The notes under the pieces: generated by a model
Seen by the model: only the letters and a program-made list of their open reading frames with translations
Told to the model about the DNA's origin: nothing
Database searches by the model: none
Part shown: in pieces, positions 1 to 64,000 of the stretch
How the letters are laid out: each line of letters starts with the position of its first letter
Position numbering within the stretch: the stretch's first letter is position 1
Assembly: GCA_026401035.1 (NCBI GenBank)
Contig: JAPLNR010000060.1
Location: forward strand, 124,001 to 188,000
Length of the DNA stretch: 64,000 nucleotides
DNA from: Planctomycetia bacterium
GTDB taxonomy: Bacteria; Planctomycetota; Planctomycetia; Pirellulales; UBA1268
Reading direction: 5' to 3'
Translations under genes and position numbers: made by a program

Positions 1-1049
1 CCACCTTCGAAGTGCTGCCGGAGATAGCGGGCCCGCTCGATGTTGCGGTCGTTCGTGTCGAGTTCCATGCCCCGCAGCTTCTGGAGGTGGGCCGGCTGCG
101 TACGGACGAGCAGGGAGTTGATGTCGGCGAGCTTGACGTCCCCGATCAGCCCCAGGAGCACGCCCATGCGCACCCGCGAGAGGAGCTGCATCGTCTCTTC
201 GGCGCTGATCGTCTGGGCCGTCCGCAGGATGCCGAAGGCGCGGCTCACCTGGTCGTGCACGTTCTGCTGCGTCTCGCGCACGAGAAACTCCCGTGCCCGC
301 CGCTCGTAGTCGATCAGCACGGGCACGACATCTCCGACCTGTTCCACCAGCTCCTCCTCGGTGCGGCCGAGGGTGGTCTGGTTGGAGATCTGATAGAAGT
401 CGCCCATGGCCTGGGAGCCCTCGCCGTAGAGACCCCGAACGGCGAGCGAGATCTTGTGCAGGCTGCGAAACACCTTGTCGATCTGTCGGGTGATCACCAG
501 TGCCGGCAGGTGCAGCATCACGCTCACGCGGATGCCGGTGCCGACGTTCGTCGGGCAGGCCGTGAGATAGCCCCAGCGGGGATGAAAGGCGTAGGGAACG
601 ACTTTTTCGATCTGGTCATCGACGACCTTGATCTGCTCCCAGGCGCCCCGCAGGTCGAGCCCGCTGTGCATGCACTGGATCCGCAGGTGATCCTCCTCGT
701 TGATCATCAGGCTGACCTGCTCCATGCGGTCGATCGCCACGCTGCGGGCGCCCTGTGCATCCGCGTGTTCGCGGCTGATGAGTTGCCGCTCCACGAGAAA
801 CTGCCGGTCGATTTCCTCGAGATGCCCGACGTCGATGTATTCGAGCCCCTTGCCGATGGGCACCGTGGCGATCCGCTCACGGAGAAATCGCTCGATATCG
901 GCACGGTCCTGCTCCGACGCCCGGCTGACGAACGGATACTGTGCGACGTTGCGGGCCAACCGCACGCGGCTGCTCATCACGATGTCCGACTCCGGCCCCG
1001 TGCCGCGCAGCCATTCGCCAATCGACTGCGTCAGCGACTCGAGTTTCAT
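1..1049 (-). CDS. mcsB: Protein arginine kinase McsB (C-terminus cut by window edge)
   Basis: This cytoplasmic ATP:guanido phosphotransferase-fold kinase phosphorylates protein arginines and, in Firmicutes, marks proteins for ClpCP. I translated 349 codons from the ATG at 1049. The substrate-binding segment SSRVRLARN lies near residue 24 and the guanido-kinase catalytic loop CPTNVGTG near residue 165, with the reactive cysteine present. Family members are about 350-360 residues, so only a few C-terminal residues should be missing at position 1. The start overlaps the mcsA stop by 4 bp (ATGA), so the two are almost certainly co-translated. The last visible residues (IERARYLRQHF) match the usual McsB C-terminus. 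Confidence 0.93.
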   Translation of the reverse strand, partial: MKLESLTQSIGEWLRGTGPESDIVMSSRVRLARNVAQYPFVSRASEQDRADIERFLRERIATVPIGKGLEYIDVGHLEEIDRQFLVERQLISREHADAQGARSVAIDRMEQVSLMINEEDHLRIQCMHSGLDLRGAWEQIKVVDDQIEKVVPYAFHPRWGYLTACPTNVGTGIRVSVMLHLPALVITRQIDKVFRSLHKISLAVRGLYGEGSQAMGDFYQISNQTTLGRTEEELVEQVGDVVPVLIDYERRAREFLVRETQQNVHDQVSRAFGILRTAQTISAEETMQLLSRVRMGVLLGLIGDVKLADINSLLVRTQPAHLQKLRGMELDTNDRNIERARYLRQHFEG

Positions 1050-1657
1050 TCAGATCCTCTTTCCATTTCGGCCGCCGGTGCTTCAGAAGCCGTGGAGGCG
1101 GACGGGCCGATCCAGCGGTCTTCGATCGACCGGATGGCATCCCTGTTTTCGCGGGCCTTCTCGTAATCCTCGAGGGCGATCGATTCCTTCATCTCCCGCC
1201 GTAGGCCGATGACGCGGGTCAGATCCTGCGTGCCATCCGGCAGCGGTTCCGCGCCCGCCACGGTCGGGCCGCGGGATGGGCGGCGGCCAGTGTGCTCCGT
1301 GGAGCCGTGAATGTTTGCAATCAGCGGTTCGAGTTCCTTCTCGAATTGCACGTAATCGTGGGGACAGCCAAGCCGGCCCTGATTGCGAAACTCGAAGAAG
1401 GTAATCCCGCACATGTCGCAGGCCCGTTGATCGAGCAGCGCCAGTTCGTCAGCCGTCTGGCCGACCCCCAACGGGCCGGTAAGGGCACCGCCGCCGACCG
1501 CCCCCTCCGCCGCCTCTTCGGGCGTCTCCACTTCCGACTCAGATTGGTTGAGGTAGTTGCGGGCATGATCCTCGCAGAGATGGAGTTCGCGTACGGCCCC
1601 CGCCTCGAGTTCCGTAATGTGGAACACCGCCTGTTTGTCGCAATGCTGGCACTTCAT
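1046..1657 (-). CDS. mcsA: McsA-like zinc-binding activator with UVR motif
   Basis: McsA is the small zinc protein that activates the McsB arginine kinase. The 203-residue product has paired metal ligands at C3/C6, C28/H31, C80/C83 and C98/H100, then a UvrB/UvrC (UVR) helical motif at about 150-180 (RREMKESIALEDYEKARENR). An acidic Gly/Ala-rich linker separates the first two ligand groups. The ATG at 1657 was chosen because the zinc motif MKCQHC starts there and a GAGG box lies about 6 nt upstream; the frame is open further upstream but reads as low-complexity basic sequence. No ctsR or clpC is visible beside it, unlike the Firmicutes operon. Confidence 0.88.
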   Translation of the reverse strand: MKCQHCDKQAVFHITELEAGAVRELHLCEDHARNYLNQSESEVETPEEAAEGAVGGGALTGPLGVGQTADELALLDQRACDMCGITFFEFRNQGRLGCPHDYVQFEKELEPLIANIHGSTEHTGRRPSRGPTVAGAEPLPDGTQDLTRVIGLRREMKESIALEDYEKARENRDAIRSIEDRWIGPSASTASEAPAAEMERGSE

Positions 1658-1842
1658 GATCGCCCTCGTCGTTCGGACCGCCTGCGGAATCATAGCGGGT
1701 TTGCTGGCCAGGGTCGCCTTCGGGTTGCCGCGCCGCCGACCACGGCCGTTTTCAGGCACGTGCGGGACGGCCCGATGCAGACAGGGCCGGCATGCCGCCC
1801 TTATTGTTGCCCCTTGAACCGGCGGCTAGTCTCTGTCGGCAA

Positions 1843-1863
1843 GCGCCCGCGAGACGCGGGCGC
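1843..1863 (+). promoter_or_regulatory. Perfect GC hairpin in the trpE leader
   Basis: GCGCCCGCG and CGCGGGCGC form a perfect 9-bp all-GC stem around the loop AGA, ending 18 nt before the trpE ATG and just ahead of its weak AGGA ribosome-binding site (1868-1871). There is no T-run after it, so it is not a classical terminator. It could limit ribosome access, but that is inference. Confidence 0.4.
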
Positions 1864-1881
1864 AGTCAGGACGTGCCATCC

Positions 1882-3435
1882 ATGCCCCACCTACCCGATC
1901 CGAGTCGTTTCGTCGAGCTGGCGAAGACCTTTCGCCTCGTCCCGGTCTACCGGCGGCTGTTCGCCGATGGGCTGACGCCGCTGTCGGCATTCGCCCGGAT
2001 CGACGCCGGCGACTGCGGCTGCCTGTTCGAGAGCGTGGTCGGCGGGGAGAAGGTGGGCCGCTACAGCTTCCTCGGCGCCGATCCCTTCATGCGACTCGAG
2101 GCCTTCGGTACCTCCGTGCGGATCACGCGGGGCAACGCCATCGAGACATTCGAGTCCGCCGACCCGCTGGGCGAACTCCGACGCCGTATGGAACCCTTCA
2201 CGCCGGCGCGGCTCGCCGAACTGCCGCCATTCACCAGCGGCGTGGTGGGGTATGCGTCCTATGACTCCGTCCGTTATGCCGAGCATCTGCCCGACGCACC
2301 CGCGGACGATCTGCAGCTGCCAGACCTGAGCTTCGCGTTCTACGATCGGCTGCTCGTCTTCGACAACGTCACGAAGTCGCTCGATATCGTCGTGCTCGCC
2401 CACATCGAGGAAGGCTCGGCCGCCGGCGTCGCTGCGGCCCGCGCGGCGGCGTGCCGCCGGATCGACGCCACGATCGAACAGCTTTCACGGGATGGTGGCT
2501 GGCCGCCGGCCGCCGACATCGGCCCGCGGCAGCAGCCGCGCTGCCTCACCGACGGCAGCCTCCGCACGACGTTCACCGAGGCGCAGTTCACGGCCGCCGT
2601 GAACCGCGCCATCGAATACATCCGTGCCGGCGACATCTTCCAGGTGGTGCTCAGCCGCCGTCTGGAGATTCCGTTCGAGTTGCCCCCCTTGGAGCTCTAC
2701 CGCACGCTGCGGGTCGTGAACCCGAGCCCGTTCATGTTCTATCTGCGCACGCCCGAGGCCACGCTCGTGGGCAGTTCGCCGGAGATCATGGTGCGGGTCG
2801 TGGACGGCACGATCACGGTGCGGCCGCTGGCCGGCACCCGCCCCCGTGGAGCGACGCCCGAGGAAGACCACGAGCTCGCCGCGGCCCTGCTCGCCGACCC
2901 GAAGGAGCGGGCCGAGCACGTGATGCTGATCGACCTGGGCCGCAACGACGTCGGGCGGGTTTCGCGAATCGGCTCCGTCGTGCTCAGCGACGTGATGTCG
3001 ATCGAGCGTTACAGCCACGTGATGCACATTACGAGCAACGTCACCGGCCGCCTTGCCCCCGACACGACGGCCTTCGATGCCCTGCGGGCCTGCCTGCCGG
3101 CCGGCACCGTTTCCGGAGCCCCGAAGATCCGCGCGATGCAGATCATCGACGAACTGGAGCCCGTTCGCCGCGGACCCTATGCGGGAGCCGTCGGCTACAT
3201 CGACTTTGGTGGCTCGATGGACACCTGCATCGCCCTGCGCACGGTGGTGCTCACGGGGGGCAAGGCCTACGTCCAATCGGGCGCCGGCATCGTGGCCGAC
3301 AGCGATCCCAAGAGCGAGTTTCAGGAAACGATCAACAAGGCGAAGGGCATGCTCGTGGCACTCGAGATGACGGCCGACCGCCTGCGTCGCCCGGCCGCAG
3401 CCGGCGCCGCGCAGCCCGCCCCCGCGGCCTCATGA
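1882..3435 (+). CDS. trpE: Anthranilate synthase component I
   Basis: TrpE converts chorismate to anthranilate, the first committed step of tryptophan synthesis, using ammonia delivered by the TrpG glutaminase, which is not in this window. The 517-residue product has the N-terminal regulatory domain with a feedback-site segment of the LLES type (here LFES, about residue 52) and the C-terminal chorismate-binding domain, with RPLAGTRPRG, IDLGRNDVGRV, SGAPKIRAMQIIDELEP and GPYAGAVGYID in the expected order. The ATG at 1882 was preferred to an in-frame upstream GTG/ATG because family homology begins there. The gene ends in an ATGA overlap with an ABC ATPase. trpA/trpB lie 3 kb away on the other strand, so the trp operon is split. 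Confidence 0.95.
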   Translation: MPHLPDPSRFVELAKTFRLVPVYRRLFADGLTPLSAFARIDAGDCGCLFESVVGGEKVGRYSFLGADPFMRLEAFGTSVRITRGNAIETFESADPLGELRRRMEPFTPARLAELPPFTSGVVGYASYDSVRYAEHLPDAPADDLQLPDLSFAFYDRLLVFDNVTKSLDIVVLAHIEEGSAAGVAAARAAACRRIDATIEQLSRDGGWPPAADIGPRQQPRCLTDGSLRTTFTEAQFTAAVNRAIEYIRAGDIFQVVLSRRLEIPFELPPLELYRTLRVVNPSPFMFYLRTPEATLVGSSPEIMVRVVDGTITVRPLAGTRPRGATPEEDHELAAALLADPKERAEHVMLIDLGRNDVGRVSRIGSVVLSDVMSIERYSHVMHITSNVTGRLAPDTTAFDALRACLPAGTVSGAPKIRAMQIIDELEPVRRGPYAGAVGYIDFGGSMDTCIALRTVVLTGGKAYVQSGAGIVADSDPKSEFQETINKAKGMLVALEMTADRLRRPAAAGAAQPAPAAS

Positions 3436-4331
3436 TCCGTTTTGAACAGTCGACGATCGAGCAGTCCGGCCACATCGTGATCGACCGCCTGTCGCTGGCC
3501 GTTTCCGCGGGCCAGGCGCTCGCGGTCATCGGACGCACCGGGGCGGGCAAATCCACGCTTCTGGCAGCGCTCGCCGCCGCCATTTCGACCCGCGGCGGCG
3601 ACATCACCGTGCAGGGGCACTCGGTGCGCCGTGATCCGGCCGGCGTCCGCCGCCTCATCGGCTACGTGCCGGCCCGCCTGGAAGCCTGGCCGGCGGCCCG
3701 CGCCGCCGACTTCCTCGAGCTGTTTGCCAACGCCGCCGGCCTCTCGGGCACCGGGCTGCGGCGGGCACTCGACAAGTCGTTGTCGCTGGCGGGCCTCGGC
3801 GGTCGCGGCAGCCAGCAGATCGACCAACTCTCCGACGGCGCAGCAAAGCGGCTGCTGATCGCGCGGGCGCTCCTGCACGACCCGCAGGTGCTGGTGTTTG
3901 ATGATCCGTTCGCCAGCCTCGATCCCCCCGACCGCCGAGAAACCGAACGGCTCATCGGCGATGCAACGCTCATGGGCCGCACCGTCATCGCGGCGATCAA
4001 CGCAGCTGACGTTTCCGACTGCTTCACGCATCTCGCCGTACTTGCCGACGGCCGGATCACCGCCCATGGCCCCGCGTCGCCGGAGACTTTTACCGCCGAT
4101 CGGGCCTGGCGTTACCGATTTGTCTGCCGTGGACAGGCCGCCGCGGTCGCGGACACGTTGCGATCGCTCTCCGCTGAACCCCATCTCGTCGACGCCGACA
4201 CGGTCGACTGCCGCGTCGCTGCAGCGGGCCCTGCGTCCGGGAGGCTGATTGAGGCCGTCGTGCGGTCGGGCGTCAACGTCGAGTCGGTGGGGCATCATCC
4301 GCACTGGGCCGCACAACTGATCGACAGCTAG
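3432..4331 (+). CDS. ABC-type ATPase with degenerate motifs
   Basis: This 299-residue protein has an ABC transporter ATPase fold resembling NatA/ABC-2 export ATPases. Walker A is intact (GRTGAGKS, 34-41). The signature is LSDGA (133-137) rather than LSGGQ. Walker B is VLVFDD (153-158), with Asp where the catalytic Glu is expected. The H-loop histidine is replaced (TVIAAIN, 184-190) and the Q-loop reads GYVPARLEAW with no Gln. A C-terminal ~90-residue extension lacks recognisable motifs. Its start overlaps the trpE stop (ATGA), so it is translated with trpE, yet no membrane permease lies beside it. It may bind ATP but hydrolyse it poorly. The substrate is unknown. Confidence 0.8.
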   Translation: MIRFEQSTIEQSGHIVIDRLSLAVSAGQALAVIGRTGAGKSTLLAALAAAISTRGGDITVQGHSVRRDPAGVRRLIGYVPARLEAWPAARAADFLELFANAAGLSGTGLRRALDKSLSLAGLGGRGSQQIDQLSDGAAKRLLIARALLHDPQVLVFDDPFASLDPPDRRETERLIGDATLMGRTVIAAINAADVSDCFTHLAVLADGRITAHGPASPETFTADRAWRYRFVCRGQAAAVADTLRSLSAEPHLVDADTVDCRVAAAGPASGRLIEAVVRSGVNVESVGHHPHWAAQLIDS

Positions 4332-4347
4332 CGTTCCGCGGGAAAAA

Positions 4348-5751
4348 TTACCGCAGGAAACCGCGTTCCACGAGCAGCGGCTCGTAGGGGCTGCCGCGGA
4401 GCATCCGTACGGCCAGTGGCGTCGCCATGAGCGTGGTGCCGATCGCCATCAGCACGAGCATGCAATAGACAACCGGCGGGATCACTCCCAGATCCATGCC
4501 GATATTGACGACGATCAGTTCCATGAGCGCCCGCGTGTTCATCAGCACGCCGACGCACGAGGCCTCGCCCGCCGGCATGCCCGCGAGCCGCGCGGCCAGT
4601 CCGCAGCCCCCCCACTTGCCGAGCACCGCAACCGCCAGCACCGCCCCGCACCAGAGCCAGGCCTCGGGGGAGGCCAGTGCACCGACGTTCGTCCGCAGGC
4701 CCGTGTAGGTGAAGAAAATCGGCAGAAAAAAAACCGTCACGAAATCGGCAAGGTGGCCGGCAATGGCCTCCCGCACGCGCGGCGCCCCGGAGAGCGACGC
4801 CCCCAGCAGAAACGCGCCGAAGATCGCGAAGATGCCGATCAGGCTCGTGGCCAGCGCCGCGCAGAGCAGCGCGGCCAGCAGGAGCGAGAGCATGCCCAGC
4901 GACAACTGCGGCCGGCCCGGCTGCGCGTGCGGCTGGGTATGCGGCTGGGCGGCGTTGCCGACGGCACGCTCGAGGAGCGGCAGCAGGACCGGGCGGATCA
5001 CGAAGAAGCACAGGCCGGCAAAGCCAGCCGTGGCCCCGAGCATGCGGATCACCGCCAGGGGCTCGAATTGCCCCACGGCGATCGCGGAGACGGCGGCCAG
5101 AAGCGTCCAGCCGACCGCGTCGTCGCAGGCCGCGGCGGCGATCACGGTGGCGCCGATCGGCGTGTGTTGCATGCCCATTTCGATCAGAATCCGTCCCAGA
5201 ATCGGAATGGCCGTGATCGACATCGCGGTGCCCATAAACAAGCTGAATGACCACGGGTCGACTGCAGCCGGGGCTCCCAGGGCCTCGAACCGGGGCAGCA
5301 TCGCGATTGCCAGCCCGAAGCCGAGCGCAAACGGGGCCGCGATGCCCGCGAGCGAGATCGCGGCAGCCAGCCCGCTCTGCCGGCGGATGTGGGAAAAATC
5401 GAACTCCAATCCGATGAGAAATAGGAGCAGGATCAGGCCGATCTGGCTGAAGCTCGTGAGCGAGGCTTCGAGCGCCGCGCCAGTCCCGGCGCCGCCGAAT
5501 ACGAACGCCGAGAATGCGGGCGCCACGGCTCCGAGCGCCGAGGGGCCCAGCAGCAGGCCGGCGACGATTTCGCCCACCACACTCGGCTGGCCCAGCCGCC
5601 GCGCCACGACGGCCCCCAGCCGCGCGGCGAGAATGATCACGATCAACTGGACGAGCAGGGGCCGCAGCAGCGCCTCGCCGGAAGCTCCCAGCAGCGTCGG
5701 CCAGAAGGCCCCTGCGGCACCTGCCAGCGGAGCGAGTGCGGCGAAGTGCAT
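4348..5751 (-). CDS. Kef-type cation:proton antiporter (CPA2)
   Basis: A 467-residue inner-membrane protein made almost entirely of hydrophobic helices (about 12), matching the Na+/H+-exchanger domain of the CPA2/KefB family. The motifs GQPSVVGEIVAGLLLGPSAL (near residue 55) and the helix containing LIGLEFDFSHI are typical of Kef-type antiporters. No RCK/TrkA-N domain follows, so it is the short membrane-only form, which probably exchanges K+ or Na+ for protons. A TTG at 5760 is possible; the ATG at 5751 was preferred. It converges with the ABC ATPase, with only 16 nt between stops, and seems to be a single-gene unit. The ion is not predictable from sequence. Confidence 0.88.
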   Translation of the reverse strand: MHFAALAPLAGAAGAFWPTLLGASGEALLRPLLVQLIVIILAARLGAVVARRLGQPSVVGEIVAGLLLGPSALGAVAPAFSAFVFGGAGTGAALEASLTSFSQIGLILLLFLIGLEFDFSHIRRQSGLAAAISLAGIAAPFALGFGLAIAMLPRFEALGAPAAVDPWSFSLFMGTAMSITAIPILGRILIEMGMQHTPIGATVIAAAACDDAVGWTLLAAVSAIAVGQFEPLAVIRMLGATAGFAGLCFFVIRPVLLPLLERAVGNAAQPHTQPHAQPGRPQLSLGMLSLLLAALLCAALATSLIGIFAIFGAFLLGASLSGAPRVREAIAGHLADFVTVFFLPIFFTYTGLRTNVGALASPEAWLWCGAVLAVAVLGKWGGCGLAARLAGMPAGEASCVGVLMNTRALMELIVVNIGMDLGVIPPVVYCMLVLMAIGTTLMATPLAVRMLRGSPYEPLLVERGFLR

Positions 5752-5904
5752 GGCGGCCAATCCCGGCGAAAATATGGAGTGGTGGGGTTGAAGACCCGAA
5801 TCGTATAACGACGCGTAGAAAAAGCAGATGCCAACCCTTTGACCGCGTTGAAAACCGGCGGTTCGCCAGCGTTGCGGGTGCCGGCCTCAGGAGGTCGCTC
5901 GAAC

Positions 5905-6408
5905 ATGTACTCTGCCCGAGACCCTGACGACATCGACCGCTTCTTCCGGGGACTCACCGAGCACGCGTTTCACGCCCGACTCGGCATCGTCGACCCGCCC
6001 CTGGTCGACTATGTGTCACTCCTGCTCGTCCGGTTCATCCGCAACGACCAGATCCGCACGCTGCCCCACGCCGGGCCGGCCGAGATCGACGACGTGGCGG
6101 AAATGCTCTCGGCCGTGCAGCAGGCCTCCACCGCCGCCGCCCGTGACGAGTATCGCCACATCGGCGACTACACGCTCTTCTGGAGCGGACTCTATCCGGA
6201 GGCCTTGCGGAGGTTTCAGCATCCGTCGCGACAGGACCACTTGCTCGATTACCGTGCCGCCGGCAAGAAGGCCTACTGGATCGCGAGCACGCTGGAACCC
6301 GCCGACGCCGATGCCGAGCGGCATCTCCTCGAGCGTCTCAGCCATGAATACGATCTCTGCGTGGCTGGCCTCACGGAAGTTCGCCGCGCGTGGAGAGAGC
6401 CGGAGTGA
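5905..6408 (+). CDS. Conserved hypothetical helical protein
   Basis: A 167-residue soluble protein with no signal peptide or membrane helix, predicted largely helical. I do not recognise a named domain. Its most characteristic stretch is HIGDYTLFWSGLYPEALRRF (about residue 94 onwards), rich in aromatic and charged residues and likely to be the functional core. The ATG at 5905 is set by a strong AGGAGG at 5890-5895; the frame is open further upstream to 5839 but that part looks non-coding. It stands alone between the divergent antiporter gene and trpA, with an intergenic repeat just downstream. The codon pattern is like its neighbours, with no sign of transfer. Confidence 0.75.
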   Translation: MYSARDPDDIDRFFRGLTEHAFHARLGIVDPPLVDYVSLLLVRFIRNDQIRTLPHAGPAEIDDVAEMLSAVQQASTAAARDEYRHIGDYTLFWSGLYPEALRRFQHPSRQDHLLDYRAAGKKAYWIASTLEPADADAERHLLERLSHEYDLCVAGLTEVRRAWREPE

Positions 6409-6434
6409 CGGGCTGAGGCTTCTTCTCCACTCAG

Positions 6435-6578
6435 CACCTGCGACCCCCCGATGCTGAGGAGCCGGGATCGGCGGAAGCTCGCGGAGCATTGGAGTTTTCG
6501 CTGAGTCGAGGTCAGCGCTGTCGCACGGCCCCAGTGCGAAAAATCCACGCGACAAGACTTCTGCCGGCCCGGCGACCA
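6435..6578 (-). repeat. Intergenic repeat family A, copy 1
   Basis: Read on the minus strand, this ~140-bp stretch matches 38891-39032 closely and 56121-56250 more distantly. The shared core includes GTCGCGTGGATTTTTCGC, then CAGCGAAAACTCCAATGCTC, CTTCCGCCGATCC and CTCCTCAGCATC. The outer parts (GGCAGAAG and CTTCCGCC) can pair imperfectly, suggesting a folded element. No open frame is conserved between copies. Confidence 0.8.
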
Positions 6579-6650
6579 ATGCGGGTTGCTTGTACAGCGC
6601 AGGAAGTCGACCCGGATGCGCTTCAGGATGAAGTGGTCAACAAATGCAAT

Positions 6651-6670
6651 CACCGTGCCGAACAGGATCG
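6651..6670 (-). repeat. Solitary end of the large palindromic repeat (family B)
   Basis: CACCGTGCCGAACAGGATCG matches 18 of 20 bases of the terminal inverted repeat bounding the element at 30016-30460. It sits 12 nt beyond the trpA stop with no rest of the element nearby, so it is either a remnant or an independent occurrence of the motif. Confidence 0.55.
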
Positions 6671-6682
6671 AGCCTGTTCCAT

Positions 6683-7516
6683 TCAGCACGAGGTCCCCAC
6701 GGCGGCGGCGAGTTTGCCGACGTAGTCCTCGACACCGCGGACAAGTTCCTCTCGCGGCTTCGAGCCGGCCTCGGCGAGGTGCCGCACGAGTGCGGAACCG
6801 ACGATCACCCCGTCGGCCACGGCGGCCACTGCCTTGGCCTGCTCGGGGGTCGAAATGCCGAAGCCCACGAGGATCGGCACGTCGGTCTTCGTCCGCAGCC
6901 ACTTCACCCTGTCGATCAGCCCCGCGGGCAGGTCGGTGCGGGCGCCGGTGACGCCGGCGACCGATACGCAGTAGAGGAATCCCGTCGACCGTCGGGCGAT
7001 GGCCTCGGCACGGTCGGGGGGCGTGGTGGGCGTGACGAGCCGCACGAGGGCGAGGCCCGCGGAGCGGCAGGCCGCGTCGAGGTCGTCCGATTCCTCGACC
7101 GGCAGATCAGGCACCACGAAGCCCGCCAGCCCCGCAGCCTTGGCGTCGGCCACGAAGCGGTCGATGCCACGCCGGAAGATGATCGAATAACTGGCCATCG
7201 CGAGGATCGGCATCCGCACCTTCGCCGCTGCCCGCTTCACGGTGGCGAAGAGCGCCTCGATCGTCATGCCATTGTCGAGCGCGCGGGTGTAGGAGGCCTG
7301 GATCACGGCGCCGTCTGCGATCGGGTCGCTGTAGGGTACGCCGAGTTCGCAGAGCGAGGCGCCCGCGCGGTCGATCGCTTCGAGGATGGCAACCGTCGTG
7401 TCGACGTCGGGATCACCGGCCGTCACGAACGGCGCAAGGGCTTTGCGTTGCTGCTCCCGGTTGGCTGCAAACACGGCGGCAATTGACGCTGTTCCGCTGG
7501 GCATGGTCTTTTCCAT
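6683..7516 (-). CDS. trpA: Tryptophan synthase alpha chain
   Basis: TrpA cleaves indole-3-glycerol phosphate to indole and glyceraldehyde-3-phosphate and channels indole to TrpB. The 277-residue TIM-barrel protein carries the signature ELGVPYSDPIADG (about 57-69), with both catalytic acids present, and the phosphate-binding segments GFGIS and VIVGSALV near the C-terminus. Its ATG directly follows the trpB stop (TGA then ATG, no spacer), so translation is coupled and equimolar production with TrpB is expected. An internal ATG at 7504 is an alternative start. Length matches the family (260-280). Confidence 0.96.
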   Translation of the reverse strand: MEKTMPSGTASIAAVFAANREQQRKALAPFVTAGDPDVDTTVAILEAIDRAGASLCELGVPYSDPIADGAVIQASYTRALDNGMTIEALFATVKRAAAKVRMPILAMASYSIIFRRGIDRFVADAKAAGLAGFVVPDLPVEESDDLDAACRSAGLALVRLVTPTTPPDRAEAIARRSTGFLYCVSVAGVTGARTDLPAGLIDRVKWLRTKTDVPILVGFGISTPEQAKAVAAVADGVIVGSALVRHLAEAGSKPREELVRGVEDYVGKLAAAVGTSC

Positions 7517-8791
7517 TCAGCCGTCCACCATGCCGCGGAGCCGGGCAATTTCGGCGGCATCCTTGTCGCCACGCCCCGACAGGCAGATCACCAGGATCTC
7601 GTCTGCCGGCCGCCGGGCGGCTTCCTTCACCGCCCAGGCGATGGCGTGGGATGTTTCGAGCGCCGGCAGGATGCCTTCGCGCCGGGCCACCAGATCGAAG
7701 GCGTCGAGCGCCTCCGAGTCGGTGACGCTCGTGTATTCGACCCGGCCCGCATCCCGCCAGTAACTGTGCTCGGGTCCGACGCCCGGATAGTCGAGGCCGG
7801 CCGACACGGAATGCACGTCGGCTGTCTGGCCATCCTCGTTTTGCAGCACGTAACTCAGGCTGCCGTGCAGAATCCCAGGGCTGCCGTAGCTTAGGCTCGC
7901 GGCATGATCGCCGGCCTTGGCGGAACGTCCGCCCGCCTCGACACCGATGAGCCGCACTCCCGCATGATCGATGAACGGGTAGAACATTCCCGCCGCATTG
8001 CTGCCCCCCCCGACGCAGGCCACGACCATGTCGGGCAGGCGGCCAAACTGCCGGCGGCACTGGTCGACGGCTTCACGGCCGATCACCGATTGGAAGTCGC
8101 GGACGATCCGCGGAAACGGGTGCGGGCCGACAACGGAGCCGATGATGTAGTGGGTGTTCTCGACCGAGCCCATCCAGTCGCGCATCGCCTCGTTGATCGC
8201 GTCCCGCAGGGTTCGTGAACCGGTCTCGACGGGTCGCACCTCCGCCCCCATGAACCGCATGTTGCGGACATTGGGAGCCTGCCGACGGACGTCCTCGGAA
8301 CCCATGTAGACGATGCAGTCGAGCCCGAAGCGGGCGCAGGCCGTGGCGGTGGCCACACCATGCTGACCGGCACCGGTTTCGGCGATGATCCGCCGTTTGC
8401 CCATCCGCATCGCCAGCAGCCCCTGGCCGAGCGTGTTGTTGATTTTGTGGGCGCCGGTATGGCTGAGATCTTCACGCTTGAAATAAATCTGCGCGCCGCC
8501 GGCGAGTTTGGTGAGCCGCTCGGCGAAGAGCAGGGGGGTGGGCCGGCCGACGAATGCCGCCAGCAGCCCGTCGAGTTCCTGGGCAAACGCCGGATCGGCG
8601 ATGGCGTCTTCATAGGCCCGCTCGAGCTGCTCGAGTGCCGCCGAGAGCGTTTCCGGAACGTAGCGGCCCCCGAAGCGGCCAAAGCGGCCGAGCGCGTCGG
8701 GGACGCTGGAAAGCGGTCCCAGCGGGGCCGACGGTGCTGGAGAGGTCGTGGACACGGGTTGGTATCCGGCGAGGGAGCGGCAGCCGGGCAC
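7517..8791 (-). CDS. trpB: Tryptophan synthase beta chain
   Basis: TrpB is the PLP enzyme that condenses indole with serine to form tryptophan. The 424-residue product has the Schiff-base lysine in HTGAHKINN (K116), the catalytic Glu segment [14 protein letters not shown] and the phosphate-binding loop GGGSNAAG, all as in TrpB1. The first ~35 residues are Pro/Ser-rich and not part of the fold. The start drawn is GTG at 8791; an internal GTG about 12 codons later would suit the usual 400-residue length better, so the N-terminus is uncertain. It is transcribed divergently from mutM and coupled to trpA. Confidence 0.95.
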
Positions 8792-8901
8792 CTTCGGGCG
8801 ACCAGCCTGTACCTCGGATTGTAGCCTCCGCGCCCATGGCTACCATCGCGGGGTGTCAATCGGCCGCTGATACCTGTGGATCGCGGAGTCCCGCGACGAA
8901 G

Positions 8902-9774
8902 ATGCCCGAACTTCCCGAAGTCGAGACGATGCGCCGGGGAATCGCCCATGTCGCGGGCCTGCGGATCGCGGCGGCCGAGTTTCCGCGCGGCACCCGGCGG
9001 CCGATCTCCGTGCAACCGCGGCCGCAGGATCTTGCCCGGCGGCTCGCCGGCCGCCGGATCGCGGCCGTGCAGCGATTTGGAAAGCGGGTCGCCCTGGAGA
9101 TCGAAGCGGAGGCGGCCGAGCCACACCAGTGGTTGGTGATCGAGCCACGGATGACCGGCCAGATGCTCGTAGCCGAACCGCCGACGGCCGACCACGTGAG
9201 GCTCGTGCTCACGTTGCGGTCGCGTCGCGTGCCGAGGCTGCTGTTTTGGGACCGCCGCGGTCTGGGAACCATCCGGCTTCTGGACGAAGCGGGGCTCCAC
9301 ACGGCCTGCGGCCCCGACCGGCTGGGACCCGATGGCCTCGCCATCACCGGCGATGAACTGCATGCGAAACTCGGCCGTTCCCGCCGACCAGTGAAGGTGG
9401 CATTGCTCGACCAGCGGGCCGTGGCGGGCATCGGCAACATCTACGCCGCGGAAATCCTGTTTCACTCGGGAATCGATCCGCGAGTGGCCTGCAGGCGACT
9501 CACCGTCGCTGCGTGGGAGCGGGTCGCGGCGACCGCACGGCACCTGTTGGCCAAGGCGGTCCGGCTTGAGGGCTCGACAATCGGCGATGCCACCTACAAG
9601 ACCGCCGACAACCGGGCGGGCCGGTTTCAGCGGCAGCATCGCGTCTACGGCAAGGCGGGCACGCCCTGCGGCACCTGCGGCGCAACGGTCGTGAGGATTG
9701 TCCAGGCGCAGCGGTCGACCTTTTTCTGCCCGCGGTGCCAGTGGCAGCCCCCACGACGATCCCGTACCCTTTAA
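8902..9774 (+). CDS. mutM: Formamidopyrimidine-DNA glycosylase (Fpg)
   Basis: This bifunctional base-excision enzyme removes 8-oxoguanine and formamidopyrimidines and cuts the resulting AP site. The 290-residue protein begins MPELPEVET, so after Met removal the catalytic Pro2 and Glu3 are present; this fixes the start at 8902 even though the frame is open far upstream. The beta-elimination lysine lies in the RFGKR segment (about 58), the H2TH region contains GIGNIYAAEILF, and the C-terminus carries a four-cysteine zinc finger (CGTC...CPRC). It is divergent from trpB, with about 110 nt between them. Confidence 0.95.
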   Translation: MPELPEVETMRRGIAHVAGLRIAAAEFPRGTRRPISVQPRPQDLARRLAGRRIAAVQRFGKRVALEIEAEAAEPHQWLVIEPRMTGQMLVAEPPTADHVRLVLTLRSRRVPRLLFWDRRGLGTIRLLDEAGLHTACGPDRLGPDGLAITGDELHAKLGRSRRPVKVALLDQRAVAGIGNIYAAEILFHSGIDPRVACRRLTVAAWERVAATARHLLAKAVRLEGSTIGDATYKTADNRAGRFQRQHRVYGKAGTPCGTCGATVVRIVQAQRSTFFCPRCQWQPPRRSRTL

Positions 9775-9884
9775 CGACTGGGCAACCGCAAAGGATGTCG
9801 CGCGCCCCGGTCGCAGCGGTATTGGTCCGGGCGTGCCGTCGATTCTTTGCATCGGCGGAACGCCCCCTTCGATGGAGCATGTTC

Positions 9885-10883
9885 ATGCGCACGCTTTCAG
9901 GTCTGCCCCGCCGCAGCTTTCTCACCGGGGCCGTAGCCGCGGTTGGCGGTATTTCGCTGCCGGGACTGGGGAGGAGCGAAGAGCCCGCGGCGAAGACGCC
10001 CGAGACGCTGGCCCAACTGCTGCACGCAGGGCTCTCGCCACAGCAGCGGAAAGCCGTCTGCTTTCCCTGGGAATACGTCCACCCGAAATTCGGCCTGCTG
10101 CGGACCCGCGTGGCCAACAACTGGAATGCCTCGGCGCCGACCGTTGCGGGCGACTTTTTCACGAAGGATCAGCAACGCCTGGTCCGTGACATCTTCGAGC
10201 ATCTCATCGAGCCCGAATGGCATGCACGGTTCGACAAGCAACTCGAGGACGATGCCGGCGGTTTTGGCCACGATCAGTCGATCGCCCTCATCGGCACTCC
10301 GGGCTCGGGACAATTCCAGTTTCTTCTCACCGGCCGTCACATGACGCTCCGCTGCGATGGCGACTCGGCCGAGCACGTCGCCTTCGGCGGCCCGATTTTC
10401 TACGGCCACGACGCCGGCGGCTCCACGGAAGAGCCAAACCACCCGGGCAACGTCTTCTGGCCGCAGGCCCTGGCCGCCAACGGCATCTACACGATGCTCG
10501 ACGGACGGCAGCGAAAACTCGCCCTCGTCGACAGCCTGCCGCGGGAAAATGCGATCGCCTTCCGCGGCCGCGAGGCCGGCGCCGGCATCCCCGTCTCCGA
10601 ACTCTCGCCCGATCAACGAGCGGAGATGGAGAAGGTGCTGTCGCTTCTGCTCGAGCCCTACCGCACGACCGATCGCGACGAGGCGCGGCAGTGCCTGACG
10701 AAGCAGGGAGGGCTCGAGGCCTGTCGGCTCGCCTTCTACCGCACCGGCGACCTGGGCGACGACGGCATCTGGGACAACTGGCGGCTGGAGGGACCCTCGT
10801 TCGTCTGGCACTACCGTGGAGCCCCCCACGTGCACGTCTGGGTCAACATCGCCGACACGCCCGCGATTCCCACCAACGCCTGA
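9885..10883 (+). CDS. Tat-exported DUF3500-like protein
   Basis: A 332-residue protein with a twin-arginine signal (RRSFLTG at about 9-15, then a hydrophobic Ala/Val/Gly core ending near residue 30), implying export in folded form. The remainder resembles DUF3500: a segment about making and reusing a helix (LSPQQRKAVCFPW), then GTPGSGQFQFLLTGRHMTLR, and a histidine-rich end (WHYRGAPHVHVWVNI). The function of DUF3500 is not known to me. The ATG at 9885 was chosen over 9879 because GGAG at 9874-9877 then has a 7-nt spacing. It precedes thiO by 19 nt and could be co-transcribed with it. Confidence 0.75.
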   Translation: MRTLSGLPRRSFLTGAVAAVGGISLPGLGRSEEPAAKTPETLAQLLHAGLSPQQRKAVCFPWEYVHPKFGLLRTRVANNWNASAPTVAGDFFTKDQQRLVRDIFEHLIEPEWHARFDKQLEDDAGGFGHDQSIALIGTPGSGQFQFLLTGRHMTLRCDGDSAEHVAFGGPIFYGHDAGGSTEEPNHPGNVFWPQALAANGIYTMLDGRQRKLALVDSLPRENAIAFRGREAGAGIPVSELSPDQRAEMEKVLSLLLEPYRTTDRDEARQCLTKQGGLEACRLAFYRTGDLGDDGIWDNWRLEGPSFVWHYRGAPHVHVWVNIADTPAIPTNA

Positions 10884-10902
10884 TGCCACTCCCCGGGAAA
10901 TC

Positions 10903-12087
10903 ATGACTGACTGCTGCGTTATCGGAGGAGGCATCATCGGGCTGTCGATCGCCCGCGAACTCGCCGGGCGGGGGCTGTCGGTGCGGGTGCTCGCCCGCGA
11001 TCACAACCGCGACACGGCGTCGTGGGCCGCCGCCGGCATCTTTCCTCCCGCGCCCTTGTTTCCGGGCTGCCATTCGGGAGCGGTGCTCACCGCCTGGAGC
11101 GACCGGCTGCATCGAGACTGGGCCCGACAGCTCCAGGATGAAACGGGCATCGACAATGAACTGCGGGCGTGCGGCGGGCTGCACGCCGCGGCGAACGAGA
11201 AGACAATCGCGCGGCTTCGGGAATCCGCGGCCGATTGGCGGCGAAAAGGGGCCGCCTGCGAATGGCTCGACGGCCCGACCATGGCCAGTCGAGAGCCGGC
11301 GCTCGCCGGCGCAGTCGAACGCGGGCAGATTCTCGCCGGCTACCTGCTCCCAGACGAAATGAGCATCCGGCCACCGCGTCACCTCGAGGCCTTGCGGCAG
11401 AGTTGCCAACGTCGTGGAGTGGAGATCACCCCCGCCGCCGTCACGGCGATCCCCGTGGCCAACGGTCGGATCGAGGGCATTGCCACCTCGGCGGGACTCG
11501 TGCAGGCCGGCGCGTATTGCCTCGCCGCCGGCGCCTGGTCGGAAGCACTCGCGCGGCCGCTCGGGCTGCGGCTTCAGACCCGTCCCATCCGTGGCCAAAT
11601 CGTGCTCTTGAGCCTTCCGCGGCAGATTCTAGCCCGCGTCGTCAACCTCGGTCTCGAATACCTCGTGCCGCGCGACGACGGCCACCTGCTCGTCGGCTCC
11701 ACGCTGGAAGATGCCGGATTCGATTCCAAGACGCAGGCGGCGGCGGTCGAACAGCTCATGACGTTTGCCCACAATCTGCTGGGAGCACTGCCCGACGCCC
11801 GGATGGAGCAGGCCTGGGCTGGGCTGCGGCCCGGGTCGGCCGACGGACTGCCGTCGCTCGGCCGGGTTCCCGACGTCGTGAATGCGTTCGTCGCCGCCGG
11901 GCATTTCCGGGCCGGCCTGCATCAGTCGACCGGCACGGCGGTGCTGCTTGCCGATCTGATCACGGGGGGCGAACCGGCGATCGACCCCAGGCCGTTCGAT
12001 CCCGCCCGGATCATCAGTGCGGACAGCAACTCTCATCCTGACTCGGTCGACGCCTACCTCGCCCGCGCGGCTGCTGAATCCGCATGA
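10903..12087 (+). CDS. thiO: FAD-dependent oxidase of the glycine oxidase (ThiO) type
   Basis: A DAO-family flavoenzyme of 394 residues. The N-terminal dinucleotide-binding motif is CCVIGGGIIGLSIARELAGRG (about 3-23) and the C-terminal FAD segment contains GLRPGSADGLPSLGRVPDV with HFRAGLHQSTGTAVLLADLI. This matches ThiO-like glycine oxidases, which supply the imine for the thiazole of thiamine. No thiG, thiS or other thi gene is nearby, so a general D-amino acid or sarcosine oxidase remains possible. The start at ATG 10903 follows from the Rossmann motif. The product lacks a signal peptide and should be cytoplasmic. Confidence 0.75.
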   Translation: MTDCCVIGGGIIGLSIARELAGRGLSVRVLARDHNRDTASWAAAGIFPPAPLFPGCHSGAVLTAWSDRLHRDWARQLQDETGIDNELRACGGLHAAANEKTIARLRESAADWRRKGAACEWLDGPTMASREPALAGAVERGQILAGYLLPDEMSIRPPRHLEALRQSCQRRGVEITPAAVTAIPVANGRIEGIATSAGLVQAGAYCLAAGAWSEALARPLGLRLQTRPIRGQIVLLSLPRQILARVVNLGLEYLVPRDDGHLLVGSTLEDAGFDSKTQAAAVEQLMTFAHNLLGALPDARMEQAWAGLRPGSADGLPSLGRVPDVVNAFVAAGHFRAGLHQSTGTAVLLADLITGGEPAIDPRPFDPARIISADSNSHPDSVDAYLARAAAESA

Positions 12088-12120
12088 CAGGCGACAGCAG
12101 ACAGCCGATGACTGAAGGGC

Positions 12121-12783
12121 TCATGCCGCGTTCAGGCAGAGCCGACGATGGATCGCTTCGATGTCGTCTGGAACGAGTGGTCGGCCCGGGCTGCCCTCGG
12201 CGAGCAAACCCGCCAAGGCAGCGAGCCGGGTGACCAGCGCGGGAATGCCGCCGGCAATCTCATGGATTGTGCGGGCCACTTCGTCACGTTCGCGGATCGA
12301 GCCTGCCGCCAACAGCCTGCCGGCGACCAGCATTCGCGATTCAGCGAGCGTGAACGGGGGCAGCGTGGCCCGCAGCGACACGGCCTGTTCGAGACGGCTG
12401 TCACGGGCTACGAGCGAGAGCAGGCGGCCCTCTCCGGCCAGGGCCACGGCCCCGGCGGGCTGCCTCTGAAAATAGCGGTCGATCAATTGTCCGAGTGCGT
12501 TCTCCCGCGCCAGGTGGGCGTCGTCGATCAGAAGCATTTCCGGCACCGCGGCGGGCGGCTCTGCCGCGAGCATTCGCTCCACCGCAGCGATGCCGAATCT
12601 GGCAGGCACAATTGTCGACGGCTGCCGCGACCGGACGATGGTCTCCAGGACGAGCGTCTTGCCGACGCCGGCCGGCCCGCAGAGCAGCGCGACGGTTCCC
12701 GGCCGTTCCAGGCAGTAGGCCACGCGGGCCGCGGCGGCCTGCTGGGCAAGCGTCAGTCGTTGTTCGGCGACGGGGTCAGGCAT
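12121..12783 (-). CDS. ExeA-like AAA+ ATPase
   Basis: A 220-residue AAA+ ATPase with Walker A GPAGVGKT (36-43) and Walker B EMLLIDDAHLA (about 81-91), the DDAH form being typical of the ExeA/GspA and the exopolysaccharide-locus (XrtA-associated) secretion ATPases. Unlike GspA it ends soon after the AAA lid and has no membrane helix or peptidoglycan-binding domain. It overlaps the upstream ParA-like gene by 8 bp, so the two are translated together. By analogy with polysaccharide-export loci, a role in assembly or regulation of an envelope machine is plausible, but no export or polymerisation gene is adjacent. Confidence 0.75.
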   Translation of the reverse strand: MPDPVAEQRLTLAQQAAAARVAYCLERPGTVALLCGPAGVGKTLVLETIVRSRQPSTIVPARFGIAAVERMLAAEPPAAVPEMLLIDDAHLARENALGQLIDRYFQRQPAGAVALAGEGRLLSLVARDSRLEQAVSLRATLPPFTLAESRMLVAGRLLAAGSIRERDEVARTIHEIAGGIPALVTRLAALAGLLAEGSPGRPLVPDDIEAIHRRLCLNAA

Positions 12784-13507
12784 CGGGTGGCTCCACCGAG
12801 TCGTCGGGGCTGGACGCCATCTCGAACGTGATCACTTCGCCGAGCACCCGCAGGCCGCAGGCGGTGAGTGTCTCGCCCTGGGCCGGAACGGCAGCCCGGT
12901 CGGCCCGTCGCACGAGAATCACCGCATCGCAGCCGAACGCCAGTTGCGCCACCTGTCGCTGCCGGATGGGTCCGGGCGGAAACCAGATTCCGGCATCGAC
13001 GATGACGATGTCGGCGCGGTCGGCATGGTGTTCGCGGGCTTTGAGATCGCGGCATTGCAGCGGTGGCTTGCTCACGCAGGCTACCCGCCGCCCACGGCCT
13101 TGGAGCGTGAGGAAGGCACCACGGGCGACCGTCGTAACGCCTGCGCCCGGCTGACCGGCGGTGATCGCAAACACCCGGCAACCAACCGCCTGAGCGGCCT
13201 CGATCTGCTCCGCAATCTGGATCCATTGATCCGGCACCGATTCGAGCAACTTGGAAAGCAACGGGTCGCCGAACTGCATCGCGACGGCCTGTATCGCGAC
13301 GGCCTGTGGATCGACCGGCGGCGGGGCGACCGTGGCTGCTGCGGCAGGCAGCGCCGCGGTCTGGTCGGACACCGCCGGGCCGACGGTCGCCCGCACCCGA
13401 TCGATGGTCTGACGCACCGGGTCGGCGAAATCCAGTGCGGTACGACCGAGAAATACCCGATCGATCAGGTCGAGCGTGTTGTGGACTGGAGTGGTCTCGA
13501 TGTTCAT
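12776..13507 (-). CDS. ParA/BY-kinase-like protein lacking the P-loop lysine
   Basis: A 243-residue protein whose C-terminal half looks like the MinD/ParA/CpsD nucleotide-binding fold: AITAGQPGAGVTTVARGAFL (about residue 125) is the place of the Walker A motif and IVIVDAGIWFPPGP that of Walker A'. The invariant P-loop lysine (GxGKT/S) is replaced by valine (GAGVTT). The N-terminal ~110 residues are Ala/Pro/Val-rich and probably unstructured. There is no C-terminal tyrosine cluster of the kind seen in bacterial tyrosine kinases. The ATG at 13507 was chosen because the upstream open frame is antisense-like. It is co-directional with the membrane gene 14 nt upstream and overlaps the ExeA-like gene. 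Confidence 0.65.
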   Translation of the reverse strand: MNIETTPVHNTLDLIDRVFLGRTALDFADPVRQTIDRVRATVGPAVSDQTAALPAAAATVAPPPVDPQAVAIQAVAMQFGDPLLSKLLESVPDQWIQIAEQIEAAQAVGCRVFAITAGQPGAGVTTVARGAFLTLQGRGRRVACVSKPPLQCRDLKAREHHADRADIVIVDAGIWFPPGPIRQRQVAQLAFGCDAVILVRRADRAAVPAQGETLTACGLRVLGEVITFEMASSPDDSVEPPDA

Positions 13508-13521
13508 GGGTGTCGCACCGT

Positions 13522-14001
13522 TCAAGGCTGCACGCTCGCCGGCAAGGGGGCGCCGGACGACAGTTCGCGCGCCAGACGCTCCGGTCGCAGCTGCGCCCGG
13601 GTTTCGAGGCTCGCCTGCAAAACCCGGTCGGCGTCCGCCCGCTGACGGTCGTTCCACCAGGCGGCGGTCCAGGTCACGGCCGCCAGCAGGACAAGGGAAA
13701 CAACCGATCGAAGCGGAAATCGCACGCTCGCGATGGCCGGCGGGCGGTGCGGTAGCGGTCCGGCTGAAACGGTCGGCGCACCAAGCTCGGCCGGGATGAT
13801 GGGCTCGTCCAGAATAACGTGCGCAGCCGCAATGACAGGCGCAGCCGCAATGACAGGCTCAGCCGGGATGTCGAGTTCAGCCGGGACGACGCGAATGACG
13901 GGTATGACAGACGTTCCAGGGATGAGGTGTTCAGGACTTTCCGGTGGCGCCGTCACCGATTCGGTGGCCTCGAGTGCGGGGAGGCGGGCGATGACCTTCA
14001 T
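13522..14001 (-). CDS. Pro/Ala-rich single-span membrane protein
   Basis: A 159-residue protein I cannot assign to a named family. The first ~90 residues are rich in Pro, Ala, Val and Ile with a repeated PVIAAA unit. One hydrophobic helix follows (SVVSLVLLAAVTWTAAWW, about 100-117), then a charged C-terminal tail, probably periplasmic (RADADRVLQASLETRAQL). No signal peptide precedes it, so the Pro-rich part should be cytoplasmic. It is the first clear gene of the block with the ParA-like and ExeA-like proteins; in tyrosine-autokinase loci this position is held by a membrane adaptor, and this might be a reduced version. That is inference from order only. Confidence 0.6.
   Translation of the reverse strand: MKVIARLPALEATESVTAPPESPEHLIPGTSVIPVIRVVPAELDIPAEPVIAAAPVIAAAHVILDEPIIPAELGAPTVSAGPLPHRPPAIASVRFPLRSVVSLVLLAAVTWTAAWWNDRQRADADRVLQASLETRAQLRPERLARELSSGAPLPASVQP
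13823..13858. repeat. Two perfect 18-bp tandem repeats inside a coding region
   Basis: GCAGCCGCAATGACAGGC occurs twice head to tail, followed by degenerate partial copies to about 13910. On the minus strand it encodes the repeated PVIAAA segment of the membrane protein, so it is a coding microrepeat that could vary in copy number. Confidence 0.8.
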
Positions 14002-14250
14002 TCAAACCTTTCCCGACTCTGAATTGCAGCGTCGCCCGTTCCCCATGGCCCGCGATCCCGGCCCGCGTTCGCCACCTTCAAAGGTGACAATGAATCCGGG
14101 TTCCGTCAGGGAGAATCGACCCTCCGGCAGGCTGGCTTGAGAAATCAGACGCCGCGGTCGGGCAGGCGACCCCGTGCGCGGAATTGGGCCCTCCTGCACG
14201 GCCCCGCGGCCTCCGCAATATGCCCGAATCGCCCAGTCGCCTATCATCAT
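14002..14250 (-). CDS. Possible small protein, doubtful
   Basis: An 82-residue frame begins [12 protein letters not shown] and ends exactly where the next gene's ATG begins (TGA then ATG), the same arrangement as trpB/trpA, which is the main reason for listing it. The middle contains a plausible folded segment ([17 protein letters not shown]). Against it: there is no good ribosome-binding site, the composition is Gly/Arg-rich as in many chance frames of this genome, and no family is recognised. The region also forms the upstream flank of metH. It could simply be non-coding leader sequence. Confidence 0.3.
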
Positions 14251-14318
14251 GGTTTCAACGGCGTCCACGGACGGAACGTCGCCAGCCCTCTCACGGACGT
14301 GTCTCCAAGACAACCCAC

Positions 14319-18017
<3,699 letters not shown>

Positions 18018-18041
18018 TGCGACTTCCCAGGCGCCCCGTCG

Positions 18042-19055
18042 ATGCCAAGCCGCCGGTCAAAGCCAGACAAGCCGACAGGGAATTCGGCGTTGCCGCCCGC
18101 CGGCAAACGTCCCCGCACTCGAAAGATCGTCGTTGACGCGGGGCCGGCCGCGCCCCTGGGGCCGGCCTCCATGCCGCAATTCGTGCAGCGCTTCCTCGAT
18201 TACGTCCGGCACGAGCGGGCACTCGCCGACAATACGCAGGCGGCCTACCGCCGCGACCTCCGCGACTTTGCCGCCTGGCTGGCCGGCCGGAATCCGGTGG
18301 GGCTCAACGTTCGCGATCTGGGCGACTACTTCGCCGCCCTCAACAAGCGCGGGCTGGCACGGGCCAGCGTCGCCCGTCAGGCAGCCACCCTGCGGACGTT
18401 TTATGCCTTCCTGCAACTCGAGGGCGTGATCACCGAGAGCCCCGCGGAACTGATCGCGGCGGCCCGCCGCGACGATCGGATTCCCGGTTCGCTCTCCCCG
18501 GAGCAGGTCGATCGGCTGCTCGAAAGCCCCGACCCGCTCACGGCCGGCGGTCGTCGCGATCGGGCGCTGCTCGAACTGCTCTACGCGACCGGCTGCCGGG
18601 CTTCGGAGGTCTCGTCCATGCGGCTCACGGATGTGCACCTCCAGGAGAGCTTCTGCACCTGCCGTGGCAAAGGCGACAAGGAGCGGGTCGTGCCACTGGG
18701 CAAGCGTGCGGTCAAGGCGCTGCGGCAGTGGATCGACGGACCGCGAAACGACTTTGCCGCCCACGCTGCCGCCCGACCGGCCTGGGTGCTACTCTCCTCG
18801 CGGGGCAATCGGCTTTCGCGGATGCGGATCTGGGAACTCGTACGGCTGCACGCCGAACAGGCTGGCGTGCCGAGCGACATCGGCCCGCATACGCTGCGGC
18901 ACAGTTTCGCGACCCACCTCGTGGCCGGCGGCGTCGACCTGCGGCACGTGCAGGAAATGCTCGGCCACGCCAGCATCGCCACGACGCAGCGTTACACCCA
19001 CGTCGACGCCAGTCGGCTCCGGAGCGTCCACGAGAAATTCCATCCGCGAAGGTGA
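18042..19055 (+). CDS. Tyrosine recombinase of the XerC/XerD type
   Basis: A site-specific recombinase, probably one of the pair that resolves chromosome dimers at dif. The 337-residue protein has the N-terminal core-binding domain (FLDYVRHERALADNTQAAYR) and the catalytic domain with the full set of active residues: Arg in ATGCRASE (about 183), Lys in GKGDKER (about 208), HTLRHSF (about 283-289), GHASI (about 310) and Tyr in TTQRYTH (about 317). A ~30-residue basic N-terminal extension precedes the usual start; an internal start is possible. XerC or XerD cannot be told apart from sequence alone. It begins 24 nt after metH and converges with the ExbD genes. Confidence 0.9.
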   Translation: MPSRRSKPDKPTGNSALPPAGKRPRTRKIVVDAGPAAPLGPASMPQFVQRFLDYVRHERALADNTQAAYRRDLRDFAAWLAGRNPVGLNVRDLGDYFAALNKRGLARASVARQAATLRTFYAFLQLEGVITESPAELIAAARRDDRIPGSLSPEQVDRLLESPDPLTAGGRRDRALLELLYATGCRASEVSSMRLTDVHLQESFCTCRGKGDKERVVPLGKRAVKALRQWIDGPRNDFAAHAAARPAWVLLSSRGNRLSRMRIWELVRLHAEQAGVPSDIGPHTLRHSFATHLVAGGVDLRHVQEMLGHASIATTQRYTHVDASRLRSVHEKFHPRR

Positions 19056-19071
19056 CCGGCTGAAGCCTGTC
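19054..19071. terminator. Hairpin repeat between convergent genes (family C, copy 1)
   Basis: GACCGGC-TGAA-GCCTGTC gives a 7-bp stem with one mismatch between the xer stop and the ExbD stop. The motif AGGCTGAAGCCTGTCCTA recurs at 51262-51279 and, as the opposite strand, at 39043-39060. In two of three places the minus-strand stop codon TAG is the edge of the motif. It lacks a T-run, so a terminator role is only inferred. Confidence 0.45.
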
Positions 19072-19554
19072 CTACCCGCGTTTTGGTGGGGTGAACTTGA
19101 TCTTCTTGATCAGTTCCACGACCTGGCCATCCTGCACCTTGCCGGAAACCGCGGTGATCGCCCGAACAACGTTCACATATTTGAGCGAGTAATCACAGTC
19201 GAGCTCGACCTCTGTCCGCTCGGCAAGCGAGTTCGGGCCCGTGTCGGTGCCGACGAGGCCGATGATCCGCTTGCGGAGTTCGTCGAAATCGGTGACCGCA
19301 GTGCCATTCATCGCGATGCTAGCCAGTCCGCCATCCGGGCCGGCCGAGAGCTTCACCCGCACGGGCGGCACCTGCTGGTCGTCGGGGGCGGCGGCGGCGG
19401 CCACGCCCAGGGGCATGCGGATATCGAAATCCCCTTCCGGCGCCACGACCTTCAGCGTGCACATGAAGAACGACATGAGCTGGAAGACCACGTCGATCAT
19501 CGGCGTCATGTCGATGGCGATCTTGTCGCCGAGGGATGACTCACGTTTGGCCAT
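19072..19554 (-). CDS. ExbD/TolR biopolymer transport protein (second copy)
   Basis: A 160-residue inner-membrane protein with one N-terminal membrane helix carrying the proton-pathway aspartate (DMTPMIDVVFQLMSFFM, about 15-31) and a periplasmic domain. It should pair with the TolQ/ExbB-like protein encoded upstream to form a proton-driven energy transducer. A Pro/Ala/Gln linker (about 60-75) follows the helix. It begins 3 nt after the stop of the other ExbD, so the two are co-translated. The two ExbD proteins differ greatly outside the membrane helix, suggesting a heteromeric periplasmic part. It is the last gene of the cluster, followed by a hairpin. Confidence 0.9.
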   Translation of the reverse strand: MAKRESSLGDKIAIDMTPMIDVVFQLMSFFMCTLKVVAPEGDFDIRMPLGVAAAAAPDDQQVPPVRVKLSAGPDGGLASIAMNGTAVTDFDELRKRIIGLVGTDTGPNSLAERTEVELDCDYSLKYVNVVRAITAVSGKVQDGQVVELIKKIKFTPPKRG

Positions 19555-19557
19555 GGA

Positions 19558-20001
19558 TCACCGCCCCTCGTCGTATTGGGCCCGGAGGGCGAACCGCTCG
19601 AAGCCCTTTTCCTGACACATCCGGATGATCTGCTGCACCTCACCCGTCTTGGACCGGCCATCAGCCCGGACGATCACGGTCGCCGCATTGGGCTCCTTGC
19701 CCGCGTCGAGCATCACCGTCTTCTCGCGCTCGAGATACGTGCCGACATCCGTCACCGCGACCAGTTCACCCGCGTAAATCACGGTTCCCTTGTTGGTGAG
19801 CTGCAGGGTGATCGGGCTTTCCAAGGCCCCCTCCACCGGCTTGGCAAGTTGGCTCGACGGGAGCTGAATGCGATCATCCTGCTCGGCCTCAGAGAAATTC
19901 ATGACGAACATGAAGAACGTGATCAACTGAAAGGTCATGTCGATCATCGGCGTCATGTCGATGTCAGTGGTCGAGGGCGAGCCGCCCTTTTTACGTCCCA
20001 T
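19558..20001 (-). CDS. ExbD/TolR biopolymer transport protein (first copy)
   Basis: A 147-residue ExbD-family protein with a single N-terminal helix containing the conserved Asp (DMTPMIDMTFQLITFFMF, about 15-32) and a small periplasmic domain ending GFERFALRAQYDEG. The segment TVIVRADGRSKTGEVQQIIR is the usual alpha/beta part of the TolR/ExbD periplasmic domain. It lies 6 nt after the TolQ/ExbB-like gene and 3 nt before the other ExbD gene. No TonB, TolA, TolB or Pal gene is in the window; the upstream partners are TPR proteins. Confidence 0.9.
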   Translation of the reverse strand: MGRKKGGSPSTTDIDMTPMIDMTFQLITFFMFVMNFSEAEQDDRIQLPSSQLAKPVEGALESPITLQLTNKGTVIYAGELVAVTDVGTYLEREKTVMLDAGKEPNAATVIVRADGRSKTGEVQQIIRMCQEKGFERFALRAQYDEGR

Positions 20002-20007
20002 GGCGGA

Positions 20008-20826
20008 TTACTTCTTCCCCATGTTCTGAAACCGCGCCATCAGCCGCATCGCCTCCACGTCGATGTCGGCGTTCAATTTCTGCAGCCAATTCTTGAACAG
20101 CGCGAAGCAGGCAATGGCCGGGATGGCCAGCCAGAGCCCGATGAGCGTCGTGATGAGCGCCTGGGAGATACCGATGGCGAGTTCGTTTGGCTTGGGTGCC
20201 GTCGACGACTTGGCGATGATCATGAAGGCACCCACCATCCCGTCGACCGTGCCGAGCAGGCCGAACATCGGCGCCAGACCGCCGATGAGCGAGACGTAGC
20301 TGATCTTGTGCTCCAGCTTCATCGCCTGTTCCCCTTCCTCCTCCTGCATCGCCTCGACGGCAGCGCCGTAGCCCGACTGGAGTTTGCCCATGCCGGCTGC
20401 CAGCACATGGCCGAGATAGGAGTCGTCATTTTTCGCCAGTTCATAGGCCGGCTGGTATTCCTTGTTTTCCAGGTGCGCCTCGAAGGCCTGGATGAGCGCC
20501 GGCGGCATGAGCACGGCCTTGCGGATCTGCAGGAAGCACATCACCAGCAGGGCGACGAGGCCAAACGACAGCGCCAGAAACACGATCACATACTTTATGC
20601 CGAGGGCGTTGTAGTAGAAGACGAGCATGCTCTCGGCTTCAGGCTCCGACTCCTCTTCGGCGGCCTCATCCTGTGCCATGGCCACCTGGGGACAGAGAAG
20701 GGCCGGGGCGATCGCGGCCATCCCGACGGCCGACAGCATGGCGATGGCCACGAGCAGCTTGGCCAGTCCGGCGGAAACAATGCCCATGAACCCCTGCCGG
20801 CCGCTCTTACTCACGCCCCACTGCAT
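20008..20826 (-). CDS. MotA/TolQ/ExbB proton channel protein
   Basis: A 272-residue membrane protein of the ExbB/TolQ family, the channel subunit that works with the two ExbD proteins downstream. A cleavable N-terminal hydrophobic segment (about 13-35, ending near QVAMAQ) and a short acidic region precede the first channel helix (about 70-95). The conserved family segment SYVSLIGGLAPMFGLLGTVDGMVGAF lies near residue 180, followed by the last helix LIGLWLAIPAIACFALF. The ATG at 20826 was chosen because a GGAG box sits 8 nt upstream; the frame stays open further upstream. The signal-bearing, large-periplasmic form is common in planctomycete ExbB proteins. Confidence 0.9.
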   Translation of the reverse strand: MQWGVSKSGRQGFMGIVSAGLAKLLVAIAMLSAVGMAAIAPALLCPQVAMAQDEAAEEESEPEAESMLVFYYNALGIKYVIVFLALSFGLVALLVMCFLQIRKAVLMPPALIQAFEAHLENKEYQPAYELAKNDDSYLGHVLAAGMGKLQSGYGAAVEAMQEEEGEQAMKLEHKISYVSLIGGLAPMFGLLGTVDGMVGAFMIIAKSSTAPKPNELAIGISQALITTLIGLWLAIPAIACFALFKNWLQKLNADIDVEAMRLMARFQNMGKK

Positions 20827-20929
20827 GCTCTTCTCCTTGCAAAAATAGATCGAACGAATCTGCATCGTAAGCCACGGCCTCGAATCGAGCAAAACGCCTG
20901 TTCCCGAAAACCCTCAAGTCAGTCCCCGG

Positions 20930-22063
20930 TCAGGTCTTGGCGGCGGCCGTGGGCTTCTTGGCCCAACCGCTCCCCGGATAGCTCTCTTCGAGCAATTTCC
21001 GCGTCTCCCGAGCCCGCTCCGGGTTCTTTGCCCGCTCCCACAACTCGCCGAGGTTGTAGAGCGCCTCTGCATGGGCGTCCGGGCTGCCGTTATAGACCAG
21101 GTCGACGGTCAGATAAGAGATCAGTGCGTCTTGGTCCTGGTCGCCGGCCGCCCGATAGGCCCCGCCCAGCGCGTTATACGCCCGCGCAAGCAGATCCTTC
21201 TCCTCGGGGTCAGCCTGCTTGATGATCCCCTGAATGAGCTTGACCGCGTCCTGATTCTTGCCGAGCCGCGACAGACAGCGGGCCTTGCCGAGCTCCGCGT
21301 TCCGCTTTTGAGCGGCACTGGCGTCATCGGCGGCATCGATCTTGATCGCGATTTCAAACTCCTTGATGGCCTCGTCGTACTTCTGCTGGTCGAAGAGCAT
21401 CCCCGCCTTGGCCGCCGCGGCCCGCACCTTGAACGCCGCCGGGCCCTTGGCAACATCGGAGTAGGCAGCGAGGGCGCCGTCAGGCTTTCCAGCCCTGGCA
21501 AACAAGTCGCCGATCAACTCCTTCATGTCGTAGTAATGATGGCTTTTCGGATGCTTCGTCAGGAAGTCGTTCACGAGCCGGCCGGCGTCCTTGGGATCGG
21601 CACCGCTGGCCAGCGCCGCCCGCCCGGCGGCGGCCGCCTTCACGAACTCGACCTCGTCGAGCAGCAATTGCTCGGCGCCATCGAGTTCGCTGGCCTCGAT
21701 CTTGCCGACCTCCTCGAGGGCCTCCGCTGCCCGGCCGCGGGCGAGCATCGAACGCGCCGATCGCAGCGATTGTGGCTCACCCCCGAACTGCACGTCGCGG
21801 ATCTTGTCGATCGTGATCTTCTTGGTGTCGCCGTTGCGATCCTCGACATCCACGTCGTTGGCCGACACCGACACGATCTTGCCCGAGACCGCGCCCTCGC
21901 TGGTGAGCACGCGATCGGCTGTTTGCGCACGCAGCGGGGCAGCCCCTGCGGCACTGATGCAGGCCAGGCCCAGCGCAAGCACCCCACGAATCACCCGCCG
22001 TCGCCCGGCCTGGAAATGAACCGCCCGCCAAATCCGTGTCCGAAGCAATGCCGTCTCCATCAT
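20930..22063 (-). CDS. Secreted TPR protein
   Basis: A 377-residue protein with a signal peptide (VIRGVLALGLACISAAGAAPLRAQ, cleaved near residue 45) and a periplasmic part. A small beta-rich N-terminal segment (VSGKIVSVSANDVDVEDRNG) resembles domains that bind or present a ligand; the rest is tetratricopeptide-like helix pairs (YDEAIKEFEIAIKIDAA, DALISYLTVDLVYNGSPDAH, EALYNLGELWERAKNPERA). It lies between the giant TPR gene and the ExbB/ExbD genes in one direction and is likely part of the same trans-envelope assembly. AGGAG precedes the ATG pair at 22063/22060; either could be used. Confidence 0.8.
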   Translation of the reverse strand: MMETALLRTRIWRAVHFQAGRRRVIRGVLALGLACISAAGAAPLRAQTADRVLTSEGAVSGKIVSVSANDVDVEDRNGDTKKITIDKIRDVQFGGEPQSLRSARSMLARGRAAEALEEVGKIEASELDGAEQLLLDEVEFVKAAAAGRAALASGADPKDAGRLVNDFLTKHPKSHHYYDMKELIGDLFARAGKPDGALAAYSDVAKGPAAFKVRAAAAKAGMLFDQQKYDEAIKEFEIAIKIDAADDASAAQKRNAELGKARCLSRLGKNQDAVKLIQGIIKQADPEEKDLLARAYNALGGAYRAAGDQDQDALISYLTVDLVYNGSPDAHAEALYNLGELWERAKNPERARETRKLLEESYPGSGWAKKPTAAAKT

Positions 22064-22125
22064 GTTCTCCTGCACCCGATGTATCCGCTGGTCATTCGTA
22101 GTGTTCGCCGGCGCACCGGCACCGA

Positions 22126-25100
22126 TCACGCGCCGGCGGCGGCCTCGGCCGCCTGCTGCGCCGCCTTGAGATCGTCCAGTCCCTTCGAGGCCGTATTGCC
22201 CCGCTCTTTCTCGATCTCCTTGAGAAGCTTGTCGAATTGCTTGTACATCGACTGCCCGCCGAGTTCCGGATAGAGCTTGTACGTGATGGCGACGTCATTG
22301 GCGGCCATCTGCAGCAGTTTGTCACGATCTTCCACCGACGCCTCGGCACGCTGCAGCCTGCACTTGGCCACGTTGTAACGGGCGGCGAAGAACTTGCTCC
22401 GCGCATCGAGGGATTTCTCGTCGCTGCCGGCAAACGCCTGCCGCGCGAGTTTGTTGGAAATGCCGCCCCAGCCCCAGATGACGCTGCCGCCGGCCTTGCG
22501 TCCCACGATCGCTTCCTTGAAGTACTGCTCGGCCTTTCCCTTGTCGACCGCCTTCTCGCCGGCAGCCTGCAGGAGTTCCGCAGCTTGAATTTGCGTATCG
22601 AGCGAATTTTGCCGCTTGGGATCGGACAGGATCCAGTCGATGTGCCCCTGAGCTTCTTCCCATTTTCCGAGTTCCCGATAGACGTTGGCCATCTTCAGGC
22701 GGATCGACGGCTCGAACTTGGCGATCTCAGCGCCCCCTTTTTTCAAAAGCCTTTCGTAGGCCTCCGCCGCCTTGGACAGATATCCATCCGCTTTTGCCTG
22801 CGGCACCACGGAGCCCGTTCCGGCTCCCGATCCCAGCGAAAGATAGGTCGTCGCCACCCACATCTGCGAGGAAATCTTGTCGTCGCGTTTGGCAACGCCA
22901 TCGAGAAACTTCTCGAAGCCGCCGAGGATCGCGCCGGCCTTGGCCAGTGATTCGGGCGTGCCTGCCTTGTCACCCGCGCCGAGCTCGTCAAGTTGCCCCT
23001 GCAGGTCGCGGCCCATCATGAGATACATCGTCGTCAGTTTTGCCGAGGCTTCTTCGCCGGTGCCGGCGACGGCCTCGAGCCTGTCCATCGCCTGCTGGGC
23101 CTTGTCGAGTTTTTCGGACTGGATGAAAAACCGCAGCGCCAGGCTGAGCGTGTTTTCCGCGAGCGGTCCCTCGGTGTAGGCGGGATCCTTGCCGTTGACC
23201 ACGGTCCACGGACCATAGTCCGGATTTTCGAGCAGCTTCATCACCAGTTCGTTTTCGCCGTCCTCGATCGCGATCTGGCTGCGGGCGACCGCGGCGGCCA
23301 CGGTTGTCCTGGCCGGCGGCGTGCCGGCAGGCACGGCCGCAAGGCCTTCGTCGATCGCCTGGGCGGCCTTCTGCTTCCAGCCGGCGAGCACCTCGTCGGC
23401 TGGCCGCACGCCCTCCTCGAGCCGCCGCTTGTCGAGCACCTCCCGCCAGAGCGCAGCGCCGCCGCGCAGCAGCACTTCCGCACGCCGCGGCGAACTCTCC
23501 GGCACCATCTCCAGAATGGCGAGCAATTGCTCGGGGCTGCGGGATTCCGTGGCCGCTGCGATCGCGATCACCGCGGCGTCGGCGCTCTCCGCATCTTCCG
23601 GCCAGGTTCTCATGATCAGCCCCGCCACTTCGGCGCAACTGCCCTTGGCGGCACCGCGCCACTCGGCAGGGCCGTCTTTCGAGAGTTGCTGCCAACTCGC
23701 CATCGCGATCTTCGCGGCCTGGCGGCTGCCGCGGGCATTCGGATAACGCTCTGCCAGAAAGGCCCCCAGCGTCGCGGCATCGTGGAGCCGGCGAGCGTCG
23801 TAGTTGAGGAACGTCAGGATGTAGCGGGCCTGATTGAGGGCATCGATGTCCTCTTCGCCGGCCAGCGGGATCGCCTTGCGAATCACCGCCAAGGCCTTGT
23901 CGCGCTCGGCCGCCGCGGCCTTCTGCGCCTCCTGAGCCTCGGGAACCTTGCCAGCGACGGCCAATTGCTTCGCCTCGGCCTGCCTGGCCTGCATGTTCGC
24001 CAGCGCGAGCCGCGAGGCGTCCATCGCCGCCTCGAACGAGGCCTCCACGCCCGAGGCGTCGTCCGGCAATGCCTTGCCCAACTGCTCGAGCAACGCCCGC
24101 GCCTCGGTGCTGTAATCCTTGTTGAGCTTTGCGACTTCGAGGGCGAGCTTCTTCGCGTTTTGCAGGAGCGGCTTGTTCCGCACCTTGTCCGGGATCGCAT
24201 CCGCACGCCGCTCGAGCATCAGCGCCGCCCGATACTTCATGCCCAGCCAATCGGCGTCGAGCTTGTCGGCCGGCACCGGCGCCAGCACGATCTTCATGAT
24301 CCGTTCGTCGAAGTCCTTGAATTCCTTGTCGGCATAGGCCTTGGTATCGAGCCAGCACTCGAGCGATGAGTTGATCGCCTTGGATCGCAACCCCGGCACG
24401 AATCCCGCCTCGCCGTCGAGCGAGCGCACGTCGGCAAGGGTCAGCAGCGCCCTTTCGAGCAGTTTCTTTTTCTCGTCCGGCTTCGGCTCCGCCAGCGCGA
24501 GCGTCGCGTAATTGCGGCCCTCGTAATAGCGGGCAAAGAGGCCGGCACCGCGGGAGCGGTATTTCTCGTAGAGCTCCTTGTAGTTGGCAGCCGATGTCTG
24601 GAGAGCGGCCTGCCACTCCTTCGAATTGGGCTCGAGCGCCCGCGACTTCTCATAGTAGGCCCCACCGATCAACAATCGGGTCTGCAGCAGCTGGCCGCGG
24701 AGGGCGTCCTGCCGCTCTTCCAACTGCTCGATCAGCTTCATGTCGCCGGCTGGCCGGCGCACAGGCTTCTTCGACTTTTTCGCAGCTTCGTCTTCGGCGC
24801 CGTCCTTGCCCTGCAGCTCGGCGAGCCGGGCATCCACGCCGCGCAGTTCCTTGAGAACGGCGTCCTCCGCATTCGTGACGGCGGTGATCTCCTCGCCTTT
24901 CTTGCGAACCGGACCCTCGAGCGTCTTGATGGCCCCTTCGAAGTACGGAAGCGCCTCGACCCGCAATTTTGCGGCGTCCTCGCCCGGCCGTTTCGACTGA
25001 TCGACCTTCGCCCGGCCCCGCTCGATGAGGAGGTTGCCCTTCTGGGTGAAGGCGGCGATGGCCTGCTGGCCCGTGGGCTCCTCTTTCAGAAACCGGTCGA

Positions 25101-25452
25101 TTTCCTTTTCGGCATTATTGAGTATCTCAGCTCGTTTCTTGCTGTCGGACTCGAGCCGGCTCGCTCCCACCAGAGCCGTCGCCCGCCTGAAGGGCACTTC
25201 CTTCTTGAATTCGGCCGAGACAACCGGGTCGCCATCAACGCGTTCGAGCACCCAGAGCGAAACGTCCGACCACTGCTTCTCGTCGAGCGCATCGAGCAAC
25301 CGGCGCGTGGACCACTCCGCGGTCGATGGGCCATCTGCATCAGCCGCGACAACCGCGACCACCCAGTGGCCGTGAAACAGGCCGATGGCAGCGATGAGCC
25401 ACCCGAAGCGACGTGATGTTGCCCACCAGAAGTCCCGCGGAAGCATGGTCAT
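22126..25452 (-). CDS. Giant secreted TPR-repeat protein
   Basis: A protein of about 1108 residues with an N-terminal membrane or signal segment (WLIAAIGLFHGHWVVAVVAA) and then almost entirely helical repeats with TPR-like periodicity. An internal Lys/Glu-rich coiled-coil-like stretch lies near 180-260 (EELRGV-type heptads, RQDALRGQLLQTRLL). No enzyme motif is visible. It is followed by the smaller TPR gene, the ExbB-like gene and two ExbD genes on the same strand, so it may be the periplasmic scaffold worked by that proton channel. The ATG at 25452 is used here; ATG 25446 or a TTG at 25494 are alternatives. I know no characterised homologue. Confidence 0.8.
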   Translation of the reverse strand: MTMLPRDFWWATSRRFGWLIAAIGLFHGHWVVAVVAADADGPSTAEWSTRRLLDALDEKQWSDVSLWVLERVDGDPVVSAEFKKEVPFRRATALVGASRLESDSKKRAEILNNAEKEIDRFLKEEPTGQQAIAAFTQKGNLLIERGRAKVDQSKRPGEDAAKLRVEALPYFEGAIKTLEGPVRKKGEEITAVTNAEDAVLKELRGVDARLAELQGKDGAEDEAAKKSKKPVRRPAGDMKLIEQLEERQDALRGQLLQTRLLIGGAYYEKSRALEPNSKEWQAALQTSAANYKELYEKYRSRGAGLFARYYEGRNYATLALAEPKPDEKKKLLERALLTLADVRSLDGEAGFVPGLRSKAINSSLECWLDTKAYADKEFKDFDERIMKIVLAPVPADKLDADWLGMKYRAALMLERRADAIPDKVRNKPLLQNAKKLALEVAKLNKDYSTEARALLEQLGKALPDDASGVEASFEAAMDASRLALANMQARQAEAKQLAVAGKVPEAQEAQKAAAAERDKALAVIRKAIPLAGEEDIDALNQARYILTFLNYDARRLHDAATLGAFLAERYPNARGSRQAAKIAMASWQQLSKDGPAEWRGAAKGSCAEVAGLIMRTWPEDAESADAAVIAIAAATESRSPEQLLAILEMVPESSPRRAEVLLRGGAALWREVLDKRRLEEGVRPADEVLAGWKQKAAQAIDEGLAAVPAGTPPARTTVAAAVARSQIAIEDGENELVMKLLENPDYGPWTVVNGKDPAYTEGPLAENTLSLALRFFIQSEKLDKAQQAMDRLEAVAGTGEEASAKLTTMYLMMGRDLQGQLDELGAGDKAGTPESLAKAGAILGGFEKFLDGVAKRDDKISSQMWVATTYLSLGSGAGTGSVVPQAKADGYLSKAAEAYERLLKKGGAEIAKFEPSIRLKMANVYRELGKWEEAQGHIDWILSDPKRQNSLDTQIQAAELLQAAGEKAVDKGKAEQYFKEAIVGRKAGGSVIWGWGGISNKLARQAFAGSDEKSLDARSKFFAARYNVAKCRLQRAEASVEDRDKLLQMAANDVAITYKLYPELGGQSMYKQFDKLLKEIEKERGNTASKGLDDLKAAQQAAEAAAGA

Positions 25453-25541
25453 CCTGCACGCTGTCGTGAACACGATCTTCAAACGATTGCCCAAACCCTG
25501 ATTGTGGGAATCGGCGGTGGGTCAGTCAAACCAACAGCGGG

Positions 25542-27215
25542 CTATTTCCCGGCAACCTGAGCCGCCCGGGCCGTGCGGCCCGCAGCCGAAGAGGCCGCCA
25601 GCCAATTCGGAACCTGCCCGGCAGCCGGGAGCTTGACGATCCGCGCCGAACGGATGCCGGGGCAGTCCAGCAACGCGGCCAGCGCCTCCTTCGAGGGCTC
25701 CTGATCGAGATTCAAGACGCCGATCGCATCGCCGCCCGGGGTCGAACGGCCAACGGTCATCTGGGCGATGTTCACGCCGAGGCTGCCAAAGGCGGTGCCG
25801 ACGCGGCCGATGATCCCGGGAACATCCTGATGGGTGAAGACGAGGAGGATTCCGTCGAGGTAGGCCTCCAGCCTGTGCCCTTCGAGCTGAACGAGCCGCG
25901 GCATCGCGTGGCCGAACAGCGTGCCAGCCGCCCGGTGCACACGATCGCCCGCCACCAGATCGACGGCGACGACGGAACTGAAAGCCCCGGGATCCGTCCG
26001 GCTCTGCTCGACAAGATCGATGCCACGCTCACGCAGCAGCATCTCGGCATTGACGATGTTGACGTCTTCGAATGCGGATTCAAGCAGCCCGGCGGCAAAG
26101 GCGGCCGTCACGAGTCGCGTGTTTCGGGCCGCGATCTCGCCGCGATAGGCGATCGAGCAGGATCGCGGCGGGGCTTCGTCGAGTTGTGCCACGAGCAGGC
26201 CCAGCCGCCAGGCGAGGTCGAGGAAACCCCGGACTCCCTCGAGCGCGGCCGGATCGATGGCGTTGGAATTGACGGAGTGGCGAATAGTGCCGGTGGAAAA
26301 GAAGTCGACGAGCAGGTTCACGCCCTCGACGGCGACCTGTGACTGCGCCTCTTCCGTGCTCGCGCCCAAATGCGGCGTCACGACCACTCCGGGCATCCCG
26401 AAGAGCGGACTTTCGGTGCAGGGCTCCTTCTCGAAAACGTCGAGTGCCACGCCGCCGATCACACCGCTCTTGAGCCCCTCGACGAGCGTTTGTTCATCGT
26501 AGATGCCGCCGCGGGCGCAATTGATCAGCCGCACGCCGGGCTTGAGAATCGAGAGTTCTTCCTTGCCGATGAGGTGGTGGGTGTCGTCGGTGAGGGGTGT
26601 GTGCACGGTCAGGTAGTCAAGTTCCGGCAGCATCCCCCGCACACTGTCGACAAGCTCGATGCCCAGCTCGCCCGCCCGCTCGGGGGAGAGAAATGGGTCG
26701 AAGCCGATGACCCGCATATCGAAAGCCCGAGCCCGCTTTGCCACAGCCTGGCCGATACGGCCGAGCCCCACGATGCCGAGCGTCTTGCCCGCCAGCTGCA
26801 CACCCATGAACTTGTTGCGATCCCAACGATGGTCGCGGAGGCTTGCGTCTGCGGCCGCCACGTTGCGGGAGAGTGCCAGGATCAACGCGAACGCATGCTC
26901 CGCCGTGCTGACCGTGTTGCCGGCCGGCGTGTTCATCACGACGATGCCTTGCCGCGTGGCCGCATCCTTGTCGATGTTGTCGGTGCCGACCCCCGCCCGG
27001 ACGATCGCCTTCAGACGATGGTTGCCGGCGAGCGTGGCAGCGGTGATTTTCACGCCGCTTCGACAGATGGCGCCGTCATGCCGGGCCAAGGCCTCGCGAA
27101 GGGCATCGCCAGAAAGCCCGGTCGCCACCTCGTACGTGATGCCGTGCTCCGCGGCAGCGTCGAGAAGCGCCAAGCCGTCCGGGCTGAGCGTGTCGAGCAC
27201 GATGATCGATGGCAT
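25542..27215 (-). CDS. serA: D-3-phosphoglycerate dehydrogenase
   Basis: SerA oxidises 3-phosphoglycerate to phosphohydroxypyruvate with NAD+, opening serine synthesis. The 557-residue protein is the long form: the catalytic and NAD domains with GLGRIGQAVAKRARAF (about 145-160) and the active-site segment TPHLGASTEEAQ (about 280), an intervening substrate-binding domain, and a C-terminal ACT domain (about 450-530) starting VFTHQDVPGIIGRVGTAFGS, which normally senses serine. The C-terminus carries a ~25-residue Ala-rich tail beyond the ACT domain. It is 57 nt downstream of serC on the same strand, so the two steps are encoded together; serB is not in view. Confidence 0.96.
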   Translation of the reverse strand: MPSIIVLDTLSPDGLALLDAAAEHGITYEVATGLSGDALREALARHDGAICRSGVKITAATLAGNHRLKAIVRAGVGTDNIDKDAATRQGIVVMNTPAGNTVSTAEHAFALILALSRNVAAADASLRDHRWDRNKFMGVQLAGKTLGIVGLGRIGQAVAKRARAFDMRVIGFDPFLSPERAGELGIELVDSVRGMLPELDYLTVHTPLTDDTHHLIGKEELSILKPGVRLINCARGGIYDEQTLVEGLKSGVIGGVALDVFEKEPCTESPLFGMPGVVVTPHLGASTEEAQSQVAVEGVNLLVDFFSTGTIRHSVNSNAIDPAALEGVRGFLDLAWRLGLLVAQLDEAPPRSCSIAYRGEIAARNTRLVTAAFAAGLLESAFEDVNIVNAEMLLRERGIDLVEQSRTDPGAFSSVVAVDLVAGDRVHRAAGTLFGHAMPRLVQLEGHRLEAYLDGILLVFTHQDVPGIIGRVGTAFGSLGVNIAQMTVGRSTPGGDAIGVLNLDQEPSKEALAALLDCPGIRSARIVKLPAAGQVPNWLAASSAAGRTARAAQVAGK

Positions 27216-27272
27216 GTTTGGATTCCAGGGTGGCGATGGCGGGGCTGGACGGGAGGCGTGATCGCTTGGCGA

Positions 27273-28394
27273 TCAGGCCTGACGAGTCTTCTGAAAATCA
27301 ATCATGAAATCGCGCAGGGCCGCGACTCCCTCGAGGGGCATCGCATTGTAGATGCTGGCGCGGATACCGCCGACCGAGCGATGGCCCTTGAGATCGATGA
27401 GCCCCCGCTGGGCGGCCGCCGTCACGAACTCCTTTTCGAGCCCCTCGTTCGGCAGGCGGAAGGTCACGTTCATGTCAGAACGGCAGTCGGGCCGGGCATG
27501 GCCCGCGTAGAACCCCGCCGAGCTGTCGAGGATGTCATAGAGGATTTTTGCCTTGGCGGCGTTGTGTCGTGCCATGCTTTCCAAGCCCCCCATCGTGTCA
27601 CGCACCCAGCGGCAGACGAGGCCGAGGATGTAGACGGCAAACACCGGCGGCGTGTTTGGACGGGAGCCGTTGGTCACGTGCGTCCGGTAATCGAGCATCG
27701 TCGGCAGAGTGTCCCGCGAACGCTCGAGCAGATCCTTGCGGATGATCACTGCCGTGACGCCGGCGATACCCGCATTTTTCTGCGCACAGGCGTAGATCAG
27801 GCCATATTTCGCGACGTCGATCGGCCGCGACAGGAAGTCGCTCGAGCAGTCGCACACGAGCGGCGCACCGCCCACCATGGGCTCGTGCTTCCACTGCACG
27901 CCCTGGATCGTCTCGTTGCTCGTCACATGCACGTAGGCGGGGTCCTTCGAGAGCCGGATCTCGTCAGGGCCGGGAAGGCGGTCGTAGTTCGTGGCAGCAC
28001 AGTCCCAGGCGACATGCACCGCCCCCTCGCGGCGGGCCTCCTTGGCCCCGGTGACACCCCAGGTGCCGGTGAGGATGTAGTCGGCGGCAGCCTGCTGGCC
28101 CCGCAGGAGATTCATCGGCACCATCGAGAACTGGAGGCTGGCACCGCCCTGCAGGAAGATCACTTCGTGGTCGGCGCCGATACCGAGCAGCCCCTTGAGG
28201 CCTGCAAGCGTCTCTTCGAGGATGCGGTCGAAGGCGGGGCTGCGGTGGCTGATCTCCAGCACCGACATCCCGACGCCCGGCAAAGAAACGAGCTCCTCCT
28301 GGGCCTGTTCGAGCACCTCCAGCGGCAGCACGGCCGGCCCGGGAGAAAAATTGAAAACACGTTCACCTACCGACGCGAGACTGCGTTCCGTCAC
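27273..28394 (-). CDS. serC: Phosphoserine aminotransferase
   Basis: SerC is a class V PLP aminotransferase that converts phosphohydroxypyruvate to phosphoserine, the step after SerA, and may also act in pyridoxal phosphate synthesis. The 373-residue protein starts with the family opening RVFNFSPGPAVLP and has the Schiff-base lysine in YACAQKNAGIAG (about 205). HRSPAF and GGASLQFSMVPMNLL are the usual substrate- and cofactor-binding stretches. The start is a GTG at 28394 with GGAG 8 nt upstream. It is followed directly by serA. Confidence 0.96.
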   Translation of the reverse strand: MTERSLASVGERVFNFSPGPAVLPLEVLEQAQEELVSLPGVGMSVLEISHRSPAFDRILEETLAGLKGLLGIGADHEVIFLQGGASLQFSMVPMNLLRGQQAAADYILTGTWGVTGAKEARREGAVHVAWDCAATNYDRLPGPDEIRLSKDPAYVHVTSNETIQGVQWKHEPMVGGAPLVCDCSSDFLSRPIDVAKYGLIYACAQKNAGIAGVTAVIIRKDLLERSRDTLPTMLDYRTHVTNGSRPNTPPVFAVYILGLVCRWVRDTMGGLESMARHNAAKAKILYDILDSSAGFYAGHARPDCRSDMNVTFRLPNEGLEKEFVTAAAQRGLIDLKGHRSVGGIRASIYNAMPLEGVAALRDFMIDFQKTRQA

Positions 28395-28483
28395 AGGATG
28401 GCTCCGGGTGTGCTGTGCCGCGAGCCCGTTTCAGCGCCCTGCAGCCGAGAATCTCGGCAGAATAGGACCCACCAGCGTGACGG

Positions 28484-29317
28484 TCAACGGGCCGCGTTCC
28501 CGGTCGTAAGCGGGACCTGCGCGACCGGTTGTGGCAAGGCCGGCTGCGCGACCATGTGCATGGCCGGCTGCACCATGGCCGGCTGCGGGGACGCCGTGGC
28601 TGGCGGCTGGGCCACCCACTGGGTGCCGCCCGCCTGTACGACTCCGCCCTGGGAAACTCCGCTCAGCGACGCCACCTTGGCGGCCACCGTGGGCTGCTGT
28701 CCGTCGACGGACAGCGCCCGGGAGTAGTTTGCCAGCGCCTGACCGGAGTCGCCGCTCGCCTCGCGAATCTGCCCCAGCGCGACGAGTGCCCTGGGATTAT
28801 TGGGATCGATTGCCAGGGCGTCGATGAGGTGATTCTCCGCCTGACGGATGTCGCCGTGCTCCTGGCAGAGCCGAGCCAATTCGATCTGTGGATTCGGATT
28901 CGTCGGCTGCCGCTGGGCCCAGGCCTCGAGTTGGGCCACCGCCTCATCCCCGCGATTCTCCTCGACAAGCAGCACCGCGAGGGCCCGCTGGCAGGCGTCG
29001 TGATTTGGATTTCTTGACAGGCAGAGGTGGTAATACTGCTCCGCCGTCTGCATGTCGGCGGGGCGAGAGAAGAGCTTGGACTGCTGGTGGTAGGTGGCAC
29101 CGAGGTTGTAGAAGCAATCGGGGCTGCCGGGCTGCTGTGCCAACGCCTGCTGGAAATGGTTCACAGCTCCCAGGTAGTTCCCCTGCTGATAGAGCCTCAC
29201 CCCCTCGGCGTTGTCGTTGCGGCCCATCCAGCCGCACCCCGCGCAGGCCACCAGCGCGAAGAACGACATCCGGTGCAGCCGGCGGGAAAACATGCCGGAC
29301 GAAAACGGCTGTGGCAT
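28484..29317 (-). CDS. TPR lipoprotein with Pro/Gln/Ala-rich tail
   Basis: A 277-residue protein whose N-terminus has a lipobox-like end (FFALVACAGCGWMGRN) and so is probably a lipid-anchored envelope protein. Three to five tetratricopeptide repeats follow (GVRLYQQGNYLGAVNHFQQA, DCFYNLGATYHQQ, NPRALVALGQIREASG). The last ~70 residues are low complexity (AQPPATASPQPAMVQPAMHM), rich in Pro, Ala and Gln. The start is uncertain: ATGs at 29344, 29317, 29293 and 29269 are all in frame and none has a strong ribosome-binding site. It lies upstream of serC on the same strand. No binding partner can be named. Confidence 0.72.
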   Translation of the reverse strand: MPQPFSSGMFSRRLHRMSFFALVACAGCGWMGRNDNAEGVRLYQQGNYLGAVNHFQQALAQQPGSPDCFYNLGATYHQQSKLFSRPADMQTAEQYYHLCLSRNPNHDACQRALAVLLVEENRGDEAVAQLEAWAQRQPTNPNPQIELARLCQEHGDIRQAENHLIDALAIDPNNPRALVALGQIREASGDSGQALANYSRALSVDGQQPTVAAKVASLSGVSQGGVVQAGGTQWVAQPPATASPQPAMVQPAMHMVAQPALPQPVAQVPLTTGNAAR

Positions 29318-29469
29318 GGCTGAACTCGCGCATACCTTTGGCATGCGCCCGCGCGGTCGGAGTGGAAGGGGGCGGCAACCGTACCTGCCCGCAGCCACCG
29401 GGGACAAGGCCAGCCCAGCCTCACCAAAGCACGCATTCCATGCTTGGGTGCCGGCTTTTCCGGTAGTCT

Positions 29470-29727
29470 TCAGCCGGCGGCGACCTGCACATAGCCCAGG
29501 GATCGCACAACCTCGAGCACTTCGCTGCAGGTGGGGAACATGCGGCCACTCGTCCGCTTGTAGCGTTCCAGGGCCTGCATGAATTCGATCTCGTCCCGGC
29601 CGTAGTCGCGTTCGCACGTGGTCGGATCGATCAGCCGCCGCCGCTCATTGCCGCCGGCCCGAACCGCGACCGACTGATTCGATTTCCGCTGCGACGAACG
29701 GGGGGATTTCACGGCTGCGATCGACAT
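29470..29727 (-). CDS. Small conserved planctomycete protein
   Basis: An 85-residue soluble protein with a basic, Ser/Arg-rich N-terminal tail and a compact C-terminal half: [40 protein letters not shown], then SLGYV. I recognise this pattern (DPTTCE...DEIEFM...YKR..GR.FPT.SEVLEV.RSLGY) as one recurring in planctomycete genomes, without an assigned function. A strong AAGGAG 7 nt before the ATG fixes the start at 29727. The C-terminal half could be a small helix-turn-helix or protein-binding fold. It stands between the TPR lipoprotein and the large palindromic repeat. Confidence 0.8.
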
Positions 29728-30015
29728 TGCTGGCTCCTTGAACTGGTGTTTCGCATCAGGTGGATGCGGGTGGGGTTGCTGGACGGCCTTCGGTGGGAAG
29801 GTCTGAGGGAAGTATGCAGCATGCCGACGGCGCAAGCTTTTCCCGTTCCGAAAAATCTCCCGCTGGTCCGGCTATTCCGGACAGGGCAATCCCTGCGGCC
29901 CCGCCGCGGCCTCACGACCGTCACATTCGGACCGTCCTGAACCACCAGCGGTGCCGCCGCACATGCAGGAGTGCCGGCCACTCGCGTCGGGATCCGGCGG
30001 CAATGCGGCCTGTCC
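29728..30015. other. Intergenic flank with nothing recognised
   Basis: About 290 nt between the small planctomycete gene and the large repeat. Apart from the ribosome-binding site of that gene I see no conserved open frame, promoter pair close to consensus, or RNA gene. Confidence 0.5.
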
Positions 30016-30460
30016 CAATCCTGTTCGGCACGGCGATTGCGTTGAGGCGCCCAATCCGGCTTCGGGCCACCCACGCCCCGTCGCCGGACGTTCACTGCGG
30101 GCATCCATGCCCTTCGCTCACTCGATGCTGCCTGCGCTGGTCAGAGCGCCTGCGCTTCGCCATCCTGGCTGCGCTGGCCAGCAACGCCGGCTCCCGGGGC
30201 ATGGATGGCCCTTTGCCTCCGTCTGACTGTGTCATCTCCTTCGGGTAGGCACGGGGTATCCCGTGCCCCAGGAGCCGGGCTCGGCGGCCAGCGCAGCCAG
30301 GATGGCGAAGCGCAGCCGGCGTGCAGAGAGCGCAGGGCAGGATGCCCGTAGCGAACGTCCGGCGATGGGGCATGGGCTACCCCGTGCCGGTTGGGCGGGT
30401 TGACTCTCGGTACCAAACGCCAGGCCGGCCTCAAGGCAAGCGCCGTGCCGAACAGGATTG
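30016..30460 (+). repeat. Large palindromic repeat, family B copy 1
   Basis: A 445-bp element bounded by a perfect 20-bp inverted repeat: CAATCCTGTTCGGCACGGCG at 30016-30035 and its exact complement at 30441-30460. The two arms are themselves related inverted copies, sharing for example CTGCGCTTCGCCATCCTGGC, so the whole is a long imperfect palindrome. No transposase-sized frame is present. A second copy lies at 57501-57930 in the opposite orientation and a solitary end at 6651-6670. It resembles a MITE-like non-autonomous element. Confidence 0.82.
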
Positions 30461-30511
30461 AGCCCGTCCTCCTTTCCGGAGGGCAATCTTCGTGCCGCAA
30501 GCCCGGATAGA

Positions 30512-31168
30512 TCAGCGATTGCCGAAGAATTTCTTCAGGGCTTCGGCGGCCGCGTCGCGGGAACTGTCGGCCGATTTCTTGGCCGATTGTGGCAGCATGC
30601 CAGGCTTGGCCTTCGATTCCTTCACCGCCTCGATGGCCAGGGCGCTGCTCGATTTTGAAATTCCCGACTCCGAATCGCCGGCACCCGTCACGCCGGAGCC
30701 GGATGCCACGAGCGGCGGTGCCGAGTGAATGTTACTCGAGTCATCGGTGGGGTCTGTTCCCAAGTTCGGGGCGGAGGCCGTCCGCACCGTCTGCGTCGTG
30801 TCGAACATGCCCGCCGGTGCCTCGTCCGTCATGAGCCACTTCGACACGTCCTCTTCGCTGCCACTGGCGACCGGTGCGGAGCAGGACACCTTCAACTCCA
30901 ACGCGCCAACGCGAATGAGATCACCAGTCGAAACCTTGGCTTTTCCGGTGATCCGCTGACCGTTGACGAACGTGCCGTTGCGGCTGCCGAGATCCTCCAC
31001 CCAGACTTCCGCGGGACCGACGTGAATGGCACAGTGCCGGCGGCTCACGTCCTCGCTGAGCGGCCGTACATCGCAGTCTTCGGCCCGGCCGATCAGCAAT
31101 TTGTTCCGTTTGACGGAAATGGCCCGGCCGGCACTTTTGCCGGATGCGACGATCAGTTTCGTGACCAT
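30512..31168 (-). CDS. FHA-domain protein
   Basis: A 218-residue cytoplasmic protein with an N-terminal forkhead-associated domain (about 5-95) carrying its phosphothreonine-binding residues: GRAEDCDVRPLSEDVSRRHC and GSRNGTFVNGQRI. The remainder is Ser/Ala/Thr-rich and probably disordered, ending in an Ala/Lys helix (RDAAAEALKKFFGNR). It should read out Ser/Thr kinase signalling, but no kinase gene is in the window. The ATG at 31168 was chosen because the FHA fold begins MVTKLIV just there; the frame is open upstream to 31264. A candidate promoter lies at 31234-31261. Confidence 0.88.
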   Translation of the reverse strand: MVTKLIVASGKSAGRAISVKRNKLLIGRAEDCDVRPLSEDVSRRHCAIHVGPAEVWVEDLGSRNGTFVNGQRITGKAKVSTGDLIRVGALELKVSCSAPVASGSEEDVSKWLMTDEAPAGMFDTTQTVRTASAPNLGTDPTDDSSNIHSAPPLVASGSGVTGAGDSESGISKSSSALAIEAVKESKAKPGMLPQSAKKSADSSRDAAAEALKKFFGNR

Positions 31169-31233
31169 GGGGCGTTGGCTCTCGAACGTCGGCGCTGTGC
31201 TGTGAAGGGAGAATCCGATCCAGGAGCCCGGAG

Positions 31234-31261
31234 AGGGTACTGCCAAATGTAATCCTATCAA
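31234..31261 (-). promoter_or_regulatory. Candidate sigma-70 promoter for the FHA gene
   Basis: On the minus strand TTGATA (31261-31256), a 16-bp spacer and TACCCT (31239-31234) lie 66 nt before the chosen ATG. The -35 matches 5 of 6 consensus bases, the -10 only 3 of 6. Confidence 0.35.
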
Positions 31262-31328
31262 CATCCCGCGTTAGAAAGCCAGCCAAAGCCGACAGGCGTC
31301 GCGATGCCGCGGCTTCCGCCCCCGGGCC

Positions 31329-32141
31329 TCAACGCCTGCCAATCCAGCCGGCGTCCCGAAACCGGGCCGCATGGTCGTCCAGGTTTCGCGAGTGAAGCCC
31401 CCGAAACTCGCCGGGCTGGCTGAGAACATCGGCCTCCAGCGTCTGGGCGACCAACTGCAGCCACCGTTCGAGGAGCGGCTGGGGCTCGAGATCCGCCGTC
31501 GGCCGGGAAGCACAGAGATCGGACACTCCGGGATGGCAGGCCCGTCCGGCCAGGGTGCCATTGCGACGGACGAGCAGACTGCCGTGCTGCAGCACCGCCC
31601 CCTCGAGCCGCCGCTGGGCACTGCCCATGATCTTGTGGCCCCGACCACCCGCGGCGGCCGCCTGCTCATGCACGACGAGATCCCCGGAAGCCCGCCTGTC
31701 GAAGCAGAAGAAGGAGTCGTCCCCGGCGGTCGAGGCCGCTGCCGGGGCGGGGCTGCCCGGCGGACGCCACAGCACGGCCTGGATGCCTTGCTCGCGGAGG
31801 GCTTCGGCCATCGCAGCATGCAGGGCGTCGTACAGCACCTGCGGTGAGGCGCCCCACGGATGGGTCTTGGGCACGGCTGCGGCGTAGGTCAAATCGCTGC
31901 CGTGAACGATCGCTCCGCCGCCGCTGGGGCGGCGCACCAGCGGCACACCGCGAATCTCGGCGACGGCTGTCGCGTCGTCGAGTTTCTGGAATGCACCCAG
32001 TGAAATCGTCGTCGGCTCCCAGCCGTAGATCCGCACGAGGAGCGCGTCGAGTCTCAGCGACTCGGCCGCCAGCAGTTCGTCGGCGGCCATGTTCGTGGGG
32101 CCATCGCCGGCTCCATCCCACCAAACGTGGATCAGATGCAT
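31329..32141 (-). CDS. Lipoate/octanoate-protein ligase family enzyme
   Basis: A 270-residue member of the biotin/lipoate A/B ligase family, which attaches or transfers lipoyl or octanoyl groups. The substrate loop VRRPSGGGAIVHGSDLTYAA (about 70-90) and the catalytic-lysine segment GGRGHKIMGSAQRR (about 168-181) are clear. A loop rich in Pro/Ala (about 127-140) interrupts the core. It lies 88 nt after gcvH, whose product needs lipoylation, so GcvH is the natural substrate; LplA ligase and LipM-type octanoyltransferase cannot be separated by sequence alone. The ATG at 32141 with AGGA upstream is preferred to a GTG 6 nt earlier. Confidence 0.85.
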   Translation of the reverse strand: MHLIHVWWDGAGDGPTNMAADELLAAESLRLDALLVRIYGWEPTTISLGAFQKLDDATAVAEIRGVPLVRRPSGGGAIVHGSDLTYAAAVPKTHPWGASPQVLYDALHAAMAEALREQGIQAVLWRPPGSPAPAAASTAGDDSFFCFDRRASGDLVVHEQAAAAGGRGHKIMGSAQRRLEGAVLQHGSLLVRRNGTLAGRACHPGVSDLCASRPTADLEPQPLLERWLQLVAQTLEADVLSQPGEFRGLHSRNLDDHAARFRDAGWIGRR

Positions 32142-32229
32142 CGTCACTTGTCCTGCAGGACACCGGCTGGCGTGAGCGACGGACAGCGCAGGGCTGTCAG
32201 GCGGTGAAGCGTCGTTCCGGAGCTATTTT

Positions 32230-32616
32230 TCAGTGGGGCTGGCTTTTCAGGAGGGCGTCGTAGGCGGACTGGTCGAGGAGCGTGTCGAGTTCTTTTGGGT
32301 CGTCCGGGCGGATGCGGATGATCCAGCCGGCATTGTAGGGATCCTTGCCGAGCGTCTCGAGCGCATTGGGCAACGCGGCATTCACCTCGACGATCTCGCC
32401 CGACACCGGGGAGTAGAGATCGCTCACGGCCTTCACGCTCTCAATCTCACCGAACGATTCGCCGGCTTTCACACGCCTGCCGACGGCCGGCAGTTGCATG
32501 AAGACGAGATCCGTCAACGCCTCGACGGCGTAGGCTGAAACGCCCACCGTCGCCAAACCACTCGGTTCGGGGCGGACCCACTCGTGCGACTTTGCAAATC
32601 TCATTTCCGCGGCCAT
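32230..32616 (-). CDS. gcvH: Glycine cleavage system H protein
   Basis: GcvH is the lipoyl-carrier protein that shuttles the aminomethyl group between the P, T and L proteins. The 128-residue product matches the family length and contains the lipoylation lysine in ESVKAVSDLYSPVSG (about residue 62), the hallmark of the H protein. The typical C-terminal NAGWIIRI segment is present. It begins 29 nt after gcvT and is followed by the lipoate ligase gene, an apparent gcvT-gcvH-ligase operon. The start ATG has GGAG upstream; a second Met at codon 5 is possible. Confidence 0.96.
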   Translation of the reverse strand: MAAEMRFAKSHEWVRPEPSGLATVGVSAYAVEALTDLVFMQLPAVGRRVKAGESFGEIESVKAVSDLYSPVSGEIVEVNAALPNALETLGKDPYNAGWIIRIRPDDPKELDTLLDQSAYDALLKSQPH

Positions 32617-32645
32617 CGCTTTTGTCTCCGGAGGCTCGATTCCAG

Positions 32646-33806
32646 TCAGGATTGCAGTGCCGGCGTCTTGGTTGGCCGGCAGTAAAAGGGCAGGGGAGCG
32701 ACCGTCGCGGCCTGCCGTGTGTCACGAATAAGCACGTCGAGCGCGGTACCGGCGGCAGCCACGTCGCGGTCGACCATCGCCATCGCGACGGACCGCTGGA
32801 GCGTCGGTGAAAAACTGCCGCTCGTCACGACGCCGACCTCCCGATCGCCGCGCCATACCGAGTGGCCTTCGCGGGCGCTCCGCTTCGAGTCAAAGGCGAG
32901 CCCCACCCGCACACGGCCGGCGGGGTGGTCGCGCAGGGCGACGAACCGTCCGCTGCCAGGAAAACTCCGGCCGTCGAGGTTCACCGCCAAGTCGAGTCCG
33001 ATTGCAAACGGGTCTGAGTCGGCCCGCAGTTCGTGGCCGTAGAGTGGCATCCCGGCCTCGAGCCGCAGGGTATCGCGGGCGCCGAGACCACAGGCCAGCA
33101 GGCCGGCCGGGGCCCCGGCGGCATGGATGGCCTCCCATACCGGCACTGCAGCAGCGGCCGCGACGACCAGCTCGACACCGTCTTCGCCGGTGTAGCCAGT
33201 GCGGCTCACGGCTGCGGGCTGGCCGGCAACGGTCGCCGTCGTGGCCCGATAGTTCCCCAACTGCCGGATCTGCGCGGCCTCGAGGGGATCGCACAACTGG
33301 CAGACGATGTCGATCGCGACTGGTCCCTGCACGGCGATCATCGCCGTGTCCGACGTACGATCCACGAGCGTCACACCCGTCGGTGGCAGTTGTGTCCGGA
33401 GCCAGGCAACCACCTTCTCGCGATTGCTGGCGTTGACCACGAGCGCCAGCCGCGGCGTGCCGTCTGCCGCGTCGACATCTCGGGAGACGAGGGCGTCGTC
33501 GAGCACGGCCACGCCGGTATCCGCGGCGTCGCTGGTGATCAGCGTATACCGCACCCGGCCCGGTTCGATGCCGGCCACGCGGCGGGTCAGCAGTGACTCG
33601 AGCCAGGCGCTGGCCGCCGGGCCATGGACCGCGAGCCGGCCCATGTGGGAGACGTCGAAGAGGCCGGCCGCCCTGCGCGTCGCCAGATGTTCGTCCACGA
33701 TCGATGCGTATTGCACCGGCATCTTCCAGCCGGCGAAATCGACCATGCGGCCGCCGTGCGACTCATGCCAACCGCACAACGGCGTCTGCAGAAGCATTTG
33801 AGACAT
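32646..33806 (-). CDS. gcvT: Glycine cleavage system aminomethyltransferase (T protein)
   Basis: GcvT releases ammonia from the lipoyl-bound intermediate and transfers the methylene group to tetrahydrofolate. The 386-residue protein opens with LLQTPLCGWHESHGGRMVDF, has the folate-site segments FDVSHMGRLAVHG and GYTGEDGVELVV, and ends in the usual C-terminal barrel (SGSFSPTLQRSVAMAMVD). A C-terminal DTRQAATVAPLPFY segment matches the family. The ATG at 33806 was chosen by homology; the frame is open upstream. Neither gcvP nor lpd is in the window, so the P protein must be elsewhere. Confidence 0.95.
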   Translation of the reverse strand: MSQMLLQTPLCGWHESHGGRMVDFAGWKMPVQYASIVDEHLATRRAAGLFDVSHMGRLAVHGPAASAWLESLLTRRVAGIEPGRVRYTLITSDAADTGVAVLDDALVSRDVDAADGTPRLALVVNASNREKVVAWLRTQLPPTGVTLVDRTSDTAMIAVQGPVAIDIVCQLCDPLEAAQIRQLGNYRATTATVAGQPAAVSRTGYTGEDGVELVVAAAAAVPVWEAIHAAGAPAGLLACGLGARDTLRLEAGMPLYGHELRADSDPFAIGLDLAVNLDGRSFPGSGRFVALRDHPAGRVRVGLAFDSKRSAREGHSVWRGDREVGVVTSGSFSPTLQRSVAMAMVDRDVAAAGTALDVLIRDTRQAATVAPLPFYCRPTKTPALQS

Positions 33807-33955
33807 GAGTCTGGGATTGGTTCCGAAGAGAACAGGCACGGGCCGATGGTCGCGGCATCGCGGAGCGTTGGCCGAATTGTAGGAACCCTGCCGAAAGCTG
33901 CTAGCCTCCCGATGCCATCTCGCCGCTGAGCGGATCGGTGGCAATCCGGAGCCAG

Positions 33956-36031
33956 TCAGTTTTTCCGCCGCTTTGACTTCCGCCCCGACTGCCTGGGCTT
34001 CTGCCTGCCTTTCGACGGCGGGGAACCCTTCCGCCGCGGCGGCGGCGCACGCGCTGGACGCACCACGCCGGCATCGATCAGCCGGAAATCGAGCGTCCGC
34101 CGCTCGAGGTCGACCCGGGCCACCACCACCCGCACACGGTCCCCGAGTCGAAAGGAATTGCCAGGCCGACGGCCGGAAAGCGTGTGACTCGCCCGCTCGT
34201 AGCGATAGGTGTCATCGGGCAGGGCGTCGAGCGCCACGAGGCCCTCCGCCGGCAGGCCGAGCCCCTGGACGAACAGGCCGAACGATTCGACGCCCGTCAC
34301 CACGGCATCCATCTCATGCCCGATCCGCGAACTGAGGAAGTGGAGCAGCTTGAGTTTGACGAGTTCGCGTTCCGCCGACTCGGCACGCCGTTCCAGCTGC
34401 GAGCACTGCTCGCCGAGCTGCTGCAGCCCATCGGCCGGCGGCCGCCGGCCGCGGGCGAGGCTGTCGAGCGCCCGGTGCACGGTGAGATCGGGATAGCGGC
34501 GGATGGGAGACGTGAAGTGGCAATAGCAGTCGCTGGCGAGCGCGAAGTGGCCGTCCTCCTGCGGCCCGTAGGCCGCGCGGGTGAGGCTGCGAAGCACCGC
34601 GTAATGCACGGCATGCTCCTCGGGGCGGCCCCGGGTCATGCCCAACAGCCGCTGCAATTCGAACCGGCTCTCGAGCGAATCGACCTCGAAGCCCAGTTCG
34701 GTGACGAACTCCGTCAGCTGCCGTAACTTCCGCAGGTCGGGAGAGGGATGAATGCGTCGCAGGAATCCGGCCCGCGCCGCGGCAAGCTTCTCGGCCACCG
34801 CCTCGTTGGCCGAGAGCATGAACTCCTCGATGATCTTGTGGCTCTCGGTGTTCTCGACGACGTGGGCCCCCTGCACCCGGCCATCGCGGTCGAGGTCGAT
34901 CTTCACTTCCGGCATCGACAGTTCGAGCGCCCCCCGGGCGGAGCGACGGGCCCGCAGAATTCTCGACAGGTCGCGCATCCGGCCCAGGAGCGCCCGCACC
35001 TCGGCCGTCATTTCCACGGACGATGTCTGGGGATCGGCGAGGAAGACGTCGACCTCCTCGTAGGCGAAACGCCGCACGCTCCTGATCGCCGACCGCTCCA
35101 CCTGCGAGTCGACCAGGATGCCCTCTGATGAAAACTCCATCCAGCAGGTCCGCGCATACCGCACGCGGCCCGGCTGCAGGCTGGCAAGGTTGTTCGAGAC
35201 GATCTCCGGAAGCATCGGGATCACCCGATCAGGCAGGTAGACGCTCGTGCCCCGGGCAAGCGCCTCCTGGTCGAGCGGCGATCCCTCCTTCACGAAGTGC
35301 GACACGTCGGCGATGTGGACGCCGAGCAGCCAATGGCCGCGTTCGATCCGCTCGAGCGAGATCGCGTCGTCGAAGTCGCGGGCGTCCACCGGATCGATGG
35401 TCACGATCACGTTCGCCGTGAGGTCGCGGCGGTCGGCGGGAATCTCCTCCTCGAACCGATCGGCCTGCCGGCGGGCATCGGCGAGCACCTCCTCGGGGAA
35501 GGGGCCGGGCAGTCCAAACTCGCAGATCACCGTCTTGGTGTCGACACCCGGCTCTCCCGACTTGCCGAGCACCTCGACGATCACACCCTCGCCGTCGCGG
35601 AGATGCGTGGGGAACCGCACCATCTCGACCACGACCTTGTCTTTCTCACGCACTCCCTTGGCACCGGGATCACCGACCGTGACCGGGCGTGCGAAACTCG
35701 TGCCGTCGATCTGCACCCAACCGGCTTGGGCGGTCTCGAAATAACTGCCGACGAACCGGGTCGTGCGCCGCTCCACCACTTCGATGATCTCGCCGGCCGG
35801 GCCGGGGCGCCGGGCATCGCGGGCAGGCGATACCCGCACCCGCACCGTGTCGCCGCTGGCGGCATCGAGCGCCGCGGTGAACGCGATATGAATGTCGCCC
35901 GAGCGGTCGCCGGCGACGGCGTCGAGCGGACGCACGAAGCCATAGCCGCCGGCAGCCCGACGAAATACGCCGACCACGCCTTCAAGACGGCGTTCGCGTG
36001 ACTTCCCGGTATGTGGTCGCTGAGCGGTCAT
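33956..36031 (-). CDS. rnr: Ribonuclease R
   Basis: RNase R is a processive 3'-5' hydrolytic exoribonuclease of the RNB family that degrades structured RNA. The 691-residue protein has an N-terminal cold-shock/OB region, the RNB catalytic core with DPVDARDFDDAISLERI (about 245-260; metal-binding aspartates present), HFTSPIRRYPDLTVHRAL (about 545) and a C-terminal S1 domain (GHEMDAVVTGVESFGLFVQG). It ends in a Lys/Arg/Pro-rich tail of about 40 residues, common in planctomycete RNase R. GAGGAA 8 nt before the ATG supports the start at 36031. It is followed, after a gap, by gcvT on the same strand. Confidence 0.95.
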   Translation of the reverse strand: MTAQRPHTGKSRERRLEGVVGVFRRAAGGYGFVRPLDAVAGDRSGDIHIAFTAALDAASGDTVRVRVSPARDARRPGPAGEIIEVVERRTTRFVGSYFETAQAGWVQIDGTSFARPVTVGDPGAKGVREKDKVVVEMVRFPTHLRDGEGVIVEVLGKSGEPGVDTKTVICEFGLPGPFPEEVLADARRQADRFEEEIPADRRDLTANVIVTIDPVDARDFDDAISLERIERGHWLLGVHIADVSHFVKEGSPLDQEALARGTSVYLPDRVIPMLPEIVSNNLASLQPGRVRYARTCWMEFSSEGILVDSQVERSAIRSVRRFAYEEVDVFLADPQTSSVEMTAEVRALLGRMRDLSRILRARRSARGALELSMPEVKIDLDRDGRVQGAHVVENTESHKIIEEFMLSANEAVAEKLAAARAGFLRRIHPSPDLRKLRQLTEFVTELGFEVDSLESRFELQRLLGMTRGRPEEHAVHYAVLRSLTRAAYGPQEDGHFALASDCYCHFTSPIRRYPDLTVHRALDSLARGRRPPADGLQQLGEQCSQLERRAESAERELVKLKLLHFLSSRIGHEMDAVVTGVESFGLFVQGLGLPAEGLVALDALPDDTYRYERASHTLSGRRPGNSFRLGDRVRVVVARVDLERRTLDFRLIDAGVVRPARAPPPRRKGSPPSKGRQKPRQSGRKSKRRKN

Positions 36032-36179
36032 GGATGGGTTCCTCGAATGCCATGCAGTGTAACCGCATGTGGGTGCAGCGGCCCCGGCCCGCCCGAATGG
36101 CACGCATCGCCCGGCATGGCAAACCTTTGCCGAGCCCTCGCCGGGGCTGTGGGGGACAGGGAGGCCCTGCAGGATGAAA

Positions 36180-37238
36180 CTAGTCGCCGCCGTTCCGCCC
36201 GCGAAAGAACTTGCGGCCCTGGTTCTGCTGGTACTGGGTCCAGCCACCGTCGATCGAGGCTTCGTTTTGGAGCAACTGCAGCACGCCGGCCATCCGGGCA
36301 TCCAGGTGATCGAGGTGGTGGAGGGCCAGGGCCTCGAGCGTCATCGGCAGTTTGGGGGCGCCAAATTCGTACTGGCCGTGATGGCTGGCGACCATGTGCT
36401 TCACACGGATCGCGAGCTCGTGATCGAAGGCGACGCCGCTGCGGTGCTGCACAGCCTGAATCTTCGCCTCGAGCAGTTCGAGGCCGAGCAGCACGTGACC
36501 GAGCAACTGGCCGGCGTCGGTGTAGGAAAAACCGCGTTCACTTTCCAGTTCCACAGTCTTGCCGATGTCGTGAAAGAGCACGCCCACGAGCAGGAGGTCA
36601 CGGTCGAGCGCGGGATAGAGCGGGGCGATGCGGTCGGCGAGCCGCAGGAGGTTGACGACGTGCTCGAGCAGGCCGCCGGCATAGGCGTGATGCTGTTTGA
36701 CCCCGGCCGGGCTGCGAGTGAACGCCCGCATCAGTTCGCCGTCGGCCAGCACCTCGAGAGCGAGCGCTTTGAGCGGCGACGCGCCGATCGTCCCGACGAG
36801 CGTGGTCAGCTCGGCGACCAGACGCTCGACGTCGGCCTTGGAGAGGACGAGAAAATCCGACTCGTCGACCGAACGCGGATCGACCCGGCCGATCCCACTG
36901 ACGATCAATTGCAGCGCGCCGGTAAACAGCTGCGTCGTGCCCTCGACGCGAACGTAATCCCCCTCGTCAAACGCCGCAAAATCCTCGTCGGAGGCGTTCC
37001 ACATCCGGCCGGTGATCGACCCACTGCGATCGGCGAGTTCGATCTGCAGGTAGAGCTGCCCGTTGCGGTTGGGACGCAGCTGCTTCTGCGTGGCGAGAAA
37101 GACCTGGTCAACGCTCGCCTGCGGGGCCAGTTCGGTGATGAACCGCCGGCTGGCCGGCTGCCGCCGTCCTGGCCGAAAGGGCTGCGGGGAATCTGCGCCG
37201 GAACGGGAGTCGGGGCCCTGATCGTGCATGGTTGCCAT
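36180..37238 (-). CDS. YhaM-like 3'-5' exoribonuclease (OB + HD domains)
   Basis: A 352-residue protein with an N-terminal OB-fold (GQLYLQIELADRSGSITGRM) followed by an HD phosphohydrolase domain: KQHHAYAGGLLEHVVNLLRL, then LLVGVLFHDIGKTVEL (about 225-240) and further histidines in HHGQYEFG. This architecture is that of YhaM/CBF1, a metal-dependent exoribonuclease. The C-terminal ~25 residues are Gln/Gly-rich and basic. Two Met codons at 37238 and 37229 are possible starts. It lies upstream of rnr on the same strand, so two 3'-5' exoribonucleases are side by side, and is divergent from proS with about 90 nt between. Confidence 0.85.
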   Translation of the reverse strand: MATMHDQGPDSRSGADSPQPFRPGRRQPASRRFITELAPQASVDQVFLATQKQLRPNRNGQLYLQIELADRSGSITGRMWNASDEDFAAFDEGDYVRVEGTTQLFTGALQLIVSGIGRVDPRSVDESDFLVLSKADVERLVAELTTLVGTIGASPLKALALEVLADGELMRAFTRSPAGVKQHHAYAGGLLEHVVNLLRLADRIAPLYPALDRDLLLVGVLFHDIGKTVELESERGFSYTDAGQLLGHVLLGLELLEAKIQAVQHRSGVAFDHELAIRVKHMVASHHGQYEFGAPKLPMTLEALALHHLDHLDARMAGVLQLLQNEASIDGGWTQYQQNQGRKFFRGRNGGD

Positions 37239-37329
37239 CCGGGACAGTCTACGGGGGCTTCCCAACGACTCACAAGCAGCGACTACAATCCCGCCTTCCC
37301 TTCCCCTACGCCCACCGCCGGAGACCGCA

Positions 37330-38835
37330 ATGCCCGACCACGCCATCTCGCCCACCCGCGCCCAGGACTATCCCGAGTGGTATCAGCAGGTGGTACGGGC
37401 CGCGGACCTCGCCGAGCAATCACCCGTGCGCGGCTGCATGGTGATCAAGCCCCATGGCTACGCCGTCTGGGAGCGGATGCAGGGCATCCTCGACCGGATG
37501 TTCAAGGAGACCGGCCACCAGAACGCCTACTTCCCGCTCTTCATCCCGCTCTCGTATCTCGAAAAGGAAGCCCAGCACGTGGAGGGCTTCGCGAAGGAGT
37601 GTGCCGTCGTGACGCACCATCGTCTGGAGTTGGGGCCCGACGGCAAGCTGATCCCCACCGGCAAACTCGAAGAACCGCTCGTCGTGCGACCGACCAGCGA
37701 AACGATCATCGGTGCGATGTATGCCAAGTGGATCCAGTCATGGCGGGATCTTCCGGTGCTCATCAATCAATGGGCCAACGTCGTCCGCTGGGAGATGCGG
37801 CCGCGGCTGTTCCTCCGCACGTCCGAGTTTCTCTGGCAGGAGGGGCACACGGCCCACGCCACGAAAGAGGAGGCCGTCGAGGAAACGCTGCGGATGCTCG
37901 ACGTCTACGCCACGTTCGCCGAGCGGGACCTCGCCATGCCCGTGATCCGGGGCCCGAAGACCGCCGGGGAACGCTTCCCAGGCGCGGTCGACACCTACTC
38001 GATCGAGGCGCTGATGCAGGACGGCAAGGCCCTGCAGGCCGGCACGTCACACTTCCTCGGCCAAAACTTCGCCAAGGCGCAGGAGATCAAGTTCGCCAGC
38101 CAGACCGGGCAGGAGGAATACTGCTGGACCACGTCGTGGGGCGTGTCCACTCGGCTGATCGGCGCCGTGATCATGACCCACGCCGACGACGACGGCCTCG
38201 TGCTGCCGCCGCGGATCGCGCCCGCGCAGATCGTGATCCTGCCGATCCACCGCACCGACGAGGAGCGCGAGGCGGTGCTCGCCTGCTGCCGGCAGCTCGC
38301 GGCCGACCTCGCCGCCACCCGGTTCGGCGACGAGCCTCTCCGGGTGAAGATCGATTCCCGCGACATGCGCGGCGGTGACAAGGTGTGGCAGCACGTGAAG
38401 CAGGGCGTGCCGCTCCGCGTGGAGATCGGCCCCCGCGATCTGGCAGCCGGCGCGGTGAGCGTCTCGCGGCGCGACCGGGGCCCCAAGGAACGCGTCAGCA
38501 TGCCGCTGGCACAGTTCGTGGCGGAGGCGCCGACCCTGCTCGCGGAACTGCAGGCCGGCCTCTTCGAAAAGGCCCGGGCGTTTCGCGACGAGCGATCCGT
38601 GCGACTCGACAGCCAGGCCGAGGTGCTCGACTTCTTCGCGGAAACCGGCGACAAGGCCGGCCGCAGCGGATTCGCCCACGTGCACGTCGCCGACGATCCG
38701 GCCGTCACGGCGCTGCTTGACCCACTCAAGGTGACCGTCCGCTGTATCCCGATGGACGGCCCCGACGAGCCGGGCACATGCATCGTGACGGGGAAGCCCG
38801 TCAGCCGTCGCAGCGTGCTGGCACGGGCGTACTAG
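37330..38835 (+). CDS. proS: Prolyl-tRNA synthetase, archaeal/eukaryal-type
   Basis: This class II synthetase charges tRNA-Pro. At 501 residues it is shorter than the common bacterial form (~570) and lacks the inserted editing domain. Motif 2 reads RPRLFLRTSEFLWQEGHTAH, and FPLFIPLSYLEKEAQHVEGF and VRPTSETIIGAMYAKWI are typical of the shorter type 3 (archaeal/eukaryal, Thermus-like) enzyme. The C-terminal anticodon-binding domain follows (about 280-385). The ATG at 37330 was picked by homology; the frame is open upstream through an overlap with the divergent exoribonuclease. Immediately after the stop an 8-bp unit is duplicated (GCGTACTAGCGTACTAGCGT). Confidence 0.94.
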   Translation: MPDHAISPTRAQDYPEWYQQVVRAADLAEQSPVRGCMVIKPHGYAVWERMQGILDRMFKETGHQNAYFPLFIPLSYLEKEAQHVEGFAKECAVVTHHRLELGPDGKLIPTGKLEEPLVVRPTSETIIGAMYAKWIQSWRDLPVLINQWANVVRWEMRPRLFLRTSEFLWQEGHTAHATKEEAVEETLRMLDVYATFAERDLAMPVIRGPKTAGERFPGAVDTYSIEALMQDGKALQAGTSHFLGQNFAKAQEIKFASQTGQEEYCWTTSWGVSTRLIGAVIMTHADDDGLVLPPRIAPAQIVILPIHRTDEEREAVLACCRQLAADLAATRFGDEPLRVKIDSRDMRGGDKVWQHVKQGVPLRVEIGPRDLAAGAVSVSRRDRGPKERVSMPLAQFVAEAPTLLAELQAGLFEKARAFRDERSVRLDSQAEVLDFFAETGDKAGRSGFAHVHVADDPAVTALLDPLKVTVRCIPMDGPDEPGTCIVTGKPVSRRSVLARAY

Positions 38836-38890
38836 CGTACTAGCGTGGGAGCGCGGGAGCGGCGGCAGGGCATGCGCTGACCACCCGTAT

Positions 38891-39032
38891 TGCTCGCCGG
38901 GACGGCAAAAGTCGCGTCGCGTGGATTTTTCGCGCCGGGGTCATGCGACGGCGCCGGCCTCAACCCAGCGAAAACTCCAATGCTCCTCGAACTTCCGCCG
39001 ATCCGTCTCCTCAGCATCAGGAGTCGCAGGTG
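38891..39032 (+). repeat. Intergenic repeat family A, copy 2
   Basis: This copy, on the plus strand, is the closest match to 6435-6578 (minus). It shares GTGGATTTTTCGC, CAGCGAAAACTCCAATGCTC, CTTCCGCCGATCC and CTCCTCAGCATC with only scattered changes. It fills most of the 340-nt gap between proS and the DUF1573 gene and carries no conserved frame. Confidence 0.8.
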
Positions 39033-39042
39033 GTTGAAGGAG

Positions 39043-39060
39043 GACAGGCTTCAGCCTGCC
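39043..39060 (+). repeat. Short hairpin repeat (family C, copy 2)
   Basis: GACAGGC-TTCA-GCCTGCC forms a 7-bp stem with one mismatch, 11 nt after repeat A copy 2. It is the complementary orientation of the motif at 19054-19071 and 51258-51275 and the only copy not beside a stop codon. Confidence 0.55.
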
Positions 39061-39175
39061 TCCGTGCCGTGGTCGCAGACCGCTTCATTCTGAGGGAGTC
39101 CCCGCCAACAGCCGGCAAGTGGCTACACTAAGACGTGATCGATTTCCCAGGATTCCGGCTGTGAGAGAGTTGCAG

Positions 39176-40369
39176 ATGCGCGGGCCGAGTGCGTGGGTCG
39201 TGGCGGTGTTTGCGGTGGCCTTGGGCGCTGCCGTCGGCGGAAGTTCGGCGGCGCTCGATGCGACGCTTCGGCCCTGGCGGCTCGGCGACTTTGGCCCTGG
39301 GGTGCTCGCGGCGCCCACGGGAGACGCGCCTAAGGCGGATGTGCCGGAATCGACGCATGCGTTCGGCACGATCGGCTCCGGAGCAGAGGGAGAACACGAG
39401 TTCGTGATCGGCAACACGGGCTCCGCGCCGCTGACGCTCACGAAAGGGGCGACGAGCTGCAGTTGCACGGTCAGCGACTTCGAGGCGGCCGACGGCGTTG
39501 CCGAGAACGCGAAGAAAATCGTCGCACCGGGATCGAACACGAAGGTGCGGCTGAAGTGGCGCGGGAAGGGGAGCGGTGGGCCGTTTCGCCAGCAGGCCAC
39601 CGTGTTCACGAATGACCCGCGGCGGCCGGAGATCGCGTTCGTGATCGAGGGAACGGTGGTGCCGACATGGAAGGCCGTGCCGGAATCGATCGTGCTCTCC
39701 CAGATTTCGGCCGGAGCGGCCGTGCAGGCGACCGCCAGAATCTTCACGTTCGGCAAGGATCCGCCAGAAATCGGCAAGCTATCGACCACCGACCCGCAGA
39801 CCTCCCAGTTCTTCTCGCTTTCCTCCGCGCCGCTCGCGGCTCAAGAGATCGCCGCGGAAACCGGGGCCACGGGCGGGTTTTTGCTCAGCGTGGACGTGAA
39901 GCCGGGGCTCCCAATCGGCCCGCTGCGGCAGACGATCACGATGGAACTGCGGATTCCCGAAGAATTGGTCGTCGACTTACCGATCGAGGGGGGCGTGGCC
40001 GGTGATCTTGCATTGGCGGGCAACGCATGGGATTCCTCCCAGCAGGCGCTCCTGCTGGGCACGGTCTCCGGCAAGATCGGCAGCCGTGTCCAGGTGTTCC
40101 TGACCGCCAAGGGACCACACCGGGCGGCGGTGAAACCGGTCGTGCGCGAGGTGGTCCCCAGTTCGCTCGTGGTGGAGGTCGGAGATGGCAAGCCGGTCGG
40201 CAGCGGAGGTGTGATCCGCATCCCGCTCTCGATCACGATCCCACCCGGCAGCCCGCCGGCCAATCACCGCTGTTCGCACCAGGCGCCGGCAGGACGCGTC
40301 GTGCTCGACACCGGCCACCCCGACAGCCCGACACTTACCATCCCCGTCTGTATCGCCATCGGTCCTTGA
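39176..40369 (+). CDS. DUF1573 secreted protein
   Basis: A 397-residue exported protein: a hydrophobic signal segment (WVVAVFAVALGAAVGGSSAA, about 6-25) then beta-rich immunoglobulin-like DUF1573 repeats. The first DUF1573 unit has the standard opening STHAFGTIGSGAEGEHEFVIGNTG, TSCSCTVSDF (two cysteines that may form a disulfide or bind metal) and TVFTNDPRRPEIAFVIEGTV; a second, weaker unit follows. It ends 9 nt before a tetrahaem cytochrome gene, a pairing that suggests a shared envelope process. The start ATG 39176 is preceded by GAGAG; a GTG at 39161 is possible. Confidence 0.85.
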   Translation: MRGPSAWVVAVFAVALGAAVGGSSAALDATLRPWRLGDFGPGVLAAPTGDAPKADVPESTHAFGTIGSGAEGEHEFVIGNTGSAPLTLTKGATSCSCTVSDFEAADGVAENAKKIVAPGSNTKVRLKWRGKGSGGPFRQQATVFTNDPRRPEIAFVIEGTVVPTWKAVPESIVLSQISAGAAVQATARIFTFGKDPPEIGKLSTTDPQTSQFFSLSSAPLAAQEIAAETGATGGFLLSVDVKPGLPIGPLRQTITMELRIPEELVVDLPIEGGVAGDLALAGNAWDSSQQALLLGTVSGKIGSRVQVFLTAKGPHRAAVKPVVREVVPSSLVVEVGDGKPVGSGGVIRIPLSITIPPGSPPANHRCSHQAPAGRVVLDTGHPDSPTLTIPVCIAIGP

Positions 40370-40378
40370 AATTGAACC

Positions 40379-41965
40379 ATGTCAAAGTTTCACCCCCTCC
40401 TCGTTGCGATCCTCTGCCTGCTGAACGCCTGCACGACCGCATGCCTGGCCGCGGAGGCGCTGGCCATCCCGGATCGCGGTGCCAACGTGCCGGCCGAGAC
40501 GGTCGAAACGTTCACCAAGCGAAACGGCTCGATCTTCACCGACTGGCCGACACCAAAAGCCGTCGTGGTGATCACAGGCGAACTCGACGGCTACATCGAG
40601 CCCTGCGGCTGCACCGGGAAGGAAAACCAGAAGGGCGGCCTCAGCCGGCGACAGAATTTTCTGCGGGCGGTGAACACGGCCGGCTGGCCGCTCTTGGCAG
40701 TCGATCTCGGGGGCCAGGTCAGACGCTTCGGCCGGCAGTCCGAGGTGAAATTCCAGTCGATCGCCGACGGGCTGCGGTCGATGGGCTACTCGGCCGTCGG
40801 GCTCGGTCCCGATGACCTGCGGCTCCCGGCCGAGGAATTGGTGGCCGCCGTCGCTCCCGTGGGCGACCAGCCGACGCCATTCTTGAGCGCGAACGTCGGC
40901 CTGCTCGGGCTCGACGCCAATATCACGCCGCGGTTTCGCATCGTCGAAGTCGGCGGACTCCGCATCGGAATCACCAGTGTTCTGGGCGACAAGGAGGCCG
41001 CTCAGATTCGGAACGACGCGGTCGAGGTCCAGCCCGCCGGCAAGGCGCTTGAAAGCGTGGCCGCGGAGCTGAAGAAGGCCGGTTGTTCCCATCAGATCCT
41101 GCTCTCCTGGGCGGATCCGGAGGAAACCAAGGCGCTCGCGGCACGCTATCCGCAGTTCGATCTCGTGGCGACCGCCGGGGGGGGCGACGAACCACCGGCG
41201 CAGCCCGTGATCCTGCCGGGAGGGCGGGTCCGCCTGATCGAACTTGGTCACAAGGGAATGTTCGCGGTCGCCATCGGCTTCTTCGCCGATCAGGCGACAC
41301 CCCTGCGATCGCAACGGGTGCCGCTGGACGCCCGCTGGGGCGAATCGCCGGACATGATCAAACTGCTCGGCGCCTACCAAAACCAGCTCGAGTCGCTCGG
41401 CCTCGCCGGCCTGGGCATCGTGCCGATCCGCCATCCGACCGGCCGGCGTTTTGCCGGCAGCGCCGCCTGCGCGGAATGCCATCAGTCCTCGTATGACATC
41501 TGGATCGACACGCCGCACGCCACCGCCCTCGAAACGCTGGAGGAGCAGTCACCCCGCCGTGACGGGGATCCGGAATGCCTTTCCTGCCACGTCGTCGGCT
41601 GGGCGCCGCAACGCTTCGAACCGTTCGAGGGTGGTTTCGCGAGCATGGCCACCACGCCGCACCTCGCCCACCAGGGCTGTGAAAACTGCCACGGACCGGC
41701 CGCCGCCCACACCGCTGTCGAACGCGGCGACGTGCGGGCGAGCACGACGGAACGCGACCGGCTGCGAAAGGAACTCGTGCTCTCCATCGACACTCCCGAA
41801 GGCAAGCAGAAGGCGATCAACAACTGCCTCGAGTGCCACGACCTCGACAACAGCCCGGAGTTCGACTTCGACACCTACTGGCCGCAGGTCGAACACTCCG
41901 AAGACGAGCCCGCCGCCACTGCGGCGAAAGCCGCGGCGACCGGCGCTTCGGAAAAGGGGAGGTAG
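40379..41965 (+). CDS. Tetrahaem cytochrome c with metallophosphatase-like N-domain
   Basis: A 528-residue exported protein with a signal peptide (LLVAILCLLNACTTACLAAE). The first ~330 residues resemble a calcineurin-like/5'-nucleotidase fold without intact metal ligands that I could confirm; it includes a Cys motif at about 76 (PCGCTGKENQKGGLSRR). The C-terminal part is a cytochrome c554-like domain with four haem-binding CXXCH motifs: CAECH (about 364), CLSCH (400), CENCH (434) and CLECH (483). It should carry electrons in the periplasm. It is 9 nt from the DUF1573 gene and converges with yebC at 9 nt. Confidence 0.85.
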   Translation: MSKFHPLLVAILCLLNACTTACLAAEALAIPDRGANVPAETVETFTKRNGSIFTDWPTPKAVVVITGELDGYIEPCGCTGKENQKGGLSRRQNFLRAVNTAGWPLLAVDLGGQVRRFGRQSEVKFQSIADGLRSMGYSAVGLGPDDLRLPAEELVAAVAPVGDQPTPFLSANVGLLGLDANITPRFRIVEVGGLRIGITSVLGDKEAAQIRNDAVEVQPAGKALESVAAELKKAGCSHQILLSWADPEETKALAARYPQFDLVATAGGGDEPPAQPVILPGGRVRLIELGHKGMFAVAIGFFADQATPLRSQRVPLDARWGESPDMIKLLGAYQNQLESLGLAGLGIVPIRHPTGRRFAGSAACAECHQSSYDIWIDTPHATALETLEEQSPRRDGDPECLSCHVVGWAPQRFEPFEGGFASMATTPHLAHQGCENCHGPAAAHTAVERGDVRASTTERDRLRKELVLSIDTPEGKQKAINNCLECHDLDNSPEFDFDTYWPQVEHSEDEPAATAAKAAATGASEKGR

Positions 41966-41974
41966 ATCCTTCCG

Positions 41975-42724
41975 TCACCCCAACTGGGCCATTGCCTCGT
42001 CCGGGATGCTGAAGTTGGCCGACACGCTCTGGACGTCGTCGTGGTCGTCGAGCCGCTCCATCAGGGTCAGCACCTTGCGGGCGGTGTCAACGTCCTCAAC
42101 TTCGACGGAGTTGGTGGGGATCCTCACGATTTCGTTCGAGTCGACCGTCAGGCCCGCGGCCTGGATGGCGTCGATCACGGCGGCCATCACCTGCGGCTCG
42201 CAGGTCACCTCCCAACGGTCGCCGTTGAGCTTCACGTCGTCGGCGCCGGCCTCGAGGGCGATCTCCATGAGCCGATCCTCGCTGCACGAGGCCTGCGGCA
42301 CACGCACGAGCCCCTTGCGCAGAAAAAGATAGGCGACACAACCGGTGCCTCCCAGTTTGCCGTCGCACATTTCGAAAATCTTGCGGACCTCGGGGGCGGT
42401 CCGGTTCTTGTTGTCGGTGAGTATCTCGCACATCACTGCCACGCCACCGGCGGCGTAGCCCTCGTAGATCGATTCCTCGAGGTTGCCTCCCTTGAGTTCA
42501 CCGATGCCCGTCTTGATGGCCCGCTGGATGTTGTCCTTGGGCATGCTCACCGCCTTGGCGGCGTCGATGGCATACCGGAGACGGAGATTGGCATCGGGGT
42601 CGGGGCCTCCATGCTTGGCGGCCACGATGATCGCCTTGGCGAGCTTGCTCCAGAGCTTGCCACGCTTGGCATCGATCAGCGACTTCTTGCGGGAGATGTT
42701 CGCCCAGTGTGAATGCCCGGCCAC
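41975..42724 (-). CDS. YebC/PmpR family protein
   Basis: A 249-residue member of the YebC/TACO1 family, regarded as transcriptional regulators and also as translation factors that relieve ribosome stalling. The N-terminal family motif AGHSHWANISRKKSLIDAKRGK is complete, followed by GGPDPDANLRLRYAIDAAKA and GYAAGGVAVMCEILTDNKNR. Its length matches the family. The start is GTG at 42724 with AGGAGG 8 nt upstream. It lies at the end of the co-directional nusA-infB-rbfA run, 59 nt after the HhH-like gene, which is consistent with a translation role. Confidence 0.94.
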   Translation of the reverse strand: MAGHSHWANISRKKSLIDAKRGKLWSKLAKAIIVAAKHGGPDPDANLRLRYAIDAAKAVSMPKDNIQRAIKTGIGELKGGNLEESIYEGYAAGGVAVMCEILTDNKNRTAPEVRKIFEMCDGKLGGTGCVAYLFLRKGLVRVPQASCSEDRLMEIALEAGADDVKLNGDRWEVTCEPQVMAAVIDAIQAAGLTVDSNEIVRIPTNSVEVEDVDTARKVLTLMERLDDHDDVQSVSANFSIPDEAMAQLG

Positions 42725-42783
42725 GTGCGTTGCCTCCTGATACCTCTTGGTGCCTCGTGAATCCGCCTGTTCGGCGGGCCTTC

Positions 42784-43986
42784 CTAGCGGGGCTTGCGCC
42801 GCGCCAGTTGGGCGGAGTGCCGAGCCGCTGCCGGCTTCGCGACACCGCCCTTGGCCGTCCCGCTCTTCGACGCGGTCGATCCCTTCGCCGCCGCCGGCTT
42901 CTTGGGTGGCTTACCAGCCGGCTTGGCCTTCGACACCGGGGCCGGTTTGGCGGCTTTCGCTTCCGGCTTTTTCGGAGCCGAAGCCTTCCTGAGATCGGCC
43001 TTGCCGGCGGCCTCCACCTCCACATGGGGCTTGATCGTGATCGGCTTGCCCACATTGGGCTTTACGACAAACGGCTTCGGTCCGGGCTTCGATCCGGGGA
43101 TCGGCTTGCCATCGGCGGTGCGCTTGGGGCCGGAGCCGGGCGGGGGCAGGGGAGTCTTTCCTGCCGGACGAGCTGCCGCCTGCGGACCTGCGGGGCGGTG
43201 CTCCTCGGCAGCCGTCCGGGCAGCCTCTGCGGCACGCTGTCCCTGTTTGCCCGGAGCCGGGGGCGGCGGGTTCGGTGCCGGCAGCGATTCGCCCCGCTTG
43301 GGAAAGCGGTCCTTGGCCACCGGATTGACCGCCTGCAACACCTTCTTGACGGTGGCACCGTGGAGGTTGGTCAGCACTTCGACACCAAACTGGTGGAGCA
43401 GCGAACTGAATTCAACTCCGGACTTCTTGGGCACAAACCGCTCGAGGCCGGCCACCTTTCCGGAATCGTATTCCTCCTGCGAGATGATGCCCGCGAGATA
43501 GAGCGCCGACAGGGCCCCGCGATCGAGCGGCATGAAGTGCCCGCCAAGACCGGTTAAGGCAACGTAGTGCACCACGAAGGGCGGAATGCCGTGGAGGTGC
43601 TCGAGGGTCTTGAGGCCGTGCGCGATCGAGTGCTTCTTGGCATTCTCGAGGGAAAAGTTGTACGTCGACTCGAAGACACCCTGCAGCACCCGCCGCAGTG
43701 CCAGAGCCGCCCGCGCCGGATCGGGCAGGTCCTGAAGGGCCTCGCCCAGTTCGGCCACCGTCGTGACCCGAACCTCGTTCAGATCGAAGTAACTTTGCAG
43801 CAATCGCTGGAGCGCCTTCTCGGCCAACTCATAGGGCGCATCCTCGAGGCAGCAGGCGTAGAGCACCTGCTCCAGAATCGGCCGACTGACGTTCGGCGCA
43901 ACCGGCTTGTATTGCGCTCGCAGCGCCTTGTGCATCTTGGCGATCAACTGCTGGCGGTTGGGCTGCTGACTTTTCGATGTGCTCAT
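42784..43986 (-). CDS. HhH/DNA-glycosylase-like domain fused to a basic Ala/Lys/Pro tail
   Basis: A 400-residue protein. Residues ~1-215 resemble the helical endonuclease III (HhH-GPD) fold: LEQVLYACCLEDAPYELAEK, then the hairpin-like LHGIPPFVVHYVALTGLGGHF and PLDRGALSALYLAGII, where the glycosylase aspartate would stand (D). The catalytic lysine and an iron-sulfur cluster are not seen, so enzymatic activity is doubtful. Residues ~225-400 are Pro, Ala and Lys-rich, like the H1-type or RNA-binding tails found in planctomycetes. Its start overlaps the rbfA stop (ATGA), so it is co-translated with infB and rbfA. The fold assignment is my reading, not proven. Confidence 0.6.
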   Translation of the reverse strand: MSTSKSQQPNRQQLIAKMHKALRAQYKPVAPNVSRPILEQVLYACCLEDAPYELAEKALQRLLQSYFDLNEVRVTTVAELGEALQDLPDPARAALALRRVLQGVFESTYNFSLENAKKHSIAHGLKTLEHLHGIPPFVVHYVALTGLGGHFMPLDRGALSALYLAGIISQEEYDSGKVAGLERFVPKKSGVEFSSLLHQFGVEVLTNLHGATVKKVLQAVNPVAKDRFPKRGESLPAPNPPPPAPGKQGQRAAEAARTAAEEHRPAGPQAAARPAGKTPLPPPGSGPKRTADGKPIPGSKPGPKPFVVKPNVGKPITIKPHVEVEAAGKADLRKASAPKKPEAKAAKPAPVSKAKPAGKPPKKPAAAKGSTASKSGTAKGGVAKPAAARHSAQLARRKPR

Positions 43987-44423
43987 GCCTTTTCCTGGGG
44001 ATCGTCCTGAAGATCCGCCTCTGCGGCGACTCCTGTACCGTGGGATTCAACTGCGATTTCGGCAGGAAATTCCTCCTGCTCCGGGGGCAGCACCTCGTCG
44101 AGCATCCGGGCAATCTCGATGGAATGCTTGACGCCCGGGTCGATTTTGAAGGCCAGCCGCGGCGTATACCGCGTTTCGATGCGGTCGGCGATCTGGGCCT
44201 GCAGAAAGCCGGCCGAACTGGCCAGCCCACGCAGGGCGAGCTCCTGCTTTGCAGGGCTGCCCATCACCGACACGTGCACCGTCGCATTGCGCATGTCCGG
44301 CGCCATTTCCACGCGCGTCACGGTGACGTCCTGGACGCGCGGATCGCGAACCTGGGTCAGGATGGCCATGCTCACCACCTCCCTCACCGCCTCCGCCGCC
44401 TTCAGTTGACGCCGCGTGCTCAC
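43983..44423 (-). CDS. rbfA: Ribosome-binding factor A
   Basis: RbfA matures the 5' end of 16S rRNA on the 30S subunit. The 146-residue protein has the KH-like core: QLKAAEAVREVVSMAILTQV, DPRVQDVTVTRVEMAPDMRN, then a C-terminal acidic extension (PPEQEEFPAEIAVES) longer than in E. coli. The start is GTG at 44423, which overlaps the infB stop TGA (GTGA), matching the usual infB-rbfA order; the longer upstream reading has no homology. Its own stop overlaps the ATG of the HhH-like gene. The ribosome-binding site is weak, consistent with translational coupling. Confidence 0.9.
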   Translation of the reverse strand: MSTRRQLKAAEAVREVVSMAILTQVRDPRVQDVTVTRVEMAPDMRNATVHVSVMGSPAKQELALRGLASSAGFLQAQIADRIETRYTPRLAFKIDPGVKHSIEIARMLDEVLPPEQEEFPAEIAVESHGTGVAAEADLQDDPQEKA

Positions 44424-47101
44424 GAGAGAGTCCGTGCGACTTCCTCGATCCGGTAGCACTCGAGGATGTCGCCCTCCTTGATGTCGTTGAACCCCGCCAG
44501 CTTGATGCCGCATTCGAGACCGTCACGAACCTCGCGGGCGTCGTCCTTTTCCCGCTTCAGCGACTCGAGGCCATATTCGCCGATCACCCGGCTGTCGCGG
44601 ATCACCCGCATCCGGCCATTGCGGGCGATGACGCCGCCGATCACACGGCAGCCGGCGATCACACCGAGGCGGCTGATCGAGTAGGTCCGCTGCACGACGG
44701 CCCGTCCCAGGTCTGTCTCCCGCTTCTCGGGGGCCAACATTCCCTCGAGGGCGTTCTTCAGGTCGTCGGTCACCTGGTAGATGATCTCGTAGCGCCGCAC
44801 CTGGACACCGCGATCTTCCGCCAGGGAGCGGGCACGCTCATCGGGCACCACGTTGAAGCCGATGATGACCGCGTCGGATGCGTCGGCCAACTGCACGTCA
44901 GCCTCGGTGATGCCACCGACGGTTGCCTGGAGCACGCGGATCTTGACCTCGGGATGCTCGAGCTTCGTGAGTTCCTTCAGGATCGCCTCGATCGAACCGC
45001 GAACATCGGCCCGCAGGATCAGGTTGAGCGTCGGCGCCTTCTCCGCCCCCAGGCGGTCATGGAGATTTTCAAGCGTGACATGCACGGGAGCGCCGATCAG
45101 GCTGCTGTGCCGGCGAATGTCACTCCGCTTGAGGGCCACCTCGCGGGCCATGGCGATCGAATCCACCACCTGAAAACGATCACCCGCGCCCGGTGCGATG
45201 TCGAGGCCGCTGACGAACACTGGTTGCGACGGCCCCGCTTCGGTCAACTTCTTCCTCTTGCCGAGCGTGTCGACCATCGATTTGACGTGGCCGCTGGCCT
45301 CGCCGCAGACGATCGCATCGCCGACCCGCAGCGTGCCCTTCTGCACCAGCAGACAGGCCATCACGCCCCGCCCCTCGTGGATCGAGGCATCGAGACAGAC
45401 GCCGGCGGCCAGACGGTCGGGATTGGCCCGCAGGTCGTGCAGTTCCGCGATCGTGAGCAGCGTGTCGAGCAGGTGATCCATACCCTCGCCGGTGAGGGCA
45501 CTCGTTTTGACGACCTCCGTCTCGCCACCCCACTCGGTCGGCAGCAATTCATTGGCGGCCAACTGCTGGTAGACCCGTTGCACGTCGATGCCCGGAAGGT
45601 CGATTTTGTTGATGCAGACGACGATCGGCACGCCGGCCGCCTTGGCATGGCTGATCGCCTCCTCCGTCTGCGGCATGAGGCCGTCATCGGCCGCCACCAC
45701 GAGCACGGCGCAGTCGGTCACATTGGCCCCACGCGCCCGCATCTGCGTGAAGGCTTCGTGGCCGGGAGTATCGACGAACGTAATCGGGCTGCCGTTCCGC
45801 TGAACCGTATAGGCCCGCATGTGCTGGGTGATGCCGCCGCTCTCACGCGACGCCACATCCATACCGAGAATGCGATCGAGCAGCGACGTCTTGCCGTGAT
45901 CGACATGGCCCAAAAACGTCACGACCGGCGCCCGCGACACGCGGAGCGTCGGATCCTCGTCCATGGCGTCGAAGCCGGCGAGGAGTTCCTTTTCCAGATC
46001 CTCGGCCGTTTTGAGGTCGAGCTGCACGCCCAGTTCCGCTGCCAACAATTCGACCATGTCGCGATCGAGCATCGCGCCCATGCTGGGCATCGTTTCCATG
46101 CCGAAGGACAGCAGCTTCTTGAGCACTTCGCTGGCGGACAGACCGATGGCCTCCGAGAAGGCCCGGACGGTGCAGGGCACCTGGATCGATGCGTTGGTCT
46201 TTCGCGGAGCGGCAGTCGACACCGTGGAGCCCCGCCGTTGCCGCGGCCCACGGCGACGACGCAGGCGATCTTCTTCGTCACCAATGCCCCGTGACTCGCC
46301 GCCGCGTTTGCGGTTGAGTTGCCGCGCATCGCGGCCGCCAAGCACGTCATCCTTCCCCGGCTGAGCCTTGGTTGGCGTACGGCGTGGCCGCACCCCCGGC
46401 TCCATCGGCGGCGGAACCGGCACCATGCCGGGACCACCACGCGTGCCGCCCCTCAGCGGCGCGCCACCCGGTCCGCGGAGTCGCGCCGCGTCGGCCTGTC
46501 GCTGTTCGTGCTTCCGCATGTGGTCAGCAAGCGGTTTGGCACCGCCCGCCTTGGCGCTGCGGATGGCGTCGAGCGGCAGCTTCACGTCTGGCTTTTGAGC
46601 GACCGGCTCCTGTGGCCCACGCGACAACGGCGGCTGTCTGGCGGAAACGGGCATCGGTGCAAGCTTGAAGGCCGGTCGCGGGACCGGCTTTGGCCCCTCG
46701 CTCGACCGCTGCACAACGGGGCCGCCGACACGCGGACCGAGCGGGCGGGGCCGAACGTCGATCGGCGCGGCCGTAGCCGCAGCCGGCTTCGGCTCCGCTG
46801 CAGGAGGCGCTTCCGGGGGCTTGCCTCGAGCCACTCCCGCCGGAGCGATGTAATCCTCTCGCTTGAGCGTGCCTGGAGCTACCGGACGGGAAACGGGCAC
46901 GACCTTGGGCGCCACCGGCACGGGCGCCGCGGGCGGCCGCGATTTCGCCGCGATGAATTCCTTGAGCTTGGCGACTTCCTCGTCGCTCATGCTCGCCAGC
47001 GCCGAGCCTTTGTCTTGAATGCCTGCGCGCGTGCAGAGTTCGACCAGCTCCTTGCTGTCGATTTTCAGTTCTTTCGCCAGTGTGTAGATGCGAACCGCCA
47101 C
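44420..47101 (-). CDS. infB: Translation initiation factor IF-2
   Basis: IF-2 is the GTPase that brings initiator tRNA to the ribosome. The 893-residue protein has an N-terminal IF2_N domain ([20 protein letters not shown]), a long Pro/Ala/Arg-rich linker (about 60-310), then the G domain with [12 protein letters not shown] (about 398), DTPGHEAF and NKIDLPGID, and domains II-IV. It starts at GTG 47101 with GAGG 6 nt upstream. nusA precedes it by 108 nt and rbfA overlaps it by 4 bp; rimP and ylxR, often present in this block in other bacteria, are missing between nusA and infB. Confidence 0.96.
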
Positions 47102-47209
47102 GCAAACCTCATTCCGCCTGCAAAACCAGTTGTTCTATCCTCGCCACCGCTCCCGACAGAATCAAACCGCCCTCGAATCAAACCACATTTGAGCATCATC
47201 GTGCACCCG

Positions 47210-48532
47210 CTAACCCCCGGCGTCGCCAGCGACCGCGTCGGCACCGCCGGCCACGATCACGTCAACGCCTTCGGCGCTCTGGCCAGCGGCCTGGACGGCA
47301 GCCTCGGCCGCATCGGCATCGGCCGTCGCCTTATCGATCCGCTCCTGCTCACGATGCTTCCGCCGCTCATCGGCAGCCGCCACCTCCGCCATGGCAGCCC
47401 GCTTTTCAGCCTCGTTCACGATTTTTTCGACGGCATCGGCAGAGAGCCCGCCCATCTCCATCAAATCGTCAGGCTCGATCACGGAAAGATCATCGTACGA
47501 CAGAAAGCCTTCGCCCACGAGACGCTCTGCCACTGACTCGTCGAGTCCCTCGATGGACGAGAAGCCGGTGACGGCCCGCTCGATCTGCTGATCGAGTTCC
47601 TCGCGGGTCATGATCTCGATATCCCAGCCACAGAGTTTGCTCGCGAGGCGGACATTCTGGCCACGCCGGCCGATCGCCAACGACAATTGATCCTCGCGAA
47701 CGAGCACAATGCCGCGGCCGAGCATCTGACAGAGAATCACCTCGTCGACCTCAGCTGGCTGCAGCGCGTTCGGCACGAGCACCTGGAGATCGTCGCTCCA
47801 TCGCACGATGTCGATCCGCTCGCCGCCAAGTTCCTCGACGATGTTTTTGATGCGATTCCCGCGAACTCCGACGCACGCGCCAACGCAATCGACCCGCGAA
47901 TCGGAGCTTATGACCGCCACCTTGCTGCGATAGCCGGGCTCCCGGGAGATCGCGCGAATCTCGATCACGCCATCGGCGATCTCCGGAATCTCCTGCTCGA
48001 AGAGACGCTGAACCAGTTGTGGGCGAATGCGCGACAGGATGATCTTCACCCGGCTGCCCACCTTCCGAACCTCGAAGATGGTCGCGCGAACCCGTTCGTT
48101 GGGATGGTACGACTCTCCCGGAATCTGCTCGCTGCGGGGCAGAATGGCCTCGGTTCCACCGAGCGTGACGGTGGCGGTCGCCCCCTCGAAACGGGAGACG
48201 ACTCCGGACACCATCTGGCCGATCTGCTCCTCGAACTCGTCGTGAATCGAGTCCCGCTCGGCCTCACGGATCTTTTGAATGATGACCTGTTTGGCGGTCT
48301 GGGCGCCGATGCGTCCCGACAACTCCTGCGTGTCGATTTCAACGCCGTCACGAGTGCCGCTGAGGCGGCCGTCGACTCGGTCGATCGCGATCGTGATGTT
48401 GGATTCTTCGCCGTACTGGCGGGTCAGGGCCGTGACGAGCGCCGACTCGATCGCCTGAAAGACGATTTCCTTCTCGATGTTCTTGTCGCGATGGATCGCG
48501 TCGACAATGCGGAGAATTTCTTCTGGCTTCAT
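47210..48532 (-). CDS. nusA: Transcription termination/antitermination factor NusA
   Basis: NusA binds RNA polymerase and modulates pausing, termination and antitermination. The 440-residue protein has the N-terminal polymerase-binding domain (about 1-130), an S1 domain ([20 protein letters not shown]), two KH domains ([40 protein letters not shown]) and an acidic Ala/Glu-rich C-terminal part containing one helix-hairpin-like repeat ([20 protein letters not shown]). A candidate promoter and a leader hairpin lie upstream, 90-190 nt before the ATG. Confidence 0.95.
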
Positions 48533-48622
48533 GTGGCTCTCGGAGATCGCTTCGCGTGCGTATCGGCAATGATGGGACTATGGACTGCCGGCGAACCGAC
48601 GCCATAACCGACCAGGGCGCCG

Positions 48623-48645
48623 AAACACCCTACGATTGGGTGTTT
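48623..48645 (-). promoter_or_regulatory. Hairpin in the nusA leader
   Basis: AAACACCC (48623-48630) and GGGTGTTT (48638-48645) form a perfect 8-bp stem with a 7-nt loop, within the predicted nusA transcript. No T-run follows in either direction, so it is more likely a leader structure than a terminator. Confidence 0.45.
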
Positions 48646-48696
48646 GGAAGCGTATTCCGCGAACCAGCAGCCACGTGCACTTGACGCAACCCGTGA

Positions 48697-48725
48697 AAGT
48701 TATTGAACCTGCGTCCAACTGTCAA
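48697..48725 (-). promoter_or_regulatory. Candidate sigma-70 promoter for nusA
   Basis: On the minus strand TTGACA (48725-48720, perfect -35), a 17-bp spacer and TAACTT (48702-48697; 3 of 6) precede the nusA start by about 165 nt, leaving room for the leader hairpin. It could drive nusA-infB-rbfA. Confidence 0.5.
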
Positions 48726-48781
48726 GCAGCCCATCGGCATCGCGAGGTCGGCGGCAATCGCCCGCCCCGCTGTTTCCTGCG

Positions 48782-50107
48782 TTAAGCCTGCAGGTTCCAC
48801 GACCGGATAACGACCGAACCAGCCTGCCCTTGGGGCGTGACCGAAGACGACATGAACACGTCCCCCGCGGGATCGCCGGCCCGTGCGGCCCGAATCTGGC
48901 ACTCGGGATCGGGCGTTTCGTGGTTGAGGAGCGGGAACAGCTGCCCCTTCTGCATCGCCAACACGCTCGCCACGCATTCGACCACGCCGCTACCGCCGCC
49001 CAGATTTCCGAAGTGACTCTTCGCCGCCACGGTGGGAATTGCCGCCGCCGCCGCGCCGAGCACCGCGTGCATCGCGGCGGCCTCCTCGCGGTCGCCCGCA
49101 ACGGTGCTCACGCCGTGAGCGTGGATGTGTGACAACCGGCCGGGTTCCAGACCGGCCATCGCGAGAGCCCGCTGCATCGCCAGCGTCAGCGCCCTTCGCT
49201 TCACACCCACTCCGGCGGCGTCACTGGCATGCCGCGCGGCGTGCCCGACGATCTCTCCGTAGATCCGCGCCCCGCGAGAGCGGGCATGCTCGAGCTCCTC
49301 GAGCACGAGCACCGCAGAGCCCTCGCCGAGGACCATTCCCTTTCGCGACTTGTCGAAGGGACGGCTCCAACGGGTCGGGTCGTCGTCACCGAGCGCCACC
49401 TGCTCGCTCTGCAGGGCGTGGACGGTCTTCATGGGATGCACCCGGGTGCCCGTTGAGCCGGCAAGCATCACGTCGGCAGCCCCCCGTTGGATGGTCACGG
49501 TCGCCTCACCGATCGCCAGGTGGCCGCTCGCCTCCCGCAGCGTGAGCGAGTTGCTCGGCCCGCGGAGATCGTTGTAGATGGCGATGTGACTGGCCGGCAT
49601 GTTTGGCAGGTACTTGAGCAGCCAGAGCGGATTCAAAAGCGGCATCCCGTCGATGGCCCAGCGGTCGAATGCAAACCGGCCGTCCGCATCGCGGCAGGCA
49701 GCCACGCTGGCTGTGAAATCCTCTGGCAACGTCAGCATGTAGTCGGAACCGAATACGCAGCCGAATCGCTCGGGCTGGTGCTGCTCAGGCGTGATTCCGC
49801 AGTCATGCAGGGCCCGCTGCGCCGCGGCCACAGCCATCTGACTCTCACGGCACATCACCTTGAGTCCCTTGCGGATCGCCTTCTTCCGCTCGCCGTCGAG
49901 CGGCCCAAAATTCTCGATCTCTCCGGTGAAGCCCCGGGCCTCGGCCGCATGCTTGAGCGGCAGTCCGCCGACGGGAAACGACTCGAGCGGCACGACCGCG
50001 CTTTTTCCGGCCGCGAGCCCCGCCCAGAGATCGTCGAGCGACAGCCCAAGCGGGCACACAACGCCCATGCCAGTGATGACAACACGACGCTGCGAAGAGT
50101 CACTCAT
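48782..50107 (-). CDS. Ketosynthase-fold protein without catalytic Cys (CLF-like)
   Basis: A 441-residue beta-ketoacyl synthase homologue that should not condense acyl chains. Aligned with the true FabF of this window, the nucleophile position (FabF C164, TACASA) is occupied by Glu192 (TLREASGH), and the second catalytic histidine (GH in KSQLGHTLG) is Asn (KSHFGNLGGG); the first histidine (HAHGVST) is kept. This pattern recalls chain-length factors of type II polyketide systems, in which the partner of a ketosynthase lacks activity. It lies 84 nt after a secreted-protein gene and downstream of fabF, so it may pair with FabF. AGGAAGG supports the start. The true substrate is unknown. Confidence 0.8.
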   Translation of the reverse strand: MSDSSQRRVVITGMGVVCPLGLSLDDLWAGLAAGKSAVVPLESFPVGGLPLKHAAEARGFTGEIENFGPLDGERKKAIRKGLKVMCRESQMAVAAAQRALHDCGITPEQHQPERFGCVFGSDYMLTLPEDFTASVAACRDADGRFAFDRWAIDGMPLLNPLWLLKYLPNMPASHIAIYNDLRGPSNSLTLREASGHLAIGEATVTIQRGAADVMLAGSTGTRVHPMKTVHALQSEQVALGDDDPTRWSRPFDKSRKGMVLGEGSAVLVLEELEHARSRGARIYGEIVGHAARHASDAAGVGVKRRALTLAMQRALAMAGLEPGRLSHIHAHGVSTVAGDREEAAAMHAVLGAAAAAIPTVAAKSHFGNLGGGSGVVECVASVLAMQKGQLFPLLNHETPDPECQIRAARAGDPAGDVFMSSSVTPQGQAGSVVIRSWNLQA

Positions 50108-50191
50108 GCAAAACCTTCCTGCTCGGTGTTCCGTTGGGAACGAGATCGTAACGGCCGATGAACCCTCCGGGCCATCGGACCGGAGTTATTT

Positions 50192-51175
50192 TTACGGAGT
50201 GTCGCCCAGTCGCGGCTCAACGACGACAACCACATCCGTGCGTTTGGCGTCGGGGGGCAGGGCAGGGGAGCCGGCGGCATTTTGCCCGGGAACGGGCCAC
50301 GGCACCAACCCCAACCCCACGACGAGCACCTGATTCAGCGGCCAGCGAAACCGCTCCCCCACCCGCACAGCGGACATCTGCGGCACCTCGATCTGCGCCG
50401 GCTGCCGGTCGGCAGCCGGGACGTTCAAGACCACGGGCACCATCCGCTCGATCTGGTCGATCCGGCAGCGCAGCACGGCCTCCACCGCCAGCCCATCCCG
50501 CGAAATCAACGGCTGAACATCGAGGGCCATGCCCTCGTCGCAGGTCGCCCCGAGCGTCTGCCAGCCAGGCCAGGCGTCCGGACGGGCGGCAATGTCACGA
50601 ACATAGGGACGCGAGCGGCCACCCGAGAGCACCGCCGGCAGGCCATTGGCGGCAAGCACCGCTCCGGTCGGCAGTTCCTGGCAGTCGCTCCGCCGACGCA
50701 GCATGGCCACGAGCATCGCCGCCTCTTCACGCGACATGATCCACGCCTGCACGCCGGGTGTGGCCGTCGGGATGGACCGCAACATCCCCCGGGCGTCGTT
50801 CCGCCATGCGGGGCTGCCGACACCGAGCACCCGCACCGAAAACCGATGCGGTGCCGCGGCATCCTCCGTGAACCGGGCCGTGATCTCTTCGACCTTCTCC
50901 TGCACGGCGGGCGTGTGGTAGCACCGCAGCGACGTCGCATCGGCCGACAACGACGCAACTGTATCGCCGTGCCAGTTCGCGTAGCCCGTTTCCTGGAGCA
51001 CCCAGTCAACAACATGCTTCTGGCTGCCCGGCCCGTGCTGCTTCACGAACGGATCGATGTCGTAGGCCTTCCACACCTGCCCGGCATCAGCAGGCAGCTG
51101 CGCATGGCCAGTGCTTGGCAAGGTGGCGAGGGCGAGGGCGAGCAATGGAAGAACGGTCGGCCGGAGGCAATTCAT
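50192..51175 (-). CDS. Secreted protein of unknown function
   Basis: A 327-residue protein with a clear signal peptide (LRPTVLPLLALALATLPSTGHAQ) and a mature part I do not recognise. It has a mid-region starting RFSVRVLGVGSPAW, and ends in a beta-rich stretch closing TDVVVVVEPRLGDTP, which slightly recalls secretin-type C-termini, though the multi-strand secretin domain is absent. AGGAG 7 nt before the ATG at 51175 fixes the start. It sits between fabF and the inactive ketosynthase homologue, all co-directional. Whether it has any link to lipid synthesis cannot be judged. Confidence 0.72.
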   Translation of the reverse strand: MNCLRPTVLPLLALALATLPSTGHAQLPADAGQVWKAYDIDPFVKQHGPGSQKHVVDWVLQETGYANWHGDTVASLSADATSLRCYHTPAVQEKVEEITARFTEDAAAPHRFSVRVLGVGSPAWRNDARGMLRSIPTATPGVQAWIMSREEAAMLVAMLRRRSDCQELPTGAVLAANGLPAVLSGGRSRPYVRDIAARPDAWPGWQTLGATCDEGMALDVQPLISRDGLAVEAVLRCRIDQIERMVPVVLNVPAADRQPAQIEVPQMSAVRVGERFRWPLNQVLVVGLGLVPWPVPGQNAAGSPALPPDAKRTDVVVVVEPRLGDTP

Positions 51176-51257
51176 GGAGATGCTCCTGGAGATCCAACCC
51201 GCCTGTTCTTCCAGCAATGTATTGCCCTGTTCCAGGAACAGATAGCCCAAGCCCGGC

Positions 51258-51275
51258 GACAGGCTGAAGCCTGTC
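51258..51275 (-). terminator. Perfect hairpin directly after fabF (family C, copy 3)
   Basis: GACAGGC-TTCA-GCCTGTC on the minus strand forms a perfect 7-bp stem with a 4-nt loop that begins at the base after the fabF stop TAG. The same stop-plus-hairpin string TAGGACAGGCTTCAGCC occurs at 19059-19075. No T-run follows, so it may act as a 3' end stabiliser or Rho-linked structure. Confidence 0.5.
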
Positions 51276-52517
51276 CTACTTGAGGCGGCCCAGAACCAGG
51301 GAGGCGTTGTGGCCGCCGAAGCCGAAACTGTTGCTCATGGCCACATTGACCGTTGCCTCGCGGGCCACGTTCGGCGTGTAGTCGAGGTCGCAGTCCGGAT
51401 CGGGGTTCTCGAGGTTGATCGTCGGCGCGATCAGGCCGCGATTGAGGGTCAGGGCGCAGACGACAAGCTCGATGCCACCGCTGGCGCCGAGGGTGTGGCC
51501 AAGCTGGCTTTTCGTGCTCGAAATCGCGATTTTTTTGGCATGGATGCCAAAGACCTTCTTGACCGCGACGGTCTCGGCCTTGTCGCCGAGCGGCGTGCTG
51601 GTGCCATGGGCGTTGATGTAGTGCACTGCGTCGGGATTGAGGCCGGCATCAGCAAGCGCCATCGTCATGGCGTGGGCGGCACCGCGGCCCTCCTCGTCGG
51701 GCTGCGTGATGTGGCCGGCATCGCCACTCGCGCCATAGCCCATCAATTCACCGTAGATCCGCGCGCCCCGGTTGCGGGCGTGCTCGAGTTCCTCGAGCAC
51801 CACCACGCCCGCGCCCTCAGAGAGCACGAAGCCGTCCCGCTCCGCATCGAAGGGCCGACTGGCCCGCTGCGGGGCATCGGTGCGAACTGAGAGCGCCCGC
51901 ATATTTTGAAATCCGGCCAGGCCCATCGGCGTGAGGGCCGCCTCGCTGCCACCCGTGATCATCACGTCGGCATCGCCGTATTGAATGGCCCGCAGGGCGT
52001 CGCCGATCGAATTCGCGGCGCTGGCACAGGCGGTGGCGACTGCAAAATTAGGCCCCTTGATGCCGTACATGCTCGAGACGTGGCCGCTGCCGGAATTGAC
52101 CATCAACTTCGGGATGGTGAACGGGGAGACCTTGTCGATCCCCTTCGTCAGGAGCCGCTCGTGCTGGGCCTCGAACTCGGACAGTCCACCGATGCCGGAG
52201 CCGATCACCACGCCGCAGCGATAAGGGTCTTCCTTCGAGAAGTCGAGCCCCGAGTCGGTGACGGCATCAGCCGCGGAGGCCATCGCAAACTGCGTGAAGC
52301 GGTCGAGCCGACGCAGTTCCTTGAGGTTGGCGATGTTTGCCTGCTCGGGTTCCCAGGGCACCTGGCCGCCGAACTGCACGCGATAGCCGCTGACGTCGAA
52401 AAGCGTGATCGGTCCCACGCCGCTGTCGCCGCGCAGAATGCGATCCCAGAAGACGTCCAGGGCTCTACCAAGAGAGGTGACGACTCCAAGCCCCGTCACC
52501 ACGACGCGTCGCTTCAT
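51276..52517 (-). CDS. fabF: 3-oxoacyl-ACP synthase II
   Basis: FabF elongates acyl chains by condensation with malonyl-ACP in type II fatty acid synthesis. The 413-residue protein has the complete triad: Cys164 in ATACASAANS, His in NAHGTSTPLGD (about 304) and His in KSQLGHTLGASG (about 340). GFGGHNAS near the C-terminus is the usual closing motif. It starts 11 nt after the acpP stop and shares the operon. It is the catalytically competent partner for comparison with the inactive homologue at 48782-50107. Confidence 0.96.
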   Translation of the reverse strand: MKRRVVVTGLGVVTSLGRALDVFWDRILRGDSGVGPITLFDVSGYRVQFGGQVPWEPEQANIANLKELRRLDRFTQFAMASAADAVTDSGLDFSKEDPYRCGVVIGSGIGGLSEFEAQHERLLTKGIDKVSPFTIPKLMVNSGSGHVSSMYGIKGPNFAVATACASAANSIGDALRAIQYGDADVMITGGSEAALTPMGLAGFQNMRALSVRTDAPQRASRPFDAERDGFVLSEGAGVVVLEELEHARNRGARIYGELMGYGASGDAGHITQPDEEGRGAAHAMTMALADAGLNPDAVHYINAHGTSTPLGDKAETVAVKKVFGIHAKKIAISSTKSQLGHTLGASGGIELVVCALTLNRGLIAPTINLENPDPDCDLDYTPNVAREATVNVAMSNSFGFGGHNASLVLGRLK

Positions 52518-52528
52518 TCAACGCACCG

Positions 52529-52765
52529 TCAGGCCTGGTGCTTTTCGATGAACTCCACCGCCTGGCCGACGGTCTGGATCTTTTCGGCCGCATCGTCGGG
52601 AATGTTGATCTCGAACTCTTCCTCGAGTTCCATCACCAACTCCACGGTATCGAGCGAGTCGGCACCCAGGTCGTTGATGAACGACGTCTCGGGGGTGATC
52701 TGTTCCTTGCTCACCCCCAGTTGGGAAGCGACGATGTCAATCACTCGATCTTGGACTGAAGCCAC
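52529..52765 (-). CDS. acpP: Acyl carrier protein
   Basis: ACP carries growing acyl chains on a phosphopantetheine arm. The 78-residue acidic protein has the attachment serine in the canonical motif [18 protein letters not shown] (Ser about 38). It starts at a GTG (52765) with AGGAGG 9 nt upstream; the longer upstream reading is not ACP-like. A candidate promoter lies at 52836-52865, 60-100 nt upstream, which would allow separate strong expression of this gene within the fab run. fabF follows at 11 nt. Confidence 0.96.
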
Positions 52766-52835
52766 CTTTTGAATCCTCCTGCAAAAATCATATCTGCGGC
52801 CGGCCGTCCGCGGCGAACAGGCTCGGGCGAGCCAA

Positions 52836-52865
52836 GATATACCCGCTTCACGTCCGGACTGTCCA
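52836..52865 (-). promoter_or_regulatory. Candidate sigma-70 promoter for acpP
   Basis: On the minus strand TGGACA (52865-52860, 5 of 6), an 18-bp spacer and TATATC (52841-52836, 4 of 6) lie about 70 nt before the acpP start. Confidence 0.45.
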
Positions 52866-52984
52866 GACCGGGCAAAACCGCCTGATGGCTTCCCCACTCC
52901 AAGTCAGGCCCGCCAGGCCGTGCAGGCACCGGCGGCCGGAGGCCTCAGCCGAAGACGGGCTGGATGCCCGTGCACCGCGTGAAG

Positions 52985-53773
52985 TCAGCCGATCAGCCCA
53001 CCATCAATAGTGAGTACCTGGGCGGTGATGTAGGCCGAAGACGGTGCCGCGAGAAACAGCACGGCATCGGCGATTTCCCAGGCTTCCCCCAGCCGCTTGG
53101 CGGGAACCCGCTTCTTCACCTCGTCGAGCAGGGCCGGGCCAAGCGCCGCGGTCATGTCGCTGGCGATGAACCCCGGAGCCACGGCGTTGACCGTGATCTT
53201 GCGGCCCGCCAACTCCTTGGCAACCGTCCGCGTGAGCCCCACGAGGCCGGCCTTCGAGGCCGAGTAGTTGGCCTGGCCGGGATTGCCGATGAGCCCCGAA
53301 ACGCTGGCGACGTTGATGATCCGGCCATACCGCTGCTGCATCATCGGCCGGCTCACCGCCCGCATGAAGAGGAACGGCCCCCGCAGGTTGGTCGTGAGCA
53401 CCTCGTCCCACTCCTCGTCGCTCATCCGGGGGAGAAGCGTGTCGCGGGTCACGCCGGCATTGTTCACGAGGATGTCGATCCGGCCGAGTTTCGAGTGGAT
53501 CGCGTCGACGACGGCGGTGACGTTTTCGGCCTGCGAGACGTCACAGGCAAAAGGCTCCGCCGCACCGCCGGCTGAACGGATGGCCGCGGCCACATCCGCA
53601 AGTTTGCCGGCGCTGCGGGCGACGAGCGCCACGGTCGCGCCGCTGGCGGCGAGCGCCTCGGCGATTGCCCGACCGATGCCCTGTGAGGCTCCGGTCACGA
53701 TCGCCACCTGGCCGGCGAGATCCACGTGAAGTCGCTTCGGCGTCGCCACCGGTTGCTTACTGTCGTCAGCCAT
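52985..53773 (-). CDS. fabG: 3-oxoacyl-ACP reductase
   Basis: FabG is the NADPH-dependent short-chain dehydrogenase that reduces 3-oxoacyl-ACP. The 262-residue protein has the cofactor motif TGASQGIGRA (about 28-37), NNAGVTRD (about 107), the catalytic Ser in NVASVSGLIG and the Tyr/Lys pair in NYSASKAGL (about 170-175), then PGFIASDMT. An ~18-residue N-terminal extension precedes the usual start. AAAGGAG 8 nt upstream fixes the ATG at 53773. It lies 26 nt after fabD and about 220 nt before acpP. Confidence 0.95.
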   Translation of the reverse strand: MADDSKQPVATPKRLHVDLAGQVAIVTGASQGIGRAIAEALAASGATVALVARSAGKLADVAAAIRSAGGAAEPFACDVSQAENVTAVVDAIHSKLGRIDILVNNAGVTRDTLLPRMSDEEWDEVLTTNLRGPFLFMRAVSRPMMQQRYGRIINVASVSGLIGNPGQANYSASKAGLVGLTRTVAKELAGRKITVNAVAPGFIASDMTAALGPALLDEVKKRVPAKRLGEAWEIADAVLFLAAPSSAYITAQVLTIDGGLIG

Positions 53774-53799
53774 GAATGGGCTCCTTTAGATTGTGTTTT

Positions 53800-54732
53800 T
53801 CAATCGAACACGCCGAAACAGGTGATGCTCCGATCAATCCGCTTCATGAGGCCGCGCAGCACCCGTCCGGGACCGACCTCCCAGACCGACCGCACCCCTT
53901 GTGCGAGCAGATACTCAACCGACGCATGCCATTCGACGACGCCCACCACCTGGCGGGCGAGCAGGGCACGAATCTCGGCGGGATCGTCGTGCGGCCGGGC
54001 GTCGACATTGCTCACAACCGGAATCCGCGGCGGGCGGATCGTCGCCTTGCCCAACGCGTCGGCGAGGCGGGCCACGGCCGGCTCCATCAGGACGGTGTGA
54101 AACGCACCAGCCACGTCGAGCGGGACGCACTTCATGGCGCCGGCGGCCGTTGCGGCGGCCTCGAGCCTGCGGCAGGCGGCCACCGCCCCGGAAACCACGA
54201 TGTTGCCGGGGCAGAGGACATTGGCGATCTCCAGCACGTCGTCGCCGCGCGACTCGTCGCAGAGTTTCGCCAAGGCATCGCGATCGAGGCCGAGCACGGC
54301 CACCATAACGCCGGACCGCTGTTCAGCGCATTCCTGCATCGCCCGGCCTCGAGCATCGACCAGCCGCACGGCATCGTCGAAATCGATGGCTCCGGCAAAC
54401 ACGAGGGCCGTGTATTCGCCAAGCGACAGGCCGGCGGTGATGGATGCCGAGGCAAGCGGGCTGCCTTCCTTGCTGCGGAGCACTTCGAGGGCCGCCAGGC
54501 TCGTGACCAGGATCGCCGGCTGGCTGACGGCCGTCGTGTTCAATTTCTCGGCCGGTCCCTGCCTGCAGAGGGCCGCCAGATCGTAGCCAAGGATGTCGTT
54601 CGCCCGCCGAAACAGTTCGCTGGCGGATGGGTGCGTGTCGCACCAGTCGCCGACCATGCCGACGGACTGGGCCCCCTGGCCGGGAAAGAGCAGCGCCGTC
54701 TTGCCGTCGCCTGCTTGCCCGTCACGTGCCAA
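53800..54732 (-). CDS. fabD: Malonyl-CoA:ACP transacylase
   Basis: FabD loads malonyl groups onto ACP. The 310-residue protein has the opening LLFPGQGAQSVGMV, the nucleophile serine in AGLSLGEYTALV (about 95; GxSxG), and the catalytic histidine in GAFHTVLM (about 205). The drawn start is a TTG (54732) three nt after the rpmF stop, with GGGGA upstream; an internal start is possible but would shorten the N-terminal helix. plsX and fabH, which separate rpmF from fabD in many bacteria, are absent here. Confidence 0.95.
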   Translation of the reverse strand: MARDGQAGDGKTALLFPGQGAQSVGMVGDWCDTHPSASELFRRANDILGYDLAALCRQGPAEKLNTTAVSQPAILVTSLAALEVLRSKEGSPLASASITAGLSLGEYTALVFAGAIDFDDAVRLVDARGRAMQECAEQRSGVMVAVLGLDRDALAKLCDESRGDDVLEIANVLCPGNIVVSGAVAACRRLEAAATAAGAMKCVPLDVAGAFHTVLMEPAVARLADALGKATIRPPRIPVVSNVDARPHDDPAEIRALLARQVVGVVEWHASVEYLLAQGVRSVWEVGPGRVLRGLMKRIDRSITCFGVFD

Positions 54733-54735
54733 GGC

Positions 54736-54915
54736 TCAGTCCCCAGTCTTGATGACTGCGCGGCCCATGTAGTGGCCGCAGGTGCCGCAAATACGGTGCG
54801 TGGGCACAGCCTTGCCGCAGTTGGAGCAGAACGTCAGCTGCCGCGGCGTGAGAAAATCGTGGGCGCGGCGGGAACGGGTCTTCTGGTTCGATTGACGTCG
54901 CTTTGGAACGGCCAT
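54736..54915 (-). CDS. rpmF: Ribosomal protein bL32
   Basis: A 59-residue large-subunit protein. It opens MAVPKRRQSNQKTRSRRAHD, the bL32 signature, and has a four-cysteine zinc ribbon (CSNCG...CGTCG) near residues 30-46. AGGTGA precedes the ATG at 54915. It heads the rpmF-fabD-fabG-acpP-fabF run, a common arrangement linking ribosome and lipid synthesis genes. Confidence 0.96.
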   Translation of the reverse strand: MAVPKRRQSNQKTRSRRAHDFLTPRQLTFCSNCGKAVPTHRICGTCGHYMGRAVIKTGD

Positions 54916-55003
54916 GGGATCACCTGGGGACTGGGGCAATTGAGTCGAGTAATGTAGCCATGTCGGCGGGAAGGGGTCAATTCCACGCTGATTTTCGCGG
55001 CAT

Positions 55004-56026
55004 TCAAAATAGTCTGGCCTGAGATCCGCTCTGCGGCAGGGTGCCGAGATGCTCCTCCCCCCGGGGCGTGATGCGTCGCCCGCGCGGGGTGCGCACGACC
55101 AATTCGCACCGCAGGAGAAAGGGTTCGACGTCGTCCTCGAGCGTGTCGGTGGCGGAGCTCATCGTGTGGGCGATCGCCTCGATGCCGACGGGCCCTCCGC
55201 CGAACACCCGCTGGATGGTTTCGAGATACTTGCGATCGAAACCGTCGAGGCCCAGTTCGTCGATGCCCTGCATCTCGAGGGCCGAGCGGGCAATATCGAT
55301 GTCGATGGCGCCGGCGGCGCGGCTGGTGGAAAAATCACGAATCCACCGCAGGCGGTTGTTGGCCAGCCGGGGCGTGCCGCGGCTGCGGCGGGCAATCTCG
55401 TCGGCCGAAACGTCGTCCATCGGCATCTGCAACTTGACGGCCGAACGGCGGATGATTTCCGCCAGATCCTCCGGACTGTAGTAGTCGAGATGCTCGCGGA
55501 TCACGAAGCGGTCGCGCATCGGCGCGGAGATGAGCCCGGCCCGCGTGGTCGCTCCCACGAGCGTGAACGGGCGGAGCGGCATGTTGATCGTGCGGGCGGC
55601 CACGCCGTCGCCGAGCGTGATGTCGATCCGGAAATCCTCCATCGCCGGATAGAGAAATTCCTCGACCGCGATTGGCAGGCGGTGGATTTCGTCGATGAAG
55701 AGCACCGAGCCCTCGGAGACATTCGTGAGATACGGCAGCAGGTCCTTGGGGGCCGCCAGGGCCGCACCGCTGGCGATCTGCAGCGTGGTGCCAAGCTCGC
55801 GCGGGATGCAAGTGGCGAATGTCGTCTTGCCGAGCCCCGGCGGACCGTCGAGCAGGATGTGGCCGAGCGTGTCGCCACGCTTCCGCGCCGCATCGATGGC
55901 GATCTCGAGCCGCTCGTAGACGGCCCGCTGGCCCACCATGTCAGCCATGCGCTGCGGCCGCAGCGCGCGGTCTTCGGGCGGCTGTTCCTCGGGTGCCTGG
56001 ATGCTCGGTTCGCGAAATGATTCCAT
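55004..56026 (-). CDS. ruvB: Holliday junction branch-migration ATPase RuvB
   Basis: RuvB is the AAA+ motor that drives RuvA-bound Holliday junctions. The 340-residue protein has Walker A GPPGLGKTT (about 66-74), Walker B LFIDEIHRL (about 115), the sensor segment LVGATTRAGLISAPMRDRF with the arginine finger, and a C-terminal winged helix (RTPRGRRITPRGEEHL). It begins at ATG 56026 by homology; the frame is open upstream. It is on the same strand as ruvC-ruvA but separated from them by about 255 nt that contain a repeat. No other gene of the resolution system is in the window. Confidence 0.96.
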   Translation of the reverse strand: MESFREPSIQAPEEQPPEDRALRPQRMADMVGQRAVYERLEIAIDAARKRGDTLGHILLDGPPGLGKTTFATCIPRELGTTLQIASGAALAAPKDLLPYLTNVSEGSVLFIDEIHRLPIAVEEFLYPAMEDFRIDITLGDGVAARTINMPLRPFTLVGATTRAGLISAPMRDRFVIREHLDYYSPEDLAEIIRRSAVKLQMPMDDVSADEIARRSRGTPRLANNRLRWIRDFSTSRAAGAIDIDIARSALEMQGIDELGLDGFDRKYLETIQRVFGGGPVGIEAIAHTMSSATDTLEDDVEPFLLRCELVVRTPRGRRITPRGEEHLGTLPQSGSQARLF

Positions 56027-56120
56027 GGTGTGACAGCCTAAACCATCCGGGGAGGAAAGGGTTAAACGAGTGGCAAACAGGGGAGCGGGCTGGGCAGGTG
56101 CTCCTGACCGCATTGTGAGC

Positions 56121-56250
56121 CGAGATCGGCAGAAGTCTCCTCGCGGGGATATTTCGCAATCCCTCGACTCGCGCCGCAGACGCCAGACGGGCGAAATCTC
56201 CAACGCTCGTCCAGCTTCCGCCGATCCCGGCTCCTCGGCGGCCGCACCAT
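56121..56250 (+). repeat. Intergenic repeat family A, copy 3 (divergent)
   Basis: A diverged copy: GGCAGAAGTC, TATTTCGCA, GCGAAATCTCCAACGCTC and CTTCCGCCGATCCCGGCTCC align with 38891-39032 and 6435-6578. Its ends GATCGGCAGAAG and CTTCCGCCGATC are inverted with 11 of 12 matches. It lies between ruvA and ruvB and carries no gene. Confidence 0.7.
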
Positions 56251-56281
56251 CACGGAGGAGCCGGCTTCCCGGGAGTGCCGG

Positions 56282-56917
56282 CTATCTGGGTTTGTGCATT
56301 TGGCGGTAGATCGCCTCGAGCGCTTCCTGAACGTCCTTGGGCTTTTTCTTCTCGGCCCGCAGGGCGTCGACGAGGCGGCGGGCGTCGGAATCGGAATGGC
56401 CGAGCGACCGGAGCACCTCGAAGGTTTCCGAGAGCACGTCGCCGGCGACCCCCGCCTCACCGGGCGCGTCGCGGCCCACGAGGAGCGCGAATTTCGGCAT
56501 TCTCCGCCGCAGTTTGGCGATCATCCGCTCGGCCGTGGCGGCGCCGATGCCGGGCAGCGTGGCGAGCTGTTTGGCGTCTTGCTCGTCGATGGCGGTGGCG
56601 ATCTCGCCGACCGGCCGCACGATGGCCCGCAGCGCCTTCCGCACGCCCACGCCGTCGACCTCGCAGATCAGATCGAAAAACTCCCGCTCCACCTCGGAGA
56701 GAAAACCGACGATCCGCGGCACGAGATTGCCGCGGCCCGGAGTGCCCTCGAGAAACTCGAGCGTGTAGAGCGTGACGGGCTGACCGAGCTTCTGCTGCAG
56801 GCTGCGGCGGGTCAGTTCCGGCACGAGCACCTCGTGTACGACGGGGCCGACGGCCAGTTCCACGCTGTTGGAGCGGGTGTCGATGCGTTCCAGCGTGCCG
56901 GTAATCTTCGTGATCAT
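56282..56917 (-). CDS. ruvA: Holliday junction DNA-binding protein RuvA
   Basis: RuvA forms the tetramer that holds the junction for RuvB. The 211-residue protein starts MITKITGTLERIDTRSNSVE (OB fold), has the helix-hairpin-helix pair with LICEVDGVGVRKALRAIVRP and LATLPGIGAATAERMIAKLR (about 75-130), and the C-terminal domain contacting RuvB. The start at 56917 overlaps the ruvC stop (ATGA). Confidence 0.95.
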   Translation of the reverse strand: MITKITGTLERIDTRSNSVELAVGPVVHEVLVPELTRRSLQQKLGQPVTLYTLEFLEGTPGRGNLVPRIVGFLSEVEREFFDLICEVDGVGVRKALRAIVRPVGEIATAIDEQDAKQLATLPGIGAATAERMIAKLRRRMPKFALLVGRDAPGEAGVAGDVLSETFEVLRSLGHSDSDARRLVDALRAEKKKPKDVQEALEAIYRQMHKPR

Positions 56918-57456
56918 GCGCGGGAACTCCTGATCCGCACGATGGCGGTGCCGAAGAGCAGGGGACGGAGGCGGAGATGGTAGTCGGTCAGGGCCACGGC
57001 GAGAGCGTCGGCCGCGTCGGCCGGCTTCGGCTTCGTGGCGAGGCCAAGTTCCCGCTGCACGGCCGACTGAATCTGTTCCTTGCCGGCGTGGCCCGAGCCG
57101 GTGAGCGTGCTCTTCACCCGATTGGGAAGGTAGTGATGCACGGCCAGGCCGGCCTGAACGCCGGCCAGACAGATCACGCCCCGGGCGTGGCCGAGAAGGA
57201 TCGCGGTTTTGGGGAATTTCGCGTGGGAGAAGACCTGCTCGATCGCCATCGCGTTCGGCTTGAACGCCCCGATCACCTCCGCCACACCGGCGTGGATCGT
57301 GAGCAGCCGTTCCTCGAGCGTTTCCCCCTTTGAACGCACGGTGCCCGCCTCGATGAGCCGCACGGTGGCCCCGCGGCATTCGACAACACCGTAGCCGGTG
57401 ATGTTGAGGCCGGGGTCGAAACCCACCACGCGATGCATACCCGACAGGCTTTCCAT
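56914..57456 (-). CDS. ruvC: Holliday junction resolvase RuvC
   Basis: RuvC cleaves Holliday junctions. The 180-residue protein has the catalytic acids of the RNase H-like fold: Asp in VVGFDPGLNITGYG (about 14), Glu in AIEQVFSHAK (about 73), and the Asp pair in KPADAADALAVAL (about 147-150). A Met at codon 7 is an alternative start. The last ~15 residues (LLFGTAIVRIRSSRA) extend past the usual end. It precedes ruvA with a 4-bp overlap. Confidence 0.94.
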   Translation of the reverse strand: MESLSGMHRVVGFDPGLNITGYGVVECRGATVRLIEAGTVRSKGETLEERLLTIHAGVAEVIGAFKPNAMAIEQVFSHAKFPKTAILLGHARGVICLAGVQAGLAVHHYLPNRVKSTLTGSGHAGKEQIQSAVQRELGLATKPKPADAADALAVALTDYHLRLRPLLFGTAIVRIRSSRA

Positions 57457-57500
57457 GGCGGAAGCCTAGCGGCCATCGAGAAAATGCCCCAAGGCCAGTC

Positions 57501-57930
57501 ACAATACTGTTCGGCACGGTGATGGCCTCGACGCGGGCTTGGGGTTTGGCACCGAGAGTCAACCCGCCCAACCGGCACGGGGGTGCCCATGCCCCATCGC
57601 CGGTCGTTCGCTACGGGCATCCTGCCCTGCGCTCTCTGCACGCCGGCTGCGCTTCGCCATCCTGGCTACGCTGGCCGCCGAGCCCGGCTCCTGGGGCACG
57701 GGCACCCCCGTGCCTTCCCGAAGGAGATGAACACACGCGTACGGAGGCGAAGGGCTACCCATGCCCCAGGAGCCGGCGTTGCTGACTAGCGAAGCCAGGA
57801 TGGCGGAGCGCAGTCAGCATCGAGTGAGCGGAGCCCAGGATGGGCGCAGTGAACGTCCGGTGACGGGGCGTGGGTGGCCCGAAGCCGGGTTGGGCGAAGA
57901 TGGGCACAGCGTGACGCCGTGCCGGTTTTC
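57501..57930 (-). repeat. Large palindromic repeat, family B copy 2
   Basis: This ~430-bp element is the inverted counterpart of 30016-30460: its left part matches the right arm of copy 1 and its right part the left arm. The left end reads CAATACTGTTCGGCACGG; the right end is decayed but keeps the CCGTGCCG core. It stops 2 nt before the 3' end of tRNA-Arg, so it may have inserted beside the tRNA gene. No open frame is conserved. Confidence 0.78.
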
Positions 57931-57932
57931 AA

Positions 57933-58007
<75 letters not shown>

Positions 58008-58096
58008 CAAGAATCTTCCAGAAGGATACATGAGACGGGACAAACAACCAAGATTTGTTGGAAACCCGCCTCGAATGGCGCATTCCTTGGCATGGA

Positions 58097-60868
58097 CTAC
58101 TCGATACGCCGCACGAGGAAGCCTTCGTTGTCGACATCGAAGGCTTCCACGAGCAGCACTGCGTCAGGGGTTTCACCGTCAACGCGTTGCGCCGGCTGCG
58201 GCAGCGTGGCCCCGATCACGAGCGTGCGGGCTTCGCCGGCCGCGATGCGGCCGCCCGGAAGTGGCTCCATCCCGAGCCGCTCGCGGTCGCTGGCCCGCGG
58301 CCAGACGACGACGCCGTTGACCACGCGGCCCACCGTGTCGCGCTTCAGCGTGACCTCATGATCGGCAACCGAACGGGCCGGCGGCGTGTTCATCGCCACG
58401 AGGCCGCGGGCCTCCCGCGGCACGAAGGCGACGACCGGCTCCACCCCGTGCCTGTCCAGAAATGCCGCCGCGGCCTGCGTGGCCCGTGGCAGGTCTGCCA
58501 CGTCGTCGATGGGCATCACCACCGCCTGCAACGCGCCCGCCAGCGGGGGCAGGGGGCTGTCGTCGTCCGCGGGAAGCATCGCCACCGCGGCGACCTGGTC
58601 GATCCGCGCGAGCCAGATCGAGATCTTTTCCCGAACCAGCGTGCCGGCCAGTTCTCGAGACGAAATATGCTGTCCATCAACGACACGCGCCTCGATCCCC
58701 AGCAGTCGGCCACCGTGGGTTCCAAGGGATTCGTGGAGCGGGTCGCCGACGGCTAGCGACGCCAGCAGCCGATCCTCCCGCCGCACGAGGCAGGCTCCGT
58801 CGAAGGCCTCGGCCGTGGCGGCGAAGGCGGCCCAGTCCACGCCCGCGGGACGCGCTGCACCCACCGGCCACGCGGCCCGCATCCGCCGACGCACACTCGT
58901 GGCCGTCAGTTCCTGCAGGGCGAGCCGGGCCTCGTTGGGGTGGGTGCCAACGGGCAGCGGCTTGCCGAACGAGAGCGTCAGCGGCCGCCGAAAGCCGCGC
59001 AGTCCGCCGCCGAAGAACAGCCGGGGCCGTTTCGTAAAATAGCGACTCTCGGAAAACGAAAGCAGGCTGCCCCACATGCCGTCGATGTGCAGCGGCACGA
59101 TCGGCGCCTCGACACGATCGAGCAGCCATTCGAGGCCCCGTTTGAATCCGAGAATCTGCCCCGTACGCGAGATGCCCCCCTCGCAGAAGATGCCGATCAC
59201 GTCGCCATCGGCCAGTCCAGATTGGATCGTTTTGAGCGCCTGGCCGATCGATTTGGGCCGCGGATCAAAAAGAATGAACCGCCACTGGTCGGCCAACATC
59301 CGCATGAATTTTCCCTGAATATTTGGCCCGTAGACCACCATCCGCACCGGCCGCGGGCTGGCGAGCACGACGATGAAGCCGTCGAGCCAGGAGAGATGAT
59401 TGGCCACGATCACGGCCGGCCCCGTGGCGGGCAGAAGATCGCCGCCGCGCACTCGAAACCGATAGATCACTTGCACGATCGACGTCACGAGCATGCGGAG
59501 CGACGCCCGTGGCGCCGCATAGATCGCGACCGCCGCAGCCGCGGCCGCAAGCACGCCAAACAAGCCGAAGATGCTGCGGGCCGAGAGGAGCGGTGCCGCT
59601 GCCTCGACAGTGCCGACCGGGCTTCGCAGGAGGCCATACAGCATCGACGCGGCAAACATTCCCGCGAACGTGAGCAGGTTCGTGGCCGCCAGGAGCGCGC
59701 CGCGGCGCGGGGCCGGACTGCGCTCCTGAAAATAGGCCTCGAGCGGCACGTCGAAGATGCCCGCCCCGAGCCCGAGCAGCACGAGCGATCCTGCCGCCGA
59801 CCACCAGTCGCCATTCCCGCCGGCGTCACCGAAAATCGTCCGCGGGCCGCAGGCCAGAAAGAACGAGGCCACGGCCATGAGCCCGCCCCCGACGGGCACG
59901 AGGCCCAGGTTCACACCGCGGGTCGACACCCGGCCCGCCAACAGGCTGCCCAGCCCGATTCCACTCACGAGCGCGATCAGGAGCGGCACGACCTGCCCCT
60001 GCGATGTCGCACCTGACTCGGTCGCATATTGATCGACATTGAGCTGTGCGACGGCGCCCAAGGCCCAGAAGAAAACGATGCCGGCGGCGGCGGCCGAAAG
60101 CTCCCGCGAGCGAAAGAGTTCGGCCAGATCATCGCGGGTGCGGGTGAACGCATTCCACGGGGGCGGCGAGGCCGGATCGGCGGCCGGCCGCGGCACGAGC
60201 CAGAGCGCCGCCAGCCAACCCGCCGCCGCGAGCCCCACGAGCACGATGGCCGCGGGCACGGCATGCACCCACAGCGGGGCGGAGTGCAGTGCTCCCGACT
60301 GCGGCACGGTCGTGCCGTCAGCCAGCCAATTGCCGCCCGCCATGCCGATCAGCGTGGCGGCCAGTGTCGCCATGGCGAACAGGCCGTTGGCGCTCGAGAG
60401 CCTGTTTGCCGGCACGCTCTCCGGGATCGTGCCGATGACGCTCGGCGCCAGAAGCGCTGCCTGGCAGCCGATCACCACCACCGTCGCCAGAAGCAGCCAC
60501 AGGCCGGCGGGCAGCCCAAACCACTCACCGCCCGACCGCACGCCCCACGCCACCGCGCCAGCCGCTGCGGCCGCGATGACGATCTCCGCGAACTTGCACC
60601 AGACGATCACGGAACGTTTTGGATACCGGTCGGCCAGATATCCGGCCAGCCAGGCGAACAGCACGAACGGCAGCACGAATCCGGCAGTTCCGATCGTGAG
60701 CACCAGGGCCACCTGTCCGCTCGCGACCGCCTTCTTGCCAAGGCCGATCGCCAGCCAGCGTAGGACGTTATCGTTGACGACGGTCAGCACACGAAGCGCA
60801 AGAAGCGGATTGAATCCTTCAGCCACCGGTGACGTTCCCGGCTGCGATGACGCGTGCATGTGTTCCAA
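58097..60868 (-). CDS. MFS transporter fused to 1-acylglycerol-phosphate acyltransferase
   Basis: A 923-residue membrane protein. The first ~430 residues form a 12-helix MFS domain like LplT lysophospholipid transporters. Residues ~450-650 are a PlsC-type acyltransferase with NHLSWLDGF (HX4D-like) and FCEGGISRTGQ. The last ~220 residues are unusual: they resemble the closing part of the acyl-ACP synthetase domain of Aas (VGRVVNGVVVWPR, AFDVDNEGFLVRRIE) but show no AMP-binding P-loop. The Aas/LplT three-part plan would remodel lysophospholipids. The TTG at 60868 has GAGG about 7 nt upstream; ATG 60859 is an alternative. Confidence 0.82.
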   Translation of the reverse strand: MEHMHASSQPGTSPVAEGFNPLLALRVLTVVNDNVLRWLAIGLGKKAVASGQVALVLTIGTAGFVLPFVLFAWLAGYLADRYPKRSVIVWCKFAEIVIAAAAAGAVAWGVRSGGEWFGLPAGLWLLLATVVVIGCQAALLAPSVIGTIPESVPANRLSSANGLFAMATLAATLIGMAGGNWLADGTTVPQSGALHSAPLWVHAVPAAIVLVGLAAAGWLAALWLVPRPAADPASPPPWNAFTRTRDDLAELFRSRELSAAAAGIVFFWALGAVAQLNVDQYATESGATSQGQVVPLLIALVSGIGLGSLLAGRVSTRGVNLGLVPVGGGLMAVASFFLACGPRTIFGDAGGNGDWWSAAGSLVLLGLGAGIFDVPLEAYFQERSPAPRRGALLAATNLLTFAGMFAASMLYGLLRSPVGTVEAAAPLLSARSIFGLFGVLAAAAAAVAIYAAPRASLRMLVTSIVQVIYRFRVRGGDLLPATGPAVIVANHLSWLDGFIVVLASPRPVRMVVYGPNIQGKFMRMLADQWRFILFDPRPKSIGQALKTIQSGLADGDVIGIFCEGGISRTGQILGFKRGLEWLLDRVEAPIVPLHIDGMWGSLLSFSESRYFTKRPRLFFGGGLRGFRRPLTLSFGKPLPVGTHPNEARLALQELTATSVRRRMRAAWPVGAARPAGVDWAAFAATAEAFDGACLVRREDRLLASLAVGDPLHESLGTHGGRLLGIEARVVDGQHISSRELAGTLVREKISIWLARIDQVAAVAMLPADDDSPLPPLAGALQAVVMPIDDVADLPRATQAAAAFLDRHGVEPVVAFVPREARGLVAMNTPPARSVADHEVTLKRDTVGRVVNGVVVWPRASDRERLGMEPLPGGRIAAGEARTLVIGATLPQPAQRVDGETPDAVLLVEAFDVDNEGFLVRRIE

Positions 60869-60992
60869 GGTGTCGCCTCGATGGATCGCTGTTCAGACCT
60901 CAGGAAAAAGCCTTTTCAACCTGCATTCCCGGCCTCCGGGACCGCGCCAACCACCCAGGCTTCCGTGCATCGTGGTGGACTGTAACGACGGT

Positions 60993-61021
60993 TTGCAGGT
61001 CGGGGTTTTCGTGCGTATTCT
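60993..61021 (+). promoter_or_regulatory. Candidate promoter for the YAP-repeat gene
   Basis: TTGCAG (60993-60998), a 17-bp spacer and TATTCT (61016-61021, 4 of 6) lie about 58 nt before the start of the secreted repeat protein. Confidence 0.35.
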
Positions 61022-61079
61022 CCATGGATCTCTCTTATGGGAACAAGGTCGTTTCCTCCCCCTCCTTATTCTGCAGCGA

Positions 61080-61637
61080 ATGGAACCCATGAATCATCGC
61101 AGCCAGGCCTACGGGCACCGTATTTTCGAACGGTCTTTCTCCGGTCTGCTGCTCGTCGCGGCAGCCTGCGGTATCGCCCGGCAGGCGGAGGCGCAGATCG
61201 TGGTCTACCGGCCGGTTGTTCCGATGTTCGCCCCGGCCGCCGGTCCGTACGTTGCCAACTACACGCCGGCCGGCAACTATGCCGCCGTGACCGCGTTCAC
61301 GCCACCGATCGTCGAGACCGTGGCCATGCCGGTTGTTCAGGCACCGGTCATGGCAGCCGCGCCGCCGAGCGTGGCAATGACGAGCTTCTACGCGCCGACC
61401 TACGTGGAACCGGGCTACGCAGCCCCCGTGGCAACGACCGCGTATTACGCCCCCATGCAACCGGTTGCGACCACGGCTTTCTACGCCCCTGCCGCCCCGG
61501 TTATGGCCGCGGCACCAGTCGTCGCCGCGCCTGTGACGGCGTATTACGCACCGGCCGTCGTCGCGGTGCCGCTGTATCGCCGGGGCTTGTTTGGCGCCTA
61601 CCGTCCTGTCCGCGCGGCCTACTTTCCTCCGTACTGA
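61080..61637 (+). CDS. Secreted Ala/Pro/Tyr repeat protein
   Basis: A 185-residue exported low-complexity protein. The signal peptide (FSGLLLVAAACGIARQAEAQ) is followed by a tail built from Ala, Pro, Val and Tyr with recurring YAP units (FYAPTYVEP, TAYYAPMQPVATTAFYAP, TAYYAPAVV). No cysteine pattern or enzyme motif appears. Tyr-rich repeats suggest a structural or surface role, possibly cross-linked. ATGs at 61080 and 61089 are both usable. It precedes the first desaturase gene on the same strand. Confidence 0.7.
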   Translation: MEPMNHRSQAYGHRIFERSFSGLLLVAAACGIARQAEAQIVVYRPVVPMFAPAAGPYVANYTPAGNYAAVTAFTPPIVETVAMPVVQAPVMAAAPPSVAMTSFYAPTYVEPGYAAPVATTAYYAPMQPVATTAFYAPAAPVMAAAPVVAAPVTAYYAPAVVAVPLYRRGLFGAYRPVRAAYFPPY

Positions 61638-61689
61638 CTCCGGCCACGGTCGCAAACTTCGCGCCGTGTTCGTCCGCAGCGGCCGTTTC

Positions 61690-61717
61690 TTGACCCCCAC
61701 GGGCCGCCCCCTATAGT
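61690..61717 (+). promoter_or_regulatory. Strong candidate sigma-70 promoter for the crtI-like gene
   Basis: TTGACC (61690-61695, 5 of 6), a 16-bp spacer and TATAGT (61712-61717, 5 of 6) lie 74 nt before the desaturase ATG. It is the closest match to consensus I found in the window. Confidence 0.6.
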
Positions 61718-61736
61718 ACGGCGATTAGCCGTTTTT
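61718..61736 (+). terminator. Weak hairpin plus T-run between genes
   Basis: ACGGC-GATTA-GCCGT followed by T5 is a small intrinsic-terminator-like structure 80 nt after the YAP-repeat gene. It overlaps the start region of the downstream promoter, so it would act on transcripts arriving from upstream. Confidence 0.35.
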
Positions 61737-61790
61737 CGGCGGTGGTCGCACGGACGGCCGTTCCTGGCTGCAGGCCACAGAAGGGTGCGG

Positions 61791-63347
61791 ATGACGCGGA
61801 CTGTCAATATTATCGGTGCCGGCCCCGGCGGGCTGGCCACCGCCATGCTGCTGGCAAAGGCGGGAGTGCGCGTTCGCGTTCTCGAACGCCTTCCGATCCC
61901 GGGAGGACGCACCAGCACGATCTCCACGCCCGAGGGATTCCGCTTCGATCTCGGGCCAACCTTCTTCCTCTATCCCAAGGTTCTCGACGACATCTTCTCG
62001 ACCTGCGGCTATGACCTGCGGCGGGAGGTGGAGATGGTCCGTCTCGACCCGCAGTATCGCCTCGTGTTCGGCGCCGGTGGCGAACTGCTGGCCACTCCCG
62101 ACGTCGAACGGATGGAGCTGGAGGTCTCGAAACTCTCGCCGCAGGATCGCGGCTCCTTCACCAGGTTCATGCAGGCCACCCGGGAGAAATTCACCCGGTT
62201 TGCGCCGTTTCTAGAAAAGCCGTTCGAGAGCTGGCGGGATCTCGCCAACCCCGACCTGCTCAAACTCATGCCGCTGCTCAAGCCTTGGAAGAGCCTCGAT
62301 GCGGAACTCGGCAGTTTCTTCAGTGACGAGCGGATCCGGCTGGCATTCACGTTCCAGTCGAAATACCTCGGCATGTCGCCATTCCGTTGCCCGAGCCTGT
62401 TTTCGATCCTCTCATTCCTGGAATACGAACACGGCGTCTATCACCCGATCGGCGGCTGCGGCGCGGTTTCGACGGCGATGGCCCGGATCGCACAGGACAT
62501 GGGCGTCGAGATTCGCTACAGCGAACCGGTCGAGTCGCTGCGGTTCGAAGGGCGGCGGGTGGCGGCCGCCCATACGGCCCAGGGCGACTATGAGGCCGAT
62601 GCCACGGTCTTCAACGCCGATTTCGCTCGCAGCATGACGCGGCTCGTGCCTGACCACCTGCGGCGGCGGTGGAGCGACCGGAAGATCGCCTCCAAGCGTT
62701 TTTCCTGCTCGACGTTCATGCTCTATCTCGGCATCGAGGGCCGCTACGACGACATCGCCCACCACAACATTTACCTGTCGAAGAACTACCGGGAAAATCT
62801 CGCCGACATCGAAACACGGCACATGCTCGGCAGCGACCCCTCGATGTACGTGCAGAATGCCTGCGTGACCGACCCCTCGCTCGCGCCGCCTGGCATGAGC
62901 ACGCTCTACCTCCTCATTCCCGTCACCCACCGGCATCCGAATGTCGATTGGCGGCGCGAGGCGGCGGGCTATCGGGAGATCGCGCTCGATCAAATGGAGC
63001 GGATCGGGATCCATGGCGTTCGTGAACGCATCCGCTACGAGCGGATGATCACGCCCGATGACTGGCAGGACGACTACGAGATCTACCGCGGCGCCACGTT
63101 CAACCTCTCGCACGATCTCGGCCAGATGCTCCACATGCGGCCCCACAACCGGTTCGAAGACCTCGACCGCGCCTATCTCGTGGGGGGTGGCACCCATCCG
63201 GGAAGCGGATTGCCGGTGATCTATTCGTCGGCCCGGATCACGTCGGACCTCCTGCTCGCAGACCTCGGCATCGCCCCCCCCGCTACCGACCACGGCCGTA
63301 TGCCGTTACCGGCCGTATGCGGCGAAGAGACGGCGGCGGCTGTGTAG
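61791..63347 (+). CDS. CrtI/CrtN-type carotenoid desaturase (first)
   Basis: A 518-residue FAD-dependent desaturase of the phytoene/4,4'-diapophytoene desaturase family. The N-terminal FAD motif is VNIIGAGPGGLATAMLLAKAG (about 4-24), followed by GGRTSTISTPEGFRFDLGPT, and the C-terminal family motif is VGGGTHPGSGLPVIYSSARI (about 465). It should introduce double bonds or oxidise ends of a carotenoid backbone. An in-frame GTG at 61785 is possible; ATG 61791 is used here. A second CrtI-type gene starts 77 nt later. Which desaturation it performs is not predictable. Confidence 0.9.
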   Translation: MTRTVNIIGAGPGGLATAMLLAKAGVRVRVLERLPIPGGRTSTISTPEGFRFDLGPTFFLYPKVLDDIFSTCGYDLRREVEMVRLDPQYRLVFGAGGELLATPDVERMELEVSKLSPQDRGSFTRFMQATREKFTRFAPFLEKPFESWRDLANPDLLKLMPLLKPWKSLDAELGSFFSDERIRLAFTFQSKYLGMSPFRCPSLFSILSFLEYEHGVYHPIGGCGAVSTAMARIAQDMGVEIRYSEPVESLRFEGRRVAAAHTAQGDYEADATVFNADFARSMTRLVPDHLRRRWSDRKIASKRFSCSTFMLYLGIEGRYDDIAHHNIYLSKNYRENLADIETRHMLGSDPSMYVQNACVTDPSLAPPGMSTLYLLIPVTHRHPNVDWRREAAGYREIALDQMERIGIHGVRERIRYERMITPDDWQDDYEIYRGATFNLSHDLGQMLHMRPHNRFEDLDRAYLVGGGTHPGSGLPVIYSSARITSDLLLADLGIAPPATDHGRMPLPAVCGEETAAAV

Positions 63348-63424
63348 GCCACCGGTCTTTCGGTCAATCGCACCGCACAACAGACGAGCATCCGAACACA
63401 GACTTCAGTCGTAGGAACGCAGCA

Positions 63425-64000
63425 ATGATCAAGGCAGATGAACAAAACAGGGTGGTCGTGGTCGGCGGCGGCCTCGGCGGCCTGGCGGCTGCCTGCACGC
63501 TCGCGGCTCGCGGCTATGCGGTCACGCTCTGCGAAAAAAATGCCTGGGTCGGCGGCAAGGCTGCGGTGCTCGCTGAGCAGGGTTTCCGGTTCGACATGGG
63601 GCCGACGATCCTGACGATTCCCGGCGTGCTCAAGCGAATCTTCGCCGAGGCGGGCCGCGAGCTGGAAACAGCCCTCGATCTCGTCCCGCTCGATCCGCAG
63701 TGGCGGAGTTTTTTCACGGACGGAACGACGCTCGATCTGGTCGCCGACGTCGCCGAAATGAAGGCCACGCTCGACGCCTACGCCCCCGGCACCGGCTCCG
63801 GAGAGGGCTACACCCGATTCATGTCGCTGGCAAAGCGGCTCCACCGGCTCTCGAACGAATTCTTCTTCTGGCGCAGCGTCGGGGGCATGAAAGACATGTT
63901 CGACCCCCGCCGCAGCCTGAAGCTCTCGCTCCTGAAGGAGGTCATGGGGATGCGGCCGGGCCACTCCGTGGCCGGCACCGTGCGGTCCTTCGTGTCGGAC
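63425..64000 (+). CDS. CrtI-type desaturase (second, cut by window edge)
   Basis: 192 codons of a second desaturase are visible. The FAD motif VVVVGGGLGGLAAACTLAARG (about 10-30) is followed by GGKAAVLAEQGFRFDMGPTI, the closely conserved CrtI opening. The rest lies beyond position 64000. It differs clearly from its upstream neighbour (GGKA versus GGRT in the FAD-binding region), so they are paralogues for distinct steps. The ATG at 63425 has no strong ribosome-binding site. Confidence 0.92.
   Translation, partial: MIKADEQNRVVVVGGGLGGLAAACTLAARGYAVTLCEKNAWVGGKAAVLAEQGFRFDMGPTILTIPGVLKRIFAEAGRELETALDLVPLDPQWRSFFTDGTTLDLVADVAEMKATLDAYAPGTGSGEGYTRFMSLAKRLHRLSNEFFFWRSVGGMKDMFDPRRSLKLSLLKEVMGMRPGHSVAGTVRSFVSD

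Follow-up and report, generated by a model that had tools for sequence, protein, structure and literature searches.

Within the window (the whole stretch of 64,000 nucleotides that was analysed, from a planctomycete of the order Pirellulales), a compact operon of three genes runs on the minus strand from position 14001 to 12121 and encodes, in this order, a membrane protein, a CpsD-like protein and an ExeA-like AAA protein. Its features are the following:

13522 to 14001, minus strand: small membrane protein of 159 residues, first gene of the operon, with no Pfam or NCBIfam match
13972 to 13992, minus strand: IARLPAL, the conserved N-terminal peptide of the membrane protein, predicted to be cytoplasmic and recognised as a motif in relatives
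13654 to 13710, minus strand: predicted transmembrane segment of the membrane protein (Kyte-Doolittle score of 1.67 over 19 residues)
12776 to 13507, minus strand: putative BY pseudokinase (CpsD-like), 243 residues from the conserved ATG, assigned by P-loop, profile comparison and AlphaFold model
13130 to 13156, minus strand: lysine-less P-loop GQPGAGVTT of the middle protein, with Val124 (13136 to 13138) replacing lysine
12968 to 12997, minus strand: Walker-B-like DAGIWFPPGP of the middle protein, with Asp171 present in 54 of 56 family members
12121 to 12783, minus strand: ExeA/TIGR03015-like AAA protein of 220 residues with a reduced N-terminus, assigned by motifs, Pfam and model
12655 to 12678, minus strand: Walker A GPAGVGKT of the AAA protein, intact in the window, its lysine lost in 20 of 54 family members
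12514 to 12525, minus strand: Walker B DDAH of the AAA protein, with Asp88; glutamate is found in 32 of 43 relatives outside the family

The first two genes are separated by 14 nucleotides and the last two overlap by 8; the middle reading frame starts mechanically at 13657, and the conserved ATG places its start at 13507. No export or co-polymerase (Wzz) genes adjoin the operon in the window, as the first-pass annotation had already remarked of export genes, and no exosortase or polysaccharide genes lie at this locus, the host exosortase being on another contig. Around the operon, Rfam models applied at the gathering threshold gave no regulatory RNA. The divergent neighbour on the plus strand (14319 to 18017) is presumably metH. 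Elsewhere in the window, two adjacent genes on the minus strand (1 to 1657) look to us like those of the protein-arginine kinase McsB and of McsA, and a tRNA-Arg (acg) lies at 57933 to 58006, minus strand.

Relatives were read in the window's own family (f1), in 22 loci from other families of the order (L093-L102 and L153-L164) and in two families that belong to the same class but to other orders, f21 and f22, which we take, as a guess, for Gemmatales and Planctomycetales, respectively; gene calls in these relatives came from a simple codon-usage script. Of 36 f1 genomes (own genome included), 33 have the AAA protein and 33 have the middle protein, and among 55 non-redundant f1 loci a same-strand upstream open reading frame (ORF) with a predicted transmembrane segment was seen in 50. 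The order membrane protein, middle protein, AAA protein recurs in f21 and in the order's other families, which bears out the earlier proposal that the trio is a module. A scan of named genomes gave 43 loci, all metagenome-assembled and nearly all planctomycete by title. With paralogues counted in, the AAA-protein profile matched 133 of the 148 genomes of the class at E ≤ 1e-20. In 10 close pairs, hand-picked and some with a common member, dN/dS was below 1 in 20 of 20 comparisons for the two genes (range 0.17-0.67): 0.21-0.67 for the pseudokinase and 0.17-0.40 for the AAA protein. Eleven columns are invariant across 44 f1 sequences. By these computations the operon is conserved across many genomes and shaped by purifying selection, and we regard it as a module that at least two planctomycete orders have maintained. 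Searches of open-access papers turned up none that treats this operon in planctomycetes, which does not prove that there are none.

Several variants of the arrangement were seen. The f22 loci (L133-L147) carry the membrane protein and the AAA gene, with no pseudokinase gene between or beside them. In six of seven f21 loci a related, apparently secreted protein is encoded upstream of the module on the same strand (L148:3351-4904, L150:8725-10311, L151:2618-4600, L152, L165 and L166:747-2285); it is about 515 residues long in the three that were read, and the two that were scanned gave no Pfam match. In other families of the class (L170, L172 and L288) a CpsD-like gene comes after an AAA gene, and the lysine column of the CpsD-like protein holds Glu in L170 and Ala in L172. 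The gene metH is divergent from the operon in 29 of 30 f1 loci (the contig of the remaining one stops short of that position) and in 12 of the 22 loci from the other families of the order. It was considered as a functional partner and rejected: since it is not labelled beside the genes in seven f21 and 14 f22 loci, its adjacency is taken as inherited synteny.

The middle protein of the window has no Pfam or NCBIfam match, and PDB sequence searches with the window proteins returned nothing useful. Its identity was approached through relatives and through structure. The f1 profile matched a profile of 10 proteins from other families of the order with a probability of 99.4, and in all six of these that were scanned the best NCBIfam match was TIGR03018 or TIGR01007, under the cut-off. 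The AlphaFold model has a mean pLDDT of 78.5, with blocks in residues 81-230 at pLDDT 85-97, save 151-160. All seven Foldseek matches at E ≤ 0.001 were BY-kinases (best 1.2e-4, BceF), with TM-scores below 0.5. VIA-align placed CapA1B1 at the top (Z 12.4, rmsd 3.1, 140 aligned residues); BY-kinases fill its first 19 entries (Z 12.4-10.4), and SRP GTPases begin at Z 10.0; rows less than 1 apart in Z count as tied. The fold is thus that of BY-kinases, as read from a predicted model and not a solved structure. Of the original label, ParA/CpsD-like, the kinase-like half stands, while ParA in general fits less well than BY-kinases in both fold searches.

What sets this protein apart from active kinases is the loss of catalytic residues. 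Val124 occupies the place of the P-loop lysine, so that GAGVTT replaces the expected GxGK[ST], and the whole protein is free of tyrosine, hence without a C-terminal tyrosine cluster, just as the first-pass annotation had reported. Walker A' (VDAD.R.P) is also missing (VACVSKPPLQCR); it is present in many relatives from other families, and the f1 form lacks it together with about 60 residues beyond. None of the non-redundant middle proteins counted has the P-loop lysine. At its position the 56 from f1 show Arg in 43, Cys in 7, Val and Ala in 2 each, and Ser and Pro in 1 each; the 21 from the order's other families show Cys in 8, Arg in 7, Val and Ala in 2 each, and Ser and Thr in 1 each (one of the 22 is cut at the P-loop and was left out); and the 7 from f21 all show Arg. 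The locus L169 was excluded, its middle-protein match being an unrelated ParA gene elsewhere in the locus. A local mutation, which intact P-loops in the homologues would have indicated, is refuted by these counts: the loss is conserved in the lineage.

As a control, TIGR01007-matched kinases of the own and related genomes were inspected, and 30 of 31 have the lysine, the exception being Thr; these 31 are L173 and L174 from the own genome plus 29 loci, one per genome, from 58 matches, with at least four under the TIGR01007 cut-off and one in a 333-residue frame. In another reading, 30 loci gave 23 proteins with lysine, three module members with Cys and four long-frame kinases with Thr or Val. 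The latter are tyrosine kinases from outside the class (L268, L273, L274 and L281). Lysine loss in the phylum is not unique to the module. Because of its predicted fold and its residue loss, the middle protein is called a BY pseudokinase; the Arg found in 43 of 56 f1 P-loops might still permit nucleotide binding.

In the membrane protein of the window two hydrophobic stretches pass the threshold, one of them, residues 51-69, being rich in Ala, Val and Pro (score 1.69). The second stretch corresponds to the transmembrane segment of the relatives, and a single span is inferred on that ground. Basic residues before and after the segment number 44 versus 21, 46 versus 9 and 23 versus 4 in other families, and this excess ahead of the segment suggests that the N-terminus lies inside. 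One of the 11 called f22 membrane proteins has no transmembrane segment. Two short motifs, whose patterns were written after the sequences were viewed, were scored in the loci with a usable upstream gene call (16 of 22 in the other families of the order, 6 of 7 in f21 and 11 of 15 in f22). The N-terminal motif occurs in 38 of 50 f1 ORFs, a count without a shuffle control and with an ORF choice that favoured the motif; a similar motif is carried by 15 of the 16 proteins of the order's other families (shuffled expectation 2.5), by 5 of 6 from f21 (0.3) and by 0 of 11 from f22 (0.5), whose loci have no middle gene. Presence of the N-terminal motif therefore tracks presence of the pseudokinase gene. 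A C-terminal motif is found in 11 of 11 f22 proteins and in 8 of 16 from other families of the order, has a different form in f21, and appears in just one of 31 f1 loci, in a doubtful frame.

The AAA protein of the window matches AAA_22 of Pfam at 27.6 bits against a cut-off of 27, and TIGR03015 at 23.2 bits against a curated cut-off of 324.5. Its model (pLDDT 93.1) has an AAA fold, with Z 16.3 to TnsC and 16.0 to MuB, and so the protein combines an AAA fold with Walker A, as expected of the ExeA type. A TIGR03015 search of the own genome missed the AAA gene of the window and returned two others, on contigs 66 and 49. Outside f1, the Walker A lysine is present in all 22, 7 and 14 AAA relatives from the other families of the order, f21 and f22, respectively, L144 of f22 having no called AAA gene. 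Within f1 it is kept in 34 of 54 proteins, with Val in 11 and Thr in 9, and parsimony on a midpoint-rooted tree counts four changes. Another residue stands in for the Walker B Glu in 53 of the 54 f1 proteins, and none of the 54 has both this Glu and the lysine. We had considered the loss of Glu as proof of inactivity and dropped it: outside f1 it is also replaced in 11 of 43 lysine-keeping relatives (3 of 22, 2 of 7 and 6 of 14), by Asp in 10 and by Asn in one. DnaA-type proteins use Asp at this position. The case for degeneration accordingly rests on the Walker A lysine, and from its pattern in the sequences the AAA partner appears to be degenerating within f1, in several lineages, the window copy keeping its lysine.

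Outside the class, two loci place the homologous kinase and AAA pair among polysaccharide genes. L286 has an OPX exporter gene (Poly_export), a Wzz-like gene, a kinase with GEGKTT and then an ExeA-like AAA gene; L287 has a Wzz-like gene, an ExeA-like AAA gene, a kinase with AEGKTT and then a Wzy ligase gene (Wzy_C). The Wzz matches, at 20.8 and 24.6 bits, are just under the Pfam cut-off of 25.5. Both kinases stand alone and have the lysine, and the Wzz-like gene of L286 holds the position that the small membrane protein has in the window. This putative ancestral arrangement is known from these two loci only. A PMT-like gene lies downstream of the module in 8 of 22 loci of the other families of the order, with none within six genes in 30 f1 loci. 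These PMT-like neighbours form two sequence groups of four; of five scanned, one is over the Pfam cut-off, three are under it and one (L098) gave no match. The own genome has two TIGR01007-type kinases with the lysine, on contig 69, with an OPX gene and a YGYGYG tail on the kinase, and on contig 77, with an exosortase; both kinases are fused to a long N-terminal part in a single frame. With no export gene beside the operon and the host kinase loci self-equipped, the link to polysaccharide is indirect.

The identity of the parts is well supported; the function is a proposal. Slightly better than even, in our estimate, are the chances that this operon, derived from an exopolysaccharide-export switch, encodes an inner-membrane scaffold in which a BY pseudokinase works with the small membrane protein and the ExeA/TIGR03015-type AAA protein. 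From L286 and L287, and from the PMT-like gene in 8 of 22 loci, we infer that the process served is a step of envelope glycan assembly or export; the membrane protein, the polysaccharide neighbours in two loci and the PMT-like gene are all compatible with the putative new envelope role that the first-pass annotation had suggested. The operon would descend from an export switch of the L286 and L287 kind, change presumably having run in that direction, and the small membrane protein may have taken over the place of the co-polymerase. Its cytoplasmic N-terminal peptide would dock on the pseudokinase, for which we count the presence of the motif with, and its absence without, the pseudokinase gene; the pseudokinase would in turn dock on the AAA protein. 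Such a complex might hold or gate envelope glycan assembly or export by binding, without phosphorylation, and in f1 the AAA partner would be drifting, in several lineages, towards an ATP-independent part.

A bolder reading, which we hold possible but not likely, is that of an envelope machine of at least two orders in which both NTP-binding proteins are, or are becoming, pseudoenzymes. The kinase lysine would have been lost before the orders split and the f1 AAA motor later, in several lineages, leaving a nucleotide-free assembly that serves a planctomycete-specific process unrelated to exopolysaccharide export.

An assembly factor of the GspA/GspB kind is unlikely. The AAA and membrane proteins would here act as ExeA and ExeB, aiding insertion of an outer-membrane channel, with the pseudokinase as an added adaptor. 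The AAA protein is indeed ExeA-like, the membrane protein of the relatives has a GspB-like layout (one transmembrane segment, a Pro-rich tail and a short C-terminal motif), the f22 loci carry both genes without the pseudokinase gene, and the host has one secretin gene. That secretin lies on another contig, however, Pfam and NCBIfam detect no GspB or peptidoglycan-binding domain in the window proteins, and the C-terminal motif is nearly absent from f1 (one of 31 loci, doubtful frame). Outside the class, moreover, the pair is found among polysaccharide genes in the two loci seen. The available text of one study describes GspB proteins as highly variable, the HR domain being missing in some (PMC9239104).

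Still less probable is a polysaccharide regulator that acts in trans on the Wzz co-polymerases of the host, as EcpK does on EpsV. The module shares with EcpK the fold and the kind of loss, and two polysaccharide loci of the host contain a kinase, but both of these kinases are fused and keep the lysine, so that the host co-polymerases, unlike EpsV, do have a kinase domain, and the operon brings its own membrane protein. We give little credence to a positioning ATPase of the ParA/MinD type with a variant P-loop. Members from other families of the order match MinD and ParA models, all six scanned match the KGGVGR-variant model NF047398 under its cut-off, and the best Pfam match of one member is the model of the cellulose-synthesis protein BcsQ; yet a tyrosine-kinase model is the best NCBIfam match in the same six, the fold search ranks BY-kinases first, and replacements other than Arg (Cys, Val, Ala, Ser, Thr and Pro) are common. 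Least credible of all is a decaying remnant of an export locus heading for loss, for although the f1 proteins are shorter than their counterparts in other families and motifs have gone from them, it is contradicted by retention in 33 of 36 f1 genomes, by dN/dS below 1 throughout (20 of 20) and by the 11 invariant columns in 44 sequences.

The scaffold operon that we favour offers comparable states: a kinase with lysine among polysaccharide genes, a pseudokinase with a lysine-keeping AAA protein, and a pseudokinase with a lysine-less one. The question of how a P-loop switch turns into a scaffold thereby becomes testable on a single gene set.

Among known systems, the XrtA/PEP-CTERM locus has the same two families side by side, an autokinase (TIGR03018) and an ATPase (TIGR03015), a likeness that had been suggested from the window sequence and that is upheld by the same-order relatives: their best matches are 6.5e-15 and 55 bits to TIGR03018 (cut-off 230.65), and 7.4e-55 and 186.3 bits to TIGR03015 (cut-off 324.5). 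The module differs in scoring under these curated cut-offs, in lacking the lysine and in having no exosortase or polysaccharide genes at the window. GspA/GspB (ExeA/ExeB) of type II secretion likewise pairs an ExeA-like AAA protein with a small membrane protein; the window shows no detected peptidoglycan-binding or HR domain and has an extra pseudokinase. CapB1 of Staphylococcus aureus has a BY-kinase fold for which no in vitro activity was found, according to the available text, but it retains its active-site residues and is encoded in a capsule operon (PMC3795738).

The closest parallels are EcpK of Myxococcus xanthus and HfsB of Caulobacter crescentus, which the available text of PMC12004946 describes as stand-alone proteins of BY-kinase fold with no functional Walker A and no tyrosine tail, maintained in their lineages, and proposes as co-polymerase scaffolds that work without phosphorylation. 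Their partners are PCP-2 proteins of polysaccharide pathways (PMC12004946, same text), whereas the pseudokinase of the window has as neighbours a Pfam-less small membrane protein and an AAA protein of the ExeA type, and no polysaccharide genes adjoin them there. EcpK is reported there to lack any Walker motif (PMC12004946), whereas the module has kept the shape of the P-loop, mostly GxG[RC][ST]T, and lost its lysine. A BY-kinase fold has thus been kept without the lysine in at least two planctomycete orders, among neighbours different from those of EcpK and HfsB.

Follow-up and report, generated by a model that had tools for sequence, protein, structure and literature searches.

A miniature element with IS4-family-type ends carries an inverted pair of structured repeats in a planctomycete genome

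The MIC231 mobile insertion cassettes of Bacillus cereus carry genes between the ends of IS231, an insertion sequence (IS) of the IS4 family, and are moved in trans. Dispersed palindromes of bacteria, for their part, are usually described family by family. QMITE2 of Coxiella burnetii is a MITE with 7–11 bp duplications that contains a GTAG REP and is a target for IS1111 (PMC5896051). Insertion into REP palindromes is known from ISRm22, a member of the IS4 family that provides a precedent for REP targeting (PMC1525189), and GTAG-tagged REPs have been reported from Planctomycetes as well (PMC3733652). In the single planctomycete genome considered here, three layers can be traced together, in which an IS inserts into REP-type palindromes and its MITEs bear yet another structured repeat.

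The element under study lies in a 64-kb stretch of DNA (the window) from a 3.77-Mb assembly of 82 contigs. The original prediction of a 445-bp element with perfect 20-bp inverted ends proved exact in its extent: copy 1 occupies positions 30016–30460 (plus strand). Its left terminal inverted repeat (30016–30040, plus strand, 25 bp) is of the same type as the ends of the IS4-family elements described below, and its right one (30436–30460, minus strand) is identical over 25 bp to the right end of the IS collapsed in this assembly. The left end, CAATCCTGTTCGGCACGGCGATTGC, and the reverse complement of the right end, CAATCCTGTTCGGCACGGCGCTTGC, match at 24 of 25 positions and are identical over the outer 20. 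The element is short and has no transposase gene, as had been noted. Its interior is instead a pair of copies of one structured repeat (the core), on the minus strand in the left arm (30056–30220, 114.7 bits) and on the plus strand in the right arm (30245–30390, 150.1 bits). The two arms, correctly recognized as related, are ∼69% alike when the element is compared with its own reverse, since both contain a copy of this repeat, on opposite strands. The whole folds strongly (z = −19.9).

Matched against its own genome, the 445-bp sequence finds at least 99 matches, with both strands of the palindrome counted. The 16-base end motif ATCCTGTTCGGCACGG matches the genome at least 87 times with two or fewer mismatches, against none for the reversed control; together with the fold, this excludes chance. 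Two copies had been counted, which holds for the window; genome-wide, seven copies with both ends were found, namely copy 1 and those on contigs C2, C5, C11, C14, C40 and C59. They are 427–499 bp long and 80–89% alike over their matched parts. Copy 2 is indeed reversed and beside a tRNA gene, at 57502–57924 (minus strand) rather than 57501–57930. Its intact end begins at 57502 and differs from the 16-base motif at a single position. Beyond CGTGCCG (∼57923) the opposite end is eroded; it lacks ∼10 terminal bases and stops 9 bp short of the tRNA-Arg(ACG) gene (57933–58006, minus strand). Copy 2 likewise contains two cores, at 57572–57717 (minus strand, 145.6 bits) and 57743–57888 (plus strand, 148.7 bits). 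The predicted lone end is also present, at 6654–6670 (minus strand) instead of 6651–6670, next to AGCCTGTTC, one mismatch from a REP half site. Inside this end lies a different repeat. The same arrangement, in which a lone IS-type end leads inward to another repeat (CCGCATTGGTCGCCGGCGGCAGAAGTCTCC...), is seen at 6500–6670 of the window and at loci L038, L052, L053 and L055, so behind such ends there is a further derivative or a nested family of repeats.

Evidence of insertion comes from target-site duplications and from relatives. Direct repeats of 9 bp lie just outside the CAATCC/GGATTG ends and are recognizable in six of the seven end-to-end copies. Three are perfect: AGCCTGTCC flanks the copies in C2 and C14 at either end, and GGACAGGCT the copy in C59. 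Copy 1, C5 and C40 have imperfect duplications; those of copy 1, GGCCTGTCC (30007–30015) and AGCCCGTCC (30461–30469, both plus strand), agree at seven of nine positions. The pair in C11 (AAGCCTTCC/AGCCTGTCC) is off by an indel. Comparison of the same loci in congeners also turned up sites that lack it. Four of five congeners (G001–G004) share the gene neighbourhood of copy 1; in them the element is absent and the matching flanks are 8–76 bp apart, in intergenic DNA too diverged to align the exact empty junction. Two other MITE sites lack the element in G002 and G005. The 7/9 duplications of the window copy and the 80–89% likeness among copies indicate that most MITE copies are old, and the copies in this genome show no sign of current movement.

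A matching transposase, proposed as a further check, was found in elements that share the ends of the MITE. In the genome to which the window belongs, ∼20 contigs end 100–140 bp inside the end motif. Half of these contig ends enter a start codon followed by MAGKRRKKIREPEITGVKYFKK, the IS left end; the other half are the IS right end, and the longest piece reaches the transposase C-terminus. This pattern implies ∼10 near-identical IS copies collapsed in the assembly, which explains a good share of its 82 contigs (contig ends with the IS include C3, C6, C17, C19, C42, C43, C46 and C48, and further C57, C59, C61, C63, C75, C76, C77 and C78). Only end fragments and deleted copies were assembled in this genome, with no intact IS. 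Complete elements bounded by these ends come from two relatives. The one in G032, a member of the same family, is 1,601 bp long and has a 10-bp duplication (CCATCCCTGG); the one in G058, which belongs to the same order, is 1,422 bp long and has an 8-bp duplication (GATGAGGC).

The IS4 family is defined by D(60–110)D(100–150)E and Y(2)R(3)E(6)K motifs (PMC2266710). The latter is present in the transposases of G058 and G032 and in the own-genome fragment, and the G058 transposase contains D-70-D-115-E. The transposase, encoded in one open frame of 410–413 codons, scores 188.4 bits against the curated family model NF033592 (cut-off 115) and also passes Pfam PF01609 (DDE_Tnp_1). Other traits of the family are likewise found here: duplications of 8–10 bp (approximately one helix turn), CA ends (CAATCC) and a single ORF. 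Judged by its sequence, the parent element is an IS4-family insertion sequence. Its ends are present in 24 of 60 genomes of the planctomycete family. Two other derivatives share these ends and have other insides, one of 523 bp in which transposase gene sequence remains and one of 348 bp. The 523-bp derivative (C29, L139) lies within a further palindromic repeat (GAAAAGAGCTGCGTCC), so that here too the target is an inverted repeat.

The cargo of the MITE is an inverted pair of a ∼146-nt repeat, placed head to head with one copy per arm. The core folds into a 17–23 bp outer stem and a short stem, followed by two branches that end in AGGAU hairpins. Among 62 copies from ∼22 genomes, 91.7% of alignment cells pair, compared with 31–38% when partners are slid by 1–3 columns. 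The covariation score is 0.302 against 0.03–0.05 in the slid control, and 39 of 54 pairs show double changes. Non-Watson–Crick pairs on the sense strand are mostly G-U (99, versus 12 A-C, outside one invariant G-U column). A similar excess (129 G-U versus 12 A-C) is seen in an independent set of 104 matches, taken from named assemblies of planctomycetes and aligned by fitting to the model. The excess drops to 122:38 when the longer structure of 54 pairs is used, because the weaker outer pairs add noise. Mutation bias as the source of the excess is ruled out by unpaired positions, at which C>T (4.4%) and G>A (3.1%) changes are alike. A DNA cruciform is blind to strand, so the bias implies that one particular strand folds, as RNA or as single-stranded DNA, and the substitution pattern thus points to a structure of one of these two kinds. 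Perfection of palindromes by template switching could produce the stems, but not the strand bias.

The core is not a known structured RNA: comparison of 15 loci with the Rfam 15 covariance models (E up to 1) returned one chance-level match (E 0.2), far below its gathering score, and a structured-RNA scan matched the tRNA only. Nor is it a GTAG-REP, a 20–40 bp stem-loop with GTAG at one end, as it is ∼146 nt long, branched and untagged. The CAGGAUG loops bring to mind a CsrA sponge; CGAU and UGAU are found as variants of the loop. In the open-access literature we found neither palindromic repeats nor structured RNAs of planctomycetes that resemble the core.

The interior of the element thus goes beyond the original prediction, in that it is a repeat family in its own right, with a distinct distribution. 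Matches to the core model occur in 51 of 60 family genomes, and copies often number at least 50 per genome. In a phylum-wide set of 392 genomes, only two match: the window's own and one with a weak match of 50.8 bits. This weak match (G380, locus L288) comes from another family of the phylum and may be a distant relative. BLAST likewise matched the core in 32 of 59 genomes, every one within the family, whose genomes are roughly 2–5 Mb in size. Named assemblies that contain the core are labelled Planctomycetaceae, Planctomycetia, Planctomicrobium or Candidatus Kuenenia, and some of these labels look doubtful. The five congeners (G001–G005) each have at least 48 cores, most cores lack IS ends, and inverted core pairs without IS ends are present in other genera. 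By home-made gene calls, 23 cores lie between convergent, 4 between divergent and 28 between tandem genes. Within tandem pairs their orientation is split 14 to 14, and the core therefore has no fixed sense relative to a host gene.

Where the core does lie within transposon ends, these are of more than one kind. Single cores or core pairs bounded by the IS4-type ends also occur in G005 and G463; there the DNA between end and core is unlike that of the window, which indicates separate or remade captures. The window's own genome also contains a second MITE family of four copies (loci L153, L156, L160 and L167, on contigs C18, C19, C63 and C78), with 16-bp ends (TACGGCTCACACTTGA), an apparent TA duplication and one core each. 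From this duplication, the element is apparently of the IS630/Tc1 kind. An end similar to TACGGCTCACACTTGA is also found at L094 in another genome. Besides its solo copies, the core is thus carried by at least two kinds of transposon, the IS4-type and the TACGGCTCACACTTGA-ended MITEs.

Insertions with the IS4-type ends are aimed at palindromes, a second point not contained in the original prediction. With the two ends of one insertion counted separately, 15 of 32 junctions are exactly AGCCTGTCC or its complement GGACAGGCT, compared with 0.008% of random 9-mers. Likewise, 26 of 32 lie within two mismatches of these sequences (random 9-mers, 0.5%). The target 9-mer holds one arm of the palindrome GACAGGCTNNAGCCTGTC, which occurs at no fewer than 389 genome sites against 2 for the control, is often flanked by GTAG and fits the GTAG-REP type. 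A search of the genome for Y1 (HUH) transposases gave a sole match to Y1_Tnp, at 23 bits exactly on the cut-off, in a 100-codon frame (C82:113677–113856); the RAYT of this palindrome may be lost or unassembled.

In relatives a second palindrome, within the core itself, serves as a target. The sequence flanking six IS or MITE copies is a core interrupted at positions 85–93, its second hairpin. For example, a MITE in G463 divides a core into two parts and is flanked by a perfect duplication, GCATCCTGC; the IS of G032 occupies the same position. Breaks in this hairpin were noted at loci L133 (C2), L148 (C39), L347, L350, L351, L353, L354 and L330, caused by IS and MITE copies in relatives and by another foreign stretch in the own-genome copy on C2 (a gap at element positions 322–328). 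This hairpin looks like a hot spot for insertions.

We consider it very probable that the 445-bp element is a non-autonomous MITE derived from the IS4-family IS of its own genome, with ends moved by the IS transposase and the core pair as cargo. This reading brings together the shared ends, the transposase type, the duplications, the congeners without the element, the target bias, and the identity and covariation of the cargo. We infer that movement occurs in trans by a cut-and-paste route. The IS transposase would recognize the ∼25-bp ends common to IS and MITE, excise the MITE and reinsert it elsewhere with a 9-bp staggered cut, preferably in one arm of the abundant GTAG-REP-type palindromes. 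The interior is not IS sequence; the core pair was presumably acquired as cargo by the IS ends. The likeliest path of capture would start from the preference of the IS for palindromes, the core hairpin among them, which could leave IS ends flanking a repeat pair.

The original prediction allowed for either a non-autonomous mobile or a structural element, and both terms turned out to be apt: transposase-encoding elements with the same ends, duplications and congeners without the element argue for mobility, and the cargo is structured. A static element of chromosome structure, or a recombination hot spot that does not move, is very improbable. Such an element might well be palindromic, lie beside a tRNA gene as copy 2 does and favour gene ends, but it is contradicted by the exact ends, the target duplications, the congeners without the element and the matching IS elements. 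The core itself may be mobile, in a single-stranded DNA or RNA-borne manner like that of REP or IS200/IS605-type elements, with the IS ends secondary and lineage-specific. We regard this as a serious possibility, somewhat short of even, and it is compatible with the MITE reading. Its strength lies in the spread of the core beyond the IS ends (51 versus 24 of 60 family genomes), in the many cores and inverted pairs that lack these ends, in the residence of cores within a MITE with unrelated ends and a TA duplication, in the bias to gene ends, and in a strand-specific fold whose G-U excess has no counterpart at unpaired positions. Against it, no core-linked transposase was found, the sole Y1 match in the window's own genome being at threshold, and solo cores have no clear duplication. 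Moreover, the 9-bp duplications of the 445-bp copies lie at the IS ends and not at the core edges, so these copies were moved by the IS ends.

A functional RNA, such as a 3′ UTR hairpin, a terminator or a protein-binding sponge, with the MITE as the vehicle that scatters it, seems doubtful to us, judging from sequence comparison. It would suit the pairing and covariation far above the slid controls, the confinement of the G-U excess to one strand, the conserved AGGAU loops and the bias to gene ends, but the core has no Rfam relative and its orientation in tandem pairs is even. We also offer, tentatively, a broader conjecture: the core may represent a new class of strand-specific structured mobile repeat, active as RNA or single-stranded DNA and restricted to one planctomycete family, that unrelated transposons acquired independently as cargo, and its carrier IS may target the second hairpin of the core, so that each helps the other to spread.

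The MITE itself is of an ordinary kind; the interest lies in the core repeat and in the palindrome preference of the IS. With covariation as strong as that of a real RNA family and dozens of copies per genome, the core offers a test between host RNA elements and parasites that move via a folded strand. The system is also suited to asking how transposases recognize hairpin-prone DNA.

These features place the element among known systems as follows. Like MIC231, it has IS4-family ends around non-transposase DNA; MIC231 carries genes, whereas the cargo here consists of structured repeats only. The target palindrome GTAGGACAGGCT..AGCCTGTC resembles GTAG REPs in being GTAG-tagged and highly repeated, unlike the longer, untagged core with its branched fold. 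Compared with ISRm22, the REP sequence and the host phylum differ, the MITEs share the insertion bias, and relatives use the second hairpin of the core. As in QMITE2, the element is small, with terminal inverted repeats, similar duplications, an intergenic or 3′ UTR location and a palindrome inside (PMC5896051). It differs from QMITE2 in its ends and transposase, in a driving IS that also targets palindromes, and in its cargo, where a larger structured repeat of another kind forms an inverted pair. QMITE2 is nonetheless the nearest published parallel that we found for this MITE.
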